Shown here in pieces: positions 1 to 64,000 of a stretch of 64,000 nucleotides of DNA (within the stretch, counting starts at the first letter, position 1; every line of letters starts with the position of its first letter). Source of the stretch: Aurantiacibacter zhengii (GTDB taxonomy: Bacteria; Pseudomonadota; Alphaproteobacteria; Sphingomonadales; Sphingomonadaceae); contig NZ_QXFL01000002.1 in assembly GCF_003584125.1 (NCBI RefSeq), forward strand, positions 558,001 to 622,000, read 5' to 3'. Position numbers and translations under genes: made by a program. The notes under the pieces are model-generated. The model made no database searches. It was not told where the DNA came from and saw only the letters and a program-made list of their open reading frames with translations.

Positions 1-2409
1 TGTTCGATGGACTGGAGCCGCGAGCAGTTCACAATGGACGAGCACTTCACCAAGGCCGTGCTGAAGGTGTTCGTCGACCTCTACAACGACGGCCTGATCT
101 ACCGTGACAAGCGGCTGGTGAACTGGGACCCGAAGCTGCGCACCGCGATCTCCGACCTGGAGGTGGAGACGCACGATGTGCAAGGGTCTTTCTGGACCTT
201 CATCTATCCGCTGGCCGATGGCAGCGGCGATATCCGCGTTTCGACCACGCGCCCCGAAACCATGCTGGCCGACATGGCCGTGGCCGTTCATCCCGAGGAT
301 GACCGCTACAAGGATCTGGTGGCGCGCGGCGCCAAGGTGACACTGCCGATCACGGGCCGCGAAATTCCCATCGTGGCGGACGAGCACGCCGACCCCGAAC
401 TGGGTTCGGGCGCGGTGAAGATCACGCCTGGGCATGATTTCAACGACTTCGAAGTGGGCAAGCGCGCCGGGATAGCGCCTGCCGACATGCTCAACATGCT
501 CGATGCGGATGCCAACGTCTGCCAGACCGCCGACGGGCTGATCCCCGAAGATTTGGTCGGCCTCGAACGCTTCGAAGCGCGCAAGCGCGTTGTCGAGATG
601 CTGAAGGAAAGCGGCCACCTCGTGCCGCACATCACAAAGACCAAGAAGGGCGAGGAGCAGGAACTCGACGCCGAACCGCGCACCATCGCGACGCCTTTCG
701 GTGATCGCGGCGGCGTGGTGATCGAGCCGTGGCTGACCGACCAGTGGTACGTCGACGCGGAGCGTCTCGCCAGTCCACCGATCAACGCAGTAAAGTCCGG
801 TGAGATCGAGATCGTCCCCAAGACCTGGGAGAAAACGTTCTTCAACTGGATGGAAAACATCCAGCCCTGGTGCATCAGTCGACAGCTGTGGTGGGGGCAC
901 CGGATTCCGGCTTGGTACGGGCCGTCGGTTCTCGACGGAGAATTGCGCTATGACATACCGAAGGCATTCGTCGCGATGGAGACGGCGGCGGTAGAAGCGA
1001 AGGCTCGCGAATACATTCCGTATGACGGTGCGGACATTGTCATGGCACCCAGCCAGTCTGCCGCGCTTGACGCGAAAGGGAACGGCATCGGCAAGACGAT
1101 TCATCTCTGGCAGGATCCTGACGTGCTCGACACGTGGTTCTCCAGCGCCCTGTGGCCCTTCGCCACGCTCGGCTGGCCCGATGCGGAAGAGCGCGTCCAG
1201 AAGCACTACCCCAACAGCTTGCTCATCAGCGGCTTCGACATCCTGTTCTTCTGGGACGCCCGCATGATGATGATGGGCTACTACAACATGGGCGAGAGGC
1301 CGTGGGAGAAGCTGTACCTGCACGGCCTCGTCCGCGCGGCTGACGGCTCCAAGATGAGCAAGTCCAAGGGTAACGTCGTCGATCCCCTCGGCCTGATCGA
1401 CCAGTACGGCGCCGACGCACTGCGCTTCTTCATGGCGGCAATGGAAAGCCAGGGCCGCGACATCAAGATGGATGAAAAGCGGGTGGAGGGGTATCGTAAC
1501 TTCGCCACGAAGCTGTGGAACGCCACGCGCTTCTGCCAGGGCTACGGCATTGGTGCGAGCAACACGATCAAGGCACCGCCCGCCCGCCTCGCCGCCAACC
1601 AGTGGATCATCGGCGAAGTGCAGCAGACGGTGGAAGCGCTGGAAAAGGCGATGGCAGAACTGCGGTTCGATGCCGCCGCCAACCTCGTCTACCACTTCAC
1701 CTGGGACAGGTTCTGCGACTGGTACCTCGAACTGATCAAGCCTGTCCTCCAGTCCGACGAGGACGGCCCGATCCAGCAGGAAACAAGGGACGTCGCCGGG
1801 TGGGCGCTAGACCAGATCATGGTCATGCTGCACCCCTTCATGCCCTTCGTGACCGAAGAACTCTGGCATGCACAGGGGGACCGGAAGTACGACCTCATCC
1901 TTGCAAAGTGGCCCGATCCCCGTGCCGAGGTGAGCAAGGACGCGACCGACGCCATCGACTGGGTCATTGGCCTCACCACCGCCACGCGCGGGGCGCGCAA
2001 CGAACTGGGCATTTCGCCGGGAGAGAAGCTGCCTGCCTTCATCGAAAGCCCCTCCCCCCTGGCGCAGGGCGTAATCGACCGCAGCAGCGCGGCCATCGAG
2101 CGCCTTGCCCGCCTTTCCCCGATCACCGTGGGCAAAGCGCCGTCGGGCGCGGCGATGCAGGTTGGCACCGGCAGCGACGTGTTCATCGTACCGCTGGAAG
2201 GCGTGATCGACATCGATGCCGAGCGCGCTCGCCTGCAAAAGGCGCTGGCCGCTTCTCAGAAGGAAGCGAAATCGCTGGAGGGCCGCCTCGGCAACGCCAA
2301 CTTCGTCGAACGCGCCAAGCCGGAGGCGGTTGAGAAGGCCAAGGCAGACCACAGGTTCCACCTCGATGAGATCGCAAGGCTCGAGGCGGCGCTCACGCGG
2401 CTGGGGTAA
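1..2409 (+). CDS. valS: Valyl-tRNA synthetase, C-terminal part (5' end outside window)
   Basis: Charges tRNA-Val with valine in the cytosol. The frame is open from base 1, so the true start lies upstream and about 802 residues are visible. Seen: the editing (CP1) region in the first third, the class I signature KMSKS within [15 protein letters not shown] (around 1350-1380), the anticodon-binding domain with [12 protein letters not shown] (around 1830), and a C-terminal coiled-coil arm rich in Arg, Lys and Glu, typical of ValS. The HIGH motif must lie upstream. The gene ends in TAA and is followed by an inverted-repeat pair before queE. Confidence 0.97.
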
Positions 2410-2424
2410 GTCTCAGTCTCCATT

Positions 2425-2519
2425 ACCGTCCGCCCTGAGCTTGTCGAAGGGCTGCCTTTTCCTCTAGCGCATTGCTGGAAGTCGAAGACCAACCCTTCGA
2501 CCAGCTCGGGGTGAGCGGG
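2425..2519. repeat. Inverted pair of a dispersed palindromic repeat (REP-like)
   Basis: Left copy 2425-2459 contains CCCTGAGCTTGTCGAAGGG. Right copy 2493-2519 is its imperfect inverse, beginning CCCTTCGACCAGCTC. The 33 bases between them would be the loop of a long hairpin. The left copy recurs at 28052-28086 and the inverse at 28382-28411, and the homology of the two left copies continues into AGCGCA. The pair lies between valS and queE, just before the chosen queE start. I recognise this sequence as a type of repeat common in sphingomonad genomes, but that comes from memory and not from a search. Confidence 0.8.
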
Positions 2520-2522
2520 TTC

Positions 2523-3257
2523 TTGAGTCTAATCCTCGCAACAGACGACACCGGCGGACCGGAAATCTTCGCCTCCGTGCAGGGCGAAGGGCCCAGCGCG
2601 GGGACGCCGGTCGCCTTCGTCCGCCTGTCGCGCTGCAACCTTGCCTGCGTGTGGTGCGACACCGCATATACCTGGCGTTTCGAAGGTGACGAGCGGCCGC
2701 ACCGTTCCGGCGAGCACTTCGACCGCAAGGCCAACCAGGTTGAGCTCGACGAAGCCGAGGTGGCGCATCGCATTGCCGCGCTTGGGCAAAAGCGCCTCGT
2801 CATTACCGGCGGAGAGCCGACAATGCAGGCGGGCAAGCTCGCCGCCATGCTGGAACACCTGCCCGACATGCAGGTGGAGATCGAGACCAATGGCACCGTC
2901 GCCCCGCCCGCGCAGTTGGACGTGCGGGTGGACCAGTACAACGTCAGTCCCAAGCTGGCGCATAGCGGCAACCCTGCCCACCTCGCCCTGAAACCGGACA
3001 TGCTGGATCGCTGGGCAACGGACGAGCGCGCTTTTTTCAAGTTCGTGCTGGCCCATCCGGACGATCTCGATGGTGTCCTGCGCATCGTGCGCGAACACAT
3101 GATCCCCCCACAGCGCGTTTTCCTGATGCCCGAGGGGACCGACAGCAAGACTTTGCGCAGCCGCATGGAATGGCTCGTGCCGCTATGCCTGCAACATGGC
3201 TTCCGCCTGTCCGACCGCCTGCATATCCACCTGTTCGGTGACACGAGGGGGAGTTAA
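2523..3257 (+). CDS. queE: 7-carboxy-7-deazaguanine synthase (radical SAM)
   Basis: Converts 6-carboxytetrahydropterin to 7-carboxy-7-deazaguanine in queuosine/preQ0 synthesis. The radical SAM cluster motif CNLACVWC (CX3CX2C) follows the family N-terminus PEIFASVQGEGP; ITGGEPT and IETNGT are the usual SAM and substrate motifs. Length is about 244 aa. The frame is open back to a TTG at 2472, but the stretch 2472-2522 lies inside the palindromic repeat and has no counterpart in the family, so I prefer TTG at 2523 (MSLILATDD...). A GTG at 2511 is also possible. No other queuosine gene is nearby. Confidence 0.9.
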   Translation: MSLILATDDTGGPEIFASVQGEGPSAGTPVAFVRLSRCNLACVWCDTAYTWRFEGDERPHRSGEHFDRKANQVELDEAEVAHRIAALGQKRLVITGGEPTMQAGKLAAMLEHLPDMQVEIETNGTVAPPAQLDVRVDQYNVSPKLAHSGNPAHLALKPDMLDRWATDERAFFKFVLAHPDDLDGVLRIVREHMIPPQRVFLMPEGTDSKTLRSRMEWLVPLCLQHGFRLSDRLHIHLFGDTRGS

Positions 3258-3516
3258 GGGTTTGTTTTTCGATCCGACCTCCGTCGGATCGTCCTCGCTA
3301 GACGCGCTTCGCTACGCTACGCGCCCGCTGCGGACGGCCGTTCGGCCTTGCGCCCTGCTGGGCGCAGGGCGTCCTGATTACGAACCCATTTAAGGCGCAC
3401 AATTCGGTCGCGACTAGCGAACGACAGAGCGCGACTGCGCGACCGCAGGTGCCGCGCAGCGAAGCGGAGCGAACAGCACCGAGGACGCTCCGGCGGAGGC
3501 CGAAGCGGAAAGCAAG
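3258..3516. other. Intergenic region with short hairpins
   Basis: No gene is seen between the convergent queE and the HerA-like ATPase. A 9-bp perfect stem, CGATCCGAC with GTCGGATCG, lies about 3270-3292 and may act as a terminator, although no T-tract follows. Several further GC-rich short inverted repeats follow up to 3510. Confidence 0.5.
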
Positions 3517-5247
3517 CTACGTCCCCTGTGCGCGCCAGCGCTGGACGGTGCGGTAGACCGCGTCTTCCTCGCCGCCGCCGTGGCTCCACAGCTCGACGAA
3601 GCTTGGGTCTTCGGAAGCGGGTCGCTTGCTTTCTTCAAGGTTGTCGAACGCCACGCGGATCGGGATCGATACGCCCTCGCCGCAAATAATGCATTCGCGG
3701 TTGCGCAGCGCCGGGATCGAATCGAGGAAGCCGCGCGCCCCTTCGGGCATGGCAGCTTTCACGAACGCCTGATCGCGATCGTTGTTGAGACGCATCGAAA
3801 TGATAGTGCCGCACTGCGACAGCACGCCTTCGGCAAGATCGGACGGGCGCTGCGTGATGAGACCCAGCGAAATGCCGTACTTTCGGCCTTCCTTGGCGAT
3901 GCGCGAAAGCACGCGGCCCACCGAGTTTCCATCCGCATTCCGCTCGTTGGGAACGTAGCGGTGCGCTTCCTCGCACACCAGCAGGATGGGATTGGTCTTC
4001 TCGTTGCGGCCCCAGATCGCGAAATCGAACACCAGGCGGCTGAGCACGGCGACCACCGTGCTGGTGATGTCGGACGGCACGCCCGACACGTCGACGATGG
4101 AAATGGGCTTGCCGCCGCCGGGCATGCGGAAAATCTTGGAAATGAACTCGCCCATGGTGTCGCCCACCAGCATGCCCGAGAACATGAACTGGTAGCGCGG
4201 ATCGGCTTTCAGTTCCTCGATCTTGGTCTTGATACGCATGTAGGGGGCGGTGTTGGTCGCCTTGTCCAGCTTGCCCATTTCATCCTGCACCAGGTTGGTG
4301 AGATCGGACAGCAGGTAGGGAATCGGCGAATCGACGGTGATCTTGCCCATAGATTGCGCCAGCCGGTTCTTGCTGCGCGCCGCCAGCAGGCACTTTGCCA
4401 GGATGTCCTTGTCGTTCTGCAGGTCGTTACCGCTCGATTTCAGCAGCACTTCGCAGTGCTCCTCGAAATTCATCAGCCAGTACGGCATCTGCAGGTTGGA
4501 GACGTCGAAGATCATCCCGTAGTTCTTGAACGCAGCGGAATATTCGCCGTGCGGGTCGATCATCAGCACGTGGCCCTGCGGCGCTGCCTCGCAGATGCGG
4601 TGCAGGATCAGCGCGGCGCTGGTGGATTTACCCGTACCGGTGGAGCCTAGCAGGGCGAAGTGTTTGCCCAGCATGGCGTCGATATACATGCCGGCGCGAA
4701 TGTCCGTGGTGGGATAGACGGTGCCTATCTGGATCGCGCTGCGCCCGTCGCTGGAATAGATCTGGCGAAGGTCTTCGGTCGTTGCCGGGAATACCAGCGC
4801 GCCGGGAATGGGATAGCGGGTCACGCCGCGGCGGAAGCTGTGGATCTTGCCCGTCAGGCGTTCCTCCATCCCCTCGCCCATGAAATCGATATTCGCGACC
4901 ACCGAATTGCCCGCACCGCGGCGGTCCTGTTTCTGGTCACGCACACTGGCGAGCAGCCAGCCGTCGCGAGTGCGGATCTTGATCTGGCTGCCGACCTGTC
5001 CCGCCAGTGCGATAGAGGGGTCGGAATGGTCCATGCACTCGTTCAGCCGCTCCAGGTCCAGTGCGATCTGCGAGCCGGAACCGGCAACGTCCAGCACCAC
5101 GCCGATAGGCTGGCGGGCGAGTTCCAGCGCTTCCTCTTCGCCAGAGCCGGCGGGGGCAGCCGGAGCAGGAGCGGAAGGCGCGTGCGCTTCGGCTTCGGTG
5201 GCTCTCACCGAATTGAAGCTCGACGTACGACCAGGCATTTCATTCAT
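3517..5247 (-). CDS. HerA-like (DUF87) ATPase
   Basis: Predicted hexameric FtsK/HerA-superfamily ATPase of 576 aa. Visible: an Ala/Pro-rich disordered N-terminus (about residues 18-38), a small beta-barrel HAS-like domain (about 45-150), Walker A GSTGTGKST at residues 201-209, a DPHGEY motif after it, and Walker B LLVCEEAH about residues 422-429. In archaea HerA works with the NurA nuclease in DNA end processing; no NurA-like gene is adjacent, so the role here is unknown. ATG at 5247 is used; an in-frame ATG three codons later is possible. Confidence 0.85.
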   Translation of the reverse strand: MNEMPGRTSSFNSVRATEAEAHAPSAPAPAAPAGSGEEEALELARQPIGVVLDVAGSGSQIALDLERLNECMDHSDPSIALAGQVGSQIKIRTRDGWLLASVRDQKQDRRGAGNSVVANIDFMGEGMEERLTGKIHSFRRGVTRYPIPGALVFPATTEDLRQIYSSDGRSAIQIGTVYPTTDIRAGMYIDAMLGKHFALLGSTGTGKSTSAALILHRICEAAPQGHVLMIDPHGEYSAAFKNYGMIFDVSNLQMPYWLMNFEEHCEVLLKSSGNDLQNDKDILAKCLLAARSKNRLAQSMGKITVDSPIPYLLSDLTNLVQDEMGKLDKATNTAPYMRIKTKIEELKADPRYQFMFSGMLVGDTMGEFISKIFRMPGGGKPISIVDVSGVPSDITSTVVAVLSRLVFDFAIWGRNEKTNPILLVCEEAHRYVPNERNADGNSVGRVLSRIAKEGRKYGISLGLITQRPSDLAEGVLSQCGTIISMRLNNDRDQAFVKAAMPEGARGFLDSIPALRNRECIICGEGVSIPIRVAFDNLEESKRPASEDPSFVELWSHGGGEEDAVYRTVQRWRAQGT

Positions 5248-5344
5248 GAGTTACGCTCTCGACCCAGTTAATTACGGGTCGGGCGATACCCCGATCGAGG
5301 TTAAGATCGCATAAATCCTGAAGAAAAGCCTGCGGCGCCGGCGA

Positions 5345-6112
5345 TCATACCAGGGCGAAAAGCCGGCCAGCGGCCCAGCCCATGAAAACCGAAAGACCGA
5401 CAGCGAAGAGGCCATAAAAAAAGGAGTAATCGTTCGCCGCTTCCTCAACGCCCAGTTCGAAGCCTTCCTTGAACACCTGCACCTCTGACGTGGCAGACGA
5501 GATCACCCGGCCATCGTAGATCGCGAAGGTTTCGGCCACGTACCGTCCGGAAACCACGTTCGAGGGGATGGGAATGTCGGCGCGGTAGAGCACCCCTTGT
5601 GAAATCTCCACGCCGGTGTCGTACTGGCCGTAAAGCCCCTGCCGCTGCCGCAGGTCCACCAGCCCCTCTGCAAAACGTTGCTGCTCGGCAGGATCGATGG
5701 ATCCCGATGGCGAGAGCTGCAGGTAGTCCAGCCCAAGCTCGTAGATGGCCGCCGTGCGTTCATCGACGATGTCGAGCACGGGGCGCGAACTGGCGATGGC
5801 GTAGAACGAGGGCACGGACCTGTAGGCGGTATCGTCCGAATTGACCCAGATGCCGAAGAAACGGTCCTTCTCGCGCACCAGGATCGGCTCGCTCGGCCCC
5901 TTCAGCACGACGACGACATCGTATTGCGCATCGCTGTCCGCCGGATCCAGCACCGCACCGTAAAGCAGGAGGTTGGCCCCGGTGAAGCCCTGCCGCAAGA
6001 CGATCTCGTGCTGCGAGATGTCGGGCACGAGGATCGGATCCTCGCTCTGCGCCAAGGCTGGCGCCTGAGCGGCGACGATCAGTGCGAGGAAGAAGGCAAG
6101 CAGGCGCATCAT
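5345..6112 (-). CDS. TIGR02186-type membrane protein
   Basis: About 255 aa with an N-terminal signal peptide (MRLLAFFLALIVAAQAPALA), a long extracytoplasmic beta-rich domain, and one C-terminal membrane segment (FFYGLFAVGLSVFMGWAAGRLF). The start ATG overlaps the TGA of the upstream exporter gene (ATGA), so the two are translationally coupled. This family is habitually found beside TSUP exporters, which suggests a periplasmic accessory to the transporter; its biochemical role is not known. An ATG one codon downstream is equally possible. Confidence 0.85.
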   Translation of the reverse strand: MMRLLAFFLALIVAAQAPALAQSEDPILVPDISQHEIVLRQGFTGANLLLYGAVLDPADSDAQYDVVVVLKGPSEPILVREKDRFFGIWVNSDDTAYRSVPSFYAIASSRPVLDIVDERTAAIYELGLDYLQLSPSGSIDPAEQQRFAEGLVDLRQRQGLYGQYDTGVEISQGVLYRADIPIPSNVVSGRYVAETFAIYDGRVISSATSEVQVFKEGFELGVEEAANDYSFFYGLFAVGLSVFMGWAAGRLFALV

Positions 6113-7041
6113 AGCGGCACCACCGTGTAGACTTCGGCTGGTCGCACGCCCAGGCCATAGGCCATCTGCAACGCAATCACGAGCACGATCGCCGCGAGCA
6201 CCAGGCGCAGATGCTCCGGCTTCGCAAATCCGGCGATCTTCGTTCCCAGCTGCGCCCCGGTGACGGAGCCCAGCAGCAAGAGGCCCGCCAGCACGATATC
6301 CACCGCGCGTGTCGTAAAGGCGTGCACCATCGTCACCAGCATGGTGATGAACAGGATGTTGAACAGGCTGGTGCCGACCACGACGCGGGCACTCATCCCC
6401 AGGATATAGAGCATGGCCGGCACCATGATGAAGCCGCCGCCAACGCCCATCAGCATGGTGAGGATGCCCACCACCACGCCCAGGATAAGCGGGCCGAGAG
6501 GCGAAATGTAGAGGCCCGAGCGATAGAAGCGCCAGCGGTAGGGAAGCCCGGCAATCATCGGGTGGTGCCGACGCTTTGCCGTCTGCCGCTTTCCGCCGTC
6601 CGCGCCGCCACCGCCGAATCGGCCCGGCCACAGCTCCTGCAGCGCCTCGCGTCCCATCAGGCCGCCGATGGTCCCCAACAGCAGCACATAGAGGATATTG
6701 ATGACAACATCGATCTGGCCAACCGCCCGCAGCAGGTTGAACAGCAGCGCGCCGATGAGTGCGCCGACCATGCCGCCCGCCACGATCACGCCGCCGATCT
6801 GGTAGTCCACGCCGTTCTTGCGGCTATGGGCGAATACGCCGGAAACGCTGGCACCGGTCACCTGCGTAGCGGCAGAAGCGGCGGCCACGGTGGGCGGAAT
6901 GCCATAGAAGATCAGCAACGGCGTGGTGAGAAAACCTCCACCCACTCCGAAGACTCCCGACAAGATGCCCGTAGCCACGCCAAGCGCGACGATAACGAGA
7001 CCGTCGACAGCAAGATTGGCGATGGGGAGATAGACATCCAT
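6109..7041 (-). CDS. TSUP (TauE/SafE) family transporter
   Basis: Inner-membrane permease of 310 aa with about eight hydrophobic segments in two homologous halves. The half-repeat signatures GVFGVGGGFLTTPLL near the N-terminus and GVGGGFIMVPAMLYILG in the second half are diagnostic. The family exports sulfite, sulfoacetate or related small organic anions; the substrate cannot be read from sequence. A Gly- and Lys-rich cytoplasmic loop (GGGGADGGKRQTAKRRHH) separates the halves. Overlaps the TIGR02186 gene by 4 bp. Confidence 0.9.
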   Translation of the reverse strand: MDVYLPIANLAVDGLVIVALGVATGILSGVFGVGGGFLTTPLLIFYGIPPTVAAASAATQVTGASVSGVFAHSRKNGVDYQIGGVIVAGGMVGALIGALLFNLLRAVGQIDVVINILYVLLLGTIGGLMGREALQELWPGRFGGGGADGGKRQTAKRRHHPMIAGLPYRWRFYRSGLYISPLGPLILGVVVGILTMLMGVGGGFIMVPAMLYILGMSARVVVGTSLFNILFITMLVTMVHAFTTRAVDIVLAGLLLLGSVTGAQLGTKIAGFAKPEHLRLVLAAIVLVIALQMAYGLGVRPAEVYTVVPL

Positions 7042-7095
7042 TACCTGCGCCTAATGCAAAGGCGCGGTTGATTGAAGGTGAATGCTGCGCTGCGA

Positions 7096-8277
7096 TTAAA
7101 AACCTGCCGTCAGTGTGAGCGCAGGGCCACTCGCAGGTTCGGCATCACCGGCAACACGGAACCGGTAATCTGCCGAAAGGCGCCCGCGCGCCTGGCCCAT
7201 GCGGAAGCTCACGCCCGCGCTTGGTCCGACATCCAGCCGCTGCGCATCGTCCTGCGCCCCGCCCCACACGCCGCCGCCCGCCGTCAGGCGGAATTTGTCC
7301 GTGCCAAACAGTTTGCGTGAAACACGCGCCTGCCCATCGACGAAAGGCGTCGCAAATTCGCCGGTGACATAGCCGCCCTGGACGTAGGCCTCTGCCGTGA
7401 ACCCGGCAGGCAGGGCGAACGGGGCAAGTTCGCTTACGGCAAAGGCAGCCCCGCGCAGCTCGGTCCCGGCGTCGGTCTCGCTCAACCGCGCTTCCGCGGC
7501 CAGCCGCACCGGCACGGAAGCCAGCGGCCGCGCCGAGGCACCTAGCGCGACATCGGTCTCGCTCGCGCCGTCCAGCGCCCGGGTGGCCCGCATGTAGAGC
7601 CGGGGCGCATGACCGCTGCCGCGATCGATCCGGTAACGGACCACCGCGCCTACCTGGCTGCGGCCATAGCTGGGGCGGCCCGACGTGATCGGCGTGGTGG
7701 TATCATCGCGCCACAGCGCCCACAGGTCCATCGACCAGCGCCGACCACTATCCACATCGGCATCGGCAAATTCGCGCGTCGAGGACGGTGCATAGACGGC
7801 TCCCGGTGCGATCGGCCCCGCGCCGCGGCGGTATGGCAGGGCTTGCCCGGTCTGCACCCCGCTGCGGTAGCCCGCGGCCAGCAGCATGGTGTGGGCATTC
7901 ATGAGATCGGCGCCACGCATCCCTGCCCTGCCCGGTACCATCCGCCTGGCATCACGGTCCTGTTCTTCCGGCAGGCCGAAATCGGGCCTGCGCAGGGGTT
8001 CGGGCGCGGGCGACCGCAGCAGGTCTGCTGGAGCGGCACGATCCTTGGATAGAGGCAGTATTATCTGCGCCGGCGCGCTCCGGTCGGACTGCCGTACCGG
8101 GGGGATCTGCGTCTGATCCGCCATCTCCTGCGCCAGCATATCGGGAAGGATCGGGCCGGTTGCCGGGGCGAGCGGGGACTCCCACAGTGCGATGCGCAGC
8201 ACGATCCAGGCACCTAGCACCATGCCAAAAGACATCAGCGGCCACCCGCGCCTGGCCTGCCTGCCCGGCGCTGTCAT
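7096..8277 (-). CDS. Membrane-anchored NfrA-like beta-rich protein (hypothetical)
   Basis: 393 aa. A short basic N-terminus is followed by a membrane anchor or uncleaved signal (WPLMSFGMVLGAWIVLRIALW), then a Pro/Arg-rich linker (about residues 45-120) and a C-terminal half rich in alternating beta-strand-like segments ending in Leu-Thr-Ala-Gly-Phe, compatible with an outer-membrane barrel. It overlaps the glycosyltransferase gene upstream by 4 bp. The pairing resembles NfrA/NfrB of enterobacteria, where NfrA is the outer-membrane part of an N4-receptor/exopolysaccharide system. Homology to NfrA is inferred from context and composition only. Confidence 0.65.
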   Translation of the reverse strand: MTAPGRQARRGWPLMSFGMVLGAWIVLRIALWESPLAPATGPILPDMLAQEMADQTQIPPVRQSDRSAPAQIILPLSKDRAAPADLLRSPAPEPLRRPDFGLPEEQDRDARRMVPGRAGMRGADLMNAHTMLLAAGYRSGVQTGQALPYRRGAGPIAPGAVYAPSSTREFADADVDSGRRWSMDLWALWRDDTTTPITSGRPSYGRSQVGAVVRYRIDRGSGHAPRLYMRATRALDGASETDVALGASARPLASVPVRLAAEARLSETDAGTELRGAAFAVSELAPFALPAGFTAEAYVQGGYVTGEFATPFVDGQARVSRKLFGTDKFRLTAGGGVWGGAQDDAQRLDVGPSAGVSFRMGQARGRLSADYRFRVAGDAEPASGPALTLTAGF

Positions 8278-9677
8278 TGCGACAATTCCAGCCTGACCGC
8301 GCGCGCCGGATGCGCGTCATGCTCGGTCTTTTCCCATAGCGGCGAGGCCCCGCGCAGCGTCTTCGCATAGGCGAAAAGGGCGCGGTATCCGGCCATGATC
8401 GCAATGACATTCGCCACGGGAATGCGCAGCACGGCCCGCATCCCCTCACGCGCGCCGTATTCCATGCGGGTGAAAGTGAAGCGCATGAAAGCCCGCCAGG
8501 CAAAGCTGGCAAGATTGAGCGCCACAAGTGCAAGCAGCAGGCCGCTTGGTTCCCAAGATGAAGGCAGGCCCGCCGCCTTCAGTCCGGCAAGCACCAGTGC
8601 CAGCAAGAACAGGGTATAGCCGCTGAACAGCACCAGGGCAGACAGCGGGCCGCGCCTGTCGCGCATGCGCATCCACCATTCGCCCGGTCCGCCGGTCCAG
8701 CCCAGCCGGTCCCACCCCTGCAGGGCGATGCCGTGCATCCAGCGCGCTTTCTGGCGAACGGCATGGCCAAGCTGGTTGGGGAAATAGGCCCGGGTGGCGA
8801 CCAGTTGCCCGTCATCGCCGCGTACCCGCAGGAACCGCGACCGACCGCCCAGCGCCGCAACCTTTACTCCCAGTTCGTAATCTTCGGTGAGCGAATCCTC
8901 GTCGAAGGGGGTATCGCGCCCCGCATCGCGGGCGATCCGGGCCAGCATGCCGCGTCCGAAAGCACAGCCGACACCGGCGGCGGGCAGGCTGGCGCCCAGT
9001 TCGCCACGAACCACCATCGCCTTGCCATGCGCTTCGGCAAATTCCTCGCAATAGTGGCTGCCGATCCAGCGCGATCCCTCCTGCGGCATCGGCAGGACGG
9101 GCAGTTGCACGAAGTCGGCAGTACCGATTGCCCGGTCGAGCAGGGCCAGAGCGGCGGGATCCACCATGTCTTCCGCATCGTGCAGCACCACCATGCGGGC
9201 CATGCGCCCCTCGCGCAGTTCGTCGTGTCGCAGTGCTGCGTAAATGCGGTTCAGACAGTCGGCCTTGGTGGAAGGACCCAAACGGTCATGCACCACGATC
9301 CGCACGCGCCGATCGCCCCTTGCTCCGCGCGCGGCAGCCTCCAGCGTGGCGGGATCGTTGCGGTAGACCCCGACGTAAAGCCGCAGATCAGCCTGCGGCC
9401 AGACGGCGAGCGCGTGGGAAAGCGTGTCGGCGATGACGCTGGCTTCCTGCCATGCCGGGATCAGCACCGCTGCCCGTCCGGAAAGCTGGCGGTGGTGGAT
9501 TTCGCCGCGAGCCAGCACCGGTGTTTCGGCTCGACCGGAAAAGCGCAGCCAGAGCCACGCCAGGTCCATGCCGAATTCGTCAATCGCGCCAAGCAGGAAG
9601 AAAAAACCTGCAAACAACAGCAACTCGTGTTCGGCCAGCGCCAGCCATTGCAGCGCGGTCGACGCGGTATCCCCCAT
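8274..9677 (-). CDS. NfrB-like membrane glycosyltransferase (GT2)
   Basis: 467 aa. One N-terminal membrane segment (LLLFAGFFFLLGAIDEFGMD), a GT-A domain starting at AVLIPAWQEASVI with the acidic motif DAED, the acceptor signature EDYELG and the RQKARW motif, then two to three C-terminal membrane segments. This is the processive family-2 glycosyltransferase layout with closest resemblance to the enzyme part of phage-N4 adsorption protein B. E. coli NfrB is much longer because of a C-terminal MshEN-type domain; nothing like that is visible here. Likely makes an envelope polysaccharide with the adjacent NfrA-like protein. Confidence 0.82.
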   Translation of the reverse strand: MGDTASTALQWLALAEHELLLFAGFFFLLGAIDEFGMDLAWLWLRFSGRAETPVLARGEIHHRQLSGRAAVLIPAWQEASVIADTLSHALAVWPQADLRLYVGVYRNDPATLEAAARGARGDRRVRIVVHDRLGPSTKADCLNRIYAALRHDELREGRMARMVVLHDAEDMVDPAALALLDRAIGTADFVQLPVLPMPQEGSRWIGSHYCEEFAEAHGKAMVVRGELGASLPAAGVGCAFGRGMLARIARDAGRDTPFDEDSLTEDYELGVKVAALGGRSRFLRVRGDDGQLVATRAYFPNQLGHAVRQKARWMHGIALQGWDRLGWTGGPGEWWMRMRDRRGPLSALVLFSGYTLFLLALVLAGLKAAGLPSSWEPSGLLLALVALNLASFAWRAFMRFTFTRMEYGAREGMRAVLRIPVANVIAIMAGYRALFAYAKTLRGASPLWEKTEHDAHPARAVRLELSQ

Positions 9678-9824
9678 CTCGGAGCCCCTGACCTAAGTAG
9701 TTGTAGCTAGGGATAAAGCTTGCCACGCAAAAGGCAACACGGCGGTATTTTCCCGTACCTGCATACCTGCCTGCAATTTTTGCGGGCTTGCATCTGCTGT
9801 CGATTTTGGGGAAGGGCTCTGACC

Positions 9825-11051
9825 ATGGCAGAACCCAGCATCGTCAAATCCGCAGTCCGCAACTTCAAGGCCCTGTTCAAGGCCGACGCTTTCGAGGGGA
9901 TCCTCCTGATCGCCGTCGCGGTCGTCGCCATGATAGTGGCCAATTCCGGCATCGCGGGGCCCTATTTCGAACTGTTCAACGGCTACCTTTGGTCAAAGGA
10001 CGCGTTCTACCTCAACACCCTGCACCTGTGGATCAACGACGGGTTGATGGTGATCTTCTTCTTCGTCGTCGGACTGGAAGTGAAACGCGAACTTATCAGC
10101 GGCAACCTGGCCGATCCCAAGCAGCGCACCCTGCCAATCATGGCGGCGGCAGCAGGCATGGCGGCGCCCATCGGCGTGTTCCTGGCGGTGACCGGCGGCG
10201 CGCCGGAATACCGCGCCGGCATGGCCATCCCCGCCGCAACCGACATTGCCTTTGCCATGGGCGTGATCGGCCTGCTGGGCACCCGCGTGCCCAAATCGCT
10301 GCGACTGTTCCTGCTGACCGTGGCCATCGTCGACGATATCGGCGCCGTGGCGATCATTGCCATCTTCTATTCCGAGCCGAAGGTGATGTGGCTGCTCATC
10401 TCGCTGGGCGTCTTCATCGTCATGCTGGCGATGAACCGTTACCGGGTGCGGCACCTCTCGCTGTTCGTGATCGGCACCATCGTGCTGTGGTACTGCGTGC
10501 TCAATTCCGGCGTCCACGCCACCATTGCGGGTGTGCTGGCGGCGTTCACGATCCCGATGCACACCAAGGACGGCTACTCCATGCTGGAGAACGTGGAGCA
10601 CTCTCTCGTCCCGTGGAGCGCATACCTGGTGGTGCCCATCTTCGGCTTCGCCAATGCCGGGGTCAGCCTGTCCGGACTGGGGCTGGAGGCCTTGCTCGAT
10701 CCGCTGCCGCTGGCCGTGGGTGCAGGCCTTGTCATCGGCAAGCAGGTGGGCATTTTCACCACGGTCTGGGCCTCGGTGAGGCTGGGCATCGTGAAAATGC
10801 CGCCAGCCTGTTCCTGGCCAGAGGTGTGGGGTGTCTCGATCCTGTGCGGCATCGGCTTCACGATGAGCCTGTTCATCGGCGAATTGGCCTTCGAGGGCAC
10901 CAGCGAGGCCGCTCGCCTGCTACGCGACGAGGCGAAGATCGGCATCCTCATGGGCTCGCTGATTTCGGCAGTGCTCGGCTACACCGTGCTGCGCCTCACC
11001 ACGACGCACCCGGAAGAAGCGGCGGACGATCCCAGCAGCCCGGTGGTCTGA
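9825..11051 (+). CDS. nhaA: Na+/H+ antiporter NhaA
   Basis: Inner-membrane electrogenic sodium/proton antiporter, about 408 aa with some twelve hydrophobic segments. The paired transport aspartates are seen in AIVDDIGAVAIIA, the early motif FFFVVGLEVKREL is diagnostic, and the C-terminal half has GIGFTMSLFIG. The frame is open further upstream, but ATG at 9825 (MAEPSIV) is preceded by GGGGAAGGGC and fits the family length. A strong terminator follows the stop. Confidence 0.96.
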   Translation: MAEPSIVKSAVRNFKALFKADAFEGILLIAVAVVAMIVANSGIAGPYFELFNGYLWSKDAFYLNTLHLWINDGLMVIFFFVVGLEVKRELISGNLADPKQRTLPIMAAAAGMAAPIGVFLAVTGGAPEYRAGMAIPAATDIAFAMGVIGLLGTRVPKSLRLFLLTVAIVDDIGAVAIIAIFYSEPKVMWLLISLGVFIVMLAMNRYRVRHLSLFVIGTIVLWYCVLNSGVHATIAGVLAAFTIPMHTKDGYSMLENVEHSLVPWSAYLVVPIFGFANAGVSLSGLGLEALLDPLPLAVGAGLVIGKQVGIFTTVWASVRLGIVKMPPACSWPEVWGVSILCGIGFTMSLFIGELAFEGTSEAARLLRDEAKIGILMGSLISAVLGYTVLRLTTTHPEEAADDPSSPVV

Positions 11052-11068
11052 TCCGCGCACAAACGAAT

Positions 11069-11110
11069 CGGCCCCCGGTTCCATGTGGAACCGGGGGCCG
11101 TTTGTTTTTT
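11069..11110 (+). terminator. Rho-independent terminator after nhaA
   Basis: Perfect 14-bp stem CGGCCCCCGGTTCC / GGAACCGGGGGCCG with loop ATGT, followed by TTTGTTTTTT. Because the next gene is convergent, it may also serve the minus strand. Confidence 0.93.
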
Positions 11111-11129
11111 CGGGAATGATGGGCTTGCG

Positions 11130-11426
11130 TCAGTCAGCCTTTGCGACCGGCGGGTTATCGCCTTGGTCCTCGTACCACGCTTCTACCGGGCCTTTCAGCT
11201 TGATCGTCAGCGGGCGGCCCTTGCGGTCCACCGTCTTGCCCGCCTGCACGCGCACCCAGCCTTCGGAAATGCAGTATTCCTCGATATCGGTGCGCACCCG
11301 GTCCTTGAACTTGATGCCAACGCCGCGTTGCAGCTTTTCGGCATCGAAATGCTCGCTGCGCGGATCGATCGACAGGTGATCGGGCGGGGTGTCGCCGGAA
11401 GGGGCGGTGGTGTTCTCTTCGGTCAT
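11130..11426 (-). CDS. DUF3297 family protein
   Basis: 98 aa soluble protein. The conserved core reads PPDHLSIDPRSEHFDAE, then RGVGIKF, EEYCISEGWVRV, and DRKGRPLTIKLKG, the pattern of DUF3297 proteins found widely in proteobacteria. Function unknown. The open frame extends upstream without family similarity, so ATG at 11426 (MTEENTTAP) is chosen as the start. Confidence 0.85.
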   Translation of the reverse strand: MTEENTTAPSGDTPPDHLSIDPRSEHFDAEKLQRGVGIKFKDRVRTDIEEYCISEGWVRVQAGKTVDRKGRPLTIKLKGPVEAWYEDQGDNPPVAKAD

Positions 11427-11457
11427 GCCAAAGCCACTAGCTGCGTTCGTGCAAAAA

Positions 11458-11751
11458 TCAATCGGGCGGCAGCATGGTGAGGTCCGCCGGTATTTCGTCG
11501 GGCGAGCTTCCCGGCTCCTGCCTGTCGTCCGGCAGCGGCTCGATCTCGTCGGGATTGGCACCGGGCTGGTCGTCGCTGTCGGGCGTCGGATCGATCTCGT
11601 CGGGTGCGTCGCCGGGGTGGTCGCTATCGCCCGGTTGCGGGCCGGTGCGGTCGGGATCGACGGGTGATTCGCCTTCCTTGATCTGCGGCGACTCCGGCTG
11701 CTGCTGCGGCGCTGTGGGTGACTGCGACACGTTGGCTTCATCGGTTTGCAT
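11458..11751 (-). CDS. Small acidic protein with 17-residue tandem repeats
   Basis: 97 aa with no signal or membrane segment, very rich in Pro, Asp, Glu and Gly, predicted disordered. PDEI recurs at residues 50, 67 and 84 with an exact period of 17, and a diverged fourth unit starts at residue 33 (PDRTGPQPG). I do not recognise a family. It lies 31 bp upstream of the DUF3297 gene on the same strand and may be co-transcribed. Could be a translated minisatellite in a real gene, or a chance frame; coding periodicity of the repeat (51 bp) favours a real protein. Confidence 0.55.
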   Translation of the reverse strand: MQTDEANVSQSPTAPQQQPESPQIKEGESPVDPDRTGPQPGDSDHPGDAPDEIDPTPDSDDQPGANPDEIEPLPDDRQEPGSSPDEIPADLTMLPPD

Positions 11752-11913
11752 GGCGGGTTTTTCCTTCGTTTGGGCCTGCCCGTTGAACGGACGATGCGAT
11801 TACTGCGTTCCGGTGGCGAATTCCGCTGATCGTGCTGCTTGCCCTTTTCGGCTCATCACCCTATGGGCACCGCTTCGTTTCGCAGGCTCCCCGCCTGCAA
11901 GGTTCGTCGGGCC

Positions 11914-11998
11914 GCGGGCGTGGCGGAATTGGTAGACGCGCTGGTTTTAGGTACCAGTATCGCAAGATGTGGGGGTTCGAGTCCCTTCGCCCGCACCA
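11914..11998 (+). tRNA. tRNA-Leu (anticodon TAG)
   Basis: Acceptor stem GCGGGCG pairs with CGCCCGC, discriminator A and encoded CCA at 11996-11998. Anticodon stem CTGGT/ACCAG encloses loop TTTAGGT, with anticodon TAG at 11948-11950. The variable arm and the TTCGAGTC T-loop are present. It lies 64 bp upstream of tig. Confidence 0.97.
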
Positions 11999-12062
11999 GT
12001 TTCGTTGACTGGGTTTCCCGACCCATGGCGAACCTCTGGAGAGTATTGAGTAAAGGCTGATC

Positions 12063-13691
12063 ATGCAGATTGTCGAAACCACCAACGAAGGCCTCAAGCG
12101 CGCCTACACCGTCACCATCACGGCCAAGGATATCGATGCCAAGATCGATGCCGAGGTGAAGAAGGTTGCCCCGCAGGTGCGGATGCCCGGCTTCCGCCCC
12201 GGCAAGGTACCGGCCAACCTGGTGCGCAAGATGCACGGCGATGCCCTGCACGCCGACGTGCTGAATTCGACCGTGCGCGAATCGGTCGACAGCCTGATCC
12301 GCGACAAGAAGCTGCGCCCCGCGCTGCAGCCCAAGGTCGAAATGGCCGACGGCTACGAACAGGGCAAGGATGCCGAACTGACCGTGGAAGTCGAAGTCCT
12401 TCCCGAGATCGAGGCACCGTCGGTAGATGGCCTGAAGCTGGAAAAGCTCACCGTGCCGGTTTCCGATGAACAGATGGACGAAGCGCTGGGCCGCATCGCC
12501 GAAGGCCAGAAGAGCTACAAGGACGCCGCCAAGAGCAAGAAGGCTGCCGAGGGCGACCAGCTGATCATCGATTTCGTCGGCAGCATCGATGGCGAGGAAT
12601 TCGAAGGCGGCAAGGCCGAAGATGCACCGCTGGTGATCGGTTCGGGCCAGTTCATCCCCGGCTTCGAAGACCAGCTTACCGGCGTGAAGACCGGCGACGA
12701 AAAGACCATCACCGTGACCTTCCCCGAAGATTACCCGGCGGAACACCTTGCGGGCAAGGACGCGCAGTTCGCCGTCACCGTGAAGCAGGTGAAGGTCGAG
12801 ACCGAGAGCAAGGTGGACGACGAGTTCGCCAAGGGTCTTGGCCTCGAAAGCCTCGACAAGCTGAAGGAACTGATCAAGGGCCAGATCGAGCAGGAAAGCG
12901 CCGGTCTCACCCGCACGCAGATGAAGCGTCAGCTGCTCGACAAGCTGGCTGCGGATCACGATTTCGACGTTCCGCCGACCATGGTCGAAGCCGAATTCCA
13001 GCAGATCTGGAACCAGCTGCAGCAGGAAGCTGCGCGCGAGGACGATCCCGAAGCTGCGCTGAAGGAAATCGAGGACGAGAAGGACGATTACAAGCGCATC
13101 GCCGAACGCCGCGTGCGTCTGGGTCTGCTGCTGTCCGAAATCGGCCAGGCCAACGGCGTGGAAATCAGCCAGCAGGAAATGCAGATGCTGATCCAGCAGG
13201 CCGCCCAGCAGTATCGCCAGGAAGACCGCGAGCGTTTCGTGGAATACATCCGCAACGACCCGATGGCCCAGGCCCAGCTGCGCGCTCCGCTGTACGAGGA
13301 CAAGGTCGTCGACTTCCTGTTCGACAAGGCCGACGTCACCGAACGTGAAGTGACCCGCGAGGAACTGGAAGCCGCGATCGAGGCCGAGGAAAACACCGAA
13401 GCCGAAAAGGCCAAGCCCGCCGCGAAGAAGAAGGCTCCGGCCAAGAAGGCACCGGCGAAGAAGGCGGATGCCAAGGCCGACGACGAGAAGAAGCCTGCCG
13501 CGAAGAAGGCACCCGCCAAGAAAGCTCCTGCCAAGAAGGCCGACGACGCCGAAAAGCCTGCTGCCAAGAAGGCACCCGCCAAAAAGGCTGCCGCCAAGAA
13601 GGATGACGGCGGCGAAGCCAAGGCTCCTGCCAAGAAAGCTGCGGCGAAAAAGGCTCCGGCCAAGAAGGCCGCACCCAAGAAGGGCGCCTGA
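12063..13691 (+). CDS. tig: Trigger factor with extended Lys/Ala-rich tail
   Basis: Ribosome-associated chaperone and peptidyl-prolyl isomerase. The N-terminal ribosome-binding domain carries a GFRPGKVP signature (about residues 41-48), the FKBP-type PPIase domain follows ([20 protein letters not shown], about 162-182), then the helical substrate-binding arms. Length is 542 aa, about 100 more than the classic protein: from about residue 453 the chain is a repetitive Ala-Lys-Pro tail of AKKAPAKK-type units resembling a histone-H1/AlgP tail. It stands first in the tig...clpP-clpX neighbourhood but is separated from clpP by two minus-strand genes. Confidence 0.96.
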
Positions 13692-13700
13692 TCGCCTTCA

Positions 13701-13735
13701 CGATCCTCCCCGCGCCGGTGGCACGGGGAGGATCG
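13701..13735. terminator. Hairpin between tig and amidase gene
   Basis: Perfect 12-bp stem CGATCCTCCCCG / CGGGGAGGATCG around an 11-base loop. No long T-run follows on either strand, so termination strength is uncertain. It lies between two convergent genes. Confidence 0.7.
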
Positions 13736-13772
13736 TGGTTCCTAAGCTACCGCCTAGCCGCAGCTCACCAGG

Positions 13773-15311
13773 TTACGGCGTGGCCTGCCACGGTGCCAGC
13801 GAGGGTTCCGGGATTTGCGTGGAGCGGGCTCGCTCGTAGGCCGCGCCCGCCTTCAGGATTGCGTGATCATCCCACTGGCTGCCGATGAAGGAAATGCCCA
13901 CGGGCAGCCCCTCCACCGCGCCCATCGGCACGGTCAGGTGCGGGTATCCGGCGACGGCGGCTAGGCTGCCGATGCCAATCCCGCCGGTGTAGTTATCGCC
14001 CAGCACCAGATCGATAGGCCATGCCGGGCCACCCGTCGGCGCGACGAGGAAGGCGACATCGTTCTGGGCCAGCAATGCATCGATCCCCTCATCGCGTGAC
14101 AGCCGCCGCGCGGTGGAAAGCGCCTCCCGATAGGCTTCGGCATCAGTGGTCCGCAGGGCCTGTTCGAAGATATCCTGCCCGAACCAGCGCAATTCGCGGT
14201 CTGCATTCGCCTCGTTGAACGCGATCAGCCCGTCCAGCGAGCGCGCCGGGATGTCGGCCGGGGATCCTTGCAGGTAGGTCTCGATATCGCGGCGGAATTC
14301 GAACAGCAGGACGGTATATTCGGCCTCGCCCATCGCGCCGGCAGGCGAGTATTCCACGTCGACCAGCTCGGCCCCGGCGCGGCGCAGGTCGTCCAGTGCC
14401 TGCTCCCAGACTGCGCCCAGCGGCTCCAGGCCACCATAGCGCCCCCGCACCACGCCCACGCGCACGCCGGCCAGAGAGGCATCGGCGAGGCCTGCGGCGA
14501 AATCCGTAACGTGGTCATCGGCATCAGCCGTTGCCGCGTCTGCCGGATCGCTGCCGGCGATGGCCGTCAGCAGCATTGCTGCATCGGAAACGGAGCGGGC
14601 CATCGGCCCGGCGGTATCCTGGCTGGCGCTGAGCGGCACCACATGGGTGCGGCTGACCAGGCCCACGGTCGGCTTGAAGCCCACCACGCCGTTGACGCTG
14701 GCAGGGCAGGTGATCGATCCGTCGGTCTCGGTCCCAATGGCCGCCCAGGCGAAGCCCGCTGCCACCGCCGCGCCGCTGCCGCTGGAAGAACCGCAGGTGT
14801 TGCGGTCCACCGCATGGGGGTTTCGCGTGATGCCGCCCACCGCGCTCCACCCGCTGGTGGAATTGGAGCTGCGAAAGTTCGCCCATTCGGAAAGGTTGGT
14901 CTTGCCAAGCACCACGCCGCCATTGGCGCGCAGGTTCGCAATCAGCGGCGCGTCACGCCCGGTCGTATTGTCGGCAAGCGCCAGCGAGCCTGCGGTCGTA
15001 GGCCATTCGCGGGTTTCGATATTGTCTTTTACCAGTACGGTGCGACCCCGGAGCATCGTGTTCGACTGGTTCAGCGAGGCAGCCGTCCGAAAGGCGTCGT
15101 ACTGGGAAAGATGCGCGACGACCGCTCCGATCGCGGGTTCGTCATCATCCAGCCGTTCGATCCGCATGACATAGTCGCGCGCCACTGCTCCGCTCCCTTC
15201 CGCCGCAGGTTCGATCTGGGCGAATGACCTGTCCTGCGCATGCGCGAACGAGGGAATAACGGCAGTGGCGAGCGACGACGCGGCAAGCGCCAGCGGGAAA
15301 AGTCTTTGCAT
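13773..15311 (-). CDS. Secreted amidase (amidase signature family)
   Basis: 512 aa with a Sec signal peptide ending near ALA/SFAHAQ (about residue 26). The Ser-cisSer-Lys triad of the family is visible: Lys95 in VKDN, the Gly/Ser loop GSSSGSG, and the serine of TDGSIT. Hydrolyses C-N bonds of amides in the periplasm or outside the cell; the substrate is unknown. It lies 40 bp downstream of a TonB receptor on the same strand, which suggests uptake and hydrolysis of an amide-containing compound, but this is inference. Confidence 0.9.
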   Translation of the reverse strand: MQRLFPLALAASSLATAVIPSFAHAQDRSFAQIEPAAEGSGAVARDYVMRIERLDDDEPAIGAVVAHLSQYDAFRTAASLNQSNTMLRGRTVLVKDNIETREWPTTAGSLALADNTTGRDAPLIANLRANGGVVLGKTNLSEWANFRSSNSTSGWSAVGGITRNPHAVDRNTCGSSSGSGAAVAAGFAWAAIGTETDGSITCPASVNGVVGFKPTVGLVSRTHVVPLSASQDTAGPMARSVSDAAMLLTAIAGSDPADAATADADDHVTDFAAGLADASLAGVRVGVVRGRYGGLEPLGAVWEQALDDLRRAGAELVDVEYSPAGAMGEAEYTVLLFEFRRDIETYLQGSPADIPARSLDGLIAFNEANADRELRWFGQDIFEQALRTTDAEAYREALSTARRLSRDEGIDALLAQNDVAFLVAPTGGPAWPIDLVLGDNYTGGIGIGSLAAVAGYPHLTVPMGAVEGLPVGISFIGSQWDDHAILKAGAAYERARSTQIPEPSLAPWQATP

Positions 15312-15351
15312 ATCTCGCTTGTGCGTTGCCTGCGGCCCTGACGCAATACCC

Positions 15352-17481
15352 CTAGAAGTCTCCGCTAAGACGGAAACTGAAGATCGGCTGCACGCTCAGG
15401 TTCTGGGTCTCGCGAAAGACGAGGGGGCTGCGATCCCGGTATCCGGCGTAGACGAAGCGATCCTGCCTCGCGCGGCCATCGGTAAGGTTGAATACCGAGA
15501 GATTGGCCGTCATGCCGAACACGTCCTTGTGCTCGATAAAGGCGAAGGTGTAGGTCGGCCCCTCGTAATTGAAACCGCTTTCGCCCAGCCGGTAATAGGG
15601 CAGCGTGTGGTTGTATTCCAGGCCCGCGCCCCAGGCCCAGTTGCTGCCGGGAATGTCGTGGCGCAGTTCCACGTCCACCTCGCGATCCTGGTGACCGCCG
15701 AAGCTGCGGCTTTCCCCGGTCAGCGGGTCGGTCAGGTCGCTTTCTTCCAGTTGCAGCGTCACTTCCAGTTGCGCGCCGCGAAACCCGATTGGTTCCAGTT
15801 GGAAGGTGCTGTTCCAGCGAATGCCATAGAGCGTCGCGCTGTCGATATTACCGCGCGTTTCCAGTCCGCCGGGAACGGGGATGAACTCGATGTAATCCTC
15901 GATCCACTGGCCGAACACGCGCAGCTGCGTGCTGCCCCAGTTACCGAGGTCCTTCGTAGCTTCCAGCTGCACCTGCACCGTCTGCGGCGGCACCAGTTTC
16001 ACATTGCCCGCGTTCTGCTGGTTCTGGTTGAGCGAGACGCTGGCGAGAAAATCGCCGAAAGACAGCTGGCCCACGCTGCGCGCCAGTTCCAGCGACACGT
16101 CCAGCCCGTCCTCCACCGCCCAGGCAAGGTTGACGGACCCCTTGGGCCGCCAGAAGCTGCGCGTCAGCCCGCCAGCGCCGGTTTGCGCAATGGTCGAATA
16201 TTCCGCCCCCGCGCCGACCTGCACGGTCAGGTTGCCCGCCAGGCTGCGGCTGTGGGTCAGGATCATTTCATAGCGATCCTCCGTCACGCCGCCGGTGCCA
16301 TTGGGAAAGGGGATGGCCACGAACTCGCCCGAGGGATCGAGGTCGAACAGGGCGGAGACCTGCTCCAGCCGGTTGAACGCGGCTTCGCCGTCCAGCTGCC
16401 AGTCGCCGCCCAGCATGGCCCAGCTGTATTCGGCGCGGCCAATGCGCTCCCCGCTTTCGCGGTGGGTGGTGAATCGCGTGCCGGTATCGGGGCTATCGTC
16501 GGCGAACTGGGAAATGGCATCCGAGCGAGAGCGGCCGCGGCTGTAACTTTCCTGCCCGATCAGCTTCAGCTGGCCGGGGCCAAGGTCGAACTGCACGTCC
16601 GCCCCAAGCTCGTATCCCCAGCCGCGATAGCGGTCTTCGAATCTGCGAAACAGGTCGACCCCGGTGACGAGATCGCGCAGCTGGTTTTCGCGCATATTCT
16701 CGTAGGCGCGGCGATAGCTGGCATTGGCGTTGACCACGGTGCCGCCGGGGCTGGTCCATTGCACCTGGCCGGAGGCACGCGGAAAATCGCCGATGAATTG
16801 CATCACGATGTCGCGCGATTCGATCGCATTGCCGTCGGCATCGAAGATGAAGGCATCGCCGCCGCCTGCCCCGCCTCGGCCTACCCCGTTGGCAACTGCA
16901 ACTGTCCAAGACAGCGTTTCGCCGGATCCGCTAAGCGAGACCTCGCCACCGATGAAGCTGGGCTCGGCATATTTGGGGCGTGCGTTGGCGCGATAGGTGA
17001 ACCGGCCGCTCAACGGGTCGGGCCGGGTGATGACATTGGCGACCTGTCCGGAAAGGCCCGCGATACCAAGGGTCGCGCCATCGACGATCTCGATCCTCTC
17101 GACGCGGTCGGTGCCGATGCGGCTGAGCTGCGTGAACACCCCTTCGGACTTGTTGGTGATGCGCTCCCCGTCGATCAGCACGTTGGCGCTCGCCTGCCCC
17201 AGGCCACGCGCGCCATCCTCTCCGCGAATGGTGAAACCCGGCACTTCCTCCAGCATGTCCAGCGCGTTGCGCGGGGCGAAGCGGGCGAAGTCGAGCGGCG
17301 TGAACACGCGGGCGCCGCTCGAAGCTTCGACGGCGTCGGGCGCGGGAGGCAGCGCGTCGTCCGCCGTCTCTTGCGCGGGTACGGTGTCGCCGGTGCCTTC
17401 CTGGGCATGGGCGGGCCACGCCGCCAGCAGCAGGGCGATGGTTGCAGTGCTAGCGAAGATATTGCGCAAGATCAGTCCCAT
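15352..17481 (-). CDS. TonB-dependent outer-membrane receptor
   Basis: 709 aa. Signal peptide to about residue 26 (AWPAHA), a plug domain (ALDMLEEVPGFTIRG ... VLIDGERI ... VERIEIVDGA), then a 22-strand-type barrel ending with Phe (SFRLSGDF). Transports a ligand across the outer membrane with TonB energy. No clear TonB box is seen between the signal and plug. The gene reads toward the amidase gene, and the pair probably forms one transcript. Confidence 0.9.
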   Translation of the reverse strand: MGLILRNIFASTATIALLLAAWPAHAQEGTGDTVPAQETADDALPPAPDAVEASSGARVFTPLDFARFAPRNALDMLEEVPGFTIRGEDGARGLGQASANVLIDGERITNKSEGVFTQLSRIGTDRVERIEIVDGATLGIAGLSGQVANVITRPDPLSGRFTYRANARPKYAEPSFIGGEVSLSGSGETLSWTVAVANGVGRGGAGGGDAFIFDADGNAIESRDIVMQFIGDFPRASGQVQWTSPGGTVVNANASYRRAYENMRENQLRDLVTGVDLFRRFEDRYRGWGYELGADVQFDLGPGQLKLIGQESYSRGRSRSDAISQFADDSPDTGTRFTTHRESGERIGRAEYSWAMLGGDWQLDGEAAFNRLEQVSALFDLDPSGEFVAIPFPNGTGGVTEDRYEMILTHSRSLAGNLTVQVGAGAEYSTIAQTGAGGLTRSFWRPKGSVNLAWAVEDGLDVSLELARSVGQLSFGDFLASVSLNQNQQNAGNVKLVPPQTVQVQLEATKDLGNWGSTQLRVFGQWIEDYIEFIPVPGGLETRGNIDSATLYGIRWNSTFQLEPIGFRGAQLEVTLQLEESDLTDPLTGESRSFGGHQDREVDVELRHDIPGSNWAWGAGLEYNHTLPYYRLGESGFNYEGPTYTFAFIEHKDVFGMTANLSVFNLTDGRARQDRFVYAGYRDRSPLVFRETQNLSVQPIFSFRLSGDF

Positions 17482-17631
17482 CCCTCAATCACATTTGTAG
17501 TCGTTAGGGTCGTTACAGAGGAACCCGGCCGGCCGCGCGTGCCTTCATCGACAAATCACGATTGCGGCCCGATCAATCGACAGGCGTCGATTTCGGGCCG
17601 ATCAACGGAATCTGAAGGTTGCTGCGCCAAG

Positions 17632-17663
17632 CCCCTTGAACCGAAGGGGCCTAGAGGCGACAT
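17632..17663 (+). promoter_or_regulatory. Possible heat-shock (RpoH) promoter of clpP
   Basis: CCCCTTGAA at 17632-17640 matches the heat-shock -35 core CTTGAA, and CGACAT at 17658-17663 is a weak -10 candidate 17 bases later, some 33 bases before the clpP start. The -35 also forms a small hairpin (CCCCTT / AAGGGG). ClpP is heat-inducible in related bacteria and rpoH is present in this window. Confidence 0.35.
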
Positions 17664-17695
17664 AGGCTCTGAAACACGAGTTATGAGGACCACGC

Positions 17696-18391
17696 ATGTT
17701 CGACCTGTTCGGCGACAACAAAGACCGTTTCACCACCGATCCCGTCACCGGCGCCCTGGTGCCCGTCGTCGTCGAATCGACCAGCCGCGGGGAACGCAGC
17801 TTCGACATCTTCAGCCGCCTGCTGCGCGAACGAATCGTATTCGTTACCGGCCAGGTGGAAGACAACATGGCTTCGCTGATCGTGGCCCAGTTGCTGTTCC
17901 TCGAAAGCGAGAACTCGCAGGACATCTCCATGTACATCAACTCGCCCGGCGGCGTGGTGACGGCCGGCATGGCGATCCACGACACCATGCAGTACATCAA
18001 GCCGAAGGTGCGCACCGTGGTGGTGGGCCAGGCGGCCTCGATGGGCTCGTTCTTGCTCGCTGCAGGTGAACCCGGCATGCGCGTTGCCCTGCCCAACGCC
18101 CGCGTGATGGTGCACCAGCCCAGCGGCGGTGCTCGCGGCATGGCCAGCGACATCGAGATCCAGGCACGCGAGATCCTGCGCATCCGCCAGCGGATGAACG
18201 ATCTTTACGTGCAGTATACCGGCCAGAGCCTTTCCGATATCGAGAAGGCGATGGACCGCGACACCTTCCTCGAAGCCGAGGAAGCCAAGAAGTTCGGCAT
18301 CGTGGATGCCGTTTTCGCCCACCGCCCGAAGGACGATGGCGAGCATGACCGCGACGGCAGTGGCGGCGCTCCCACCCCTGAAAGCGAATAG
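17696..18391 (+). CDS. clpP: ATP-dependent Clp protease proteolytic subunit
   Basis: Serine peptidase forming the double-heptamer ClpP chamber. The triad is Ser115 (GQAASMGS), His140 (VMVHQP) and Asp189 (MDRDTF), with the same spacing as E. coli. 231 aa including a short charged C-terminal tail ([11 protein letters not shown]). The partner ATPase gene clpX begins 199 bp downstream on the same strand. Confidence 0.97.
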
Positions 18392-18590
18392 GTGGGACGC
18401 TCTCGGGCACGTTTACAGACCGCACGAGAGTTGTAGCATTTTGGCAACCCTGAACCTTCAGGCTGGTGCAAGCCGGGGATGTTAAGGATGCATTCGATTG
18501 ATATTCATCGCGCCTGCCCTAAATTGGCAGGCCGAATCCCGCGCTCATGCCCGTAAAACGGCCATAGTTCGGGCGCACAGGACGAGAGTA

Positions 18591-19865
<1,275 letters not shown>

Positions 19866-19918
19866 TCGCCTGCCGCAACCAGCCTCCCACCCGGTCATCC
19901 ATCTTCCGGAAAAATCAC

Positions 19919-19942
19919 GGGCGGTCCCTCGGGGCCGCCCTT
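19919..19942 (+). terminator. Weak hairpin after clpX
   Basis: GGGCGG pairs with CCGCCC around TCCCTCGGGG, followed by TT only. AAAAA precedes it at 19910. Possible terminator of clpX. Confidence 0.45.
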
Positions 19943-20019
19943 CCGCGTGCCTGACGACCCGGCGCGCCTGACCCTCCCCTGCACGGCGCAGGGGCAACCC
20001 CCCAAAAAGGAGTTATACT

Positions 20020-20232
20020 ATGCCGACCAATTCCGAACTCGCCGCCAAGATGCTGCGCGATGCCTCCATGTTCTTCCGCCAGGTGGGTGAACAGAACCCG
20101 CCCGTGGCCGAACAGATGAACCAGAATGCCGCGGTCTACGAACAGGTCGCCCAGCTGGTCGAAAGCGATCCCAACGGCGAAGTGCCTACGCAGGATCCGG
20201 CCGAGGCGCAGGCTCAGCAAGCTTCCGAGTAG
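20020..20232 (+). CDS. Small conserved-looking hypothetical protein
   Basis: 70 aa, no membrane segment, mostly helical and acidic (MPTNSELAAKMLRDAS... ending in Ala/Gln-rich PAEAQAQQASE). A strong ribosome-binding site AAAAAGGAG lies 10 bases before ATG. I do not recognise a named family. It follows clpX by 154 bp on the same strand and is closed by a hairpin. Confidence 0.75.
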   Translation: MPTNSELAAKMLRDASMFFRQVGEQNPPVAEQMNQNAAVYEQVAQLVESDPNGEVPTQDPAEAQAQQASE

Positions 20233-20276
20233 GCCTCAACAAGAACAATCGCCGCGCCCCGGCGGCGCGGCAACCC

Positions 20277-20328
20277 GAAGAGGATCGTCCCTTCCAATCA
20301 ATGTGGATTGGCGGGACGGTCCTCTTCT
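20277..20328. terminator. Long bidirectional hairpin terminator
   Basis: Nested stem GAAGAGGA...CGTCCC..CCAATC / GATTGG..GGGACG..TCCTCTTC with loop AATGTG. It serves both the small gene ending at 20232 and the convergent lemA, whose last codons (from 20298) lie inside it. Confidence 0.8.
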
Positions 20329-21074
20329 GCTGTTTCAAGGGAGGGTTCCGCCTGCGGACCCTCTTCGCCTTCCCCGGCGGTCTTTTCGATGATCGGGAAT
20401 TCGGTCGCCTCGGCAGGCGGTACGGTCGACGCCTGCGCCTTGTTCAGGGCCGCGGTGGCCCGGTGCTGCAACTGCCGCGTGGCATCGCCCACACCCTTGC
20501 CTACACGCGCGAACTGCTGCCGCAGCAGCTCGCCGTCGTCGGTGCGGAAAGCGGCGTTTTCGTCCAGCCCGGCCTCGTCGGTGGTGAAATAGCTGGCTTC
20601 GGGGAAACCCAGCTTCTGGGCGATCATCACGGCCGGGAAACTCGACCGGAAGCTGTTGTAGCGCTCCACCTCGTTATTCATGGCCTCGCGCTTGCGCTGC
20701 AGGTCGTTCTCGATCGTCTGGATCTGGCCCATCAGCGTGTTGTAGGTCTGGTTGGCCTTCAGTTCGGGAAACCGCTCCGCCACGAAACTGACCCCGGCCA
20801 GCGCCCGAGTGGTCGCTTCGGCCATGGCCCCTGCATCGCTTACATTCTCATTGCGACCGGCGATGGTGATGTGTGCCAGCTTCTCGTGGTCGCCATAACC
20901 CTGGCAGATTTCGATCAGCTGGTTGGCGAGCGTGGCCCGCTTCTTCAACTCACCGAGCAGGTTCGATTGCGACCGCTTCACCGCTTCCGACCGTGTGCGA
21001 AGCTGGTTGTACAGCTTGGTCACCCAGAAAAACCCGCCGCCGGCGACGAGCAGAAGCAAAAACAGGAATTCCAT
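20298..21074 (-). CDS. lemA: LemA family membrane protein
   Basis: 258 aa with one N-terminal membrane helix (EFLFLLLLVAGGGFFWV) and a cytoplasmic helical-bundle domain. Family motifs include YNQLRTRSEAVKRSQSNLLGELKKR, broken by the family pattern at LANQLIEIC, and RYNSFRSSFPAVMIAQKLGFPEASYF toward the C-terminus (read in parts). The C-terminal 70 residues are extra and low complexity. Function of LemA is not firmly known. Stands alone with its own promoter region upstream. Confidence 0.88.
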   Translation of the reverse strand: MEFLFLLLLVAGGGFFWVTKLYNQLRTRSEAVKRSQSNLLGELKKRATLANQLIEICQGYGDHEKLAHITIAGRNENVSDAGAMAEATTRALAGVSFVAERFPELKANQTYNTLMGQIQTIENDLQRKREAMNNEVERYNSFRSSFPAVMIAQKLGFPEASYFTTDEAGLDENAAFRTDDGELLRQQFARVGKGVGDATRQLQHRATAALNKAQASTVPPAEATEFPIIEKTAGEGEEGPQAEPSLETAEEDRPANPH

Positions 21075-21274
21075 GACTATTAGCCCCCTATTGTTCCCCT
21101 AAGAGTCGAATCGCTATATCCCGAATTGGCATTTTTCCCAAATTTCGGAGTATCTAAGAGTTAATCCCGATGCGATGAGGGCGAGGATAGGCAAAGGGCT
21201 CCTACGGGTCGTTGTCGAATACTATACCGCTGCCCGTCCTGCCCCGCGCGGCGGCCTGCCGGGCAGCCGTTACG

Positions 21275-21772
21275 CTAGCCCTCCCCGGCTTTCCGGCGAG
21301 CGCCCAGCGCTTTCAGCCGTTCCAGGCTCTCCCCGTCCAGCACATCGCGCGCGCTGTAGTTGCCTTCAAAACGGGGAATGCCATCCGCGAAACCGACCCA
21401 CGGCATCGCCTCGCCGGTGAAGATGATCACGTCGGGTGTGACGCTGGCCGGTTCGTCCAGCGTGCCTGCACGCACGGCCACCATCAGGCGACCCATGCTG
21501 CCGTAATAGCTGAACAGTGCCGTGCCGCATTGCTGGCACCGGGCCATGGTATGCGGAGCGCCGCTGCCGCCGGGTACCGCGAATTCCTGCAGATCTCCCG
21601 AAAGGAGTTCGACCCGCTCGCTTTCCCAGAAGGCGTTGACCACGCTGGTCGATCCGGTCTGCTGCTGGCACTGGCGACAATGGCAATTAAGCACCATGAT
21701 CGGATCGCCCGCAATGCGGTACCGCGCGCTGCCACAGGCGCAGCCTCCCTCGCGATTGTGTTGTTCATCCAT
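21275..21772 (-). CDS. GFA-type (Gfa/CENP-V) zinc protein
   Basis: 165 aa. Cysteine pairs of the glutathione-dependent formaldehyde-activating fold are visible: Cys11 and Cys13 (GGCACGSARY), Cys30, Cys32 and Cys35 (NCHCRQCQQQTG), and CQQCGTALF further on. Members bind two zinc ions; activity on S-hydroxymethylglutathione has been shown for few. The frame is open upstream, but ATG at 21772 follows the clear ribosome site AAGGAGGA, so this start is used. Confidence 0.88.
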   Translation of the reverse strand: MDEQHNREGGCACGSARYRIAGDPIMVLNCHCRQCQQQTGSTSVVNAFWESERVELLSGDLQEFAVPGGSGAPHTMARCQQCGTALFSYYGSMGRLMVAVRAGTLDEPASVTPDVIIFTGEAMPWVGFADGIPRFEGNYSARDVLDGESLERLKALGARRKAGEG

Positions 21773-21826
21773 CCTCGGTCCTCCTTCGCTTTCACGGAAG
21801 ACGCTGGCGGCGCGCGTTGCAAGCAC

Positions 21827-21863
21827 GAAAACGCCCCGCCCGGCCTTGTTGCCGGACGGGGCG
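21827..21863 (-). terminator. Terminator of the fasciclin gene
   Basis: On the minus strand the stem CGCCCCG-CCGGC / GCCGG-CGGGGCG with loop AACAAG is followed by TTTTC. It lies 27 bases past the fasciclin stop. Confidence 0.85.
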
Positions 21864-21889
21864 CCGCGCTGCGCCATAAGCGAGGGGGT

Positions 21890-22435
21890 TCAGCCCGGCA
21901 GCAGCACGCGGTCGAGGACGTGGATTACGCCGTTCGATGCTGCGATATCGGCGGTTGTGACCAGCACCTGGCGATCAGCCCCGTCGGTCAGCACGATCTT
22001 GCCGTTCGCCAGCCGCGCGGTCAGCGTTTCGCCTGCCACCGTTTCGATACGGGCGTGGCCGTCGCCCTCGCGGATGAGGTGGATCAGGTCATCGGCAGTC
22101 ACCCGGCCCGCAACCACGTGATAGGTGAGGACACTGGTCAACTGGCCGCGATTTTCGCTGCGCAACAGAGTGGAAACAGTGCCCTGGGGCAGGGCGTTGA
22201 AGGCATCGTCTGTCGGCGCGAAAACGGTGAACGGGCCGTCGCCCTGCAGGGTCTCTACCAGTCCGGCAGCCTGCACGGCGGCCACCAGTGTTTCGAAATC
22301 GTCGTTGCCCGATGCGACCTGCACGATATCGGCGCCGCCATCGTGGTGGCCGTGATTGTGCGCCAGAGCCGGCGCAGTGGTAAGCATGGCACCTGCGGCA
22401 AGAATTGCGGCGAGTGCGGATCTGGATGTCTTCAT
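21890..22435 (-). CDS. Secreted fasciclin (FAS1) domain protein
   Basis: 181 aa: signal peptide ending APALA, a His-rich mature N-terminus (HNHGHHDGG, a possible metal site), and one FAS1 domain with GPFTVFAPTDDAFNALP and the H2 motif YHVVAGRV, ending NGVIHVLDRVLLP. Extracytoplasmic adhesion or surface protein. It lies 86 bp downstream of the anti-sigma gene on the same strand. In related bacteria fasciclin genes often belong to the regulon of the adjacent ECF/anti-sigma pair; that link is inference here. Confidence 0.9.
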   Translation of the reverse strand: MKTSRSALAAILAAGAMLTTAPALAHNHGHHDGGADIVQVASGNDDFETLVAAVQAAGLVETLQGDGPFTVFAPTDDAFNALPQGTVSTLLRSENRGQLTSVLTYHVVAGRVTADDLIHLIREGDGHARIETVAGETLTARLANGKIVLTDGADRQVLVTTADIAASNGVIHVLDRVLLPG

Positions 22436-22521
22436 GATTGTAGTACTCCTTTGTCTCGCAAGTCCCGTCCGGCTTGCGAGAGGAGTTACGGAGCGACGCG
22501 GACAAAGGTCGCAAATTAATT

Positions 22522-23262
22522 TCAGATGGCGGTGAATTCGCCCTCGGCCACCACCGGCCCGGCATCCGCGTCGGCGGGCTTTCCGCCCAGCGGTTCGCGG
22601 GTGAGCACCAGTTGCGCGCCGTCCCTGAAATCCCCGGCAAGGTCAGGCGAGACGCTGAACCGTGCCTCTTCCCCCGGCACGATAACGCCCAGCGAGTGCA
22701 GGTCCCCTGCCCTGTCCACCAACCATAGTTCGTGATCGTGCACGCCATCGGGCACAAGGCCGGTTGAGGAGACGGTCAGTTGCTGCCGCTCCGGCACCCA
22801 GGTCAGCGCGAGGCGCAGCGGCGTGTCGGCGATGGGGATGGAAGCTGCCAGCAATGGGTCTGGCGCAGGCTCGGTCGTGCGGACCGGAGGAGAAATGGCC
22901 ACGAGCAGCGACACGACCGCGACCGCGCCCAGCCCGGCTGCGACGATGCGCCAGCGCATGATGCTGGTGCGCATGGCATCCAGCGCGACGATGTCCGTCA
23001 CTGCGCCTTGCGCGTCGTCGTCCGACATACCCGCCTCGATACGCTGCCACAGCGACGCGGGCGGCTCCACCGCGTCCCACCGTTCCAGCAGCGGAGCGAA
23101 ATGATCTTCCCAGTGCGCCACCGCGTCGGCGAAGTCCGGCTCTCGCGCCAGCCTCCCGCGGGCGAGAAGGAGGCGCTCGCCTGTCAGCAGGCCAAGCACG
23201 AATTCGCCGGCGAGCACTTCGTCCGCGGTCAGGCCGGGAATGGGGGCGGGTTCGTCGGTCAT
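22522..23262 (-). CDS. Anti-sigma factor, RskA type
   Basis: 246 aa. N-terminal cytoplasmic sigma-binding part (LTADEVLAGEFVLGLL...), one membrane helix around residues 104-124 (IVAAGLGAVAVVSLLVAI), and a periplasmic RskA domain (LTWVPERQQLTVSSTG ... HELWLVD). It holds its cognate ECF sigma factor at the membrane. The start ATG overlaps the sigma gene's TGA by 4 bp, the usual arrangement for translational coupling. Confidence 0.88.
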   Translation of the reverse strand: MTDEPAPIPGLTADEVLAGEFVLGLLTGERLLLARGRLAREPDFADAVAHWEDHFAPLLERWDAVEPPASLWQRIEAGMSDDDAQGAVTDIVALDAMRTSIMRWRIVAAGLGAVAVVSLLVAISPPVRTTEPAPDPLLAASIPIADTPLRLALTWVPERQQLTVSSTGLVPDGVHDHELWLVDRAGDLHSLGVIVPGEEARFSVSPDLAGDFRDGAQLVLTREPLGGKPADADAGPVVAEGEFTAI

Positions 23263-23855
23263 TGTCTCTCGATACAGGCCTTCAGGCGGGAAAGTCCGCG
23301 ATGGACCCGCGATTTCACCGTGCTGAGTGGCACGTCGTCATCCTCGGCAAGCTGAATGTAGGTCGCACCGCCCAGGAACGCGCGGGAAATGGCGCTGCGC
23401 TGGCGTTTCTCCAGTTGCTCCAGGCAGAAATGGATGCGCGCGTCGCGCTGGTCGAGCTCGATCTGGCCATCGGCAGGCACGCTGCCATCGGCGACGTGCG
23501 CCGCTGCCGCTTCCGGCACGGATGCGTGCGCCACTTTTCCGCGTGTGCGCAGCCGGTCGACGGCGCGGTTGCGGGCCATCGTCGCCAGCCAGCTGATCGG
23601 GCTGGCGCGCGCCGGATCATAGCGCTCGGCACGCTTCCACAGGTCGAGATAGATATCCTGCACCGCATCCTCGGCTTCGCGTTCATCGCCCAAGATACGC
23701 AAGGCAATGCCGTAAAGTTTCGCCGATGTCGCACGGTAGATGTCTTTCAGGGCGCTGCGGTCCCCGGTGGCGAGCCGCGCGATGTCCGCCTTCAATGCCG
23801 CCCGCGCTGCCTCGGCGTCACTGTCTCGATCGACGCCAAGGGGCGCCTGCTGCAT
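23259..23855 (-). CDS. ECF-type sigma-70 factor
   Basis: 198 aa. Region 2 motif EDAVQDIYLDLWKRA with SWLATMARNRAVDRLR; region 4 helix-turn-helix TYIQLAEDDDVPLSTVKSR. No region 1 or 3, so an extracytoplasmic-function (ECF) sigma. It sits between a lipoprotein gene (TGATG overlap at its start) and the RskA anti-sigma gene (ATGA overlap at its end). Resembles the SigK-like group by its partner. Confidence 0.92.
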   Translation of the reverse strand: MQQAPLGVDRDSDAEAARAALKADIARLATGDRSALKDIYRATSAKLYGIALRILGDEREAEDAVQDIYLDLWKRAERYDPARASPISWLATMARNRAVDRLRTRGKVAHASVPEAAAAHVADGSVPADGQIELDQRDARIHFCLEQLEKRQRSAISRAFLGGATYIQLAEDDDVPLSTVKSRVHRGLSRLKACIERQ

Positions 23856-24184
23856 CAGCGCGGTTCCGGTTCGGGGGGAGGTGATGCGGGGGGTGGCGGT
23901 GGTGGGGCGGACGGCTCCTCAGCTTCCGGCAGCTGCGGCGGTGCCAGCACCTCTGCCCATTCGTCCAGCCGCCTATTGCACCTGAGATCCCCGCTGCTGC
24001 CCGCGCGCAGGCAACCCTCCTGCTGGGCGCGCTGCAGGGCCTCGCCCAATGTCTGGGTCTGTCGCGGCTGCGCCAGCAGGTCTCCGCGATTAGCGACGAT
24101 GTGATCGGTGGAGGTGCAGCCTGTGGCAGAGAGAGCCGCGACCGCCAGAGTGCCGAAGGTCACCGCAATGCCAAGCTGCCTCAT
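23855..24184 (-). CDS. Small predicted lipoprotein
   Basis: 109 aa. Lipobox LSATGC puts the lipidated cysteine at residue 23. Two further cysteines (EGCLRAGSSGDLRCNRR) may pair; the C-terminal 25 residues are almost only Pro, Glu and Ala. No family recognised. Overlaps the CDF gene by 4 bp and the sigma gene by 1 bp, so it is translated with both. Its place between a metal transporter and a sigma factor suggests a sensory or envelope role, which is unproven. Confidence 0.75.
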   Translation of the reverse strand: MRQLGIAVTFGTLAVAALSATGCTSTDHIVANRGDLLAQPRQTQTLGEALQRAQQEGCLRAGSSGDLRCNRRLDEWAEVLAPPQLPEAEEPSAPPPPPPASPPPEPEPR

Positions 24185-25107
24185 GCGCAGTCATCCCTGC
24201 AATCTTCGAAAGTGGTTTCGACTTGCAGGGTAACATGCCCGATCGCGTGGTGATGCTCAAGTTCGTGCGAGGTTTCGCGCAGGAAAGCGTCGCCCGGATG
24301 GCCGCCCGGCATTACCAGATGCGCCGTCAGCGCTGTCTCGGTGGTGCTCATGGGCCAGATGTGCAGGTCGTGGACCGCCTCCACCCCCGGCAGGCCACGC
24401 AGGTAGGTGCGCACTTCTGTGTCGTCCACGCTATCGGGCACGGCGAGAAGGCCCATCTTCACGCTGTCCTTCAGCAGGCCCCAGGTACCCCAGGCGATCA
24501 CCCCCACGATCACCAGGCTGACGATGGGGTCGATAACGATGGCCCCCGTCCACAGGATCGCCAGACCAGCTATCACGACGCCTACCGACACCAGCGCATC
24601 GGCGGCCATGTGCAGGAACGCGCCGCGGATGTTGAGATCGTGCTTGCGCCCGCGCATGAACATTAGCGCGGTCGCCGTGTTGATGACGATGCCAATTCCC
24701 GCCACCCAAATCATCGTCCAGCCTTCCGGCTCGACGGGATCGATCAATCGGTCGATGGTCTCGATCAGGATGGCGCCGATAGCGACCAGCAGCAACATGG
24801 CATTGGCGAAGGCGGCAAGGATGGTGGAGCTTTTCAGGCCGTAGGTGAACCGGTCCGACGGCGGCTTCTTGGCGGCCACGCTGGCACCCCAGGCGATCAG
24901 CAGGCCCAGCACGTCGGAAAGGTTGTGCCCGGCATCGGCGACCAGCGCCATCGAACCGGAGATGAACCCGAAGGTCGCCTCGACAATGACGAAGCCGGTG
25001 TTGAGCACCACCCCGATGGCGAATGCGCTACCGAAATCGGCAGGCGCATGCGAATGGCCGTGGCCCCCGGCATGGTCGTGCCCTGTATGGCTGTGCGAAT
25101 GTCCCAA
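24181..25107 (-). CDS. Cation diffusion facilitator (zinc/cobalt-type exporter)
   Basis: 308 aa inner-membrane cation/proton antiporter of the CzcD/DmeF group. A His-rich N-terminus (GHSHSHTGHDHAGGHGHSH), six membrane helices, the transport-site HxxxD motifs HNLSD (helix II) and HMAAD (helix V), and a C-terminal cytoplasmic domain with HDLHIWPMS. Probably removes Zn2+ or related divalent metals. First gene of the overlapping four-gene unit with the lipoprotein, ECF sigma and anti-sigma genes. Confidence 0.93.
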   Translation of the reverse strand: MGHSHSHTGHDHAGGHGHSHAPADFGSAFAIGVVLNTGFVIVEATFGFISGSMALVADAGHNLSDVLGLLIAWGASVAAKKPPSDRFTYGLKSSTILAAFANAMLLLVAIGAILIETIDRLIDPVEPEGWTMIWVAGIGIVINTATALMFMRGRKHDLNIRGAFLHMAADALVSVGVVIAGLAILWTGAIVIDPIVSLVIVGVIAWGTWGLLKDSVKMGLLAVPDSVDDTEVRTYLRGLPGVEAVHDLHIWPMSTTETALTAHLVMPGGHPGDAFLRETSHELEHHHAIGHVTLQVETTFEDCRDDCA

Positions 25108-25192
25108 GCGGGCTCCCTGTTCTTCCCTTTGCCCCGGCGTCGACTTAGGTCACACCAAGATGTGCCGCAAGTTTAATGTTTTGAATCAAGGT

Positions 25193-25231
25193 GTTATGAA
25201 ATATCATGCTTGCGATACTATATCACATAAC
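25193..25231. promoter_or_regulatory. AT-rich inverted repeat upstream of the CDF operon
   Basis: GTTATGAAATATCAT and ACTATATCACATAAC form an imperfect inverted repeat (11 of 15 positions) 86 bases before the CDF start, in an AT-rich pocket of otherwise GC-rich DNA. Position suits an operator of the CDF transcript; the protein that would bind is unknown. Confidence 0.4.
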
Positions 25232-25285
25232 ATGAGAGGCAAGTATCTGAATTGATTGCGTAGCAAGGGGACCAGCCCAGAAGCA

Positions 25286-25957
25286 TCAATCGTAGATACA
25301 GGCATCCAGCCCGTCGCGCCGCACCACGCCGATGCGCGCCTCGATGGTGTTGCCGTATCGGGCTGTAAATCCGCCCGGGTTCACCGCCTCGCGGGTCTTC
25401 GGCGACGGCAGGACAGCGGCGATGCGGCTGGCCTCGTCAGCCGAAAGGCGCGCGGCGGAGTGGCCGAAATACCGCTGCGCCCCGCTCTCCACGCCGTAGG
25501 TGCCCAGCCCCGTCTCGGCGACGTTGAGGTAGACTTCCATGATCCGGCGCTTGTCCCACAGGTTCTCGATCAGGAACGTAAAGTAGGCTTCCAGCCCCTT
25601 GCGAAACCAGCCGCCGCCCTGCCACAGAAAGACATTCTTGGCGGTTTGCTGGCTGATGGTGGACGCGCCGCGCTGGCGCTCTCCGCGTGCGCGTTCCTCC
25701 AGCGCTTCCTCGATGGCTTCGCGGTCGAACCCGTCGTGCGTGCAGAACTTGGAATCCTCCGCCGCGATCACCGCGCTCACCATGTTGCGATCGATGCGCG
25801 AAAGCGGCTCCCAGTCGCGGGTCACGCTGCGTTCGTCCATCAGCATGGTGGCGGTATAGGTGACGGGCACGAAACGCAAAACCAGCACCAGAGCCACGCT
25901 GATGATGACGAACCACAGGACAAATTTGGCGATGAACTTGAGTATGCGCAGGACCAT
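25286..25957 (-). CDS. mtgA: Monofunctional biosynthetic peptidoglycan transglycosylase
   Basis: GT51 enzyme that polymerises lipid II. 223 aa: one N-terminal membrane anchor (FVLWFVIISVALVLVLRF), catalytic motif I AAEDSKFCTHDGFD with the essential Glu, motif II GASTISQQTAKNVFLW, motif III (FRKGLEAYFTFLIENLWDK, with KRRIMEVYLN following) and motif V at AAVLPSP. No transpeptidase domain, hence monofunctional. ATG at 25957 is preceded by AGGGAG and used as start. Confidence 0.94.
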   Translation of the reverse strand: MVLRILKFIAKFVLWFVIISVALVLVLRFVPVTYTATMLMDERSVTRDWEPLSRIDRNMVSAVIAAEDSKFCTHDGFDREAIEEALEERARGERQRGASTISQQTAKNVFLWQGGGWFRKGLEAYFTFLIENLWDKRRIMEVYLNVAETGLGTYGVESGAQRYFGHSAARLSADEASRIAAVLPSPKTREAVNPGGFTARYGNTIEARIGVVRRDGLDACIYD

Positions 25958-25999
25958 GCGCGGCTCCCTACAGGATTTGCGCGGTGTAACGAAGATACG

Positions 26000-26036
26000 A
26001 AAAAGGGGCAGCACCCGAAGGCGCCGCCCCTTTTCG
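26000..26036. terminator. Terminator after rpoH
   Basis: AAAAGGGGC-GC / GC-GCCCCTTTT around ACCCGAAG. The minus-strand copy ends in TTTTT, so it terminates rpoH transcription before mtgA. Confidence 0.85.
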
Positions 26037-26050
26037 TGTCAGCCGACGTG

Positions 26051-26953
26051 TTACGCGGCCGTCGGCATCAGCCTTTCGCCGGCGATGCGCTGCATCGCCT
26101 TCTGCAGCTTCTCGAAAGCGCGCACCTCGATCTGGCGGATACGTTCGCGGCTGACATCGTAGACCTGCGACAGCTCTTCCAGCGTCTGCGGGTTCTCCGT
26201 CAGGCGGCGTTCGGTCAGGATGTGCTGCTCACGCTCGTTAAGAGCGCCCATGGCTTCCACCAGCATTTCGCGGCGTACGTCGGCTTCCTCCGCATCGGCA
26301 ACGATGGTGTCCTGCAGCGGACGGTCGTCCGTTAGCCAGTCCATCCATTCGCCGCTGCCTTCCTCGCCATTGCGCATCGGCGTGTTGAGCGAGCCGTCGC
26401 CGCCCATCATCATCCGGCGGTTCATGTTGACCACTTCCTGCTCCGGTACGCCCAGATCGGTAGCGATCTTGGTCACGTCTTCGGGCGACAGGTCGGAGTC
26501 TTCATAGGCCTCCAGCTGCTTTTTCATCCGGCGCAGGTTGAAGAACAGCTTCTTCTGCGCGGCGGTGGTACCCATCTTCACGAGGGACCACGAGCGCAGG
26601 ATGAATTCCTGGATGCTCGCTTTGATCCACCACATGGCATAGGTCGCCAGGCGAAAACCGCGATCGGGCTCGAACTTTTTCACGCCCTGCATCAGGCCGA
26701 CGTTGCCTTCGGAGATGAGATCCGAAACGGGCAGGCCGTAGCCGCGATAACCCATGGCGATCTTCGCCACGAGCCGCAGGTGGCTCTGCACCAGCTGGGC
26801 TGCTGCATCGGGGTCTTCGTGCTCTTCGTAACGCTTGGCGAGCATGTATTCCTGCTCGGGCGTCAGCACGGGGAATTTCTTGATTTTCGACAGGTACCGG
26901 TTGAGCCCCTGCTCACCGCCGAGTGCCGGAACGGTTGATCTGACTTTACTCAC
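26051..26953 (-). CDS. rpoH: RNA polymerase sigma-32 factor (heat shock)
   Basis: Directs transcription of heat-shock genes. Region 2 is clear (SEGNVGLMQGVKKFEPDRGF, then RLATYAMWWIKASIQEFILRS), and region 4 ends ERIRQIEVRAFEKLQKAM. The RpoH box QKKLFFNLRR is present, which separates it from RpoD. The frame is open to an ATG at 27010, but the first 19 residues there have no family counterpart; GTG at 26953 (MSKVRSTVPALGGE) agrees with the usual RpoH N-terminus. Start is therefore tentative, identity is firm. Confidence 0.93.
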   Translation of the reverse strand: MSKVRSTVPALGGEQGLNRYLSKIKKFPVLTPEQEYMLAKRYEEHEDPDAAAQLVQSHLRLVAKIAMGYRGYGLPVSDLISEGNVGLMQGVKKFEPDRGFRLATYAMWWIKASIQEFILRSWSLVKMGTTAAQKKLFFNLRRMKKQLEAYEDSDLSPEDVTKIATDLGVPEQEVVNMNRRMMMGGDGSLNTPMRNGEEGSGEWMDWLTDDRPLQDTIVADAEEADVRREMLVEAMGALNEREQHILTERRLTENPQTLEELSQVYDVSRERIRQIEVRAFEKLQKAMQRIAGERLMPTAA

Positions 26954-27077
26954 TTTTGTCCCAAACCTTTCTTTGTCGTCGACCACTCGTTTCGGGCCCC
27001 TGATGGGCACCCGGATCTGGCGGTCACATTGGGTGCAACTCTCTTATAGCGCACCACAGGCCGATTTAGGGTGCATT

Positions 27078-28040
27078 TCATCGATTGGAATGACCTGTTT
27101 GGTCGATAAGTTCCCGCATATCGGCTGGCAGATCGCTGGAGAACGACAGGGCGTTACCGGTGACGGGATGGATGAAACCGAGTCGCGCGGCATGGAGAGC
27201 CTGGCGCTCGAAACCCAGGGCCTTGATAACAGGCCGTAAAGCGGCTGGAGTGCGTCCGTACACAGGGTCTCCTATTAGCGCATGACCGATTGACGCAAGG
27301 TGAACCCTGACCTGGTGGGTTCGCCCGGTTTCCAGCCGGCATTCGATCAAGGAACAGTGATCGAGCCGTTCCAGCGTGCGGAAATGCGTGATGGCGTGCT
27401 TCCCGCGCTTCGAATCGTCGGGCAGCACGGCCATCTTCTTGCGGTCCCGGTCGCTGCGCCCGAGTCGCGCATTCACGGTGCCCGAAGCCGGACTGGGATG
27501 ACCGCCGCACACGGCGAGATAGGCGCGCTCCAGCGAGTGATCAGCGAACTGCTTCGCCAGCCCCTCGTGCGCCGCATTGCTCTTGGCGACGACCAGCAGG
27601 CCGGATGTGTCCTTGTCGATGCGGTGGACGATGCCGGGCCTCGCCACGCCGCCGATGCCGGAGAGCTGCCCCTGGCAGTGGTGCAGCAGGGCATTCACCA
27701 GCGTGCCATCGGGATTTCCCGCTGCGGGGTGCACCACCATGCCTGCCGGCTTGTCGACCACGATCAGGTGATCGTCCTCGTAGGCGACCACTATGGGGAT
27801 ATCCTGTGGACAGGCCTGTGGATCGCTTGGGGGCGGCAGGTGGATAGAAAAGCTCGACCCCGCTTGAACTTTGGTACTGGCGCTGGTGGCAGCCTTCCCG
27901 TCCACCTCCACCTTCCCCTCGGCAATCAGGGCCTTGATCCGTTCGCGCGACAGATCGGCCACTTCCGCCAGCGCCTTGTCCAGCCGGGTGGCGCTGTGGA
28001 TAGTTCCGGTGAGGGTTTGGGAGGCGGTTTGGTCAGACAC
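27078..28040 (-). CDS. rluD: 23S rRNA pseudouridine synthase, RluA family (RluD-like)
   Basis: 320 aa. N-terminal S4 RNA-binding domain (TRLDKALAEVADLSRERIK...), then the RluA catalytic domain with the signature HRIDKDTSGLLVVAKS containing the catalytic Asp, and HQVRVHLASIGHALIGDPVYG later. S4 plus this length point to RluD (helix 69 of 23S rRNA) rather than RluA. Diverges from the GIY-YIG gene; a palindromic repeat lies just upstream of its start. Confidence 0.9.
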   Translation of the reverse strand: MSDQTASQTLTGTIHSATRLDKALAEVADLSRERIKALIAEGKVEVDGKAATSASTKVQAGSSFSIHLPPPSDPQACPQDIPIVVAYEDDHLIVVDKPAGMVVHPAAGNPDGTLVNALLHHCQGQLSGIGGVARPGIVHRIDKDTSGLLVVAKSNAAHEGLAKQFADHSLERAYLAVCGGHPSPASGTVNARLGRSDRDRKKMAVLPDDSKRGKHAITHFRTLERLDHCSLIECRLETGRTHQVRVHLASIGHALIGDPVYGRTPAALRPVIKALGFERQALHAARLGFIHPVTGNALSFSSDLPADMRELIDQTGHSNR

Positions 28041-28051
28041 ACCCCCTCTTT

Positions 28052-28086
28052 ACCGTCTGCCCTGAGCTTGTCGAAGGGCTGTCTTT
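28052..28086. repeat. Dispersed palindromic repeat, left copy bracketing the GIY-YIG frame
   Basis: Contains CCCTGAGCTTGTCGAAGGG, the same sequence as at 2432-2450; flanking bases ACCGTC and CTTT...AGCGCA are also shared with the copy before queE. Lies between rluD and the GTG start of the GIY-YIG frame, 17 bases before that start. Confidence 0.85.
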
Positions 28087-28102
28087 CACTTAGCGCAGGG
28101 GA

Positions 28103-28798
28103 GTGCCTTTCTGGACTTATATCCTTCACTGCAATGCGGGCCGTTTCTATACCGGCCACACCGACGATCTCGACAAGCGGATCTGGCAACACGAGAATGG
28201 AGTGGCTGCCGGTTTTACTCGCAACTTCCTTCCGGTGAAATTGGTCTGGTCTCAGGAATTTACCACCCGCGAAGAGGCGAAGGCGGCGGAGAAGCAGATC
28301 AAGGGATGGTCGCGGAAGAAGAAGCTGGCGCTGATCCGCGGCGACTGGGATGCCGTGACCCGTTACGCAAAAAGCGAAAGCAGCCCTTCGACAGGCTCAG
28401 GGCAGTCGGTATGGGTGGAAGGCGAGGTAATCGATTTGCTTCGCGGCGAAGCGGCGCGGGCCTATCCCGCGGAATGCTGCGGCATCCTGCTGGGCCGCGA
28501 CGAGCATATCACCGCCGCCGTTCCCGCGCGCAACGTCCATCCTGCCCCGCAGACACATTTCGAAATCGATCCGCAGGCCCTGATCGACGCGCACCGCACC
28601 GCTCGGCAGGGTGGTCCGCAAGTCGTGGGCTATTACCATTCGCATCCCGAAGGCCCGCCCCGCCCTTCCGCCACGGACCGCGCCCAGGCCGCGCACGACG
28701 GCATGGTGTGGGCAATCATCTGCGCCGATGCGATTGGCTGGTGGCATGATACGCCAGACGGTTTTGCCGCGCTTCCCTACCGGGCAATCCCGGCCTAG
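28103..28798 (+). CDS. GIY-YIG nuclease domain fused to JAMM (M67) peptidase domain
   Basis: 231 aa in one open frame. Residues 1-90 are a GIY-YIG domain: Tyr6, Tyr16, Arg26 and Glu63 (AKAAEKQ) fit the catalytic set of the small YhbQ/UPF0213 type. Residues about 93-102 (SSPSTGSGQ) are the translation of a palindromic repeat. From about residue 105 is a JAMM/MPN+ metallopeptidase: Glu124 (ECCGILLG), His179, His181, Ser189 and Asp192 (HSHPEGPPRPSATD). A GTG at 28415 could start the JAMM part alone, but it has only a poor ribosome site. Either a true fusion created by repeat insertion or two adjacent genes with a shared frame. Confidence 0.82.
   Translation: MPFWTYILHCNAGRFYTGHTDDLDKRIWQHENGVAAGFTRNFLPVKLVWSQEFTTREEAKAAEKQIKGWSRKKKLALIRGDWDAVTRYAKSESSPSTGSGQSVWVEGEVIDLLRGEAARAYPAECCGILLGRDEHITAAVPARNVHPAPQTHFEIDPQALIDAHRTARQGGPQVVGYYHSHPEGPPRPSATDRAQAAHDGMVWAIICADAIGWWHDTPDGFAALPYRAIPA
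28382..28411. repeat. Dispersed palindromic repeat, inverted copy inside the coding frame
   Basis: AGCCCTTCGACAGGCTCAGGG is read here in parts: CCCTTCGACA-GGCTCAGGG is the inverse of the copy at 28052-28086 with one base different in the core. It is in frame with both domains of the fusion and encodes the SSPSTGSGQS linker. Confidence 0.85.
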
Positions 28799-28936
28799 AT
28801 ACCCGGCGATGAATTGCCCGCTGCATCCCGTTGTCACACTTTTTGACAAGTGCGGGTGGCAGCGTGGAATTTTTGCCCTAGGACAGTGTTCCAGGTGTTC
28901 CACATTAACGCCAGACCAAGGCCACGAAACCACCCG

Positions 28937-29590
28937 ATGACTTCTTCTCTCGATCTTGCTTCCCTGCTCTGCTCCCGCCTTTGCCATGACATGCTCAGCC
29001 CCGTCGGTGCACTGAACAACGGGCTGGAGCTGCTGGCGGACGAGAAGGATCCGGCGATGCGCCAGCGGTGCCTCGACCTGCTGGAACAGAGTGCGCGGAT
29101 CTCCGCCAACAAACTCAAGTTCTTCCGTCTCGCCTACGGTGCCGCAGGCGGGTTCGGAGAGCAGGTGCCGGTGGACGAGGCGCACGAACTGCTCACCTCG
29201 CTGACCGAAGCGGACGAGCGGCTGACGCTCGAATGGGCGGTAAGCGAGCCGACGCTGTCCAAGCCCGCGATCAAGGTGTTGCTGAACCTTGCGGCGATGG
29301 GTCTCGATTCCCTGGTGCGCGGCGGAACGCTGGCGGTTGGGGCAGAGCGAAACGGCGGCCAGACGGAGATCGCCATTCGCGCCGGTGGCCCGCGGGTCGC
29401 CTTCGATGCCAATATCGGCAAGGCGCTGGATGGCTCGCTGGATGCCGACGAACTCTCCGGCCGCACCGCCCCTGCCCACCTCATCCGCCTCATCGTGGAG
29501 CGCGATGGCGGCGCGGTGCAGTACCATCATAGCAAGGAAGCCCTGGTTCTTGGCGCCATGCTGCCCGATCCCGAAGGCATGATCGGTTGA
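28937..29590 (+). CDS. Histidine phosphotransferase, ChpT-like
   Basis: 217 aa cytosolic protein. The phosphoacceptor is His17 in SRLCHDMLSPVGALNNGLELL (read up to 20 residues), the hallmark of ChpT, followed by a degenerate histidine-kinase-like C-terminal domain. In Caulobacter ChpT passes phosphate from CckA to CtrA and CpdR. CckA and CtrA are not in this window. ATG at 28937 is chosen over the open upstream frame. Its stop overlaps the start of the next gene. Confidence 0.85.
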   Translation: MTSSLDLASLLCSRLCHDMLSPVGALNNGLELLADEKDPAMRQRCLDLLEQSARISANKLKFFRLAYGAAGGFGEQVPVDEAHELLTSLTEADERLTLEWAVSEPTLSKPAIKVLLNLAAMGLDSLVRGGTLAVGAERNGGQTEIAIRAGGPRVAFDANIGKALDGSLDADELSGRTAPAHLIRLIVERDGGAVQYHHSKEALVLGAMLPDPEGMIG

Positions 29591-30378
29591 CCGAGCGGGA
29601 CGCCAACGGGGGGGACACAGGGCCCGGCACGGGGTCCGACTTCGGCCAGGCTGGCCAGCAGCTTCCGCTGAGCGAGGATGAACTGGTCCACCGCGAGGCT
29701 CTGTCGCCCAACCACGACGAACGCACCCTGCCCATCTCCATGGTGGTGATCCACTACACGGAGATGCAGGACAAGGGCTTCGCGATCGAACGGCTGTGCG
29801 ACCCGGAAGCCAAGGTTTCCGCGCATTACCTGATCGGCGAAGGCGGTGAAGTGGTGCGGCTGGTGCCCGAAGAGAAGCGCGCCTGGCACGCAGGCGTTTC
29901 CTACTGGCGCGGTCACAAGGATGTGAATTCCGCCAGCATCGGGATCGAGCTCGATCATCCGGGCCATGCCTATGGCTACCGCGAATTTTCCGAGGCGCAG
30001 TTTGCCGCGCTCGTGCCGCTGGTGGCCCGCCTGGTGAAGACATACGACATTCCCCGCGCGAACGTGGTCGGTCATTCCGATGTCGCGCCAGGCCGCAAGA
30101 TCGATCCTGGCGAACTGTTCCCGTGGGACCGGCTGGCGGAATATGGCCTGTGCCTGGCCCGCCCGGAAAAGCTGGAACTGGGCGATCCGTTCGATAACGA
30201 CGCCGCCTTTTACCTGGCGCTGGAACGGTTCGGTTACGACATCACCGATGGCCACGCGGCAGTAGAGGCGTTCCAGCGTCGCTGGCGGCCCGAACGGATC
30301 GACGGCAGGATCGACGGGGAAGTGCGCGCGATCCTGTACCAGTTGCTGCTGGACCGTGACCGGGGACTGGCCCGCTAG
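29587..30378 (+). CDS. N-acetylmuramoyl-L-alanine amidase, AmiD-like
   Basis: 263 aa. Amidase_2 fold with zinc ligands His in VIHYTEM, His in GHSDVAPGRKIDPG and the Asp of the same motif, plus HAGVSYW. A C-terminal segment (about residues 195-260, LALERFGYDITDGHAAVEAFQRRW) looks like a peptidoglycan-binding helix bundle. No signal peptide is visible from the TTG start at 29587, which overlaps the chpT stop (TTGA); the enzyme may act in the cytoplasm on recycled muropeptides, as some AmpD-like enzymes do. The start is uncertain because the first 40 residues are not family-like. Confidence 0.88.
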   Translation: MTERDANGGDTGPGTGSDFGQAGQQLPLSEDELVHREALSPNHDERTLPISMVVIHYTEMQDKGFAIERLCDPEAKVSAHYLIGEGGEVVRLVPEEKRAWHAGVSYWRGHKDVNSASIGIELDHPGHAYGYREFSEAQFAALVPLVARLVKTYDIPRANVVGHSDVAPGRKIDPGELFPWDRLAEYGLCLARPEKLELGDPFDNDAAFYLALERFGYDITDGHAAVEAFQRRWRPERIDGRIDGEVRAILYQLLLDRDRGLAR

Positions 30379-30434
30379 ACCCGCGCCATCATCGGCGCTT
30401 CCCTGTTCGCCTTTCCCGCCCTATATGCCCTGTC

Positions 30435-30834
30435 GCCGGGGAGCCGGGCAGCCGCGTGGCCTTCGGGCCTCGAGGAAAGTCCGGGCTCCACGAAACAAGG
30501 GTGGCGGGTAACGCCCGCCGTGGGCAACCCCAGGGAAAGTGCCACAGAGAGCAAACCGCCGATGGCTGCTTCGGCAGCACAGGCAAGGGTGAAAGGGTGC
30601 GGTAAAAGCGCACCGGGGTTCTGGTAACAGCGCCCGCATGGCAAACCCCACCCGGAGCAAGACCGCATAGGGGTCTCGCGCCTTTTACAGGCAGGAGTGT
30701 TTCGCTCCGAGAGACCCGGGTTGGTTGCTTGAGCGTGGGAGCAATCCCACGCCGAGATGAATGGCTGCCCCCGCGCACGCTGGTCCGCAAGGAAACCGGT
30801 CGCGGGACAGAACCCGGCTTACAGGCTCCCCGGC
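30435..30834 (+). ncRNA. rnpB: RNase P RNA, bacterial type A
   Basis: The catalytic RNA that matures tRNA 5' ends. 5' helix GCCGGGGAGC pairs with GCTCCCCGGC at the 3' end. Conserved elements are seen: GAGGAAAGTCCGGGCT near 30471, GGGTAACGCC, CAGGGAAAGTGCCACAGA, GGTGAAAGGGTGCGGTAA, and the 3' universal ACAGAA at about 30807. Length is about 400 nt. It starts 56 bases after the amidase gene on the same strand. Confidence 0.96.
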
Positions 30835-30850
30835 ATTACCTGTTCGGCAA

Positions 30851-31660
30851 TCAGGTGACCAATGTATCGCTGGTAACGGAAATGTTGCCTTCGCCGTCGT
30901 CCACAGCGGTGATGTAGCGGCGGCCATCGCCTTCCAGCACCAGCGCCGTAAGGCGACCGTGGCAATAGGCACCGGTATCGATGCCGATGCGGTTGCCCTG
31001 GTCCTGCGGTGTCTCGCTGATCGTATGGCCGTGCACGACAACCCCGTCGAACGGCTCGGCATGGCTGAGGAACGGCTCTCGTATCCAGCGCAGCTTGGCA
31101 ACCTGCTGCTCTTCCATCGGCAGGCCCGGTTCGATCCCGGCATGCACGAAGATATAGTCGCCGATGGTCACGATGTTTTCGAAACCCGCGATGAAATCGA
31201 GGTCCTGCTGCGGAACCAGCTTCATCATCAGATCCTGTATCTCATCGATAGAGGCACGCGAGTAGACGTTCTTGTCCATGCCGTAGCTCAACAGCGTCTC
31301 GCGTCCGCCGTGGCGCAGGAAATGGCGCAGCATGTCCTCGCTCTCGAAACTGCGCAGGAACATCTCTTCGTGGTTGCCGGCGATGATGTGCACGTTGCGG
31401 AACTTCTGCCACTCGCGCGCCAGCGCCAGTACGTTGACGCTGTCCGGCCCGCGATCGACCAAGTCGCCAAGGAGCACGACCGACGCCGTCGCCGGTCCCT
31501 GTTCGCGGTTATCCAACTCGATCGCTTCGATCAGGGCAATGAAAAGGTCGCTGCGACCGTGGATGTCACCGATCGCGTACACACGTTCCCCATCGGGCAC
31601 TCTGGCCTCGATCTGCGGAGTTTCTGGAGCCGCCTTCTTGGATCGAAAGAATTGAAACAT
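30851..31660 (-). CDS. Calcineurin-like metallophosphoesterase (PP1/ApaH type)
   Basis: 269 aa. Complete metal-binding series: GDIHGRSD, GDLVDRGPDS, GNHE, VHAG and HGHT. This set belongs to the bacterial serine/threonine phosphatase and diadenosine tetraphosphatase group; substrate unknown. ATG at 31660 (MFQFFRSKK) is chosen; the 21 further codons upstream look non-family. Convergent with rnpB. Confidence 0.88.
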   Translation of the reverse strand: MFQFFRSKKAAPETPQIEARVPDGERVYAIGDIHGRSDLFIALIEAIELDNREQGPATASVVLLGDLVDRGPDSVNVLALAREWQKFRNVHIIAGNHEEMFLRSFESEDMLRHFLRHGGRETLLSYGMDKNVYSRASIDEIQDLMMKLVPQQDLDFIAGFENIVTIGDYIFVHAGIEPGLPMEEQQVAKLRWIREPFLSHAEPFDGVVVHGHTISETPQDQGNRIGIDTGAYCHGRLTALVLEGDGRRYITAVDDGEGNISVTSDTLVT

Positions 31661-31746
31661 GATCAAACCGTGTTGCGCACATAGGGATAACGCACAAACG
31701 TTCAATCGCTCCAAGTGCTGCACGCAAAATGGGTGGGAATTCCTGT

Positions 31747-31849
31747 CACATTGCTGAATGTGGTGCCGAAATCACACACTTCAATTTTGCGAGGACGGCG
31801 CAGCGCAATTTTTCTTGTGCAATGCACAATCGCTATGCAAGATAGCGAT
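31747..31849. promoter_or_regulatory. Three successive palindromes upstream of the porin gene
   Basis: CACATT-GCTG-AATGTG (31747-31762), TTGTGCA-A-TGCACAA (31815-31829) and ATCGCTAT-GCAAG-ATAGCGAT (31829-31849), all perfect. They occupy the 286-bp space between divergent metallophosphoesterase and porin genes, which otherwise holds no gene. Possible operators or leader structures. Confidence 0.45.
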
Positions 31850-31946
31850 GCTTTCGCGGCGAATTGGCACACAAAAGATGCCAACACGCGAATGGCGCAG
31901 GTGGGACGAAGCATCAGTTCACCCAAAGCAATTGAGGAAATTGCCC

Positions 31947-32696
31947 ATGCTTACGTCCGTCCGCAGCCTTGCAGCTGCTTCTGTTTTTGCACTTTCCGCT
32001 GCCCTCGCGGCTCCTGCCATGGCGCAGGACGAAGATGGCGGCATCGGCGTCGAAGTTTCCGCCAACGTGGCCATGGTCAGCGAATACCGTTTTCGCGGCG
32101 TTGACCTGTCCGGCGGCGAATTCGCCATCCAGGGCGGTGTCGATGTCGGCCTGCCCGCCGGTTTCTACATCGGTACCTGGGCCTCTTCGCTCGACGAGCA
32201 GACCGTCGGCTACGGCAGCACCGAGCTGGACGTCTACGGCGGCTGGGCCGGCGAATTCGGCAACGTATCCACCGATGTCGGTGTGATCATGTACATCTAT
32301 CCCGATGCCGGCGCAGGCGACTTCGATTACGTCGAATTCTACGGTTCGGTCGGCGTGGGCCTTGGCCCGGCCGACGTGACCCTTGGCGTTGCCTATGCGC
32401 CCGACCAGGATTCGCTGGGCGGCACCGACAACTTCTATCTCTATGCAGATGCCGGTATCGGCATTCCGGGCACGCCCGTCAGCCTGTCGGGCCATGTCGG
32501 CTATACCGACGGCTTCCTCACCTTCACCAACGACGGCGAAGCCATCGACTGGTCGCTGGGTGCAGCCGTGGCCGTACCCGGCACGCCGCTGGAACTTGGC
32601 GTCGCCTACATCGGCGTAGAGGGCGATCCACTGATCGATCCGGCCGGTACCTTTACCGACGATGCCGTGGTCTTCACGCTTTCGGCCAGCATCTGA
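31947..32696 (+). CDS. TorF-family (Gcw_chp / TIGR02001) outer-membrane porin
   Basis: 249 aa with signal peptide cleaved after AMA (residue 26). Mature protein begins QDEDGG and shows VSANVAMVSEYRFRGVDLS, the family signature, followed by alternating aromatic/Gly beta strands (PAGFYIGTWASS, ELDVYGGWAGEFG, FDYVEFYGSVG) to the C-terminal FTLSASI. Outer-membrane pore of unknown specificity; often near ammonium-uptake genes in relatives, none here. Ribosome site TTGAGGAAA precedes ATG at 31947. Confidence 0.88.
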   Translation: MLTSVRSLAAASVFALSAALAAPAMAQDEDGGIGVEVSANVAMVSEYRFRGVDLSGGEFAIQGGVDVGLPAGFYIGTWASSLDEQTVGYGSTELDVYGGWAGEFGNVSTDVGVIMYIYPDAGAGDFDYVEFYGSVGVGLGPADVTLGVAYAPDQDSLGGTDNFYLYADAGIGIPGTPVSLSGHVGYTDGFLTFTNDGEAIDWSLGAAVAVPGTPLELGVAYIGVEGDPLIDPAGTFTDDAVVFTLSASI

Positions 32697-32725
32697 CACT
32701 CAATCGCGTAAAGCGAGGAACGGGA

Positions 32726-32756
32726 GGGCCCGTACCGGCAACGGTGCGGGCCCTTT
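32726..32756 (+). terminator. Terminator after porin gene
   Basis: GGGCCCG pairs with CGGGCCC, inner CC/GG pairs, followed by TTTCG. It lies 30 bases past the porin stop, between convergent genes. Confidence 0.75.
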
Positions 32757-32767
32757 CGCATGCGGTA

Positions 32768-33511
32768 TCAGTCCAGCATGAAGTCGATGGTGGTGACGAC
32801 CCGCACCTTCTTGAACGGCGAATCGGCCTGACCCCAGCCGTTCTCGTCGCCATCACGCGCGGTGATGGAGAAATAGCCCTGCGTCGCGCTGCGGATGCTG
32901 CCAACGCCCGCGCCCGAATCCTTGGCGAACTGTTCCGCCGCGCCGCGTGCATCCTGCGTCGCTTCGGCCACCATTTCGGGCTTGATCCGCTCCAGCCCGG
33001 TGAAACTGAAACTCATGTTGGAGCTTTCCAGCAGCACGCCGCGCCGCACCAGCTCGAATTCGCGCCGCACCGCCTGCTGCGCCCGGTCGACATCGTCGGT
33101 GCGCAGGCTCATGCGCTGGTTGACGGTGAAACGCGTGATCCCGTCATCGGGCGTGTAGCTGGACGCGCTTACCGATACCGGCTGCAACGCGTCTTCGGGG
33201 AAGCCGAGTCCGGCGAAGAACTCTCGCAATTGCTGGGTGTCCCGGTCGACGCTGCTTTGCGCCTCGGCCAGATTTCCAGCGGTGGAGGAGTATGACAGCG
33301 TCCACACAGCAAGGTCAGCAACGACATCGCGTTCCGCCAGGCCGCGCACGGTCACGGTGCGATCGGCCATTTTCGCCCGCACCAGCCCGTCACCCGTCAT
33401 GAACCCGCCCACGCCTAGGCCGATGGCAACGATCGCCGATGCAGCCACCAGCGGAGATTTCCAGAATGATCCGGCTTGGGAAGGAGGGGTATCGTCACTA
33501 TAATCGGTCAT
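32768..33511 (-). CDS. SIMPL (DUF541) domain protein
   Basis: 247 aa. One N-terminal membrane anchor (PLVAASAIVAIGLGVGGFMTG) and an extracytoplasmic SIMPL domain: VTVRGLAERDVVADLAVWTL, then a repeat-like FTVNQRMSLRTDDVDRA and ATQDARGAAEQFAKDSGAG. DUF541 proteins are periplasmic or outer-membrane associated, function mostly unknown. Single-gene unit divergent from gloA. Confidence 0.88.
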   Translation of the reverse strand: MTDYSDDTPPSQAGSFWKSPLVAASAIVAIGLGVGGFMTGDGLVRAKMADRTVTVRGLAERDVVADLAVWTLSYSSTAGNLAEAQSSVDRDTQQLREFFAGLGFPEDALQPVSVSASSYTPDDGITRFTVNQRMSLRTDDVDRAQQAVRREFELVRRGVLLESSNMSFSFTGLERIKPEMVAEATQDARGAAEQFAKDSGAGVGSIRSATQGYFSITARDGDENGWGQADSPFKKVRVVTTIDFMLD

Positions 33512-33597
33512 CGCTGCTCTCCAGGTTCGTGCACCACGATACCGCTTAACCTGAGAGCGATGAACCGTGTTTGAATAGCGATGAATGGAGTTTTCCG

Positions 33598-34035
33598 ATG
33601 ACCCAGTACCTGCACACCATGATTCGGGTCACCGATGCCGACGCGACGCTGGATTTCTTCAAGCTGATCGGCGTGGAGGAAGTGCGCCGCAAGGACGTGC
33701 CGCAGGGCCGTTTCACGCTGATCTTCCTCGCCGCGCCGGGGCAGGAGGGGGTCGCCGAGCTCGAACTGACCTACAACTGGCCGCCCGAAGACGGCAGCGC
33801 GCCCGAAACCTACGATGGCGGCCGCAATTTCGGCCACGTCGCCTACCGAGTCGAGAACATCTACGAGACCTGCCAGCGGCTGATGGACGCGGGCGTCACC
33901 ATCAACCGCCCCCCGCGCGACGGGCACATGGCCTTCGTCCGCTCGCCGGACGGCATCAGCGTCGAACTGCTGCAGGACGGCCACCTCGATCCGCAGGAAC
34001 CGTGGGCCAGCATGGAAAACACCGGCACCTGGTAG
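33598..34035 (+). CDS. gloA: Lactoylglutathione lyase (glyoxalase I)
   Basis: 145 aa, VOC fold. Converts the methylglyoxal-glutathione hemithioacetal to S-lactoylglutathione. Metal ligands visible: His near the N-terminus (QYLHTMIRV), Glu in ELELTYNW, His in FGHVAYRV and Glu in SVELLQ. Length equals the E. coli enzyme. Start ATG at 33598 preceded by ATGGAG. Confidence 0.92.
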
Positions 34036-34063
34036 GCCACGGAAGCCCTCGCCCGTCCGATCC

Positions 34064-34639
34064 ATGTACTTCTGGGATCATCCCAAGGCCGCGACGAACG
34101 TGGCCATCGATTCGGTCATTGTTCGCGCCGGACACGCAGGCGCTGACGATCCCGAATTGTTGTGCATGGATATCGCGGACTTCACCTTCGCGATGATGCA
34201 GAGCGGCCGCTATCCGATGGCATCCATTCCGCAGCCCGCGCTGATGGGCGCGGCTTTCAAGATCTATGTTGGAGAGGTCTACAACGGCGGGCACGCGCAG
34301 TTCATCGGCAATTCGGAATGGGGCGCGGACGATGTCGGTCTGGTATCTGCCTGCCTGAAACACGTCGAGATACCGCAAGTGGAGCGGATCTACGCCGATC
34401 TGCTGGCCTACGAGCGCACCAGTCCAAAGACGTTTCACAAGGCCGACTGGCGCGATCAGGTTCTGGATGCCCTCGACAAGCGCCTTTTCGCTCTGGACCG
34501 CGAAAGCATCTTCGCGCCGCTCGAAAGATGGTTGAAAGACAGCCTCACGCTGTTTCCTGTTCCCGCCGAAAATTGGCACAGTGTTGTTTACGAACTGGCC
34601 GCTCGCAACCGCGATCCGCAGGGGCACAAGGGCCACTAG
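34064..34639 (+). CDS. DUF4375 (DMP19-like) protein
   Basis: 191 aa, cytosolic, no membrane segment. Central GEVYNGGHAQFIGN matches the NGG-x-x-QFxxN pattern of DMP19/DUF4375 domains, followed by helical pairs (CLKHVEIPQVERIYADLL). The original DMP19 is a DNA-mimic protein of Neisseria; function here unknown. It starts 28 bases after gloA on the same strand and may be co-transcribed. Confidence 0.7.
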   Translation: MYFWDHPKAATNVAIDSVIVRAGHAGADDPELLCMDIADFTFAMMQSGRYPMASIPQPALMGAAFKIYVGEVYNGGHAQFIGNSEWGADDVGLVSACLKHVEIPQVERIYADLLAYERTSPKTFHKADWRDQVLDALDKRLFALDRESIFAPLERWLKDSLTLFPVPAENWHSVVYELAARNRDPQGHKGH

Positions 34640-34687
34640 CCGCGTTCTTAGCTTGCGATTCGCGCAAACAAGCGCCACCTGCGGCCC

Positions 34688-36172
34688 ATGAAAACGCGCA
34701 GGCTCCCCCAGGTGGTCATCATCGGCCGCCCCAATGTCGGCAAGTCGACCCTGTTCAACAGGCTGGTTGGCAAGCGGCTGGCGCTGGTCGATGACCAGCC
34801 CGGCGTGACGCGCGACCGGCGCATGGGGCTGGCGGGCCTGTCAGGCCTCGAGTTCGAAGCCGTCGATACCGCCGGTTGGGAAGACGAGGACGACAGGTCC
34901 CTGCCCGGACGGATGCTGGCGCAGACGCAGGTCTCGCTGAAAGGCGCCGATGCCGCGCTGTTCGTGATCGACGCGCGCGCCGGCCTGACCCCGCTGGACG
35001 AGGAAATCGGTCGCTGGCTGCGACAGCAGGAAGTGCCCGTGGTGCTGATTGCCAACAAGTCCGAAGGCAATGCCGGCGAAAGCGGCATACTCGAAGCCTA
35101 TTCGCTGGGCCTTGGCGAACCCGTGCCCGTCAGCGCCGAGCATGGCGAAGGCGTGGCCGACCTCTATTCCGCGCTCATCCCGCTGATCGACGAGAAAGCC
35201 GACCTGATGCAGCTGGAGGCCGACGCCGAAGCCGCGATTGCCGCCGACAAGGCGCGGGCCGCTGCGGAAGCCGGGGAAGAGCTGGAAGAGATCGATCCCG
35301 CCGCCCCGCTCAGCCTTGCCATCGTGGGCCGCCCCAACGCGGGCAAGTCCACGCTGGTCAACCGGTTGCTGGGCGAAGATCGCATGCTGACAGGTCCGGA
35401 GGCCGGGATCACGCGCGATTCCATCGCCATCGACTGGGAATGGACCGATCCGAAATCGGGCGAGACGCGGATCATCAAGCTGATCGACACGGCCGGGATG
35501 CGCAAACGCGCCAAGGTGGTCGACAAGCTGGAGCGCCTGTCCGTGCAGGATGGCCTTCGCGCCGTCGACTATGCCGAGGTGGTCGTGCTGCTGCTGGATG
35601 CGACGCGCGGGCTGGAAGTGCAGGACCTGAAGATCGCCAGCCAGGTGATCGACGAGGGACGCGCGCTGATGGTGGCGATCAACAAGTGGGACATCGCCGA
35701 GGATCCCAGCGGGCTGTTCAACGGCATTCGCGGCGCGCTGGAAGAAGGCCTCTCGCAGCTCAAGGGCGTGCCGCTGTTCGCGGTGTCCGCCATGACCGGC
35801 AAGGGGCTGGACACGATGCTTGCTGCCGCATTCGAACTGCGCGAGGCGTGGAGCCGCCGCGTGCCGACCTCCGCGCTCAACCGCTGGTTCGACGATGCGC
35901 TGGGAGCCAATCCCCCGCCTGCCCCCGGCGGACGGCGGATCAAGCTGCGCTATATCACCCAGGTCGGCACCCGGCCGCCGCGGTTCGTCATCTTCGGTTC
36001 GCGGCTCGACGATTTGCCCGCCAGTTACGAGCGCTACCTGCTCAACGACATTCGCCGCAAACTCGGTTTCGGCGCTGTGCCGGTGCGCCTGACGCTCAAA
36101 TCGGCAAAGAACCCCTACGATTCCAATCGCGGCGGTGGCGGCAAGTTCAGCGGCGGCCAGGGCCGTGACTAG
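34688..36172 (+). CDS. der: GTPase Der (EngA), ribosome assembly
   Basis: 494 aa with two GTPase domains in tandem. First G1 GRPNVGKST at about residues 13-21, second GRPNAGKST about 215-223; G3 DTAGW and DTAGM; G4 NKSE and NKWD; C-terminal KH-like domain (LKLRYITQVGTRPPRFVIF read in part, then FGAVPVRLTLKS). Essential for 50S maturation. The linker between domains is acidic and Ala-rich (AAADKARAAAEAGEELEEID). Confidence 0.97.
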   Translation: MKTRRLPQVVIIGRPNVGKSTLFNRLVGKRLALVDDQPGVTRDRRMGLAGLSGLEFEAVDTAGWEDEDDRSLPGRMLAQTQVSLKGADAALFVIDARAGLTPLDEEIGRWLRQQEVPVVLIANKSEGNAGESGILEAYSLGLGEPVPVSAEHGEGVADLYSALIPLIDEKADLMQLEADAEAAIAADKARAAAEAGEELEEIDPAAPLSLAIVGRPNAGKSTLVNRLLGEDRMLTGPEAGITRDSIAIDWEWTDPKSGETRIIKLIDTAGMRKRAKVVDKLERLSVQDGLRAVDYAEVVVLLLDATRGLEVQDLKIASQVIDEGRALMVAINKWDIAEDPSGLFNGIRGALEEGLSQLKGVPLFAVSAMTGKGLDTMLAAAFELREAWSRRVPTSALNRWFDDALGANPPPAPGGRRIKLRYITQVGTRPPRFVIFGSRLDDLPASYERYLLNDIRRKLGFGAVPVRLTLKSAKNPYDSNRGGGGKFSGGQGRD

Positions 36173-36192
36173 GGTCCGCGACTGAGGTGCCC

Positions 36193-36702
36193 ATGTTCGA
36201 AACGCTTTCCCTGACCGGTGAATTGATCGAACGCACATCCAGCACGGCCCGCGTGCAGGAGATCGTGCAACTGAGCCTCGCGCCGGTGTTCCTGCTGGCA
36301 GCGATCGGCGCGATGCTGAACGTGATGAACCTTCGCCTGACATGGCTGTTCGACCGGATCGAACTGATCGAACGGCAGGAGGAGATGGGTGAAGCCGGAC
36401 GCGAGGTGGAGGAACTGCCTGCGCTGATCCAGCGGCAGAGCTATGCGCAAAAGGCAGTGAACCTGTCGACGCTTGCAGCCCTCACCATCTGCGTGGTGGT
36501 TGCCGTGCTGTTCATCAGCGCTTTCATCGAACCGCGCATCGGTACGCTGGTGGCCATCTTGTGGGTCGCCACGATGGTGCAGTTGTCCGGTGCCCTGCTG
36601 CTCTTCTTCCGCGAGACCAGCCTTGCCCGCGCCACGGCGCGCGAACGGCGCAAGCGCAGCCGCGAAATCCTGGCGCGAAAGCGCGAGGAAGAAATCGGCT
36701 AA
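36193..36702 (+). CDS. DUF2721 membrane protein
   Basis: 169 aa, three membrane helices: one at about residues 29-47 (LAPVFLLAAIGAMLNVM), then two in the second half (LAALTICVVVAVLFISAFI and LVAILWVATMVQLSGALLLF). Between them is a charged helix (RIELIERQEEMGEAGREVEE). C-terminus strongly basic. Function unknown. Starts 20 bases after der, probably co-transcribed. Confidence 0.8.
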   Translation: MFETLSLTGELIERTSSTARVQEIVQLSLAPVFLLAAIGAMLNVMNLRLTWLFDRIELIERQEEMGEAGREVEELPALIQRQSYAQKAVNLSTLAALTICVVVAVLFISAFIEPRIGTLVAILWVATMVQLSGALLLFFRETSLARATARERRKRSREILARKREEEIG

Positions 36703-36834
36703 CCCGGATTTCGCACGACCTGCGGCGAAGCGACTGGTTTATCCGACAGACCGAGCCGCCTGCCTCACCCCCGTCACGCTTTTATGGTGTTGTAATGATT
36801 GGGCTCTGTTGAGGCCCAGGAGGTGAAGGGATTA

Positions 36835-37035
36835 ATGCAGCGCTATCAGCTTGATTTTCGGACCGATGCCAGCGGCGCACCGCAGAGCTTTGACGTGCCG
36901 GACATCGCGACCGCGCTGGTGGTGGCGGATATCAACCTGGCGGATGGCCAGGCCAGCCTGCGCGATGGCGAGAAGCTGGTCGCCCGGCTGGAGAAGCGCC
37001 ACGTGGGCGGCTCCTCCTACTGGCACGTAAGCTAG
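36835..37035 (+). CDS. Small hypothetical protein
   Basis: 66 aa, beginning MQRYQLDFRTDASG and ending SSYWHVS. A strong ribosome site AGGAGGTGAAGGG lies just before ATG at 36835, which decides the start over a TTG at 36799. No membrane segment; a mixed alpha/beta chain with DINLADGQASLRDGEKLVARLE in the middle. No family recognised. Convergent with bfr. Confidence 0.7.
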   Translation: MQRYQLDFRTDASGAPQSFDVPDIATALVVADINLADGQASLRDGEKLVARLEKRHVGGSSYWHVS

Positions 37036-37044
37036 GGACAGCCG

Positions 37045-37548
37045 TCAGGCCGCTCCCGCGTCGTTCTCACCTTCTCCCGCAGCCTTCGAATTAAGCTGCA
37101 CGTAATTCTGGATTCCCATCCGCTCGATCAAGTCGAACTGGGTTTCCAGGAAGTCGACATGCTCCTCCTCGCTGGCGAGGATATTCTCGAACAGCTGGCC
37201 CGAGGTGAAATCTTTCACCTCCTGGCAGTAGTCGGCAGCTTCGCGCAGCAGCGGGATCGCTTCGTACTCCAGTTCCAGATCGGCCTTCAGGATTTCCTCG
37301 ACGGTTTCGCCCACCTTCAGCTTGTGCAGGGCCTGGAAATTGGGGAGCCCGTTCAGGAACAGGATACGATCGGCCAGCCAGTCGGCATGCTTCATCTCGT
37401 CGATCGACTCGTGTCGCTCGTACTCGGCCAGCTTGTAGACGCCCCAATCGTTCAGCACGCGGTAGTGCAGCCAGTACTGGTTGATCGCCGTCAGCTCGTT
37501 GGTGAGAGCCTTGTTCAAATATTCGATGACCTTGGCATCGCCCTTCAT
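37045..37548 (-). CDS. bfr: Bacterioferritin
   Basis: Haem-containing iron storage protein forming a 24-mer. 167 aa. Haem ligand Met52 and ferroxidase ligands Glu18, Glu51 and His54 are in their usual places (LTNELTAINQYWLHYRV; RHESIDEMKHADWLADR), with EEEHVDFLETQ later. The bfd gene lies 131 bp upstream on the same strand, and an inverted repeat, also found before bfd, lies between them. Confidence 0.96.
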   Translation of the reverse strand: MKGDAKVIEYLNKALTNELTAINQYWLHYRVLNDWGVYKLAEYERHESIDEMKHADWLADRILFLNGLPNFQALHKLKVGETVEEILKADLELEYEAIPLLREAADYCQEVKDFTSGQLFENILASEEEHVDFLETQFDLIERMGIQNYVQLNSKAAGEGENDAGAA

Positions 37549-37656
37549 GGCATGTCTCCTGGGTGAAATTCCTGAAAGGCAGTTGGTCAGGAACGCTGGC
37601 TCAATGCAAGCGAAAGCGAACGCGCAAACCGCGAAAAATGGCGGAAAACCGCGCTA

Positions 37657-37668
37657 TTGCGAATGCAA
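37657..37668. promoter_or_regulatory. TTGC-N4-GCAA palindrome upstream of bfr
   Basis: TTGCGAATGCAA (reverse TTGCATTCGCAA) lies 109-120 bases before the bfr start, downstream of bfd. It matches the palindrome in front of bfd in 11 of 12 bases. Confidence 0.5.
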
Positions 37669-37679
37669 ATCAGGTAAGG

Positions 37680-37871
37680 TCAGGCAGCGGCCAAGGGACA
37701 GGCCAGGGCCTCTCGCTCTTCCGCGATAACGCCCTCTGCCTCTTCCAGGCACTGGCCGCAATTGGGCCGCTTGCCCAGCTTCGCGTAGACCGATTCCGCA
37801 CCGCCACGATGCTGCCGCGCAGCCTTGCGCAGGTCATCTTCCCGAATGGCGTTGCAGATGCAGGTGTACAT
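37680..37871 (-). CDS. bfd: Bacterioferritin-associated ferredoxin
   Basis: 63 aa [2Fe-2S] protein that reduces bacterioferritin for iron release. Cluster cysteines Cys4, Cys6, Cys38 and Cys41 (MYTCICNAI; PNCGQC) have the Bfd spacing. ATG at 37871. Next gene on the strand is bfr. Confidence 0.95.
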   Translation of the reverse strand: MYTCICNAIREDDLRKAARQHRGGAESVYAKLGKRPNCGQCLEEAEGVIAEEREALACPLAAA

Positions 37872-37930
37872 GGGCGTGCGAATCTCTCGAAACTGATCCT
37901 TTGAATTGACGTCAAGTTAATGCGACTAAA

Positions 37931-37942
37931 TTGCATTAGCAA
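37931..37942. promoter_or_regulatory. TTGC-N4-GCAA palindrome upstream of bfd
   Basis: TTGCATTAGCAA, 60-71 bases before the bfd start, in an AT-rich stretch. A second overlapping repeat GCAA-N5-TTGC continues to 37951, and a perfect 10-bp palindrome TTGACGTCAA lies just before it (37907-37916). A candidate iron-responsive operator. Confidence 0.5.
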
Positions 37943-37978
37943 GCTATTTGCGAACAATTCTCAAGATCGTTTCGCCTG

Positions 37979-39256
37979 TTATCGCTTCAGCGCGAACACC
38001 TTCCCGTAGGTCAGGCAGCGCCACAGCCACTCCAGCGGGCCGTAGCGGTATTTTGCGAGCCACGGGCGCGACCAGGCCAGCATCACTGCCCAGCCAAGGG
38101 CCACGACAAGGTATAGCTCCGGCCGGGTCAGCTCGCCCCACAGGCCCCCCGCCCAGGGATGGAAGATCAGCATCATCAGCACCGACGTGCCCAGGTAATT
38201 GGTAAAGGCAGCGCGGCCCGCGGCAGACAGGCGCTCTGCCAGCCAGCCGCTGGCGGCATTGCCATACAGGGCCAGCAAAAGTGCAAGGCCCAGGACCATC
38301 GGCAGGCGGGGCAGCATGGAGAAAGCCATCATCGCCGAGAGCGTACCCCAGTAGGTGAAGCCGCCTGCCTTGGCCCACAGCGCCAGCCACAGGCACAGCC
38401 CGGCGCCGGTGAGAAACAGGCCCCAGCCCCATGCACGGCGTTTGCCCGTGTCGCCACCCGTTCCGAACCAGCCAAACCGGTAGAAGGCCATGCCAATCAG
38501 CATCAACGGCAGCGTCTCGAAGACGAACAGGAAAATTGCGTTGAACGGATCGGCGGCGTGCTCGGCGAAATTGTGCACGACGAAATCGGCGTAGGAGCCT
38601 TCGGTCATGATGGGGACTTCCGCCGCATCTTCGGCGATGGCAGCTTGTTTGCCCTCGGCGATGGAGGCGCGCGCCTCTTCCATCCCCTCTGCCTGCCCCA
38701 GCGACGTTTCCGCCATGAAATAGGCAGAGCCGAAAGTGAGAGCGTAGAACAGCGCGCCGACCACATATCCGATCAGCCCCAGCGTCAGCAATTTGCCCGC
38801 GGTCATCCGCAGGAAAAACATCGCGCCGAACCCGGCCACGGAATAGAGGATCAGGATATCGCCGCGCCAGATCAAGAAGTAGTGGATCAGGCCGAACAGC
38901 AGCAGAAACACCAGCCGCCGCGCCAGCAGCGTGCGGGTCGCGCCGCGCTCCCACGCCTTTTCCATGAACAGCGCCATCCCGGCACCGAACAGCAGGGTGA
39001 ACAGCCCGCGCATCTTGCCGTCGATGAGGACGAATTGCACCACCCACAGCCAGTCGGCGGTGGTATCGTGACCGGTCAGGAAAGCGTCGGGCCAGGAATA
39101 GGCACTCCACGGCTGGCCAAAAGCCACGATGTTGGCAGCCAGGATCCCCAGCACCGCGAACCCGCGAATGAAATCGAGGCTGGCAAGCCGCTCGCCCGCC
39201 GCGGCAGGCTTCAACTCCTGCATCTCGCCGTCGGGCGTCGCCATTTCCTGCGTCAT
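37979..39256 (-). CDS. DUF418 (YeiB-like) membrane protein
   Basis: 425 aa with about nine to ten membrane helices. N-terminal RLASLDFIRGFAVLGILAAN is the YeiB-like opening and the C-terminal signature GPLEWLWRCLTYG defines DUF418. A 50-residue loop in the middle (QAEGMEEARASIAEGKQAA) is acidic and helical. Function unknown; related to acyltransferase-3-like proteins. Transcribed alone. Confidence 0.88.
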   Translation of the reverse strand: MTQEMATPDGEMQELKPAAAGERLASLDFIRGFAVLGILAANIVAFGQPWSAYSWPDAFLTGHDTTADWLWVVQFVLIDGKMRGLFTLLFGAGMALFMEKAWERGATRTLLARRLVFLLLFGLIHYFLIWRGDILILYSVAGFGAMFFLRMTAGKLLTLGLIGYVVGALFYALTFGSAYFMAETSLGQAEGMEEARASIAEGKQAAIAEDAAEVPIMTEGSYADFVVHNFAEHAADPFNAIFLFVFETLPLMLIGMAFYRFGWFGTGGDTGKRRAWGWGLFLTGAGLCLWLALWAKAGGFTYWGTLSAMMAFSMLPRLPMVLGLALLLALYGNAASGWLAERLSAAGRAAFTNYLGTSVLMMLIFHPWAGGLWGELTRPELYLVVALGWAVMLAWSRPWLAKYRYGPLEWLWRCLTYGKVFALKR

Positions 39257-39330
39257 GCTGCTTCCCTCCTGTGCAACCCGCCAGCGTTATGGCGGGGCAC
39301 CGGCGGTTTGGGAAGCAATCGCGTGGCCGG

Positions 39331-40539
39331 TCAGTTACGCGTTACAAGGCAGTCGATCCCGGCACGCTGGAGGCTGGAACAGGCCGACTGTGCCTCTGCC
39401 TGCGATGCAAAACCACCGGCCTGCACGACCGTTACCCGTCCCCGGTCCAGGAACAGCCGCTGGCGCCCGGCCAGCTCCGCTCGGCCCGAAACCCTGCTCC
39501 ACAACCGCTCGGCATTGCCGGCAACGCCGAAGGCACCAAGCTGCACCCGCCACGGTCCGCTCCTCGCAGCCGCCGGACGCGGTGCAGGCGCTGCTGCCGT
39601 TGCAGGTGGCGCGGCGGCGACCGCCGCACGCTGCGGCGGCGGGGAAGGTCGCGGTGCAGGGGCCGGTGTGGACCGGGCATAGCTTGCCCCGGCCTGCGCC
39701 GGATCTTCCATGCCGGTCGCCTGCCGGGCCTGCTCCACCGCGTCACGCGCGGCGGCGACGGAGGGCGAGACCGAAACCGAAGGGATCGGACGCGGCACCC
39801 GCGATACCGCCGCAGTTTCTGGCGCAGTTTCTGGCGCAGAAGGCCGCGCCGCTGGAGGCGTCGTGGTCTGTATCGGATCTTGCCCCGGCACTGATGCAGG
39901 CGCCGAAAGGTCTGCTGCGGCCAGTTGTACCGACCGCGCCTGCTCCGCCTCCGTTTCCAGGCGGCGCGCCAGCGCGGCACCGCTCTGGCGCTGTTCCAGC
40001 GGGATGAAGGCATCCATCTGTTCGATGGCGGGGCCAGCCTGCGGCAGTCCGGCTCCGTTCGCCAGCGTCAGCAGGGCATAGGCGCGCTCCCAGTCCCGTT
40101 CCACCATGTCGCCGTTGAAGTGGGCAATGCCGATAAGATACTGCGCACGCGGATCGCCGCGGGTGGCGGCGGCCTGCACATAAGGAAGCGCCTCTTCCCG
40201 GCGGCCACCCTGGAACAGCATCAGGCCATAGGTATCGGCGGCCTGAAGGTGCCCTGCCAGGGCGGCTTGACGATAGAGCTCTTCTGCCCGCTCCATGTCG
40301 GTTGGCACGCCGCGGCCCAGCCGATAGGCCTGGCCCATGTTGAACATGGCATCGGGATCGCCCGCCTCTGCCGGTCCCTGCCACTCCGCCACTGCCGCGG
40401 CATAGTCTCCGCGAGACCATGCATCCACGCCGTCGCGCACTGTCGCACCAAGTGGAGCGGCCAGTGCCAGCGCGGCCAGCGCTCCCAGCGCTCCGGCCGC
40501 CTTCGTCCAGACGGTTCTTGTGTTGTCAGCCATTGCCAT
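39331..40539 (-). CDS. Sel1-repeat and SPOR-domain protein
   Basis: About 402 aa. Signal peptide (GALGALAALALAAPLGA), Sel1-like repeats with PDAMFNMGQAYRLGRGVPTD and QYLIGIAHFNGDMVERD (residues about 60-160), a long Pro/Ala-rich linker, and a C-terminal SPOR domain (WRVQLGAFGVAGNAERLWSR ... GRVTVVQAGGF). SPOR domains bind denuded peptidoglycan at division sites. Start chosen at 40539 for its distance from GGGGGA; ATG codons at 40545 and 40533 are also possible. Divergent from parA, which is followed by another SPOR protein. Confidence 0.85.
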   Translation of the reverse strand: MAMADNTRTVWTKAAGALGALAALALAAPLGATVRDGVDAWSRGDYAAAVAEWQGPAEAGDPDAMFNMGQAYRLGRGVPTDMERAEELYRQAALAGHLQAADTYGLMLFQGGRREEALPYVQAAATRGDPRAQYLIGIAHFNGDMVERDWERAYALLTLANGAGLPQAGPAIEQMDAFIPLEQRQSGAALARRLETEAEQARSVQLAAADLSAPASVPGQDPIQTTTPPAARPSAPETAPETAAVSRVPRPIPSVSVSPSVAAARDAVEQARQATGMEDPAQAGASYARSTPAPAPRPSPPPQRAAVAAAPPATAAAPAPRPAAARSGPWRVQLGAFGVAGNAERLWSRVSGRAELAGRQRLFLDRGRVTVVQAGGFASQAEAQSACSSLQRAGIDCLVTRN

Positions 40540-40795
40540 TCTCATGTCCCCCAAGAGGCGATCTGCACGATGGCATAGTAAACGAGCCATTAGCAAAGCG
40601 TTTATCCGCAGCAAATTTCCGGTCCGCACACACGCATGCCGGTCGCGGCCAAGCCCTCGCCCCGCGATCACGATCGACGAAAAGCTGTCCGGAAGCCGGG
40701 CCGAATTAACCCAAAATAAAGGGTAGTCTGCGAAGCCAATAGGCGAAGGCCCGAAATGAGACTTGGTCGGGTCGCTTGTTCTAGGGGGAATCGCG

Positions 40796-41518
40796 TTGCG
40801 CGTTTTGGCATTGGCATCGCAGAAGGGTGGCTCGGGTAAGACCACTCTATCCGGACACCTCGCTGTCCAGGCGCAGCGCGCTGGCGCAGGCCCGGTCGTG
40901 CTTATCGACATCGATCCGCAGGGATCGCTGGCCGACTGGTGGAACGAGCGCGAGGCGGAATATCCCGCTTTCGCGCAGACTACCGTGGCCCGGCTGGCAA
41001 ACGATCTCGCGATCCTGCGCCAGCAGGGTTTCAAGCTGGCGGTCATCGATACGCCGCCCGCCATCACCATGGCCATCCAGTCGGTGATCTCGGTGGCGGA
41101 ACTCATGGTCGTTCCCACCCGCCCCAGCCCGCATGACCTGCGCGCCGTGGGTGCCACGGTCGACCTGTGCGAACGTGCCGGCAAGCCGCTGATCTTCGTG
41201 GTCAACGCGGCGACGCCCAAGGCGAAGATCACCTCCGAAGCCGCGGTCGCGCTGTCGCAGCACGGCACAGTGGCCCCGATCACCATTCACCACCGCACCG
41301 ATTTCGCCGCCTCGATGATCGATGGCCGCACGGTGATGGAAGTCGACCCCGAAGGTCGCAGCGCGCAGGAAGTCACTGCCCTGTGGCACTATGTCGCCGA
41401 TCGCCTCGAAAAGAATTTCCGCCGTACGGTATTCGCTACCCCCGGCAGCAAGGCCGGGCAGGCCAATGGCGCAGCCCGCGCCCAGGGCGGGGGCTTTGGC
41501 CGCCGCGTCGCACAGTAA
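40796..41518 (+). CDS. ParA/MinD-type ATPase, orphan
   Basis: 240 aa deviant-Walker ATPase. ASQKGGSGKTTLSGHLA is the P-loop, IDIDPQGSLADWW and IDTPPA follow, FVVNAATPKAK is the third motif. No ParB gene is adjacent; the next gene is a small DNA-binding-like protein, so this is a cargo- or position-determining ParA rather than the chromosomal one. TTG at 40796 is chosen because AGGGGGAA stands seven bases before it and MRVLALASQKGG is the typical N-terminus. Confidence 0.88.
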   Translation: MRVLALASQKGGSGKTTLSGHLAVQAQRAGAGPVVLIDIDPQGSLADWWNEREAEYPAFAQTTVARLANDLAILRQQGFKLAVIDTPPAITMAIQSVISVAELMVVPTRPSPHDLRAVGATVDLCERAGKPLIFVVNAATPKAKITSEAAVALSQHGTVAPITIHHRTDFAASMIDGRTVMEVDPEGRSAQEVTALWHYVADRLEKNFRRTVFATPGSKAGQANGAARAQGGGFGRRVAQ

Positions 41519-41976
41519 TGGGGCGCGCCATGTCTGAAAGCAATTCGTTCGCCTCGCTCGGCCCCATGCTGCTGGCCCGCAAGGGCACGGCAAAGCCCGC
41601 CATGCGGGTGCAACTGACCCAGAACGACCGCACCGCCACGCTGGGTGACGATTTCGACCACCTGGCCGAAAGCCAGTCAGCGCTGGGTTGGAACGACATG
41701 GGTTTCGAAGACCAGGTCGTGCCCCTGCGAGTGGCGAACGATATCGCGGAAACGGCCTCCCTGCGCGAACGTCGCAAGGCCGTGGAGCAGGGACGACGCG
41801 CCGCATTCACGCTGCGCCTCGATGCCGAACGCCACCTCAAGCTGCGGCTTGCCAGCACGATGCAGGATTGCAGCGCGCAGGAACTGGTGACCGAGGCGCT
41901 CGACCGTTTCCTGTCCGAAATTCCCGAACTCGATTCCATCGCCGCGCACGTCGCCGGCAACAAGAGCAAGTCCTGA
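41518..41976 (+). CDS. ParA-linked small protein, possible ribbon-helix-helix
   Basis: 152 aa. Start ATG overlaps the parA stop (TAATG); a second ATG lies four codons on (MSESNSF). The N-terminal half looks disordered; the C-terminal FTLRLDAERHLKLRLASTM with SAQELVTEALDRFL has the strand-helix-helix pattern of ribbon-helix-helix proteins. It may be the DNA or partner-binding factor of the ParA, which is inference. No family name recognised. Confidence 0.7.
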   Translation: MGRAMSESNSFASLGPMLLARKGTAKPAMRVQLTQNDRTATLGDDFDHLAESQSALGWNDMGFEDQVVPLRVANDIAETASLRERRKAVEQGRRAAFTLRLDAERHLKLRLASTMQDCSAQELVTEALDRFLSEIPELDSIAAHVAGNKSKS

Positions 41977-41990
41977 AGGGGAGCTATCCG

Positions 41991-43451
41991 ATGAACGGCC
42001 CAACAAACGGCAAGCACAACCGCAAATCGGCAATCGGCCTCGGCATTTCCACGGCGATGGCCGCGGTATTGCTGTCTGGTTGTGCCGGAAACGCGATGCC
42101 GACCGCCGCAGTCGCCGCTTCCGATGCGCAGCACGCGATGGATCGCGGACACACCAGCGAAGCGATCCAGCACGCCGAACTCGCCGTGACGGCAGAGCCG
42201 CACAACGCGCAGTATCGCCTGACTCTGGGCAATGCCTACCTGCAGGAAGGCCGCTTCGCCTCCGCTTCCACCACCTTCCAGGATGCGATGACGCTGGGTG
42301 ACAACAGCCCGCGCGCCGCTCTCAGCCTCGCCCTCGCCCTTACCGGAGAGGGCCGCTTCGCCGAAGCCTCTGCGCTGCTGCGCGACTGGGAAGGCGAGAT
42401 CGCCGCAGCGGACCTTGGCCTTGCCCTGGCGCTGGCCGGAGAACCCGAGCGCGGCATTCACGTTCTTACCAACGCGATCCGCCAGGGCCAGAACACGGTC
42501 AAGGTGCGCCAGAACCTCGCCTATGCCTATGCCGTGGCCGGGCGCTGGCGCGATGCGCGCGTGATGGTGGAGCAGGATGTTCCCGCCGACCAGGTTGGCG
42601 CACGCATGCAGGAATGGGCGCAGATGACCCATGCCGAGGCCTATCAAACCCGTGTCGCGGGCTTGCTGGGCGTCCCTGCCGGAGTGCGCGATGGTGGCCA
42701 GCCGATGCACCTGGCGTTGAATAGCAGCCCCGCCATGGAACAGATGGCCGTCCAGGCCATGCAGCCCGCTGCCCCTGGCGGCGAACTGGCGGCGCTCGAT
42801 CCCGTGGCCGATGCGCCGGTTTCGGCCAGCAACGAGCCGGAAATCGGGCTCGACACTTACCAACAGGGTCCTGCGCCCGACGTGAGCTTTGCCGAATCGT
42901 TCGCCCGGCCCACTTCCGAAATCCCGGCACTTGCCCCCGTCACCACCGACACCATGGCCCTGGTCAGCTCGCCGCTGGCGCAGGAACCGGCCCGTGAGCG
43001 TGCCAACCGGCAGGCCGGCGAAGCTTCGCCGCGCCCCGCCGCGCGCCGCTATGCCCAAACTGCCGCCGCGCCGCGTGCCGCGGCAGCGCGCCCGGCCCCG
43101 GCGGCCGAACCCGCGATGGCCCGTGTCGCTTCGGCTGGTCCGGTGGCCGACGCCACGCACCTTGTGCAGCTTGGCAGTTTCTCCAGCGAACAGGGCGCTC
43201 GCCGCGCCTGGGGCATCTACGTCAGTCGCCACCCGGATCTCGCCAACCACGAAATGGTCATCACCGAAGCGGTGGTGCGCGGCAAGCGCTACTGGCGCGT
43301 TTCGGCAGGTGGCTTCAACGTCGCTTCCAGCCGTTCGATGTGCGCCAACGTGAACGGGTCGAATTCCGGCGAAGGCTGCATCACCTGGGCTGCCAGCAGC
43401 CCGCTGCCCGGTGCGGTGGATCGTGGCGGCGTCATGCTCGCCCGCCGCTGA
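41991..43451 (+). CDS. TPR and SPOR-domain lipoprotein
   Basis: 486 aa. Lipobox LLSGC places the lipid on Cys31. Tetratricopeptide-like repeats follow (DRGHTSEAIQHAELAVTAEP, YRLTLGNAYLQEGRFASAST, about residues 50-180), then an Ala/Pro-rich linker, and a SPOR domain at the end (HLVQLGSFSSEQGARRAWG; WRVSAGGF). It is the third gene of the parA unit, 14 bases after the second, and mirrors the divergent Sel1/SPOR gene across parA. Likely acts at the septal cell wall. Confidence 0.85.
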   Translation: MNGPTNGKHNRKSAIGLGISTAMAAVLLSGCAGNAMPTAAVAASDAQHAMDRGHTSEAIQHAELAVTAEPHNAQYRLTLGNAYLQEGRFASASTTFQDAMTLGDNSPRAALSLALALTGEGRFAEASALLRDWEGEIAAADLGLALALAGEPERGIHVLTNAIRQGQNTVKVRQNLAYAYAVAGRWRDARVMVEQDVPADQVGARMQEWAQMTHAEAYQTRVAGLLGVPAGVRDGGQPMHLALNSSPAMEQMAVQAMQPAAPGGELAALDPVADAPVSASNEPEIGLDTYQQGPAPDVSFAESFARPTSEIPALAPVTTDTMALVSSPLAQEPARERANRQAGEASPRPAARRYAQTAAAPRAAAARPAPAAEPAMARVASAGPVADATHLVQLGSFSSEQGARRAWGIYVSRHPDLANHEMVITEAVVRGKRYWRVSAGGFNVASSRSMCANVNGSNSGEGCITWAASSPLPGAVDRGGVMLARR

Positions 43452-43471
43452 TCGCAAAGCCAACGCTTTTG

Positions 43472-43508
43472 AAAGGCCCCTTTCCGCAACCGCGGAAGGG
43501 GGCTTTTT
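43472..43508 (+). terminator. Terminator of the parA unit
   Basis: AAAGGCCCC-TTTCCG / CGGAA-GGGGGCTTTTT with a short loop and T-run. It separates the SPOR lipoprotein from the convergent SDR gene. Confidence 0.88.
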
Positions 43509-43514
43509 CGTTAT

Positions 43515-44288
43515 CTACAGCGAATATCCGCCGTCGCTGACCAGCGTCGTACCGGTCATCGTGCCGGATGCACCCGATAGCAGGAACAGCACCTGGCCGG
43601 CGATCTCCTCGGCGCTTTCGAAGCGGCCCATCGGGGTCATCCCCTCGGCCATTGCCGAAAGCGCTCCTGCACGATCGCCCTGATGCTTTGCCACCAGGTT
43701 ATCGAAGAACGGCACCCCGTCCCAGATGCCGGTATCCACGCCGCCCGGCGCGATGGCGTTCACCCGTATCCGGCGGGGCGCGCCTTCCTTCGCCGCGATC
43801 TTTGCCATGTGGATGACTCCGGCTTTAGATGCGCCGTAGGGGCCGATCCCCGGCTCCGCCTTTACGCCCGCAACCGAAGCGGTTAGGACGATGGCCGCAC
43901 CGTCGCTCGCCAGCCGCATGGAACTGCGCAGCGAAAGGAACAGTCCGTCGAGATTGACCGAGATCACCTTGCGCCATTCCGCGAACGACATCTTGGCAAA
44001 GGTTGCGGGCTGGCCCGGAATACCGGCGTTGAGGAAGGCTGCGTCGAGCGTGGTGCCTCCATCGCTAGCGTCGGCCTCTACCGCGTCCCACAGCGCCTCG
44101 TCCGCGACATCGCCCGCGTGCAGCGAAACGGCGCACGGCAAGTCCATCGCCGCCAATCGCTCCTTGTCGAGATCGACGAGGACCAGGTGCTCTGCGCCCG
44201 CCTCCGCCAGTGCGCGCGCTGCGGCAGCGCCGATGCCCGATGCGGCCCCTGTCACAAGCGCCCGCTTGCCCGTGAAATCATGTGTCAA
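43515..44288 (-). CDS. SDR-family oxidoreductase
   Basis: 257 aa Rossmann enzyme. Cofactor motif VTGAASGIGAAAARAL, N-A-G motif (LNAGIPG), catalytic Ser-Tyr-Lys with YGASKAG. Substrate unknown. Start is TTG at 44288 with GGGGGGAG six bases upstream; it overlaps the end of the dihydroorotase-like gene by 11 bp, so the two belong to one transcript with pyrB. Confidence 0.9.
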   Translation of the reverse strand: MTHDFTGKRALVTGAASGIGAAAARALAEAGAEHLVLVDLDKERLAAMDLPCAVSLHAGDVADEALWDAVEADASDGGTTLDAAFLNAGIPGQPATFAKMSFAEWRKVISVNLDGLFLSLRSSMRLASDGAAIVLTASVAGVKAEPGIGPYGASKAGVIHMAKIAAKEGAPRRIRVNAIAPGGVDTGIWDGVPFFDNLVAKHQGDRAGALSAMAEGMTPMGRFESAEEIAGQVLFLLSGASGTMTGTTLVSDGGYSL

Positions 44289-45501
44289 TGCGCACTCCCC
44301 CCTTCCAAAGCGCCGTCACCCGGCCCTGCACCGGCTGCCGGTCGAACGGCGTATTGCCCGCAGCTGCCGCCATCTCGCGCGAATCCACGATCCAGGGTGC
44401 CTCTGGATCGAGCAGCGCGATGTCCGCCTCCAGCCCGTCCTCCAGCGATCCCGCCGTGACTCCCAGCAGCCGCGCCGGATTGCGGGCGAGCAGGTCGAAG
44501 GCGCGCACCATGTCGATCACTCCGTCACGTACCAGCGTCAGGGTCATGGCCAGCAGGGTCTCGGCACCCGCCATGCCCGGCGCGGCGTCGGCGAAGGGCA
44601 GGTTCTTGTCCTCCGGCCCGCGCGGATCGTGGCCGCTGGCGATCACGTCTATCGTGCCATCGGCGATAGCCTCGATCACGGCATGCCGGTCATCCTCCTC
44701 GCGCAGCGGCGGCGAAAGGCGGGTGAAGGTGCGGTAGTCGCCCATCGCGATGTCACTGAGCATGAAATGGGCGGGCGTTACCCCGGCGGTAATGTTCACT
44801 CCGCGCGCCTTTGCGGTTCGCACCAGTTCACAACCGGCGCGGGTGGTAACCTGCCGGGCGTGCACGCGCGCGCCGCTCATTTCAGCGAGCGCAATATCGC
44901 GCGCCAGCGCCAGCGCTTCCGCCTCCTTGGGGGCGCTGGGAAGGCCCAGCCGTGTCGCTATTTCGCCTGCGGTGGCCGCCGCCTTGCCCGCAATTCCGCC
45001 ATCCTCGGCATGGGTGACGACGACCATGTCGAGCATTGCGGCATATTGCAGCAGGCGCAGCATCACGCCGCTGTCGGCAATCCACCGGCGGCCGGTTGCA
45101 ATCGCCAGGGCGCCAGCCTCCCGCATCATCGCGATTTCGGCCAGATGCGCGCCGTCCAGCCCCTGCGTCGCGGCGGCCAGCGGGTGAACCCACAGATCGG
45201 GCTTGCCGCTTGTCGCCATGAACCGCACCCGCGCCGGATAGTCCAGCGGCGGGGAGAGGTCCGGCATCAGCGCGGCGCGGGTAATGCCGCCAAAGTGGAA
45301 GGCTGGCTTGTCGATTGCGAAAACGCCGAGATCGACGATGCCGGGCGTCACCAGCTTGCCACGGGCATCGATCACCTCGTCGCCATCATGCGCTTCGCCC
45401 GTGCCGATCAGGCCATCGGCGCAGCGCAAGGCGGCATCTTTCAGGCCATCCGGCAAAACCAGCGTGCCGTTGACGATGGTGAAGGGGCGCACCTGCTTCA
45501 T
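44278..45501 (-). CDS. Dihydroorotase-like protein lacking zinc ligands (PyrC'/PyrX type)
   Basis: 407 aa amidohydrolase fold. Its ATG overlaps the pyrB TGA (ATGA). The site where active dihydroorotases have D-x-H-x-H reads Asp57-Leu-Gly59-Val-Phe61, so both histidines are missing. The C-terminal catalytic Asp, normally in DHAPH, is also absent ([12 protein letters not shown]). His in VTHAEDG is kept. In Pseudomonas an inactive dihydroorotase encoded with pyrB is needed to assemble aspartate transcarbamoylase; this gene has the same position and defects. An active pyrC must be elsewhere. Confidence 0.85.
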
Positions 45502-46529
45502 ACCCATTCCCCCTCCCCCCAGCCGGGAACAGCGCGCGCCTTGCGCGTCAGCACGTCGAGGCAGGCCATGCGGATTGCGACACCCATCTCCACCTGGCTG
45601 GTGATGATCGATCGTCCATCCATATCGGCCACGGTGCTGTCGATCTCCACCCCGCGGTTCATCGGCCCGGGATGCATGACGATGGCATCGACCCTGGCCA
45701 GTGCGAGGCGTTCCGGAGTCAGGCCATAGAGATACCGGTATTCGCGCGGAGAGGGGATGAATTGCCCGTCCATCCGCTCGTTCTGCAGGCGCAGCATCAT
45801 CACAACGTCGCTGCCATCCAGCGCGGCATCGAAATCGTGGAACGGCTGCGCGCCCATCCGCTCTATCCCGGCAGGCATCAGTGCGGGAGGCGCACACAGG
45901 CGCACCGTGGCACCCAGCGCCTGCAGGCACAGGATGTTGGAACGGGCCACGCGGCTATGCAGGATATCTCCGCAGATCGTCACCGTCATGCCGGTGAAAT
46001 CTTCCGCGTCCTCGCCACGCTCGCGCAGCTTGTGCCGCAGCGCCAACGCATCCAGCAGTGCCTGCGTGGGGTGCTCGTGCTGACCGTCACCGGCATTGAG
46101 GACAGGGCAGTCGACCTTGCTGGCAATCAGCCCCACCGCCCCGCTGCTGGCATGGCGGATAACGATGGCATCGGCGCGCATGGCATTCAGTGTGACGGCG
46201 GTGTCGATCAGCGTCTCGCCCTTCTTCACGCTCGACTGCGCTGCGTACATATTGACAACGTCCGCCCCCAGCCGCTTGCCCGCGATCTCGAACGAAAGCA
46301 GCGTGCGGGTGGAATTTTCGAAGAAGGCATTGATGATGGTGAGGCCCGCCAGCTGCTCGGAATGCTTGGCCGGCTGCCGGTTGAACGCGACGTACTGCTC
46401 GGCCTCTGCCAGCAGGTAGAGGATCTCGTGCCGTTCCAGCGAAGAAATGCCGATCAGGTCGCGGTGCGGAAAGGCTCTTCCGCCCTTGGGAAAGCGGCTG
46501 CCGGAGGAGGCGTTTTTCGGCGATGTCAT
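45498..46529 (-). CDS. pyrB: Aspartate carbamoyltransferase catalytic chain
   Basis: 343 aa. Transfers carbamoyl from carbamoyl phosphate to aspartate in pyrimidine synthesis. Carbamoyl-phosphate loop [12 protein letters not shown] (Ser73-Thr76), substrate motifs [14 protein letters not shown] and [11 protein letters not shown] near the C-terminus. It is followed by the overlapping dihydroorotase-like gene; no regulatory chain (pyrI) is seen. Divergent from sppA. Confidence 0.96.
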
Positions 46530-46641
46530 TAAAGCATGGCCCTTAGTCGAGCCTCATCGACCGCTCAAGCTCTTATCTCTGGCCCTTGCCGCAATCGCCG
46601 CCTAGATGTGTGCGATTATTGGCAAAAGGGATCGTGATTAC

Positions 46642-48546
46642 ATGGCATTTGCAGGCAAGGTCTGGCGGCTGCTGGTCGGCGTAAAGGATGCGCTGGCGCT
46701 GATATTCCTGCTGCTGTTCTTCGTGGCCCTGTTTGCCATCCTCAGCGCACGGCCCAATCCCGGCATGGTGCGCGAGGGCGCGCTGCTGCTGGATATCGAC
46801 GGCAGCGTGGTGGAGGAAGTGTCCCCCATCGACCCTATCCAGGCCCTTCTCTCGCAGTCGATCCCGATACGCGAATATGCCGCGCGCGACCTTGTCCTCG
46901 CTATTGACGAGGCGGCGGGCGACGAGCGGGTGGAAGTGCTTGCACTTGACCTCACCGGCTTCCTGGGCGGCGGGGCCGTGCACATGAGCGAAATCTCCGG
47001 CGCGCTCGACAGGTTCCGCGCCGCGGGCAAGCCTGTCTACGCCTACGCCTACGCCTATGGTGACGATGCCGTGCTGCTGGCTGCCCATGCCGACGAGATC
47101 TGGGTGGACCCGATGGGCGGCGTTGTAATCATGGGGCCCGGCGGGGAAAGCCCCTATTTCGGGCAGGCGCTGGAACGCTTCAACGTAACCGCCAACGTCT
47201 TCCGCGTGGGCGCGTACAAGAGCGCGGTTGAACCGTGGACCCAGGCAGGCATGTCTCCGGAAGCGCGGGAAAATCTCACGCAGCTGCTGGCAACGCTGTG
47301 GCAGGAATGGCGCGCCAACGTGACTACCGCCCGCCCCCAGGCCGACATCGAACTGGTGACAGAGAATGTCGCCGAATGGATGGCAGCCTCGAACAACGAT
47401 CCCGCGCAGGCCGCACTGGCAGCCGGACTGGCGGACCGGATCGGTACGCGGGTCGAATGGGGTGAGCGGATCGCCAACGAAGTCGGCGAGGACGAATGGT
47501 CCGACGAGCCGGGATCGTTCGCTGCGACGCAGTACGATCCGTGGCTGGCCGAAGCGCGAGGGAAGGTCGATACCGGGGGCGACGGCCGCATCGGCGTGAT
47601 AACCGTGGCTGGCGAGATCAGCGACGGCGAGGCCGGGCCCGGTTCTGCGGGCGCGACGCGCATCGCCCGCCTGCTGGACAATGCGCTGGATGACGATCTC
47701 GACGCACTCGTGGTGCGGGTCAACTCGCCCGGCGGCACCGTCACCGGGTCCGAAACGATCCGGCGTGCAATCATGCGCCATCGCCAAGCCGGAACGCCCG
47801 TGGCCGTATCGATGGGCAATTACGCCGCTAGCGGTGGCTACTGGATCGCCACGCCCGCCGAACGCATCTTTGCAGAGCCGGAAACGCTGACCGGGTCGAT
47901 CGGCGTTTTCCTGGTCATCCCCAGTTTCGAAGGGGTGCTGGCCGAATACGGCGTCACCACCGATGGCGTGCGCACCACCGGGCTTTCCGGCCAGCCGGAT
48001 ATTCTCGCTGGGTTCACGCCGGAGGCAAACGCCCTGCTGCAGGCATCGACGGAAAGCTATTACGCCCGCTTCCTGGCGCTGGTGGCCGAAGCGCGCGGCA
48101 TCACCCCGGAACGCGCCGACGAGCTTGGCCAAGGCCGCGTGTGGGATGGCGGCGCCGCCCGGCAGCTCGGGCTGGTGGACCAGTTCGGCGATCTCGATGC
48201 TGCGATCGCCTGGGCTGCGGGCCGGGCCAACCTGGACGAAGGCGCCTACGAAGTACGCTACCTGGGCGACAGCACACCGACCTATGACACGCTGCTCGCC
48301 CAGTTGCTGCTCGGCGGCAACGATGCCAGCCAGGAAGGCAGCCGCGATCTCGCTTCCATCTTCGCCCGGCGGGAGACCGCACAACTGGGCCAGGTGATGC
48401 AGAGCATCGACAGCTTCATGGCAGCCGAGGGTGTGCAGGCACGGTGCCTGGAATGCGCCGCCGTCCCAAGCGGAGCACGTCCGATAAACCCGAAGGGTTC
48501 CGGGCCGACGTGGCTGGGCATGCTGGCGAAACTCGCCTTCGACTGA
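46642..48546 (+). CDS. sppA: Signal peptide peptidase SppA (protease IV)
   Basis: 634 aa membrane-anchored serine peptidase. One N-terminal helix (ALALIFLLLFFVALFAIL), then two homologous domains. General base Lys193 (VGAYKSAVEP) and nucleophile Ser397 (NYAASGGYW) form the known Ser-Lys dyad split across the domains. Full length as in E. coli. ATG at 46642 has AAAGGGA upstream; an ATG 12 codons earlier is possible. Followed by tRNA-Val. Confidence 0.93.
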   Translation: MAFAGKVWRLLVGVKDALALIFLLLFFVALFAILSARPNPGMVREGALLLDIDGSVVEEVSPIDPIQALLSQSIPIREYAARDLVLAIDEAAGDERVEVLALDLTGFLGGGAVHMSEISGALDRFRAAGKPVYAYAYAYGDDAVLLAAHADEIWVDPMGGVVIMGPGGESPYFGQALERFNVTANVFRVGAYKSAVEPWTQAGMSPEARENLTQLLATLWQEWRANVTTARPQADIELVTENVAEWMAASNNDPAQAALAAGLADRIGTRVEWGERIANEVGEDEWSDEPGSFAATQYDPWLAEARGKVDTGGDGRIGVITVAGEISDGEAGPGSAGATRIARLLDNALDDDLDALVVRVNSPGGTVTGSETIRRAIMRHRQAGTPVAVSMGNYAASGGYWIATPAERIFAEPETLTGSIGVFLVIPSFEGVLAEYGVTTDGVRTTGLSGQPDILAGFTPEANALLQASTESYYARFLALVAEARGITPERADELGQGRVWDGGAARQLGLVDQFGDLDAAIAWAAGRANLDEGAYEVRYLGDSTPTYDTLLAQLLLGGNDASQEGSRDLASIFARRETAQLGQVMQSIDSFMAAEGVQARCLECAAVPSGARPINPKGSGPTWLGMLAKLAFD

Positions 48547-48627
48547 CGGACTGTAGCGTTCGCCCGCAAACAGGCCTTGTCTTGGCCGGGCGAAAATGGC
48601 AAAGGCCCGCCCCTGCCGTGAATCGGC

Positions 48628-48702
48628 GGGCGCGTAGCTCAGTGGTAGAGCACACCCTTCACACGGGTGGGGTCGCAAGTTCAATCCTTGCCGCGCCCAC
48701 CA
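48628..48702 (+). tRNA. tRNA-Val (anticodon CAC)
   Basis: Acceptor GGGCGCG pairs with CGCGCCC, encoded CCA at 48700-48702. Anticodon stem CACCC/GGGTG with loop TTCACAC, anticodon CAC at 48660-48662. The T-arm loop reads TTCAATC. The catabolic island begins on its 3' side, so it may have been an integration target. Confidence 0.96.
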
Positions 48703-49451
48703 TTTTTCAATGACTTAGATGACCGAGCTGCTCGTCGTATGAAACGAGTATGAAAAAGTTCGGAGTCGAAATTTCAAGGCTTCTTCCTAAAGGAGACGTT
48801 CGCCGTATCAATTTACCCCCCTTGCAAGCGGAATCAAATTCTGCCGACAACCAAAACCATTCGCTCACCGCAAACGAGAAGATCAATTCTTAGAGCGGTT
48901 TCCACACGAACCGCCTCGGTAGGACTGCGGCGGCGTTGCGATTCAGACTTTCTGTTGGTGGAGGAGGCCAGCGTTGCTGGCACGAACACTTCCACTAGAC
49001 CCTCGCACAGAGTTGTTGCCGCGATCGACGTCGGCTTGAGTTGTCACCCGGCGGCGGCTCGCTTTGAGGTCATGGTTTCTCCCGCGATCCGCAAGAGACA
49101 ACGTGCGTTGTGACGTGATGGAGTGGACGGCCCCTTGCACCAGCGTAGCTGTACAATGATGCGCCTGTTACATATCCGTGTGTAGACGCCCCCTACGGCG
49201 CAAGAGTGTTTTTAGCTAGCGATGAGCATCGGTCGGGGGCATCTAGGTGTTCGGCCTGTTCGCGCAGCACCGTATGGCTACTAGCCTGATGAAGTCCGCA
49301 GGCCGGCCCTCTAATCACGTCATCGCGCTCGAAGCGATGTGATCCCTAGGTTTTGCCGGCCCCGGTCTGACCGGTTCGTCATCACTACTCACCGACCCCT
49401 GCGCCATACGCCATCCTGCCGCCGGGCATCATCCGGCGGTGCGGACGACGG
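48703..49451. other. Gene-free junction DNA
   Basis: No intact gene or full-length motif. The first 200 bases are AT-richer than the preceding genes. A minus-strand stretch about 48945-49110 (RRRVTTQADVDRG) faintly resembles the N-terminal leader of IS110-type transposases, but this is too weak to call. A GCCGCCGG-type hairpin lies near 49420-49438. Confidence 0.5.
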
Positions 49452-50030
49452 TCACACGGCTGGCGCCGCGTAGACTTCCTTGCGCGACATAACCGGCCAC
49501 GCAATGCGCGCTGCTTTGCTAGCGAGCGCGACCGTCGCGATCTTCGCAGGCTTGCGTTCGAAGAACTGCGGCCATCTACGGCTGCGGTTCAGCGCTTTTG
49601 CGCATCATGCGCATCGCTGCAGTCGCGCCGACCACGAGCAGCCGTCCCAAGTAGCCATCACTTGGTGATACCGCCCAGTCGTTCTTTGCCGCCGGAGCTG
49701 TTCGCTCGAGGCCTGAGCCCAAGCCATGCCGCAAACTGTCGCCCTGATCGGAACTGAGAAGCAGCTGGCACCGCCGCTGATATGGCCGACGCGGCGATCG
49801 GACAGACGCCCGGGATCATGACGAACCGCAGGCTCGTCTCATCGGCGCGGTGCCATTCGAACATCTGCGCCTCTAACCGTCGACCTCACTGGCTGACCCC
49901 GGCTACGATAATGTACTCAGCCAGGTGCCCTCGCAAGGTGTTGATGGGTCACCTGTCGCACCATCAGGCTGCGGCTCTTGTGGAGCATCAATACCGCCTG
50001 CTGTTCAACGGTCTTCACCGCGAGACTAAC
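49452..50030 (-). pseudogene. Decayed IS110-family transposase
   Basis: Pieces of one transposase appear in shifting minus-strand frames. In reading order: AVKTVEQQAVLMLHKSRSL (about 50025-49960); INTLRGHLAEYIIVAG after a frameshift (about 49945-49890); after a lost segment of roughly 50 residues, EWHRADETSLRFVMIPGVCP with AAWLGLRPRANSSGGKERLG (49864-49660); after another frameshift, FFERKPAKIATVALASKAAR to a TGA at 49454-49452. The N-terminal DEDD domain is missing. Matches from memory of the IS110 (transposase_20) pattern. Confidence 0.8.
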
Positions 50031-50124
50031 CGCATCTTCGGACGTGTCACCGCCGCCGCCATCACGTCACTTGGAGCAAAACCAGCCTGTGGCCAAGCCG
50101 CGGGGCGGTGACCGGTGACATTCA

Positions 50125-50281
50125 GAAAAGATCGAAGCGTATCGCGGCTTCATTCAGGAGCTGATTGCCGAACAGGGCGATATGACACTGGTCAAGGTTC
50201 AGGCACGACTGATCGAGCGCGGCGCCAGTCGGGATCGGCACAGTGCATCGGCTGTTCATGCGTCACGTCACACAGAGCTAA
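50125..50281 (+). pseudogene. Remnant of IS630-family transposase (N-terminal HTH)
   Basis: EKIEAYRGFIQELIAEQGDM, TLVKVQARLIERGAS in one frame, then VGIGTVHRLFMRHVTQS in the next, ending in TAA at 50279-50281. This is the helix-turn-helix start of IS630-type transposases with one frameshift; the catalytic DDE part is absent. Confidence 0.7.
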
Positions 50282-50557
50282 GTCCGCAATGTCGTAGATT
50301 TCTCCCGCTTTCGGCGTTAGAGCTAGAGAACCTCACGTCCGCAATCATAACACGCCACCGGAAGTGAGTTTCCTCCAGTGCTCTTCACGAAAGCCTCTCC
50401 AAAGTGACAATGTTATTGAGCAAAGAAATTCCTGAAAGATGTCGACACAAAACTAGGATCGCCGGATCATACCCAGCAAACCCCATGGTTCTGGCATTCC
50501 TTCTGTCCTGGCCATTGCAGCTAAACTTTCAAGTAGCGCGCCTCAACTCTGAACCTG
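50282..50557. other. Intergenic DNA before the catabolic block
   Basis: AT-richer sequence with short open frames only. Nothing recognised. Confidence 0.5.
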
Positions 50558-52048
50558 TCATTCAGAAATGTGCGAAGGTCTACCTTCAAGAATTATCGTC
50601 TTACTTTCTAAATAGGGCAATAGACCTTCAACCCCCCCCTCACGTCCGACTCCAGACTGCTTGAATCCACCAAACGCGATGCTGAAATCGGTGCGGAAAT
50701 TGTTGTGACCGACGGTACCCGACCTCAATCTCCGCGCAGCCTTGTAAGCCCGGTCTGGATCGTTGGTAAAAACCGAGTTGTTGAGACCGTAAATCGTGTC
50801 ATTCGCAAGATCAATCGCGTGCCCTTCGTTGTCTGCAGCGATTACGCTCAGTACTGGTCCAAACAGCTCCTCGCGTGCGAGGGTGGAATCATTCTCGACG
50901 TTGCCGAAAACAGTAGGCTCTATGAAGAAGCCTCGGTTCAAATGCGCAGGCCGCTTTCCGCCAACTGCTAGTTTCGCACCCTCGCTGATTCCGGTTTGGA
51001 TCAACCGTTCGATCCGGTCGAGCTGGCGCTGCATAGCAATTGGCCCAATTTCCGAGCCCGAATCGAATGGGTCGCCTACGGTGATTTCCCCAAATCGTGC
51101 ACTGAGAGCATCTACCAGGTCATCATGCCGGTTCCGACCAACGATAATTCTGGTAAGCGATGAACACACTTGCCCCGACATCAGACATGTAGGGCCGACA
51201 AGGGCCTCCGCAACCTCATTCACATCATAATCATCAAGGACTACCGCCGCTGACTTGCCTCCCAATTCAAGCGTGAAGCGCGTGATCTTGTCGCCGCAGA
51301 TGCTCGCAATTCTTTTACCCGCGGCCGTCGATCCTGTGAAACTTATCTTGTCGATATCGGGATGCCGAACGAGAAGTTCGGAAACTTCCCGGTCAGCTGT
51401 AATGACATTGATTACGCCAGGCGGAATGCCGACCGCCTCTGCAATTTCAGCCATTATATAGGCTGAGCTTGGGGCTTCCGGTGAAGCCTTGATGATGCAA
51501 GTGCAGCCAGCAAGAAGAGCTGGTGCTAATTTGTTGGCAATAAGATTAATAGGCGCGTTCCATGGCACAATGATACCAACCACGCCAACTGGCTCTCGCA
51601 CGAGCAAACCGAGTTCTCCGCCAGCCTGCGGAACGTGCCTTTCCTCAAACTGGAAAGTGTCTGCCAGATCAGCATGATACGCGTAAACGCTGCCCATACT
51701 GCCCGCAAAGAACTGCGCCGTGGAATGAAGAATTCCCATCTCATTAGGCCAAGTCTGGGCTACGTCGGCAGCTCTGCCATCAAGCCCGTCAGCTATTGCT
51801 CGCAAATAGTCCGCTCGTTCTGCATGGGACATAAGCGGCCAGGGGCCTAGGTCGAACGCAGAACGCGCAGATGCGACAGCTCTGCGCATGTCCGCTTCCT
51901 GCGCCTCAGCCACACTGACATAAAGCATCTCGGTCGCCGGTGCAATCACGTCAAACTTACTATCGGAAGAAGGAGTTATCCACTCTCCTCCGATAAATAG
52001 CTGATGATGATGACCGAAGGGCACAGCAGAATTACCATGAGTATTCAA
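50558..52048 (-). CDS. NAD(P)-dependent aldehyde dehydrogenase
   Basis: About 496 aa, oxidises an aldehyde to the acid. Motifs: VPWNAPINLIANKLAPAL, cofactor loop FTGSTAAGKRI, general base Glu in LELGGKSAAVV, nucleophile Cys in SGQVCSS, and EELFGPVLSV toward the end. The frame is open to an ATG at 52108 without a ribosome site; TTG at 52048 (MNTHGNSAV) is preceded by AAGGAAAG and preferred. Codon third positions are far less GC-rich than in the core genes. Lies downstream of the TonB receptor on the same strand, 112 bp away. Confidence 0.92.
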   Translation of the reverse strand: MNTHGNSAVPFGHHHQLFIGGEWITPSSDSKFDVIAPATEMLYVSVAEAQEADMRRAVASARSAFDLGPWPLMSHAERADYLRAIADGLDGRAADVAQTWPNEMGILHSTAQFFAGSMGSVYAYHADLADTFQFEERHVPQAGGELGLLVREPVGVVGIIVPWNAPINLIANKLAPALLAGCTCIIKASPEAPSSAYIMAEIAEAVGIPPGVINVITADREVSELLVRHPDIDKISFTGSTAAGKRIASICGDKITRFTLELGGKSAAVVLDDYDVNEVAEALVGPTCLMSGQVCSSLTRIIVGRNRHDDLVDALSARFGEITVGDPFDSGSEIGPIAMQRQLDRIERLIQTGISEGAKLAVGGKRPAHLNRGFFIEPTVFGNVENDSTLAREELFGPVLSVIAADNEGHAIDLANDTIYGLNNSVFTNDPDRAYKAARRLRSGTVGHNNFRTDFSIAFGGFKQSGVGREGGVEGLLPYLESKTIILEGRPSHISE

Positions 52049-52159
52049 GACACTTTCCTTACGAATGTGAAAACGCGTATTTACCCAAACTTCGAAACCG
52101 AAATACATGAAAATGCTTTATTGAGCCGGCTGGCCCTAGCGGACCAACCGGACCCAATT

Positions 52160-54550
52160 TTAGTAACGGTAGCTTAAAGATACGCCATATGTGGCTGGCT
52201 CCCCAGTGTAGCGACCGATCGTGTCAAAGGAAGCGACAACATTGGTCCAATAATACTCATTAAATACGTTGTTACCAAAGATTGAAATGCGCCAAGTATC
52301 ATTGGCCGACGATATCCCTGCCCGAAGATCGACCGTCGTGTAGCTATCGATAACAAAAGGATTTCCAACCGCCGATTCGGTAATCGTGGGCGTCTGAAAG
52401 TCACCCCCAATAATCGCAACTGTGCTAGAACGGTAACTCACAGACCCGCCTATGAAGCCATCAATTGAATTAGAAAGCCGAGTTTCGTAATCAAAATTGC
52501 CGGAAACTTGGTATTTCGGCGTAAAGGGGACACGCGTGTCATCAAAGGATGCCACGACCCCCGCAGCATTAATACCCGTGAAGTCTTTGATTTGTGCATC
52601 TGTGTAATTGAACGCGACCGATGTAGTCAGACCGGGCGCCGGACTGCCAGAGAGCTCTACTTCGAAGCCGAGCACTTCAGAAGAAGGGATGTTCTGTAAA
52701 ACATCGAGAATGCCAAAAGGCGCTGCAAGCCGCTTCGAACGAATTTGTTTATCAGTATAGTCATAAAAATAACCTGCAGCAGCGATATTCATTGCTCCGT
52801 CGAAGACACCAGCCTTGAGACCTGCTTCGTAAGATAGAACTGACTCCTGCTTGACCGGGAGGAAGGCAGTAAATGTCGTTGCCGATACTGCTGGGTAACT
52901 ACCAGCCTTATATCCCCTCGCCAAATTGCCATAAAACAAAAGATCCGGCGTAGGGCTCCAATCAAGCCCAACACGCCATGAGATATTGTCCTCGTCTAGC
53001 GAGTCGGCGAAGGCGCCTGGGGCGAAAGGAGCCACGCCGTTTATCGTTTCCCCTTGATCATTAATCGTATAACATGCGCCAGTGGGATAGGGGCCAAGGG
53101 CTCCGCCCAAAAGAATGTCATAGAAGAAACTTCCCGTATCTCCGGTGGCTGAAACGTCTCTCGAGCAAAGCTCTGCATCGCGTTCTGACTGGGTATAGCG
53201 AGCACCAGCTTTGAGAGTCAGCGTATTCGAAAATTCATATTCGAAATTGCCAAAGAAGGCGTAGTTTGTCATTTCTTGATTGGCAAAGTAGTTGACCCCG
53301 CAGTCAGGAAAGAACAGCGGTGCGGTCGAAGAGTCCGGACAGCTTACTTCAAGCAACTGATCAACTTCGCTAAGCTCAAGATTGGCACCTAGCAGCCAGC
53401 GGAATGCGCTACCCCCATCATTGGCGATGCGAAGCTCCTGCGCAAAGCTGTTGATTTCGCCAATGTCTGTGATCAGATCGAGCGACACGGCCCGCAAACC
53501 GTCACCCTCTTGAGCCTGATCCTGCTTATAATGAACAAATGAACTTAAGGATGTCAGCGTAATTGAATCGCTAACATCGATGTCTGCGCGAAGTCCCGCC
53601 TGGACCATGTCATTGCTTTTACGCGGGAGTCCTGGCGTCCAGTCGGCGGCACGCGGATTGAGTGGCGAGAATTGTTCAGCGGCTACTGCGGGCCCAAGCG
53701 TAAGCTGCTGCGGGTTGGTCGCTACATATTGCGGCGATAATGTTTCGCCGCCTTCATGCCAACCATTCAAGTTCAGTTGAAAGCGAAGGCCGTCGGACGG
53801 CTCGAAATCAAGCAGGAGCCGGCCAGCGATAACTTCGCGCTCGCCATTGCGATCATTGGGCCGTGTATTGCTGATTTGCCACCCGTCGGCACGTTCATAC
53901 CTGCCTGCAACGCGGGCACGTAGGGTATCGCTCAGCGGACCGCTGATAAATCCTTCTGCGGTCACTTCATTGAAACGCCCATATGACAAATTGATTCCCG
54001 CCTGAAGATCAAAGGTCGGCTTGGCTGCAATATAGTTGATTGCGCCGCCGGTGGCGTTTTGGCCGAAAAGGGTTCCCTGCGGCCCCTTAAGAACTTCAAT
54101 CCGCTCGAGATCGAAAGCGGAATTAGCAGCCGTCGCCGGAAAGGAAAGCGGCATTTCGTCAATGTAAATAGGCACGGTCGGATATGCACCAAGTGATGTT
54201 TCATAAAAGCCGACCCCGCGCAGGGTGTAAACCGGTGTGCTGTTTGCGGTTGGCGTGAACGAGAGCCCAGGAATGGACTGCGCGATGTCCTCAAGCGAAA
54301 CGATGCCCCGCTCTTGTAGCGCATCGCCAGTCACAACGGAAACCGCCAGACCAACATCGTTTAGGTCCTGCTCTCGCTTGTTCGCTGTCACCACTATGGC
54401 ATTGCCGCTCAACGGCGCATCCGTGGCCCCTTCTTCCGGAATCGCTTGCGCAAGGGCGGATGTCGAAAATGCCATCGCAAGAATAGAGGATGTGACAGAG
54501 AATCCAGCCACTTTGCATAAATTCCGATCGGTCATAGTGCGCGAAATCAT
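52160..54550 (-). CDS. TonB-dependent receptor of the catabolic block
   Basis: 796 aa. Signal peptide (SSILAMAFSTSALAQA), a TonB-box-like start IVVTANKREQDLNDV, plug domain with IPGLSFTPTANSTPVYTLRG and the RIEVLKGPQGTLFGQNATGG segment (read in parts), and a large barrel ending YGVSLSYRY. Presumably imports the substrate of the neighbouring enzymes. ATG at 54550 or 54535 (MTDRNL). Divergent from the small gene at 54876, with a shared palindrome between. Confidence 0.92.
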   Translation of the reverse strand: MISRTMTDRNLCKVAGFSVTSSILAMAFSTSALAQAIPEEGATDAPLSGNAIVVTANKREQDLNDVGLAVSVVTGDALQERGIVSLEDIAQSIPGLSFTPTANSTPVYTLRGVGFYETSLGAYPTVPIYIDEMPLSFPATAANSAFDLERIEVLKGPQGTLFGQNATGGAINYIAAKPTFDLQAGINLSYGRFNEVTAEGFISGPLSDTLRARVAGRYERADGWQISNTRPNDRNGEREVIAGRLLLDFEPSDGLRFQLNLNGWHEGGETLSPQYVATNPQQLTLGPAVAAEQFSPLNPRAADWTPGLPRKSNDMVQAGLRADIDVSDSITLTSLSSFVHYKQDQAQEGDGLRAVSLDLITDIGEINSFAQELRIANDGGSAFRWLLGANLELSEVDQLLEVSCPDSSTAPLFFPDCGVNYFANQEMTNYAFFGNFEYEFSNTLTLKAGARYTQSERDAELCSRDVSATGDTGSFFYDILLGGALGPYPTGACYTINDQGETINGVAPFAPGAFADSLDEDNISWRVGLDWSPTPDLLFYGNLARGYKAGSYPAVSATTFTAFLPVKQESVLSYEAGLKAGVFDGAMNIAAAGYFYDYTDKQIRSKRLAAPFGILDVLQNIPSSEVLGFEVELSGSPAPGLTTSVAFNYTDAQIKDFTGINAAGVVASFDDTRVPFTPKYQVSGNFDYETRLSNSIDGFIGGSVSYRSSTVAIIGGDFQTPTITESAVGNPFVIDSYTTVDLRAGISSANDTWRISIFGNNVFNEYYWTNVVASFDTIGRYTGEPATYGVSLSYRY

Positions 54551-54875
54551 TCTAATCTCCCTAGATTATGTTATTTTTTAACATCGTGACAAAGAGCACA
54601 CCATGTCGATCCCCATGCCCGTGTGTCCGATTGTTTTGAACGTTTATGCGGCCCACCCATTTACGTATGTCCCGCAGACGGGGGACGCCTTGGATACTAA
54701 CAGCTATCCAAAAGCACTCGTCGCTCCCCGCAAGCCGACTATTGCGTGATACAAACAAGACGCACCACAAGCTTTGAAGCCCAGGCGGTCGTCAGTCCCC
54801 TGTAGCGGGGACAGACTCTTGGGAGGATCCAGGGATAGTCACTTCGAACATCAAACAGCTGAGGAGCCCGAGGCA
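54551..54875. other. Divergent promoter region
   Basis: 325 bp between the TonB receptor and the plus-strand unit. No gene. AT-rich next to the receptor start (ATTATGTTATTTTTTAAC), and the GTCCCC palindrome near the plus-strand gene. Confidence 0.6.
54795..54812. promoter_or_regulatory. Operator candidate, copy 1 (GTCCCC-N6-GGGGAC)
   Basis: GTCCCC TGTAGC GGGGAC, 64 bases before the ATG at 54876. Its reverse complement agrees with the copy at 60493 in 19 of 21 bases including flanks. Placed between divergent transcription units. Confidence 0.65.
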
Positions 54876-55199
54876 ATGACAGCCCAATTGATGGTTAAGT
54901 CGACGCTGATAGACCCCAACGCACGCGATGCATTTGATCAATGGTATGGCGAAGACCATCTGCCGCAAGCCGCCCGTGCCTTTTCACCCAGCCGTTGTTG
55001 GCGAGCGTGGAGCGATCAGGACCCTACAATTCACTATGCTTTCTATGAGTTCGCTGAACCATCTCAGATCGCAGATATGATGGCGAGCAGGACCTTTGCT
55101 GATTTAGTCGATGATTTTTCACAAAAATGGGATGGTAAGGTGATCCGCGTCAGAGACGTCACCACTCGAGTTCAACTCATAGACGCCAGTCCATCCTGA
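54876..55199 (+). CDS. Small dimeric alpha/beta-barrel (EthD-like) protein
   Basis: 107 aa, soluble. Pattern MVKSTLIDPNARDAFDQWYG, then EDHLPQAARAF and FYEFAEPSQIADMMASRTF, suggests the ferredoxin-like fold of EthD/antibiotic-monooxygenase-type proteins, in which D-x-W-x-x-x-H-x-P is common. Function unknown; such proteins often accompany oxidative catabolic enzymes. ATG at 54876 has GAGGAGCCCGAGG before it. First gene of a unit with the SDR 45 bp downstream. Confidence 0.7.
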   Translation: MTAQLMVKSTLIDPNARDAFDQWYGEDHLPQAARAFSPSRCWRAWSDQDPTIHYAFYEFAEPSQIADMMASRTFADLVDDFSQKWDGKVIRVRDVTTRVQLIDASPS

Positions 55200-55244
55200 C
55201 GACACCGACATAATGATCTATCTTTCACTTTTATAGGATTTGAC

Positions 55245-56003
55245 ATGAGCACAACGCCCACAAAGTCAGCAATCGTAACCGGAGGAGGCAGCGGAATCGG
55301 TGCGTCCGTTGCCCTAGATCTCAGCCAATCTGGCTATAGAATCACAATTGCCGACCTGGACGACGCTGGTGCCAACAAGATCATCGCGCAGATCAACAAT
55401 GAAGGTGGTGTTGCGCAGTTCATCAGAACAGATGTTTCGCAGGAAAGCGATGTTATCGCCTTGGTCGAGGCCGCTGTAAGCTCATATGGGAAGCTGGATG
55501 CTGCCTGTAACGCGGCTGGCATCCCCCAGCGCGGTAAAGTGCTGCATGAGTTGAGCGCGGACGAATGGGACCGATGTCTGGATATCAATCTGCGCGGTCT
55601 GTTTTTGTGTAATAAGTATCAATTGATCGCCATGGTAGAAGCTGGTGGCGGCTCGATCGTCAATGTCGCATCGACTTGTTCGATGGTGGCGGTGCAAAAC
55701 GCTGCCGAATATTGTGCCAGCAAGGCCGGCGTTCTGGGACTGGTTCGCGGCATCGCTCTTGACTACGCGACCAAGGGCATTCGCATCAACGCAGTCCTTC
55801 CCGGGGGCACCAAAACGCCCATGTTGACGAGCGCGGTGGAAACCGATCCGACGCTTGAGGCGGCACTAGTGGCGGTGCATCCCATGAATCGCTTCTGCGA
55901 ACCGGGGGAAGTCGGCTCCGCAATCAAGTGGCTGCTGTCCGATGAAGCCAGCTTCGTAACCGGGGCCTCACTTGCCGTTGATGGCGGGATGCTGGCGATC
56001 TGA
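55245..56003 (+). CDS. SDR-family alcohol/hydroxyacid dehydrogenase
   Basis: 252 aa Rossmann fold. TGGGSGIG cofactor loop at the N-terminus, D in ADLDDAG (prefers NAD), NAAGIPQ, catalytic Ser (VASTCS) and YCASKAG, and the end PGEVGSAIKWLLSDEASFVTGASLAVDGG (read in parts) as usual. Probably oxidises a hydroxyl intermediate of the pathway. Co-directional with the small gene upstream. Confidence 0.92.
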   Translation: MSTTPTKSAIVTGGGSGIGASVALDLSQSGYRITIADLDDAGANKIIAQINNEGGVAQFIRTDVSQESDVIALVEAAVSSYGKLDAACNAAGIPQRGKVLHELSADEWDRCLDINLRGLFLCNKYQLIAMVEAGGGSIVNVASTCSMVAVQNAAEYCASKAGVLGLVRGIALDYATKGIRINAVLPGGTKTPMLTSAVETDPTLEAALVAVHPMNRFCEPGEVGSAIKWLLSDEASFVTGASLAVDGGMLAI

Positions 56004-56008
56004 TATTC

Positions 56009-56050
56009 GAGACTGGCGGTGCGCGACAAATGCCGCGCACTGCCAGTCTC
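56009..56050. terminator. Bidirectional hairpin between convergent units
   Basis: GAGACTGGC-GGTGCGCG / CGCGCAC-GCCAGTCTC, a near-perfect long stem with loop ACAAATGC. No clear T-run. Separates the SDR from the CoA-transferase subunit B gene. Confidence 0.75.
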
Positions 56051-56054
56051 AACA

Positions 56055-56690
56055 CTATTCGTCGTAGCTCGCACTGGTCTGAGCAGCAATTTCCTCTCGC
56101 GTCACATTCGGCGCGATCTCGGACAAACGGAAACGCCCGGTACTTAGCTGACGCTCAAAAACGCCAAGATCGGTGATAAGCATATCGACCACCGCTTTCC
56201 CGGTGAGCGGCAGGCTACATTGCTGCACGAATTTCGGTTCTCCGCCTTTGTTACAATGATCCATAGTTACGATAACGCGCTTGACCCCCGCGACGAGGTC
56301 CATAGCGCCTCCCATGCCCTTGATCATCTTACCTGGAATCATCCAGTTGGCGATATCCCCACGCTCAGATACTTCCAACGCGCCCAGAATGGTAAGATCG
56401 ATATGTCCTCCGCGGATCATCGCAAAACTTTCAGCAGACCCGAAGTAGGCGGATGAAGGCAATTCAGAGATCGTCTGTTTGCCCGCATTGATAAGGTCGG
56501 CATCCTCCTCACCCTCCAGAGGGAAAGGGCCAATGCCCAGCATACCGTTTTCCGATTGCAGCGTGACGTTTGTGGCATCGGAAATGTTGTTAGCCACAAG
56601 GGTGGGAATACCGATACCCAGATTGACGTAAAATCCATCTTCAAGTTCAGCAGCGGCTCTGGCCGCAATCTCATTGCGCGTCCATGGCAT
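56055..56690 (-). CDS. 3-oxoacid CoA-transferase, subunit B
   Basis: 211 aa, beta subunit of a succinyl-CoA:3-ketoacid type CoA-transferase (SCOT). Catalytic Glu47 in LQSENGMLG, and GIGIPTLVAN, GGAMDLVAGVKRVIV are family motifs. Its ATG overlaps the TAA of the A-subunit gene (TAATG). Activates a 3-oxo acid with succinyl-CoA or another donor. The exact 3-oxo acid is unknown. Confidence 0.94.
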   Translation of the reverse strand: MPWTRNEIAARAAAELEDGFYVNLGIGIPTLVANNISDATNVTLQSENGMLGIGPFPLEGEEDADLINAGKQTISELPSSAYFGSAESFAMIRGGHIDLTILGALEVSERGDIANWMIPGKMIKGMGGAMDLVAGVKRVIVTMDHCNKGGEPKFVQQCSLPLTGKAVVDMLITDLGVFERQLSTGRFRLSEIAPNVTREEIAAQTSASYDE

Positions 56691-57397
56691 TAAGCAGCCT
56701 CCTTTGTCCTGACGGTGCGAAACTCGATTTTCTTTTCATAGGGCGCACCGCATATCAGTCTCTTGACGTAAATCCCGGGCAAATGAACGGCGTCGGGTTC
56801 GATCGACCCAACAGGCACAATCCCCTCAACCTCTGCAACGCAAAGCGGCGCGGCTGTGGCCATCACTTGATTGAAATTGCGGGCCGTCTTGCGGAATATC
56901 ATATTACCTGCGTCATCCGCTTTCCAACCCTTAATCAGCGCAAGATCGCCACGTATGCTGCGTTCCATGATATATTCCTGACCAGCAAACTCGCGCGTTT
57001 CTTTACCTTCGGCGACCTGCGTGCCGACCCCTGTTCTGGTGAAAAAAGCAGGAATTCCCGCACCGCCTGCGCGGCAGCGCTCTGCAAGCGTGCCTTGCGG
57101 ACAAAATTCCACTTCCAATTCGCCAGCCAAGTATTGCCGGGCGAATTCCTTGTTCTCACCCACATAGCTTGAAATCATCTTGCGAATCTGGCCGGTCCGC
57201 AAAAGCTGGCCTAAACCTTCGCCATCAATTCCGGCATTGTTGGATACGACGGTCAGGTTGCGAACACCTGCATCTCTAACTGCATTGATCAGTCTTTCAG
57301 GAATACCGCACAAGCCAAAGCCACCAACGCACAAAGTCATGTCATCATGCAGCAATCCGGCAAGCGCCTCGGTCGCATTCGCATATTTCCGACTCAT
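56690..57397 (-). CDS. 3-oxoacid CoA-transferase, subunit A
   Basis: 235 aa alpha subunit. [13 protein letters not shown] near the N-terminus and [24 protein letters not shown] and [13 protein letters not shown] are the SCOT alpha motifs. Coupled with subunit B by a 1-base overlap, and begins 5 bases after the thiolase stop, so thiolase-A-B form one operon. Confidence 0.94.
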
Positions 57398-57402
57398 CGC
57401 CT

Positions 57403-58581
57403 TTATCCCTTCACAGCTTCGAGAACCGAGACCGCGCTGTTGACCGCGCCGCCACCCAAATTAAGGCACAGGCCGAGGTCAGGCACTTGCCCAAGCTGCA
57501 TGTCGCCTGCTTCCCCGAGCAATTGCCTTGCGATCATCACGTGCATCGATACGCCTGTGGCACCGACCGGATGCCCCTTGGCTTTCAGCCCACCTGACGG
57601 GTTAATCGGCAAGCGGCCATCGCGCTGCGTCTGTCCTTCCCTGACAACCGCTGAACCCTGTCCGCGTTCGGCCAGCCCAAGCGCTTCGACACATAGCAGT
57701 TCCGCAATTGTAAAGCAGTCATGCACTTCCGCGATATCGACATCAGAAACCGTAATGCCCGCTTTCTGATAAGCGCGCTGCACAGCCAATGTCGGCCCTT
57801 CAAACAGTTCGAGACGTTTGGCCGACAGGGGAAGGTAATCGCTAACCATCTCTGCAGCGCGGAAACCAACGGCTTTCTGAAACGAGCTCAGAACGTCGCG
57901 GTGAGCGATGACGACCGCAGCAGCGCCATCGGAGATCAGCGAGCAATCGCTTAGCTTCAGCGGATCTGCAATCAGCGGATTGCGGTCCGAAACCGACATG
58001 CAGAAGTCCAGATCAACCGACTTGCGCATATGCGCGAGCGGATTGCGCAATGCGTTGGAGTGGTTCTTGACGGCAATATGCGCCATCGCTTCAGCAGGAT
58101 CTTCATAGGCGTTTGCATAGGCCTGCGCGAACTGCGCAAAGATCTGAGGGAAGCTCATGCCAGCTTCTTCGGCCTGATAGCTTGCCCCGCCCAATGCGGT
58201 GGTCACGCCTTGCGTATCGAGCGCGCTCATCTTTTCCGCACCGACAACAAGAGCTATCTTGCAACGGCCGCTATTGACCGCATCGAGCGCGGAGTAAATC
58301 GCGGCGCTACCCGAAGCACAGGCGTTTTCGCACCTGATGGCCGACTTGAATCGCAATCCCGGATCAGTGTGCAGAATCATCGAGGAACAGAAACCATCGG
58401 GCACCATTCCGGAATTGAAATGGCCTAGCCAGACACCTTCGATGTCAGCGCCCTCCACGCCTGCACCAGCCATTGCCTGGCTGGCGGCCTCATGGATCAG
58501 CGATTCCAGATCAAGCGCGTCATGCTTCCCAAACGGAGTATGACCCCAACCCACGATGAAGGCGTCCACGATAATCTCCAA
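57403..58581 (-). CDS. Thiolase (SCP-x / lipid-transfer type)
   Basis: 392 aa. Acyl-accepting Cys88 in [13 protein letters not shown] in the middle and GHPVGATG near the end are the thiolase catalytic motifs; HDCF instead of NEAF places it with the SCP-x/acetyl-CoA-acetyltransferase-like group found in sterol and branched-chain catabolism. Cleaves a 3-oxoacyl-CoA. First gene of the unit thiolase-CoA-transferase A-B. Confidence 0.9.
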
Positions 58582-58650
58582 AATTCGAGTGCTTCCAAGA
58601 CAGGCACTGGCAGTTCAAATCAGCCCTGGCTCGATTGCCCCCGCATGTCT

Positions 58651-58668
58651 GTCCCGCCTTGCAGGGAC
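58651..58668. promoter_or_regulatory. Operator candidate, copy 3 (GTCCC-N8-GGGAC)
   Basis: TGTCCC-GCCTTGCA-GGGACA, 70-87 bases before the thiolase start, in the 163-bp gap after the GMC gene. Same arm sequence and spacing as the copies at 54795 and 60493, with a different centre. Confidence 0.5.
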
Positions 58669-58744
58669 ACCGGCCATCGCGCGCCTGCCGGACCGGGGCT
58701 GCCCGGCTGGATACTCCGGAATCCGCCGGGCTACCCTATGCCGC

Positions 58745-60349
58745 TTAAGCCGCACTTAGAGCTTTGTTCAGGATCATGTCTGCCGCTTTTTCCGCGATCA
58801 TCATCACCGTGGAATTGGTGTTTGAACTGACAACCGCGGGCATCACGGATGCATCCACGACCCGGAGCCCTTCAACACCATTGACCTGCAATTGCGGGTT
58901 AACCACCGCCTTGGGATCAGACCCCATGCGGCAGGTGCTGGTCGCATGATAAATGCTGTTTGAGGTGTTGCGGATATATTGATCCAGATCCTCGTCCGAC
59001 TGGACGTTCTCACCTGGCTCGTATTCCGTGCCACGGAATTCGTCGAATGCGGATGTTGCAATAAGTTCTCGTGCAATTCTCAGCGCATCGCGCGCCGTTC
59101 GCAGGTCTTCAGGGTCTGAAAAGTAATTCGGATCAATCAGCGGATCGGCAAACGGATCGGCAGATGCGATTTTTACAGAGCCCCGACTGCGTGGGCGAGA
59201 AATATTCGCCGACGCCATGAAACCATGTTCCTGGATGACCTTTCTTCCATGATCCTCGTAAAGCAGGTTCAGAAAGTGGAACTGAATGTCAGGATATTCC
59301 AGCTCCGCACGAGTCTTGAAAAACGCCATAGCTTCAAGCCCGTTAGACAATGTCGGCCCGGTTTTGAAGAGCGCATACTGCATCAAAGCCAATGTGGCTT
59401 TGAACGGTTGTGTGAACGGTAATGCAGACCAAGGTTTCGTCATACGCTGTTTGATCATGAAACAGGCATGGTCTTGCAGGCCTTCGCCTACACCCGGCGC
59501 CTCGGCTACGACGGAAATGCCATGCTTTCTAAGCAGTTCAGGTTCGCCAATACCCGAAAGCTGGAGCAATTGCGGTGAGTTTACGGCACCGCCTGAGAGG
59601 ATGATTTCGCCCTCGGTCTTGATCACTTCGCGGCGGCCTCTTTGCATATATTCAATGCCGGTCGCACGCTTGCCATCCATCACGATGCGGGTCGCATGGG
59701 CTCCGGTAATCACCTGCAGATTGCTGCGCTCAAGGGCTTCCTTCAAATAGGTCGAAGACGCGCTCTGCCTCACACCGTCTGCAAAATTTGCATCCGGCCG
59801 GCCAATACCCTCTTGCGAAGCACCATTGAGATCCTCACTCACTGGATAGCCCGCGCTCTCAGCAGCCTTGAACCAAGCCTGCCCTACCGGGGACATTTCC
59901 TCCACCGGGGCTGCGGTCGTCACTCGGATGGGGCCTGAGCTGCCATGATATTGCGTATCGCCTTGTGAATGGCTTTCCAGCTTGCGGAAATAGGGCAGGC
60001 AATCGTCGTAGGACCATCCGGTCGCGCCAGACTGCGCCCATCCGTCGTAATCTCCCTGATTTCCGCGAAGGAATACAAGCCCGTTGATCGTGCTCGAACC
60101 ACCCAGAACCTTGCCTCGGGGAAAGTACATTGTCCGGCCATTCAATCCAGGCTGAGGGACTGTTTCATAGTTCCAGTTGCCGATCCCCGCTTTCATGATC
60201 CCGAAAAAACCAGCCGGCATCCTGTAAAGGACGTTGCTGTCCTTACCCCCTGCCTCCAGCAAGGTGACACGAACAGTCGGATCGGCGCTGAGCCGATTGG
60301 CAAGAATGCACCCGGCGGACCCCGCCCCCACGATTATATAGTCAGTCAC
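58745..60349 (-). CDS. GMC-family FAD alcohol dehydrogenase
   Basis: 534 aa. FAD loop VGAGSAGCILANRL at residues 7-20, second signature GKVLGGSSTINGLVFLRGN, and GGAVNSPQLLQLSGIG; catalytic His in SIYHATSTCRMG and Asn in NTNSTVMM. Oxidises a primary alcohol with FAD; related to choline and PEG dehydrogenases, the substrate here is unknown. GTG at 60349 with GAGAGG upstream is preferred over an ATG at 60466 that adds 39 cysteine-rich non-family residues. Confidence 0.92.
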   Translation of the reverse strand: MTDYIIVGAGSAGCILANRLSADPTVRVTLLEAGGKDSNVLYRMPAGFFGIMKAGIGNWNYETVPQPGLNGRTMYFPRGKVLGGSSTINGLVFLRGNQGDYDGWAQSGATGWSYDDCLPYFRKLESHSQGDTQYHGSSGPIRVTTAAPVEEMSPVGQAWFKAAESAGYPVSEDLNGASQEGIGRPDANFADGVRQSASSTYLKEALERSNLQVITGAHATRIVMDGKRATGIEYMQRGRREVIKTEGEIILSGGAVNSPQLLQLSGIGEPELLRKHGISVVAEAPGVGEGLQDHACFMIKQRMTKPWSALPFTQPFKATLALMQYALFKTGPTLSNGLEAMAFFKTRAELEYPDIQFHFLNLLYEDHGRKVIQEHGFMASANISRPRSRGSVKIASADPFADPLIDPNYFSDPEDLRTARDALRIARELIATSAFDEFRGTEYEPGENVQSDEDLDQYIRNTSNSIYHATSTCRMGSDPKAVVNPQLQVNGVEGLRVVDASVMPAVVSSNTNSTVMMIAEKAADMILNKALSAA

Positions 60350-60492
60350 GATCAAGCGCCTCTCAGTTTTTTGGGCATTCTTATCATTGCAAGAGCATCG
60401 CCCCACGAAGAATGCATTGGTACTCATGCAAGCTGTCACGGATTGACGACAGGCACATTCCGGCATCTTCGCGAAATCTACGCAGCGGATAT

Positions 60493-60510
60493 GTCCCCGG
60501 CACAGGGGAC
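60493..60510. promoter_or_regulatory. Operator candidate, copy 2 (GTCCCC-N6-GGGGAC)
   Basis: GTCCCC GGCACA GGGGAC, 85-102 bases before the ATG at 60595 and 144-161 bases before the divergent GMC start. Nearly identical to the reverse of copy 1, with flanking T and T conserved. Confidence 0.65.
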
Positions 60511-60594
60511 TTCGTCAAATAGGCATTTCAGATAGCCTGTGGGCAATCATCCGGAGTCCCGGTTGGGCTGCTTAATTCGGAATTGTTGTCAGTC

Positions 60595-61815
60595 ATGATC
60601 CAGGAAAACAGCGCGACTTTGAACGGCTTGCGCGTTCTTGAAATCGGCCATTTTGTCGCTGCTCCGTTTTGCACACGGTTGCTTGGTGATTTGGGGGCTG
60701 ATGTCATAAAGATCGAGCCCCACTCCGGCGACCCTGTTCGCCAGTGGGGCGAGCAAGTAGAAGGCCGGTCTTTGTGGTGGTCTATTCATGGCCGCAACAA
60801 GCGCAGCCTCGCGTTGAACCTGAAGGCGCCCCAGGCACAAGAGATTGTATTACGCCTAGTGGCCGATTGCGACGTGGTGGTCGAAAACTTCCGCCCCGGC
60901 CAGCTGGAGAAAATGGGCCTAAGCGACGAGGTTTTGCGCGGCACCCGCAAGGATCTGATTATCGCGCATGTATCGGGATATGGGCAAACCGGCCCTTGGC
61001 GCGATCGTGCCGCATTTGGCGTTATTGGCGAGGCGGTTGGCGGTTTGCGTTACCTTACCAACCACCCACCAGGGACATTTGATCTGCCCCCAGTGCGGGT
61101 GGGCGTTAGTATCGGCGATTCCATTGCCGGACTCTATGCCGCCTTTGGCATCATGGCCGCTCTTTGGCAGCGCGACCGCGCGGATGGTGATGGAAAATCC
61201 CGCAGCCTGGACGTTGCGCTGACCGAAAGCGTGTTCTCGATGATGGAGGCTATGCTTCCTGAATATGGCAAGCTGGGTAAGATCAAGCAGCCAACAGGGG
61301 GCGGAATAGCCACTGCGGCACCTTCCAATGCCTATCCCACCGCCGACGGGAATTTTGTACTTATCGCCGCAAATTCAGAACCACTGTTTAAACGACTAGC
61401 ACAATTGCTAGGCAAGCCAGAACTCATCGAAGACCCGCGCTTTAACGGCAACCGCGCCCGCGTTGAGAACGCAGCCGTCCTCGATCAAATCATCTCAGAC
61501 TGGTCCAGCAATTTTGACGCACGAGAGCTGCAGGCCATGCTGGACACATCAGATATTCCAGCGTCGAAAACCTACACTGCTGCGGATGCGGCACAGGACG
61601 AACAATACCGCTTCCGCAAAATGGTGCGAGAGGTCCAAGATCCTAACCTTGGCGAAGTGCTCCACACCGGCATTGTTCCCCACATCCCTGAAAGCCCCGG
61701 AACGATCCGCTGGGCGGGGCCTGATATCGGACAACACAGTGCCGAAATCCTTAGCGACGCGGGATATTCCCCCACCGAAATCGATACCCTCAAAGGTCAG
61801 GGAGTAATCCGATGA
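60595..61815 (+). CDS. CaiB/BaiF family (class III) CoA-transferase
   Basis: 406 aa. Transfers CoA to a carboxylic acid without cell-membrane involvement. Catalytic Asp175 in VGVSIGDSIAG, N-terminal GLRVLEIGHFVAAPFCTRLL, VENFRPG and HVSGYGQTGPW are typical. Start ATG at 60595 (a TTG four codons earlier is possible). Stop overlaps the next gene by 4 bp, so the three-gene unit CaiB-lyase-LeuC is coupled. Confidence 0.93.
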   Translation: MIQENSATLNGLRVLEIGHFVAAPFCTRLLGDLGADVIKIEPHSGDPVRQWGEQVEGRSLWWSIHGRNKRSLALNLKAPQAQEIVLRLVADCDVVVENFRPGQLEKMGLSDEVLRGTRKDLIIAHVSGYGQTGPWRDRAAFGVIGEAVGGLRYLTNHPPGTFDLPPVRVGVSIGDSIAGLYAAFGIMAALWQRDRADGDGKSRSLDVALTESVFSMMEAMLPEYGKLGKIKQPTGGGIATAAPSNAYPTADGNFVLIAANSEPLFKRLAQLLGKPELIEDPRFNGNRARVENAAVLDQIISDWSSNFDARELQAMLDTSDIPASKTYTAADAAQDEQYRFRKMVREVQDPNLGEVLHTGIVPHIPESPGTIRWAGPDIGQHSAEILSDAGYSPTEIDTLKGQGVIR

Positions 61816-62738
61816 CAACCAGCCAGGCCGCCACCATTGTCGAAGTAGGGCCGCGTGATGGGTTTCAGTCAATCGCGCAGCAGATCCCCACTGCGCGTAA
61901 AATTGACTTCATCCAGCGTCTGTATGACTGTGGAATCAGGCGAGTCGAAGCCACCGCCTTCGTCAGCGAAACAGCTGTTCCGCAACTTGCCGATGCGGCA
62001 GAAGTTATGGCAGCAGCCGAGGCTCTGCCAGGCATGGACGCTCAGGTGCTGGTACCAAACCTTCGCCATGCAGAACGCGCGCTTGCCGCTGGTTCCAAAC
62101 ATCTCGCCTTCGTTTTGTCCGCTTCCGAAAAACACAATCGCAGCAATGTCCGCCGGGCACCCTTTGAATCGGTTGAGGAATATGCCCGCATCGTCGATCT
62201 GCTTCCACAAGGAACCGCGTTGCGGCTAAACGTCGCCACAGCATTTGACTGCCCCTACGACGGCGCCATGGAACCTGACACAACTTTCGCTCTGCTTGAT
62301 GCCCTGATCGACATAAAGCCTGACGCCGAAATCTGCCCTTGCGACACAACCGGCCGCGTCACGCCTGATCGTGTGGGGGCTCTGCTTTCACAAGCAATTA
62401 GGCGATACCCCCAGGTGAAGTCCTGGGCCTATCACGGTCACGACACTTATGGTCTTGGCCTCGCCAATGTGCTCGCCGCCTGGCAAGCCGGAGTGCGCAC
62501 AATTGATGCAGCATTTGCCGGGCTTGGCGGCTGCCCATTCGCACCGGGCGCAACTGGTAATGTTTCTACCGAAGACGTCGTCTGGATGTTTGAGGCGATG
62601 AATGTTTCGACCGGCATCGACATTGCTGCACTGGTCCCTGTTGCATGCGATGGTGCATCAATTCCGGGCGGCGTTGCCGGTGGGCGCGTGCGCGATGCGC
62701 TTAATCCTGCAAAACCATGTGAGGATGCAACCTCGTGA
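61812..62738 (+). CDS. HMG-CoA lyase-like (HMGL/DRE-TIM) lyase
   Basis: 308 aa. Splits a 3-hydroxy-3-methyl-type acyl-CoA into two products. [12 protein letters not shown] (metal and catalytic Arg), [13 protein letters not shown], metal His pair [13 protein letters not shown], and the cysteine loop [15 protein letters not shown]-CoA lyase proper has GPRDGLQ and HxHDTYG; the Phe and Gly here, and the genomic place between CaiB and LeuC, suggest another hydroxy-dicarboxyl-CoA such as a citramalyl-type CoA. Stop overlaps the LeuC start (GTGA). Confidence 0.88.
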
Positions 62739-64000
62739 ATGCGCCGCGCACGATATTTCAGAAGATATGGGATGCCCATAAGGTCACGCAGCTGACCGGC
62801 GACAATGTCCTGCTGTATATTGACCGGCATCTGGTTAACGAAGTCACGAGCCCGCAGGCCTTCGAAGGATTGCGTCAGGCCGGACGGAATGTCTTTCGCC
62901 CCCACGCCACAATTGCAGTCGCTGATCACAACGTGCCAACCCAAGAACGACACTTGCCAATTGCCGACGAAAACAGCCGCTTGCAGGTTCAAGCACTAGA
63001 ACAGAATGTGGCTGAATTTGGCATCCCCTATGTTCCGCTGCTGCATAAATCGCAAGGGATCGTGCACGTTATCGGTCCCGATCTCGGACTGACTTTACCG
63101 GGTCTTACGATTGTATGCGGTGACAGCCACACATCGACACATGGAGCTTTTGGGGCATTGGCTTTTGGCATTGGTACTTCGGAGGCCGAACATGTGCTCG
63201 CAACCCAGACGCTGATTCAAAAGCCAGCGAAGAACATGCTTGTTCGTGTAACGGGTGAACTTCCCACCGGCACAACAGCCAAAGACTTAATTCTGGCGCT
63301 GATTGGCGAGATCGGCACGGATGGAGCCACTGGGCATGTCATCGAATATGCTGGTGATGCGATCACATCGTTGGACATGGCCGGACGCATGACGGTTTGC
63401 AACATGTCGATCGAAGCTGGCGCGCGCGCCGGGCTAATTGCCCCCGACGACACGACATTCGCCTATCTGGAGGGACGCGCACTGGTCCCTTCCGGCAAAG
63501 CTTTCGATGACGCAGTCGCTAATTGGCGTGAGCTATGCTCTGATGAGGGTGCAATGTATGACAGGGTGATCGAGTTCGATGCGGCTTCGGTCACACCAAT
63601 GGTGACTTGGGGCACAACACCCGAAGCGGTAGTAGGCGTGGCTGGGACAATTCCTGACCCCTCCTCCCTGCCCAGCCCAGCTGATGCATCGCAAGCGCGC
63701 AACATGCTGGCCTATATGGGTCTTGAGAGCGGCACACCACTGGAAGGCCTTCCCATTAATGTCGTATTTATAGGCAGCTGTACCAACAGCCGGATCGAAG
63801 ATCTGCGAGCCGCAGCGGCCATTGCCGCCAATCGCAAAGTTGCACCCGGCGTCCGTGCGCTGGTTGTACCCGGATCAGGAGCAATCAAACTGCAGGCGGA
63901 GGAGGAAGGGCTAGACCAGATCTTCCGCTCCGCTGGATTTGAATGGCGCGAGGCTGGTTGCTCGATGTGCCTGGACGGAAACCCCGACAAGCTCAGTCCA
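62735..64000 (+). CDS. LeuC-type hydratase/isomerase large subunit (3' end outside)
   Basis: 422 codons visible, frame open to the window end; full LeuC is about 470. Aconitase-superfamily [4Fe-4S] enzyme: cluster cysteines Cys349 (GSCTNSR), Cys409 and Cys412 (GCSMCLDG), and N-terminal [41 protein letters not shown] start at 62735 overlaps the lyase stop. The small subunit (LeuD-like) should follow just beyond the window. Its place with a CoA-transferase and lyase argues for a catabolic hydratase of a substituted maleate, not leucine synthesis. This is inference. Confidence 0.93.

Follow-up and report, generated by a model that had tools for sequence, protein, structure and literature searches.

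Could short palindromic repeats be spread through a bacterial genome by an enzyme other than the transposase usually held responsible for them? This question is raised by a locus of Aurantiacibacter zhengii in the window (the whole stretch of 64,000 nt that was analysed), where a small GIY-YIG nuclease gene stands between two inverted repeats and runs on into a JAMM metallopeptidase domain. RAYT/REPIN systems are characterized by dispersed short palindromic repeats, by inverted doublets for which hairpin formation is predicted, and by an enzyme encoded by a single gene close to the group of repeats that belongs to it (PMC3116915). The reading that we favour, with a probability of roughly 0.6, is that of a parallel system, namely a mobile cassette of the form REP-nuclease-REP, accompanied by gene-less repeat-pair derivatives, with a GIY-YIG enzyme instead. 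The cassettes look like mobile DNA unlike the textbook kind behind such repeats.

A nuclease gene between inverted repeats

The nuclease gene is framed by a left REP-like repeat at 28051-28081 on the plus strand, whose core CCTGAGCTTGTCGAAGG was matched at 28061-28077, and a right one at 28381-28411 on the minus strand, with its core at 28385-28401. These 31-nt arms are 94% complementary, leave 299 nt between them and have their cores facing inward; they are the first-listed of 13 inverted pairs in the 3 kb scanned. With up to two mismatches allowed, the 17-nt core has four matches in the window, against 0.04 expected; with one mismatch at most, the 3.80-Mb genome (29 contigs) contains 16 copies, against none for the reversed control pattern. 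The original prediction, that the nuclease lies between inverted copies of one dispersed repeat, is thus confirmed.

Some copies are paired without any nuclease. For example, a REPIN-like dyad at 2434-2510 consists of two inverted copies of the cassette's repeat about 60 nt apart, and eight repeat dyads were identified in the source genome, with the partner 57-64 nt away and its core carrying 0-2 mismatches in five of them and 3 in the other three. The two dyads that were folded as DNA gave z of -4.6 (2434-2510) and -5.6, and inverted REP doublets able to form long hairpins, a feature of RAYT/REPIN systems, are therefore present here. A single repeat folds only weakly (z -1.0 to -1.8), and no strong single hairpin is claimed. 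By eye, the inner and outer flanks of the 57-64-nt pairs resemble the ends of the cassette, which is why the pairs are read as gene-less miniatures.

The nuclease domain occupies 28103-28384 on the plus strand (PF01541, E 1.9e-17) and is UPF0213/YhbQ-like, with PDB sequence matches to 1zg2 (E 1e-14) and 1ywl over residues 3-79. Its structural assignment rests on these Pfam and PDB sequence matches and not on Foldseek. Residues Y6, Y16, R26, H30 and E63, which we take to be catalytic, are conserved alignment columns, and the conserved Y, Y, R, H and E place the domain in the GIY-YIG superfamily. Hardly any member lacks them, and this holds for the fused forms as well: they are present in 12 of 12 JAMM-fused members and, depending on the position, in 25-27 of 27 TrmJ-fused members (the exceptions being two Y16F, one R26D and one E63D). 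Four GIY-YIG matches occur in the source genome. Besides the cassette nuclease, these are a match inside a 781-aa frame (L002), presumably UvrC; a stand-alone gene (L003, C22:24173-24391) flanked on both sides, by eye, by an unrelated palindrome of the CCCGGGCTTGACCCGGGG type in inverted copies; and a truncated gene (L004, C22:311364-311450) with the cassette's repeat, which is of type A, 58 nt upstream with one mismatch, which looks like a decayed cassette.

It had been proposed that GIY-YIG frames between inverted copies be counted in related genomes, and the count shows strong enrichment. Among 199 family genomes, 72 of the 90 closely related nuclease genes (group 1) are bracketed by inverted repeats, as are 37 of 40 more distant ones (group 2), compared with 1 of 3000 random positions in the fetched loci and 1 of 142 control genes (TrmJ 1/35, JAMM at empty sites 0/15, rluD 0/43, chpT 0/40, rpoH 0/9). 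Chance inverted repeats are ruled out by these two controls. Here, bracketing means an alignment score of at least 20 for inverted repeats around the gene, a threshold that was set after the first scores were known. It should also be noted that group 2 was hand-picked from the weaker matches, mostly in order with several skipped, that some loci of the gene control were counted twice under different ids, and that two genomes with group-1 matches (G065 and G106) lie outside the 90 and stand unchecked among the 26 genomes referred to below as having other group-1 nucleases. The 18 group-1 loci below the threshold comprise 11 of the 25 at trmJ and 7 of the other 65, and some loci below the threshold keep a one-sided repeat (L119, L132, L136, L146).

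Similar cassettes, in which each type of nuclease is paired with a repeat of its own, recur in other bacteria, and the observation is a general one. A wider scan of genome contigs yielded 48 nuclease loci, one of which (L050) was too short for scoring; 29 of the remaining 47 reach a score of 20 and 18 do not. In 16 of the 48, the gene has a plus-strand core at most 60 nt upstream and a minus-strand core at most 26 nt downstream, each with up to two mismatches. Outside Sphingomonadales, scores of at least 20 with hairpin variants were obtained in Legionella (L036), Ignavibacteriota (L048), Planctomycetota (L051), Bacillota (L052), Chloroflexota (L061-L065) and a candidate phylum (L067); the threshold was not reached at three Bacteroidota loci (L044, L045, L049) and others. 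In the distant group (L149-L188), hairpins such as CGTCATTGCGAG...CAATCCAG and CGTCATTCCCGCG...CGGGAATCCAG are seen. Repeats of the latter form flank some group-2 nucleases, for example L167, L172, L175 and L182, and presumably resemble the Neisseria NTS/dRS3 repeat.

The rluD-JAMM junction and the fused frame

The left neighbour of the cassette is an rluD-like pseudouridine synthase gene at 27078-28040 on the minus strand (PF00849, E 1.5e-36; TIGR00005, E 5e-96). Among 30 JAMM loci including the window, rluD adjoins JAMM in 29, and L092, which had no rluD match, was excluded. Fifteen of the 29 junctions are empty, with neither nuclease nor repeat core. The cassette is present in the window's orientation in ten and flipped in L085 and L087, and the last two junctions retain internally deleted remnants, a nuclease piece with one repeat (L089) or two (L094). 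From codon 1 of rluD to position 1 of the JAMM query there are 20-45 nt in 14 of the empty junctions and 128 nt in L097. Flipped copies also occur elsewhere (L028, L030, L103, L104).

Presence and absence at an orthologous site, as expected of a mobile element, are thus observed, and the suggestion that a cassette was inserted at the 5' end of a JAMM gene survives the comparison with empty sites that could have refuted it. The suggestion is supported by the empty, filled, flipped and deleted states and by the enrichment of GIY-YIG genes between inverted repeats, which was the second outcome that could have refuted it. Gain and loss of the cassette cannot be told apart on the tree of rluD and JAMM, which requires six changes between empty and cassette-derived states, four of them forced by starred branches. 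In addition, no target-site duplication could be read by eye, and the short empty spacers were not matchable to the filled flanks.

The junction is one site among many. The 90 family loci form 33 neighbourhood clusters, a number that missed homology would reduce, and the largest contain 25 (trmJ), 21 and 8 (rluD-JAMM) loci. The 21-locus cluster, for example L140 and L190, has mostly C-type cassettes, and its site looks like yqeY-dnaG as judged by eye from two members.

Could the system be a tool for structuring the genome and not a mobile element? An Ssn-type enzyme would then cut incoming or exposed DNA at the repeats and tune uptake or recombination, while the repeats would spread by ordinary recombination and be kept for their use. 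The Ssn family is of the GIY-YIG kind and cuts single-stranded repeat sequences, and this, like the presumed Neisseria resemblance of some group-2 repeats, fits such a role. Taken alone, however, such a role accounts neither for the 33 neighbourhood clusters nor for a single locus that is empty, filled, flipped or partly deleted in different relatives. We consider it unlikely, though not so unlikely that it could be set aside.

In the window, the nuclease belongs to a single open frame of 231 aa at 28103-28798 on the plus strand, in which both GIY-YIG (PF01541) and Prok-JAB (PF14464) are found. The right repeat is translated in this frame as SSPSTGSGQS (28379-28408, residues 93-102), and the JAMM domain follows at 28415-28798 (PF14464, E 1.5e-25). 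The claim that the repeat is read in frame and joins the nuclease to a complete JAMM domain therefore holds, the frame being free of stops. The motif HxHP...SxxD is present, and H179, S180, H181, P182, S189 and D192 are invariant in 11 aligned fusions. The Foldseek matches listed are JAMM structures covering the C-terminal part, with a fold match to Pyrococcus JAMM1. An AlphaFold2 model, based on an alignment of only 11 sequences, has two domains (mean pLDDT 82, pTM 0.56), with pLDDT below 50 at residues 90-100, overlapping the repeat-encoded segment. The right repeat is inferred to serve as a flexible linker in a putative fused polypeptide.

In 138 loci, a same-strand downstream neighbour is reached without a stop in 12 of 13 cases for JAMM, 27 of 27 for TrmJ and 3 of 4 for RluD; the flipped L085 and L087 were not in this test. 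The loci share ancestry, and consequently these counts are not independent draws. Linker lengths were taken up to where the BLAST match begins; distinct lengths therefore overstate the number of independent indels, and no probability is given. An in-frame outcome is thus seen again at trmJ and, where the cassette is flipped, at rluD.

The open frame over the right repeat might be incidental in DNA of high G+C content, with JAMM having its own start near 28415, where a GTG indeed stands. Long chance frames do occur in such DNA, as in the upstream extensions of trmJ without nuclease similarity, and one JAMM relative (L023) is out of frame. This explanation is nevertheless improbable, given the 12 of 13 JAMM and 27 of 27 TrmJ neighbours in frame, even with their shared ancestry, and given that no in-frame ATG, GTG or TTG was seen by eye at the JAMM boundary in the segments inspected of L079 and of L073 (identical in sequence to L025). 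By eye, an ATG is still present at the JAMM start in the flipped L085 and seems to be gone in the loci with a forward cassette. Because forward cassettes seem to have cost JAMM its ATG and 12 of 13 GIY-JAMM pairs are in frame and stop-free, a fused nuclease-JAMM protein is favoured, although translation as one polypeptide is inferred.

Cassettes at trmJ account for 25 of the 90 family loci (for example L116, L142 and L198), and the frame there is open in all 27 cases when L034 and L057 are added. The repeats at this site are often decayed, 11 of 25 being below the threshold. Since the share of decayed repeats is higher there and the frame is still open, it fits that the trmJ fusion has been kept for its own sake after mobility was lost, which is an inference. 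Nuclease similarity was absent from 29 of 30 trmJ loci that had been selected on match score. Degenerate nucleases were sought ahead of unusually long trmJ frames (G095, G103, G114, G144, G076) and rejected, there being no similarity at E up to 1e-3.

Repeats in trans, transposases and nuclease clades

If the nuclease and its repeat belong together, how are they distributed among genomes? In the 199 family genomes, the median number of exact A-type cores is 23.5 where an A-bracketed nuclease is present (36 genomes), 1 where other group-1 nucleases occur instead (26) and 0 where there is no group-1 nuclease (137). The difference between the first and the last is significant (p 2e-15), and the median is 20 once the bracketing copies are removed. 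The association is not complete. Two of the 36 genomes (G071, G160) lack the exact core, the outer repeat bases being changed, and 17 of the 137 genomes without a detected group-1 nuclease carry at least 10 A repeats (G062, G070, G113, G120, G186 and 12 others). In these 17 the engine may have been lost, detection may have missed it, or another mover may be at work. Note that repeat counts and genome handles were transcribed by hand for these statistics, which are uncorrected for the shared ancestry of loci and genomes.

Then, is the nuclease merely a passenger, trapped between two repeats that a RAYT-type Y1 transposase or other machinery moves? The repeat pairs do resemble REPINs, which are linked to RAYTs (PMC3116915), and a Y1_Tnp match exists in 11 of 53 repeat-rich family genomes and in 6 of the 36 with an A-bracketed nuclease. 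No match to Y1_Tnp (PF01797, RAYT-type), however, was found in the source genome at E up to 0.001, which rejects a RAYT as mover there. Across the 199 genomes, 31 have a match and no association with repeat richness exists (11 of 31 with Y1_Tnp are repeat-rich against 42 of 168 without, odds ratio 1.65, p 0.27); for the nuclease, the odds ratio is 30 (p 1.5e-15). As 42 of the 53 repeat-rich genomes have no Y1_Tnp match, the usual RAYT explanation fails in them. Nor would a passenger be predicted to have a hairpin type that follows its clade, and we give this possibility very little weight.

That the hairpin type does follow the clade is observed on a tree of 136 nuclease domains, where nine hairpin types require 15 changes. 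The minimum possible is 8, shuffled labels average 74.9, and none of 200 shuffles was as low as 15. The tree rests on 94 columns with 53 of 131 inner branches open, L004, L050, L056 and L124 were left out, labels at 14 loci were assigned or overridden by eye, and near-copies contribute to the signal. Host lineage is rejected as the source of the match, because paralogues of a single genome differ in hairpin type: G225 has A, C, D and HX, G101 has C, D and H1, and G162 has D, H1 and H3. Most likely, the nuclease recognises its own hairpin, which is inferred from the pairing, cleavage itself being an inference. Co-inheritance alone, in which nuclease and hairpins descend as one unit and the match needs no recognition, can call on the recurrence of the cassette at shared sites across many genomes (rluD-JAMM, trmJ, yqeY-dnaG-like), and part of the tree signal is therefore linkage, but in trans, too, dispersed repeats of the matching type are more numerous, even without the bracketing copies, which leaves this explanation hardly any credence either.

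Proposed mechanism and comparison with known systems

How might a mobile cassette with a GIY-YIG enzyme work? The enzyme, probably of the Ssn kind, would nick its own hairpin while the latter is single-stranded, at replication forks or in incoming DNA, and repair would then copy the two hairpins into new places, either alone or together with the gene. The dispersed pairs 57-64 nt apart in the source genome would be cassette miniatures of the gene-less sort. The cassette can be flipped as a whole, for which recombination between the two inverted copies would be the simplest route, and a deletion inside it can leave repeats and a piece of the gene; flipped and deleted states are seen in relatives at the same locus. 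Between rluD and the JAMM gene, the ATG of JAMM would have been lost, as is apparent, and JAMM would continue the nuclease frame through the repeat. GIY-YIG enzymes are not known to join strands; the enzyme could therefore not transpose on its own, and host repair would be needed. Against the proposal stand the loci below the repeat threshold, the 17 repeat-bearing genomes without a detected group-1 nuclease, the absence of a readable target-site duplication and the weak folding of a single repeat. Moreover, neither cleavage nor nicking nor movement has been observed; hairpin recognition with nicking and mobilisation through host repair are inferred.

A broader proposal is possible and is offered only tentatively: a second, RAYT-independent REP system, in which GIY-YIG nucleases from numerous clades, spread over several phyla, would each drive a hairpin family of their own, made up of autonomous REP-nuclease-REP cassettes and non-autonomous repeat pairs, by hairpin-specific single-strand cutting and host repair. 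They would persist by in-frame fusion through the repeat to housekeeping enzymes, loss of the cassette then damaging the host gene; at trmJ the repeats would decay and the fusion stay.

Neither a link between GIY-YIG and REP, nor cassette inversion, gene-less pairs or recurrent fusions through the repeat, was found among the literature matches listed, which cover openly licensed papers and leave most subscription journals outside. The clade-wise pairing of nuclease and repeat offers a concrete source for repeats where a RAYT is absent, and the natural set of nuclease-hairpin pairs is large enough to be used for work on specificity. Moreover, a repeat would here have turned into protein, as an in-frame linker joining a selfish-looking nuclease to JAMM, TrmJ or RluD.

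Among known proteins, the UPF0213/YhbQ-like GIY-YIG proteins (PDB 1zg2, 1ywl) are sequence homologues of the cassette nuclease, and Prok-JAB/JAMM proteins such as Pyrococcus JAMM1 share the fold and motif of the C-terminal domain, whereas the predicted protein here bears an N-terminal nuclease attached by a repeat-encoded linker. Spread by cut and copy is conceivable for the cassette gene as it is for GIY-YIG homing endonuclease genes that stand alone; however, the cassette gene lies between inverted hairpin repeats, its 94-aa domain has little room for a separate DNA-binding tail, and it has no known double-strand target. N. meningitidis SsnA and its homologues are reportedly small single-strand-specific GIY-YIG endonucleases, each with its own dispersed repeat. 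The cassette genes are likewise small with a dispersed repeat each, and some group-2 repeats are presumably Neisseria-like. A mobile or invertible cassette, gene-less pairs and in-frame fusions to JAMM, TrmJ or RluD, as read from the loci here, are not known from the Ssn work, and single-strand cleavage by the cassette nuclease is only inferred. Like RAYT/REPIN systems, finally, the cassette system has dispersed palindromic repeats, inverted doublets and a single-gene enzyme near its own repeats, but that enzyme is a GIY-YIG nuclease and not a Y1 tyrosine transposase.
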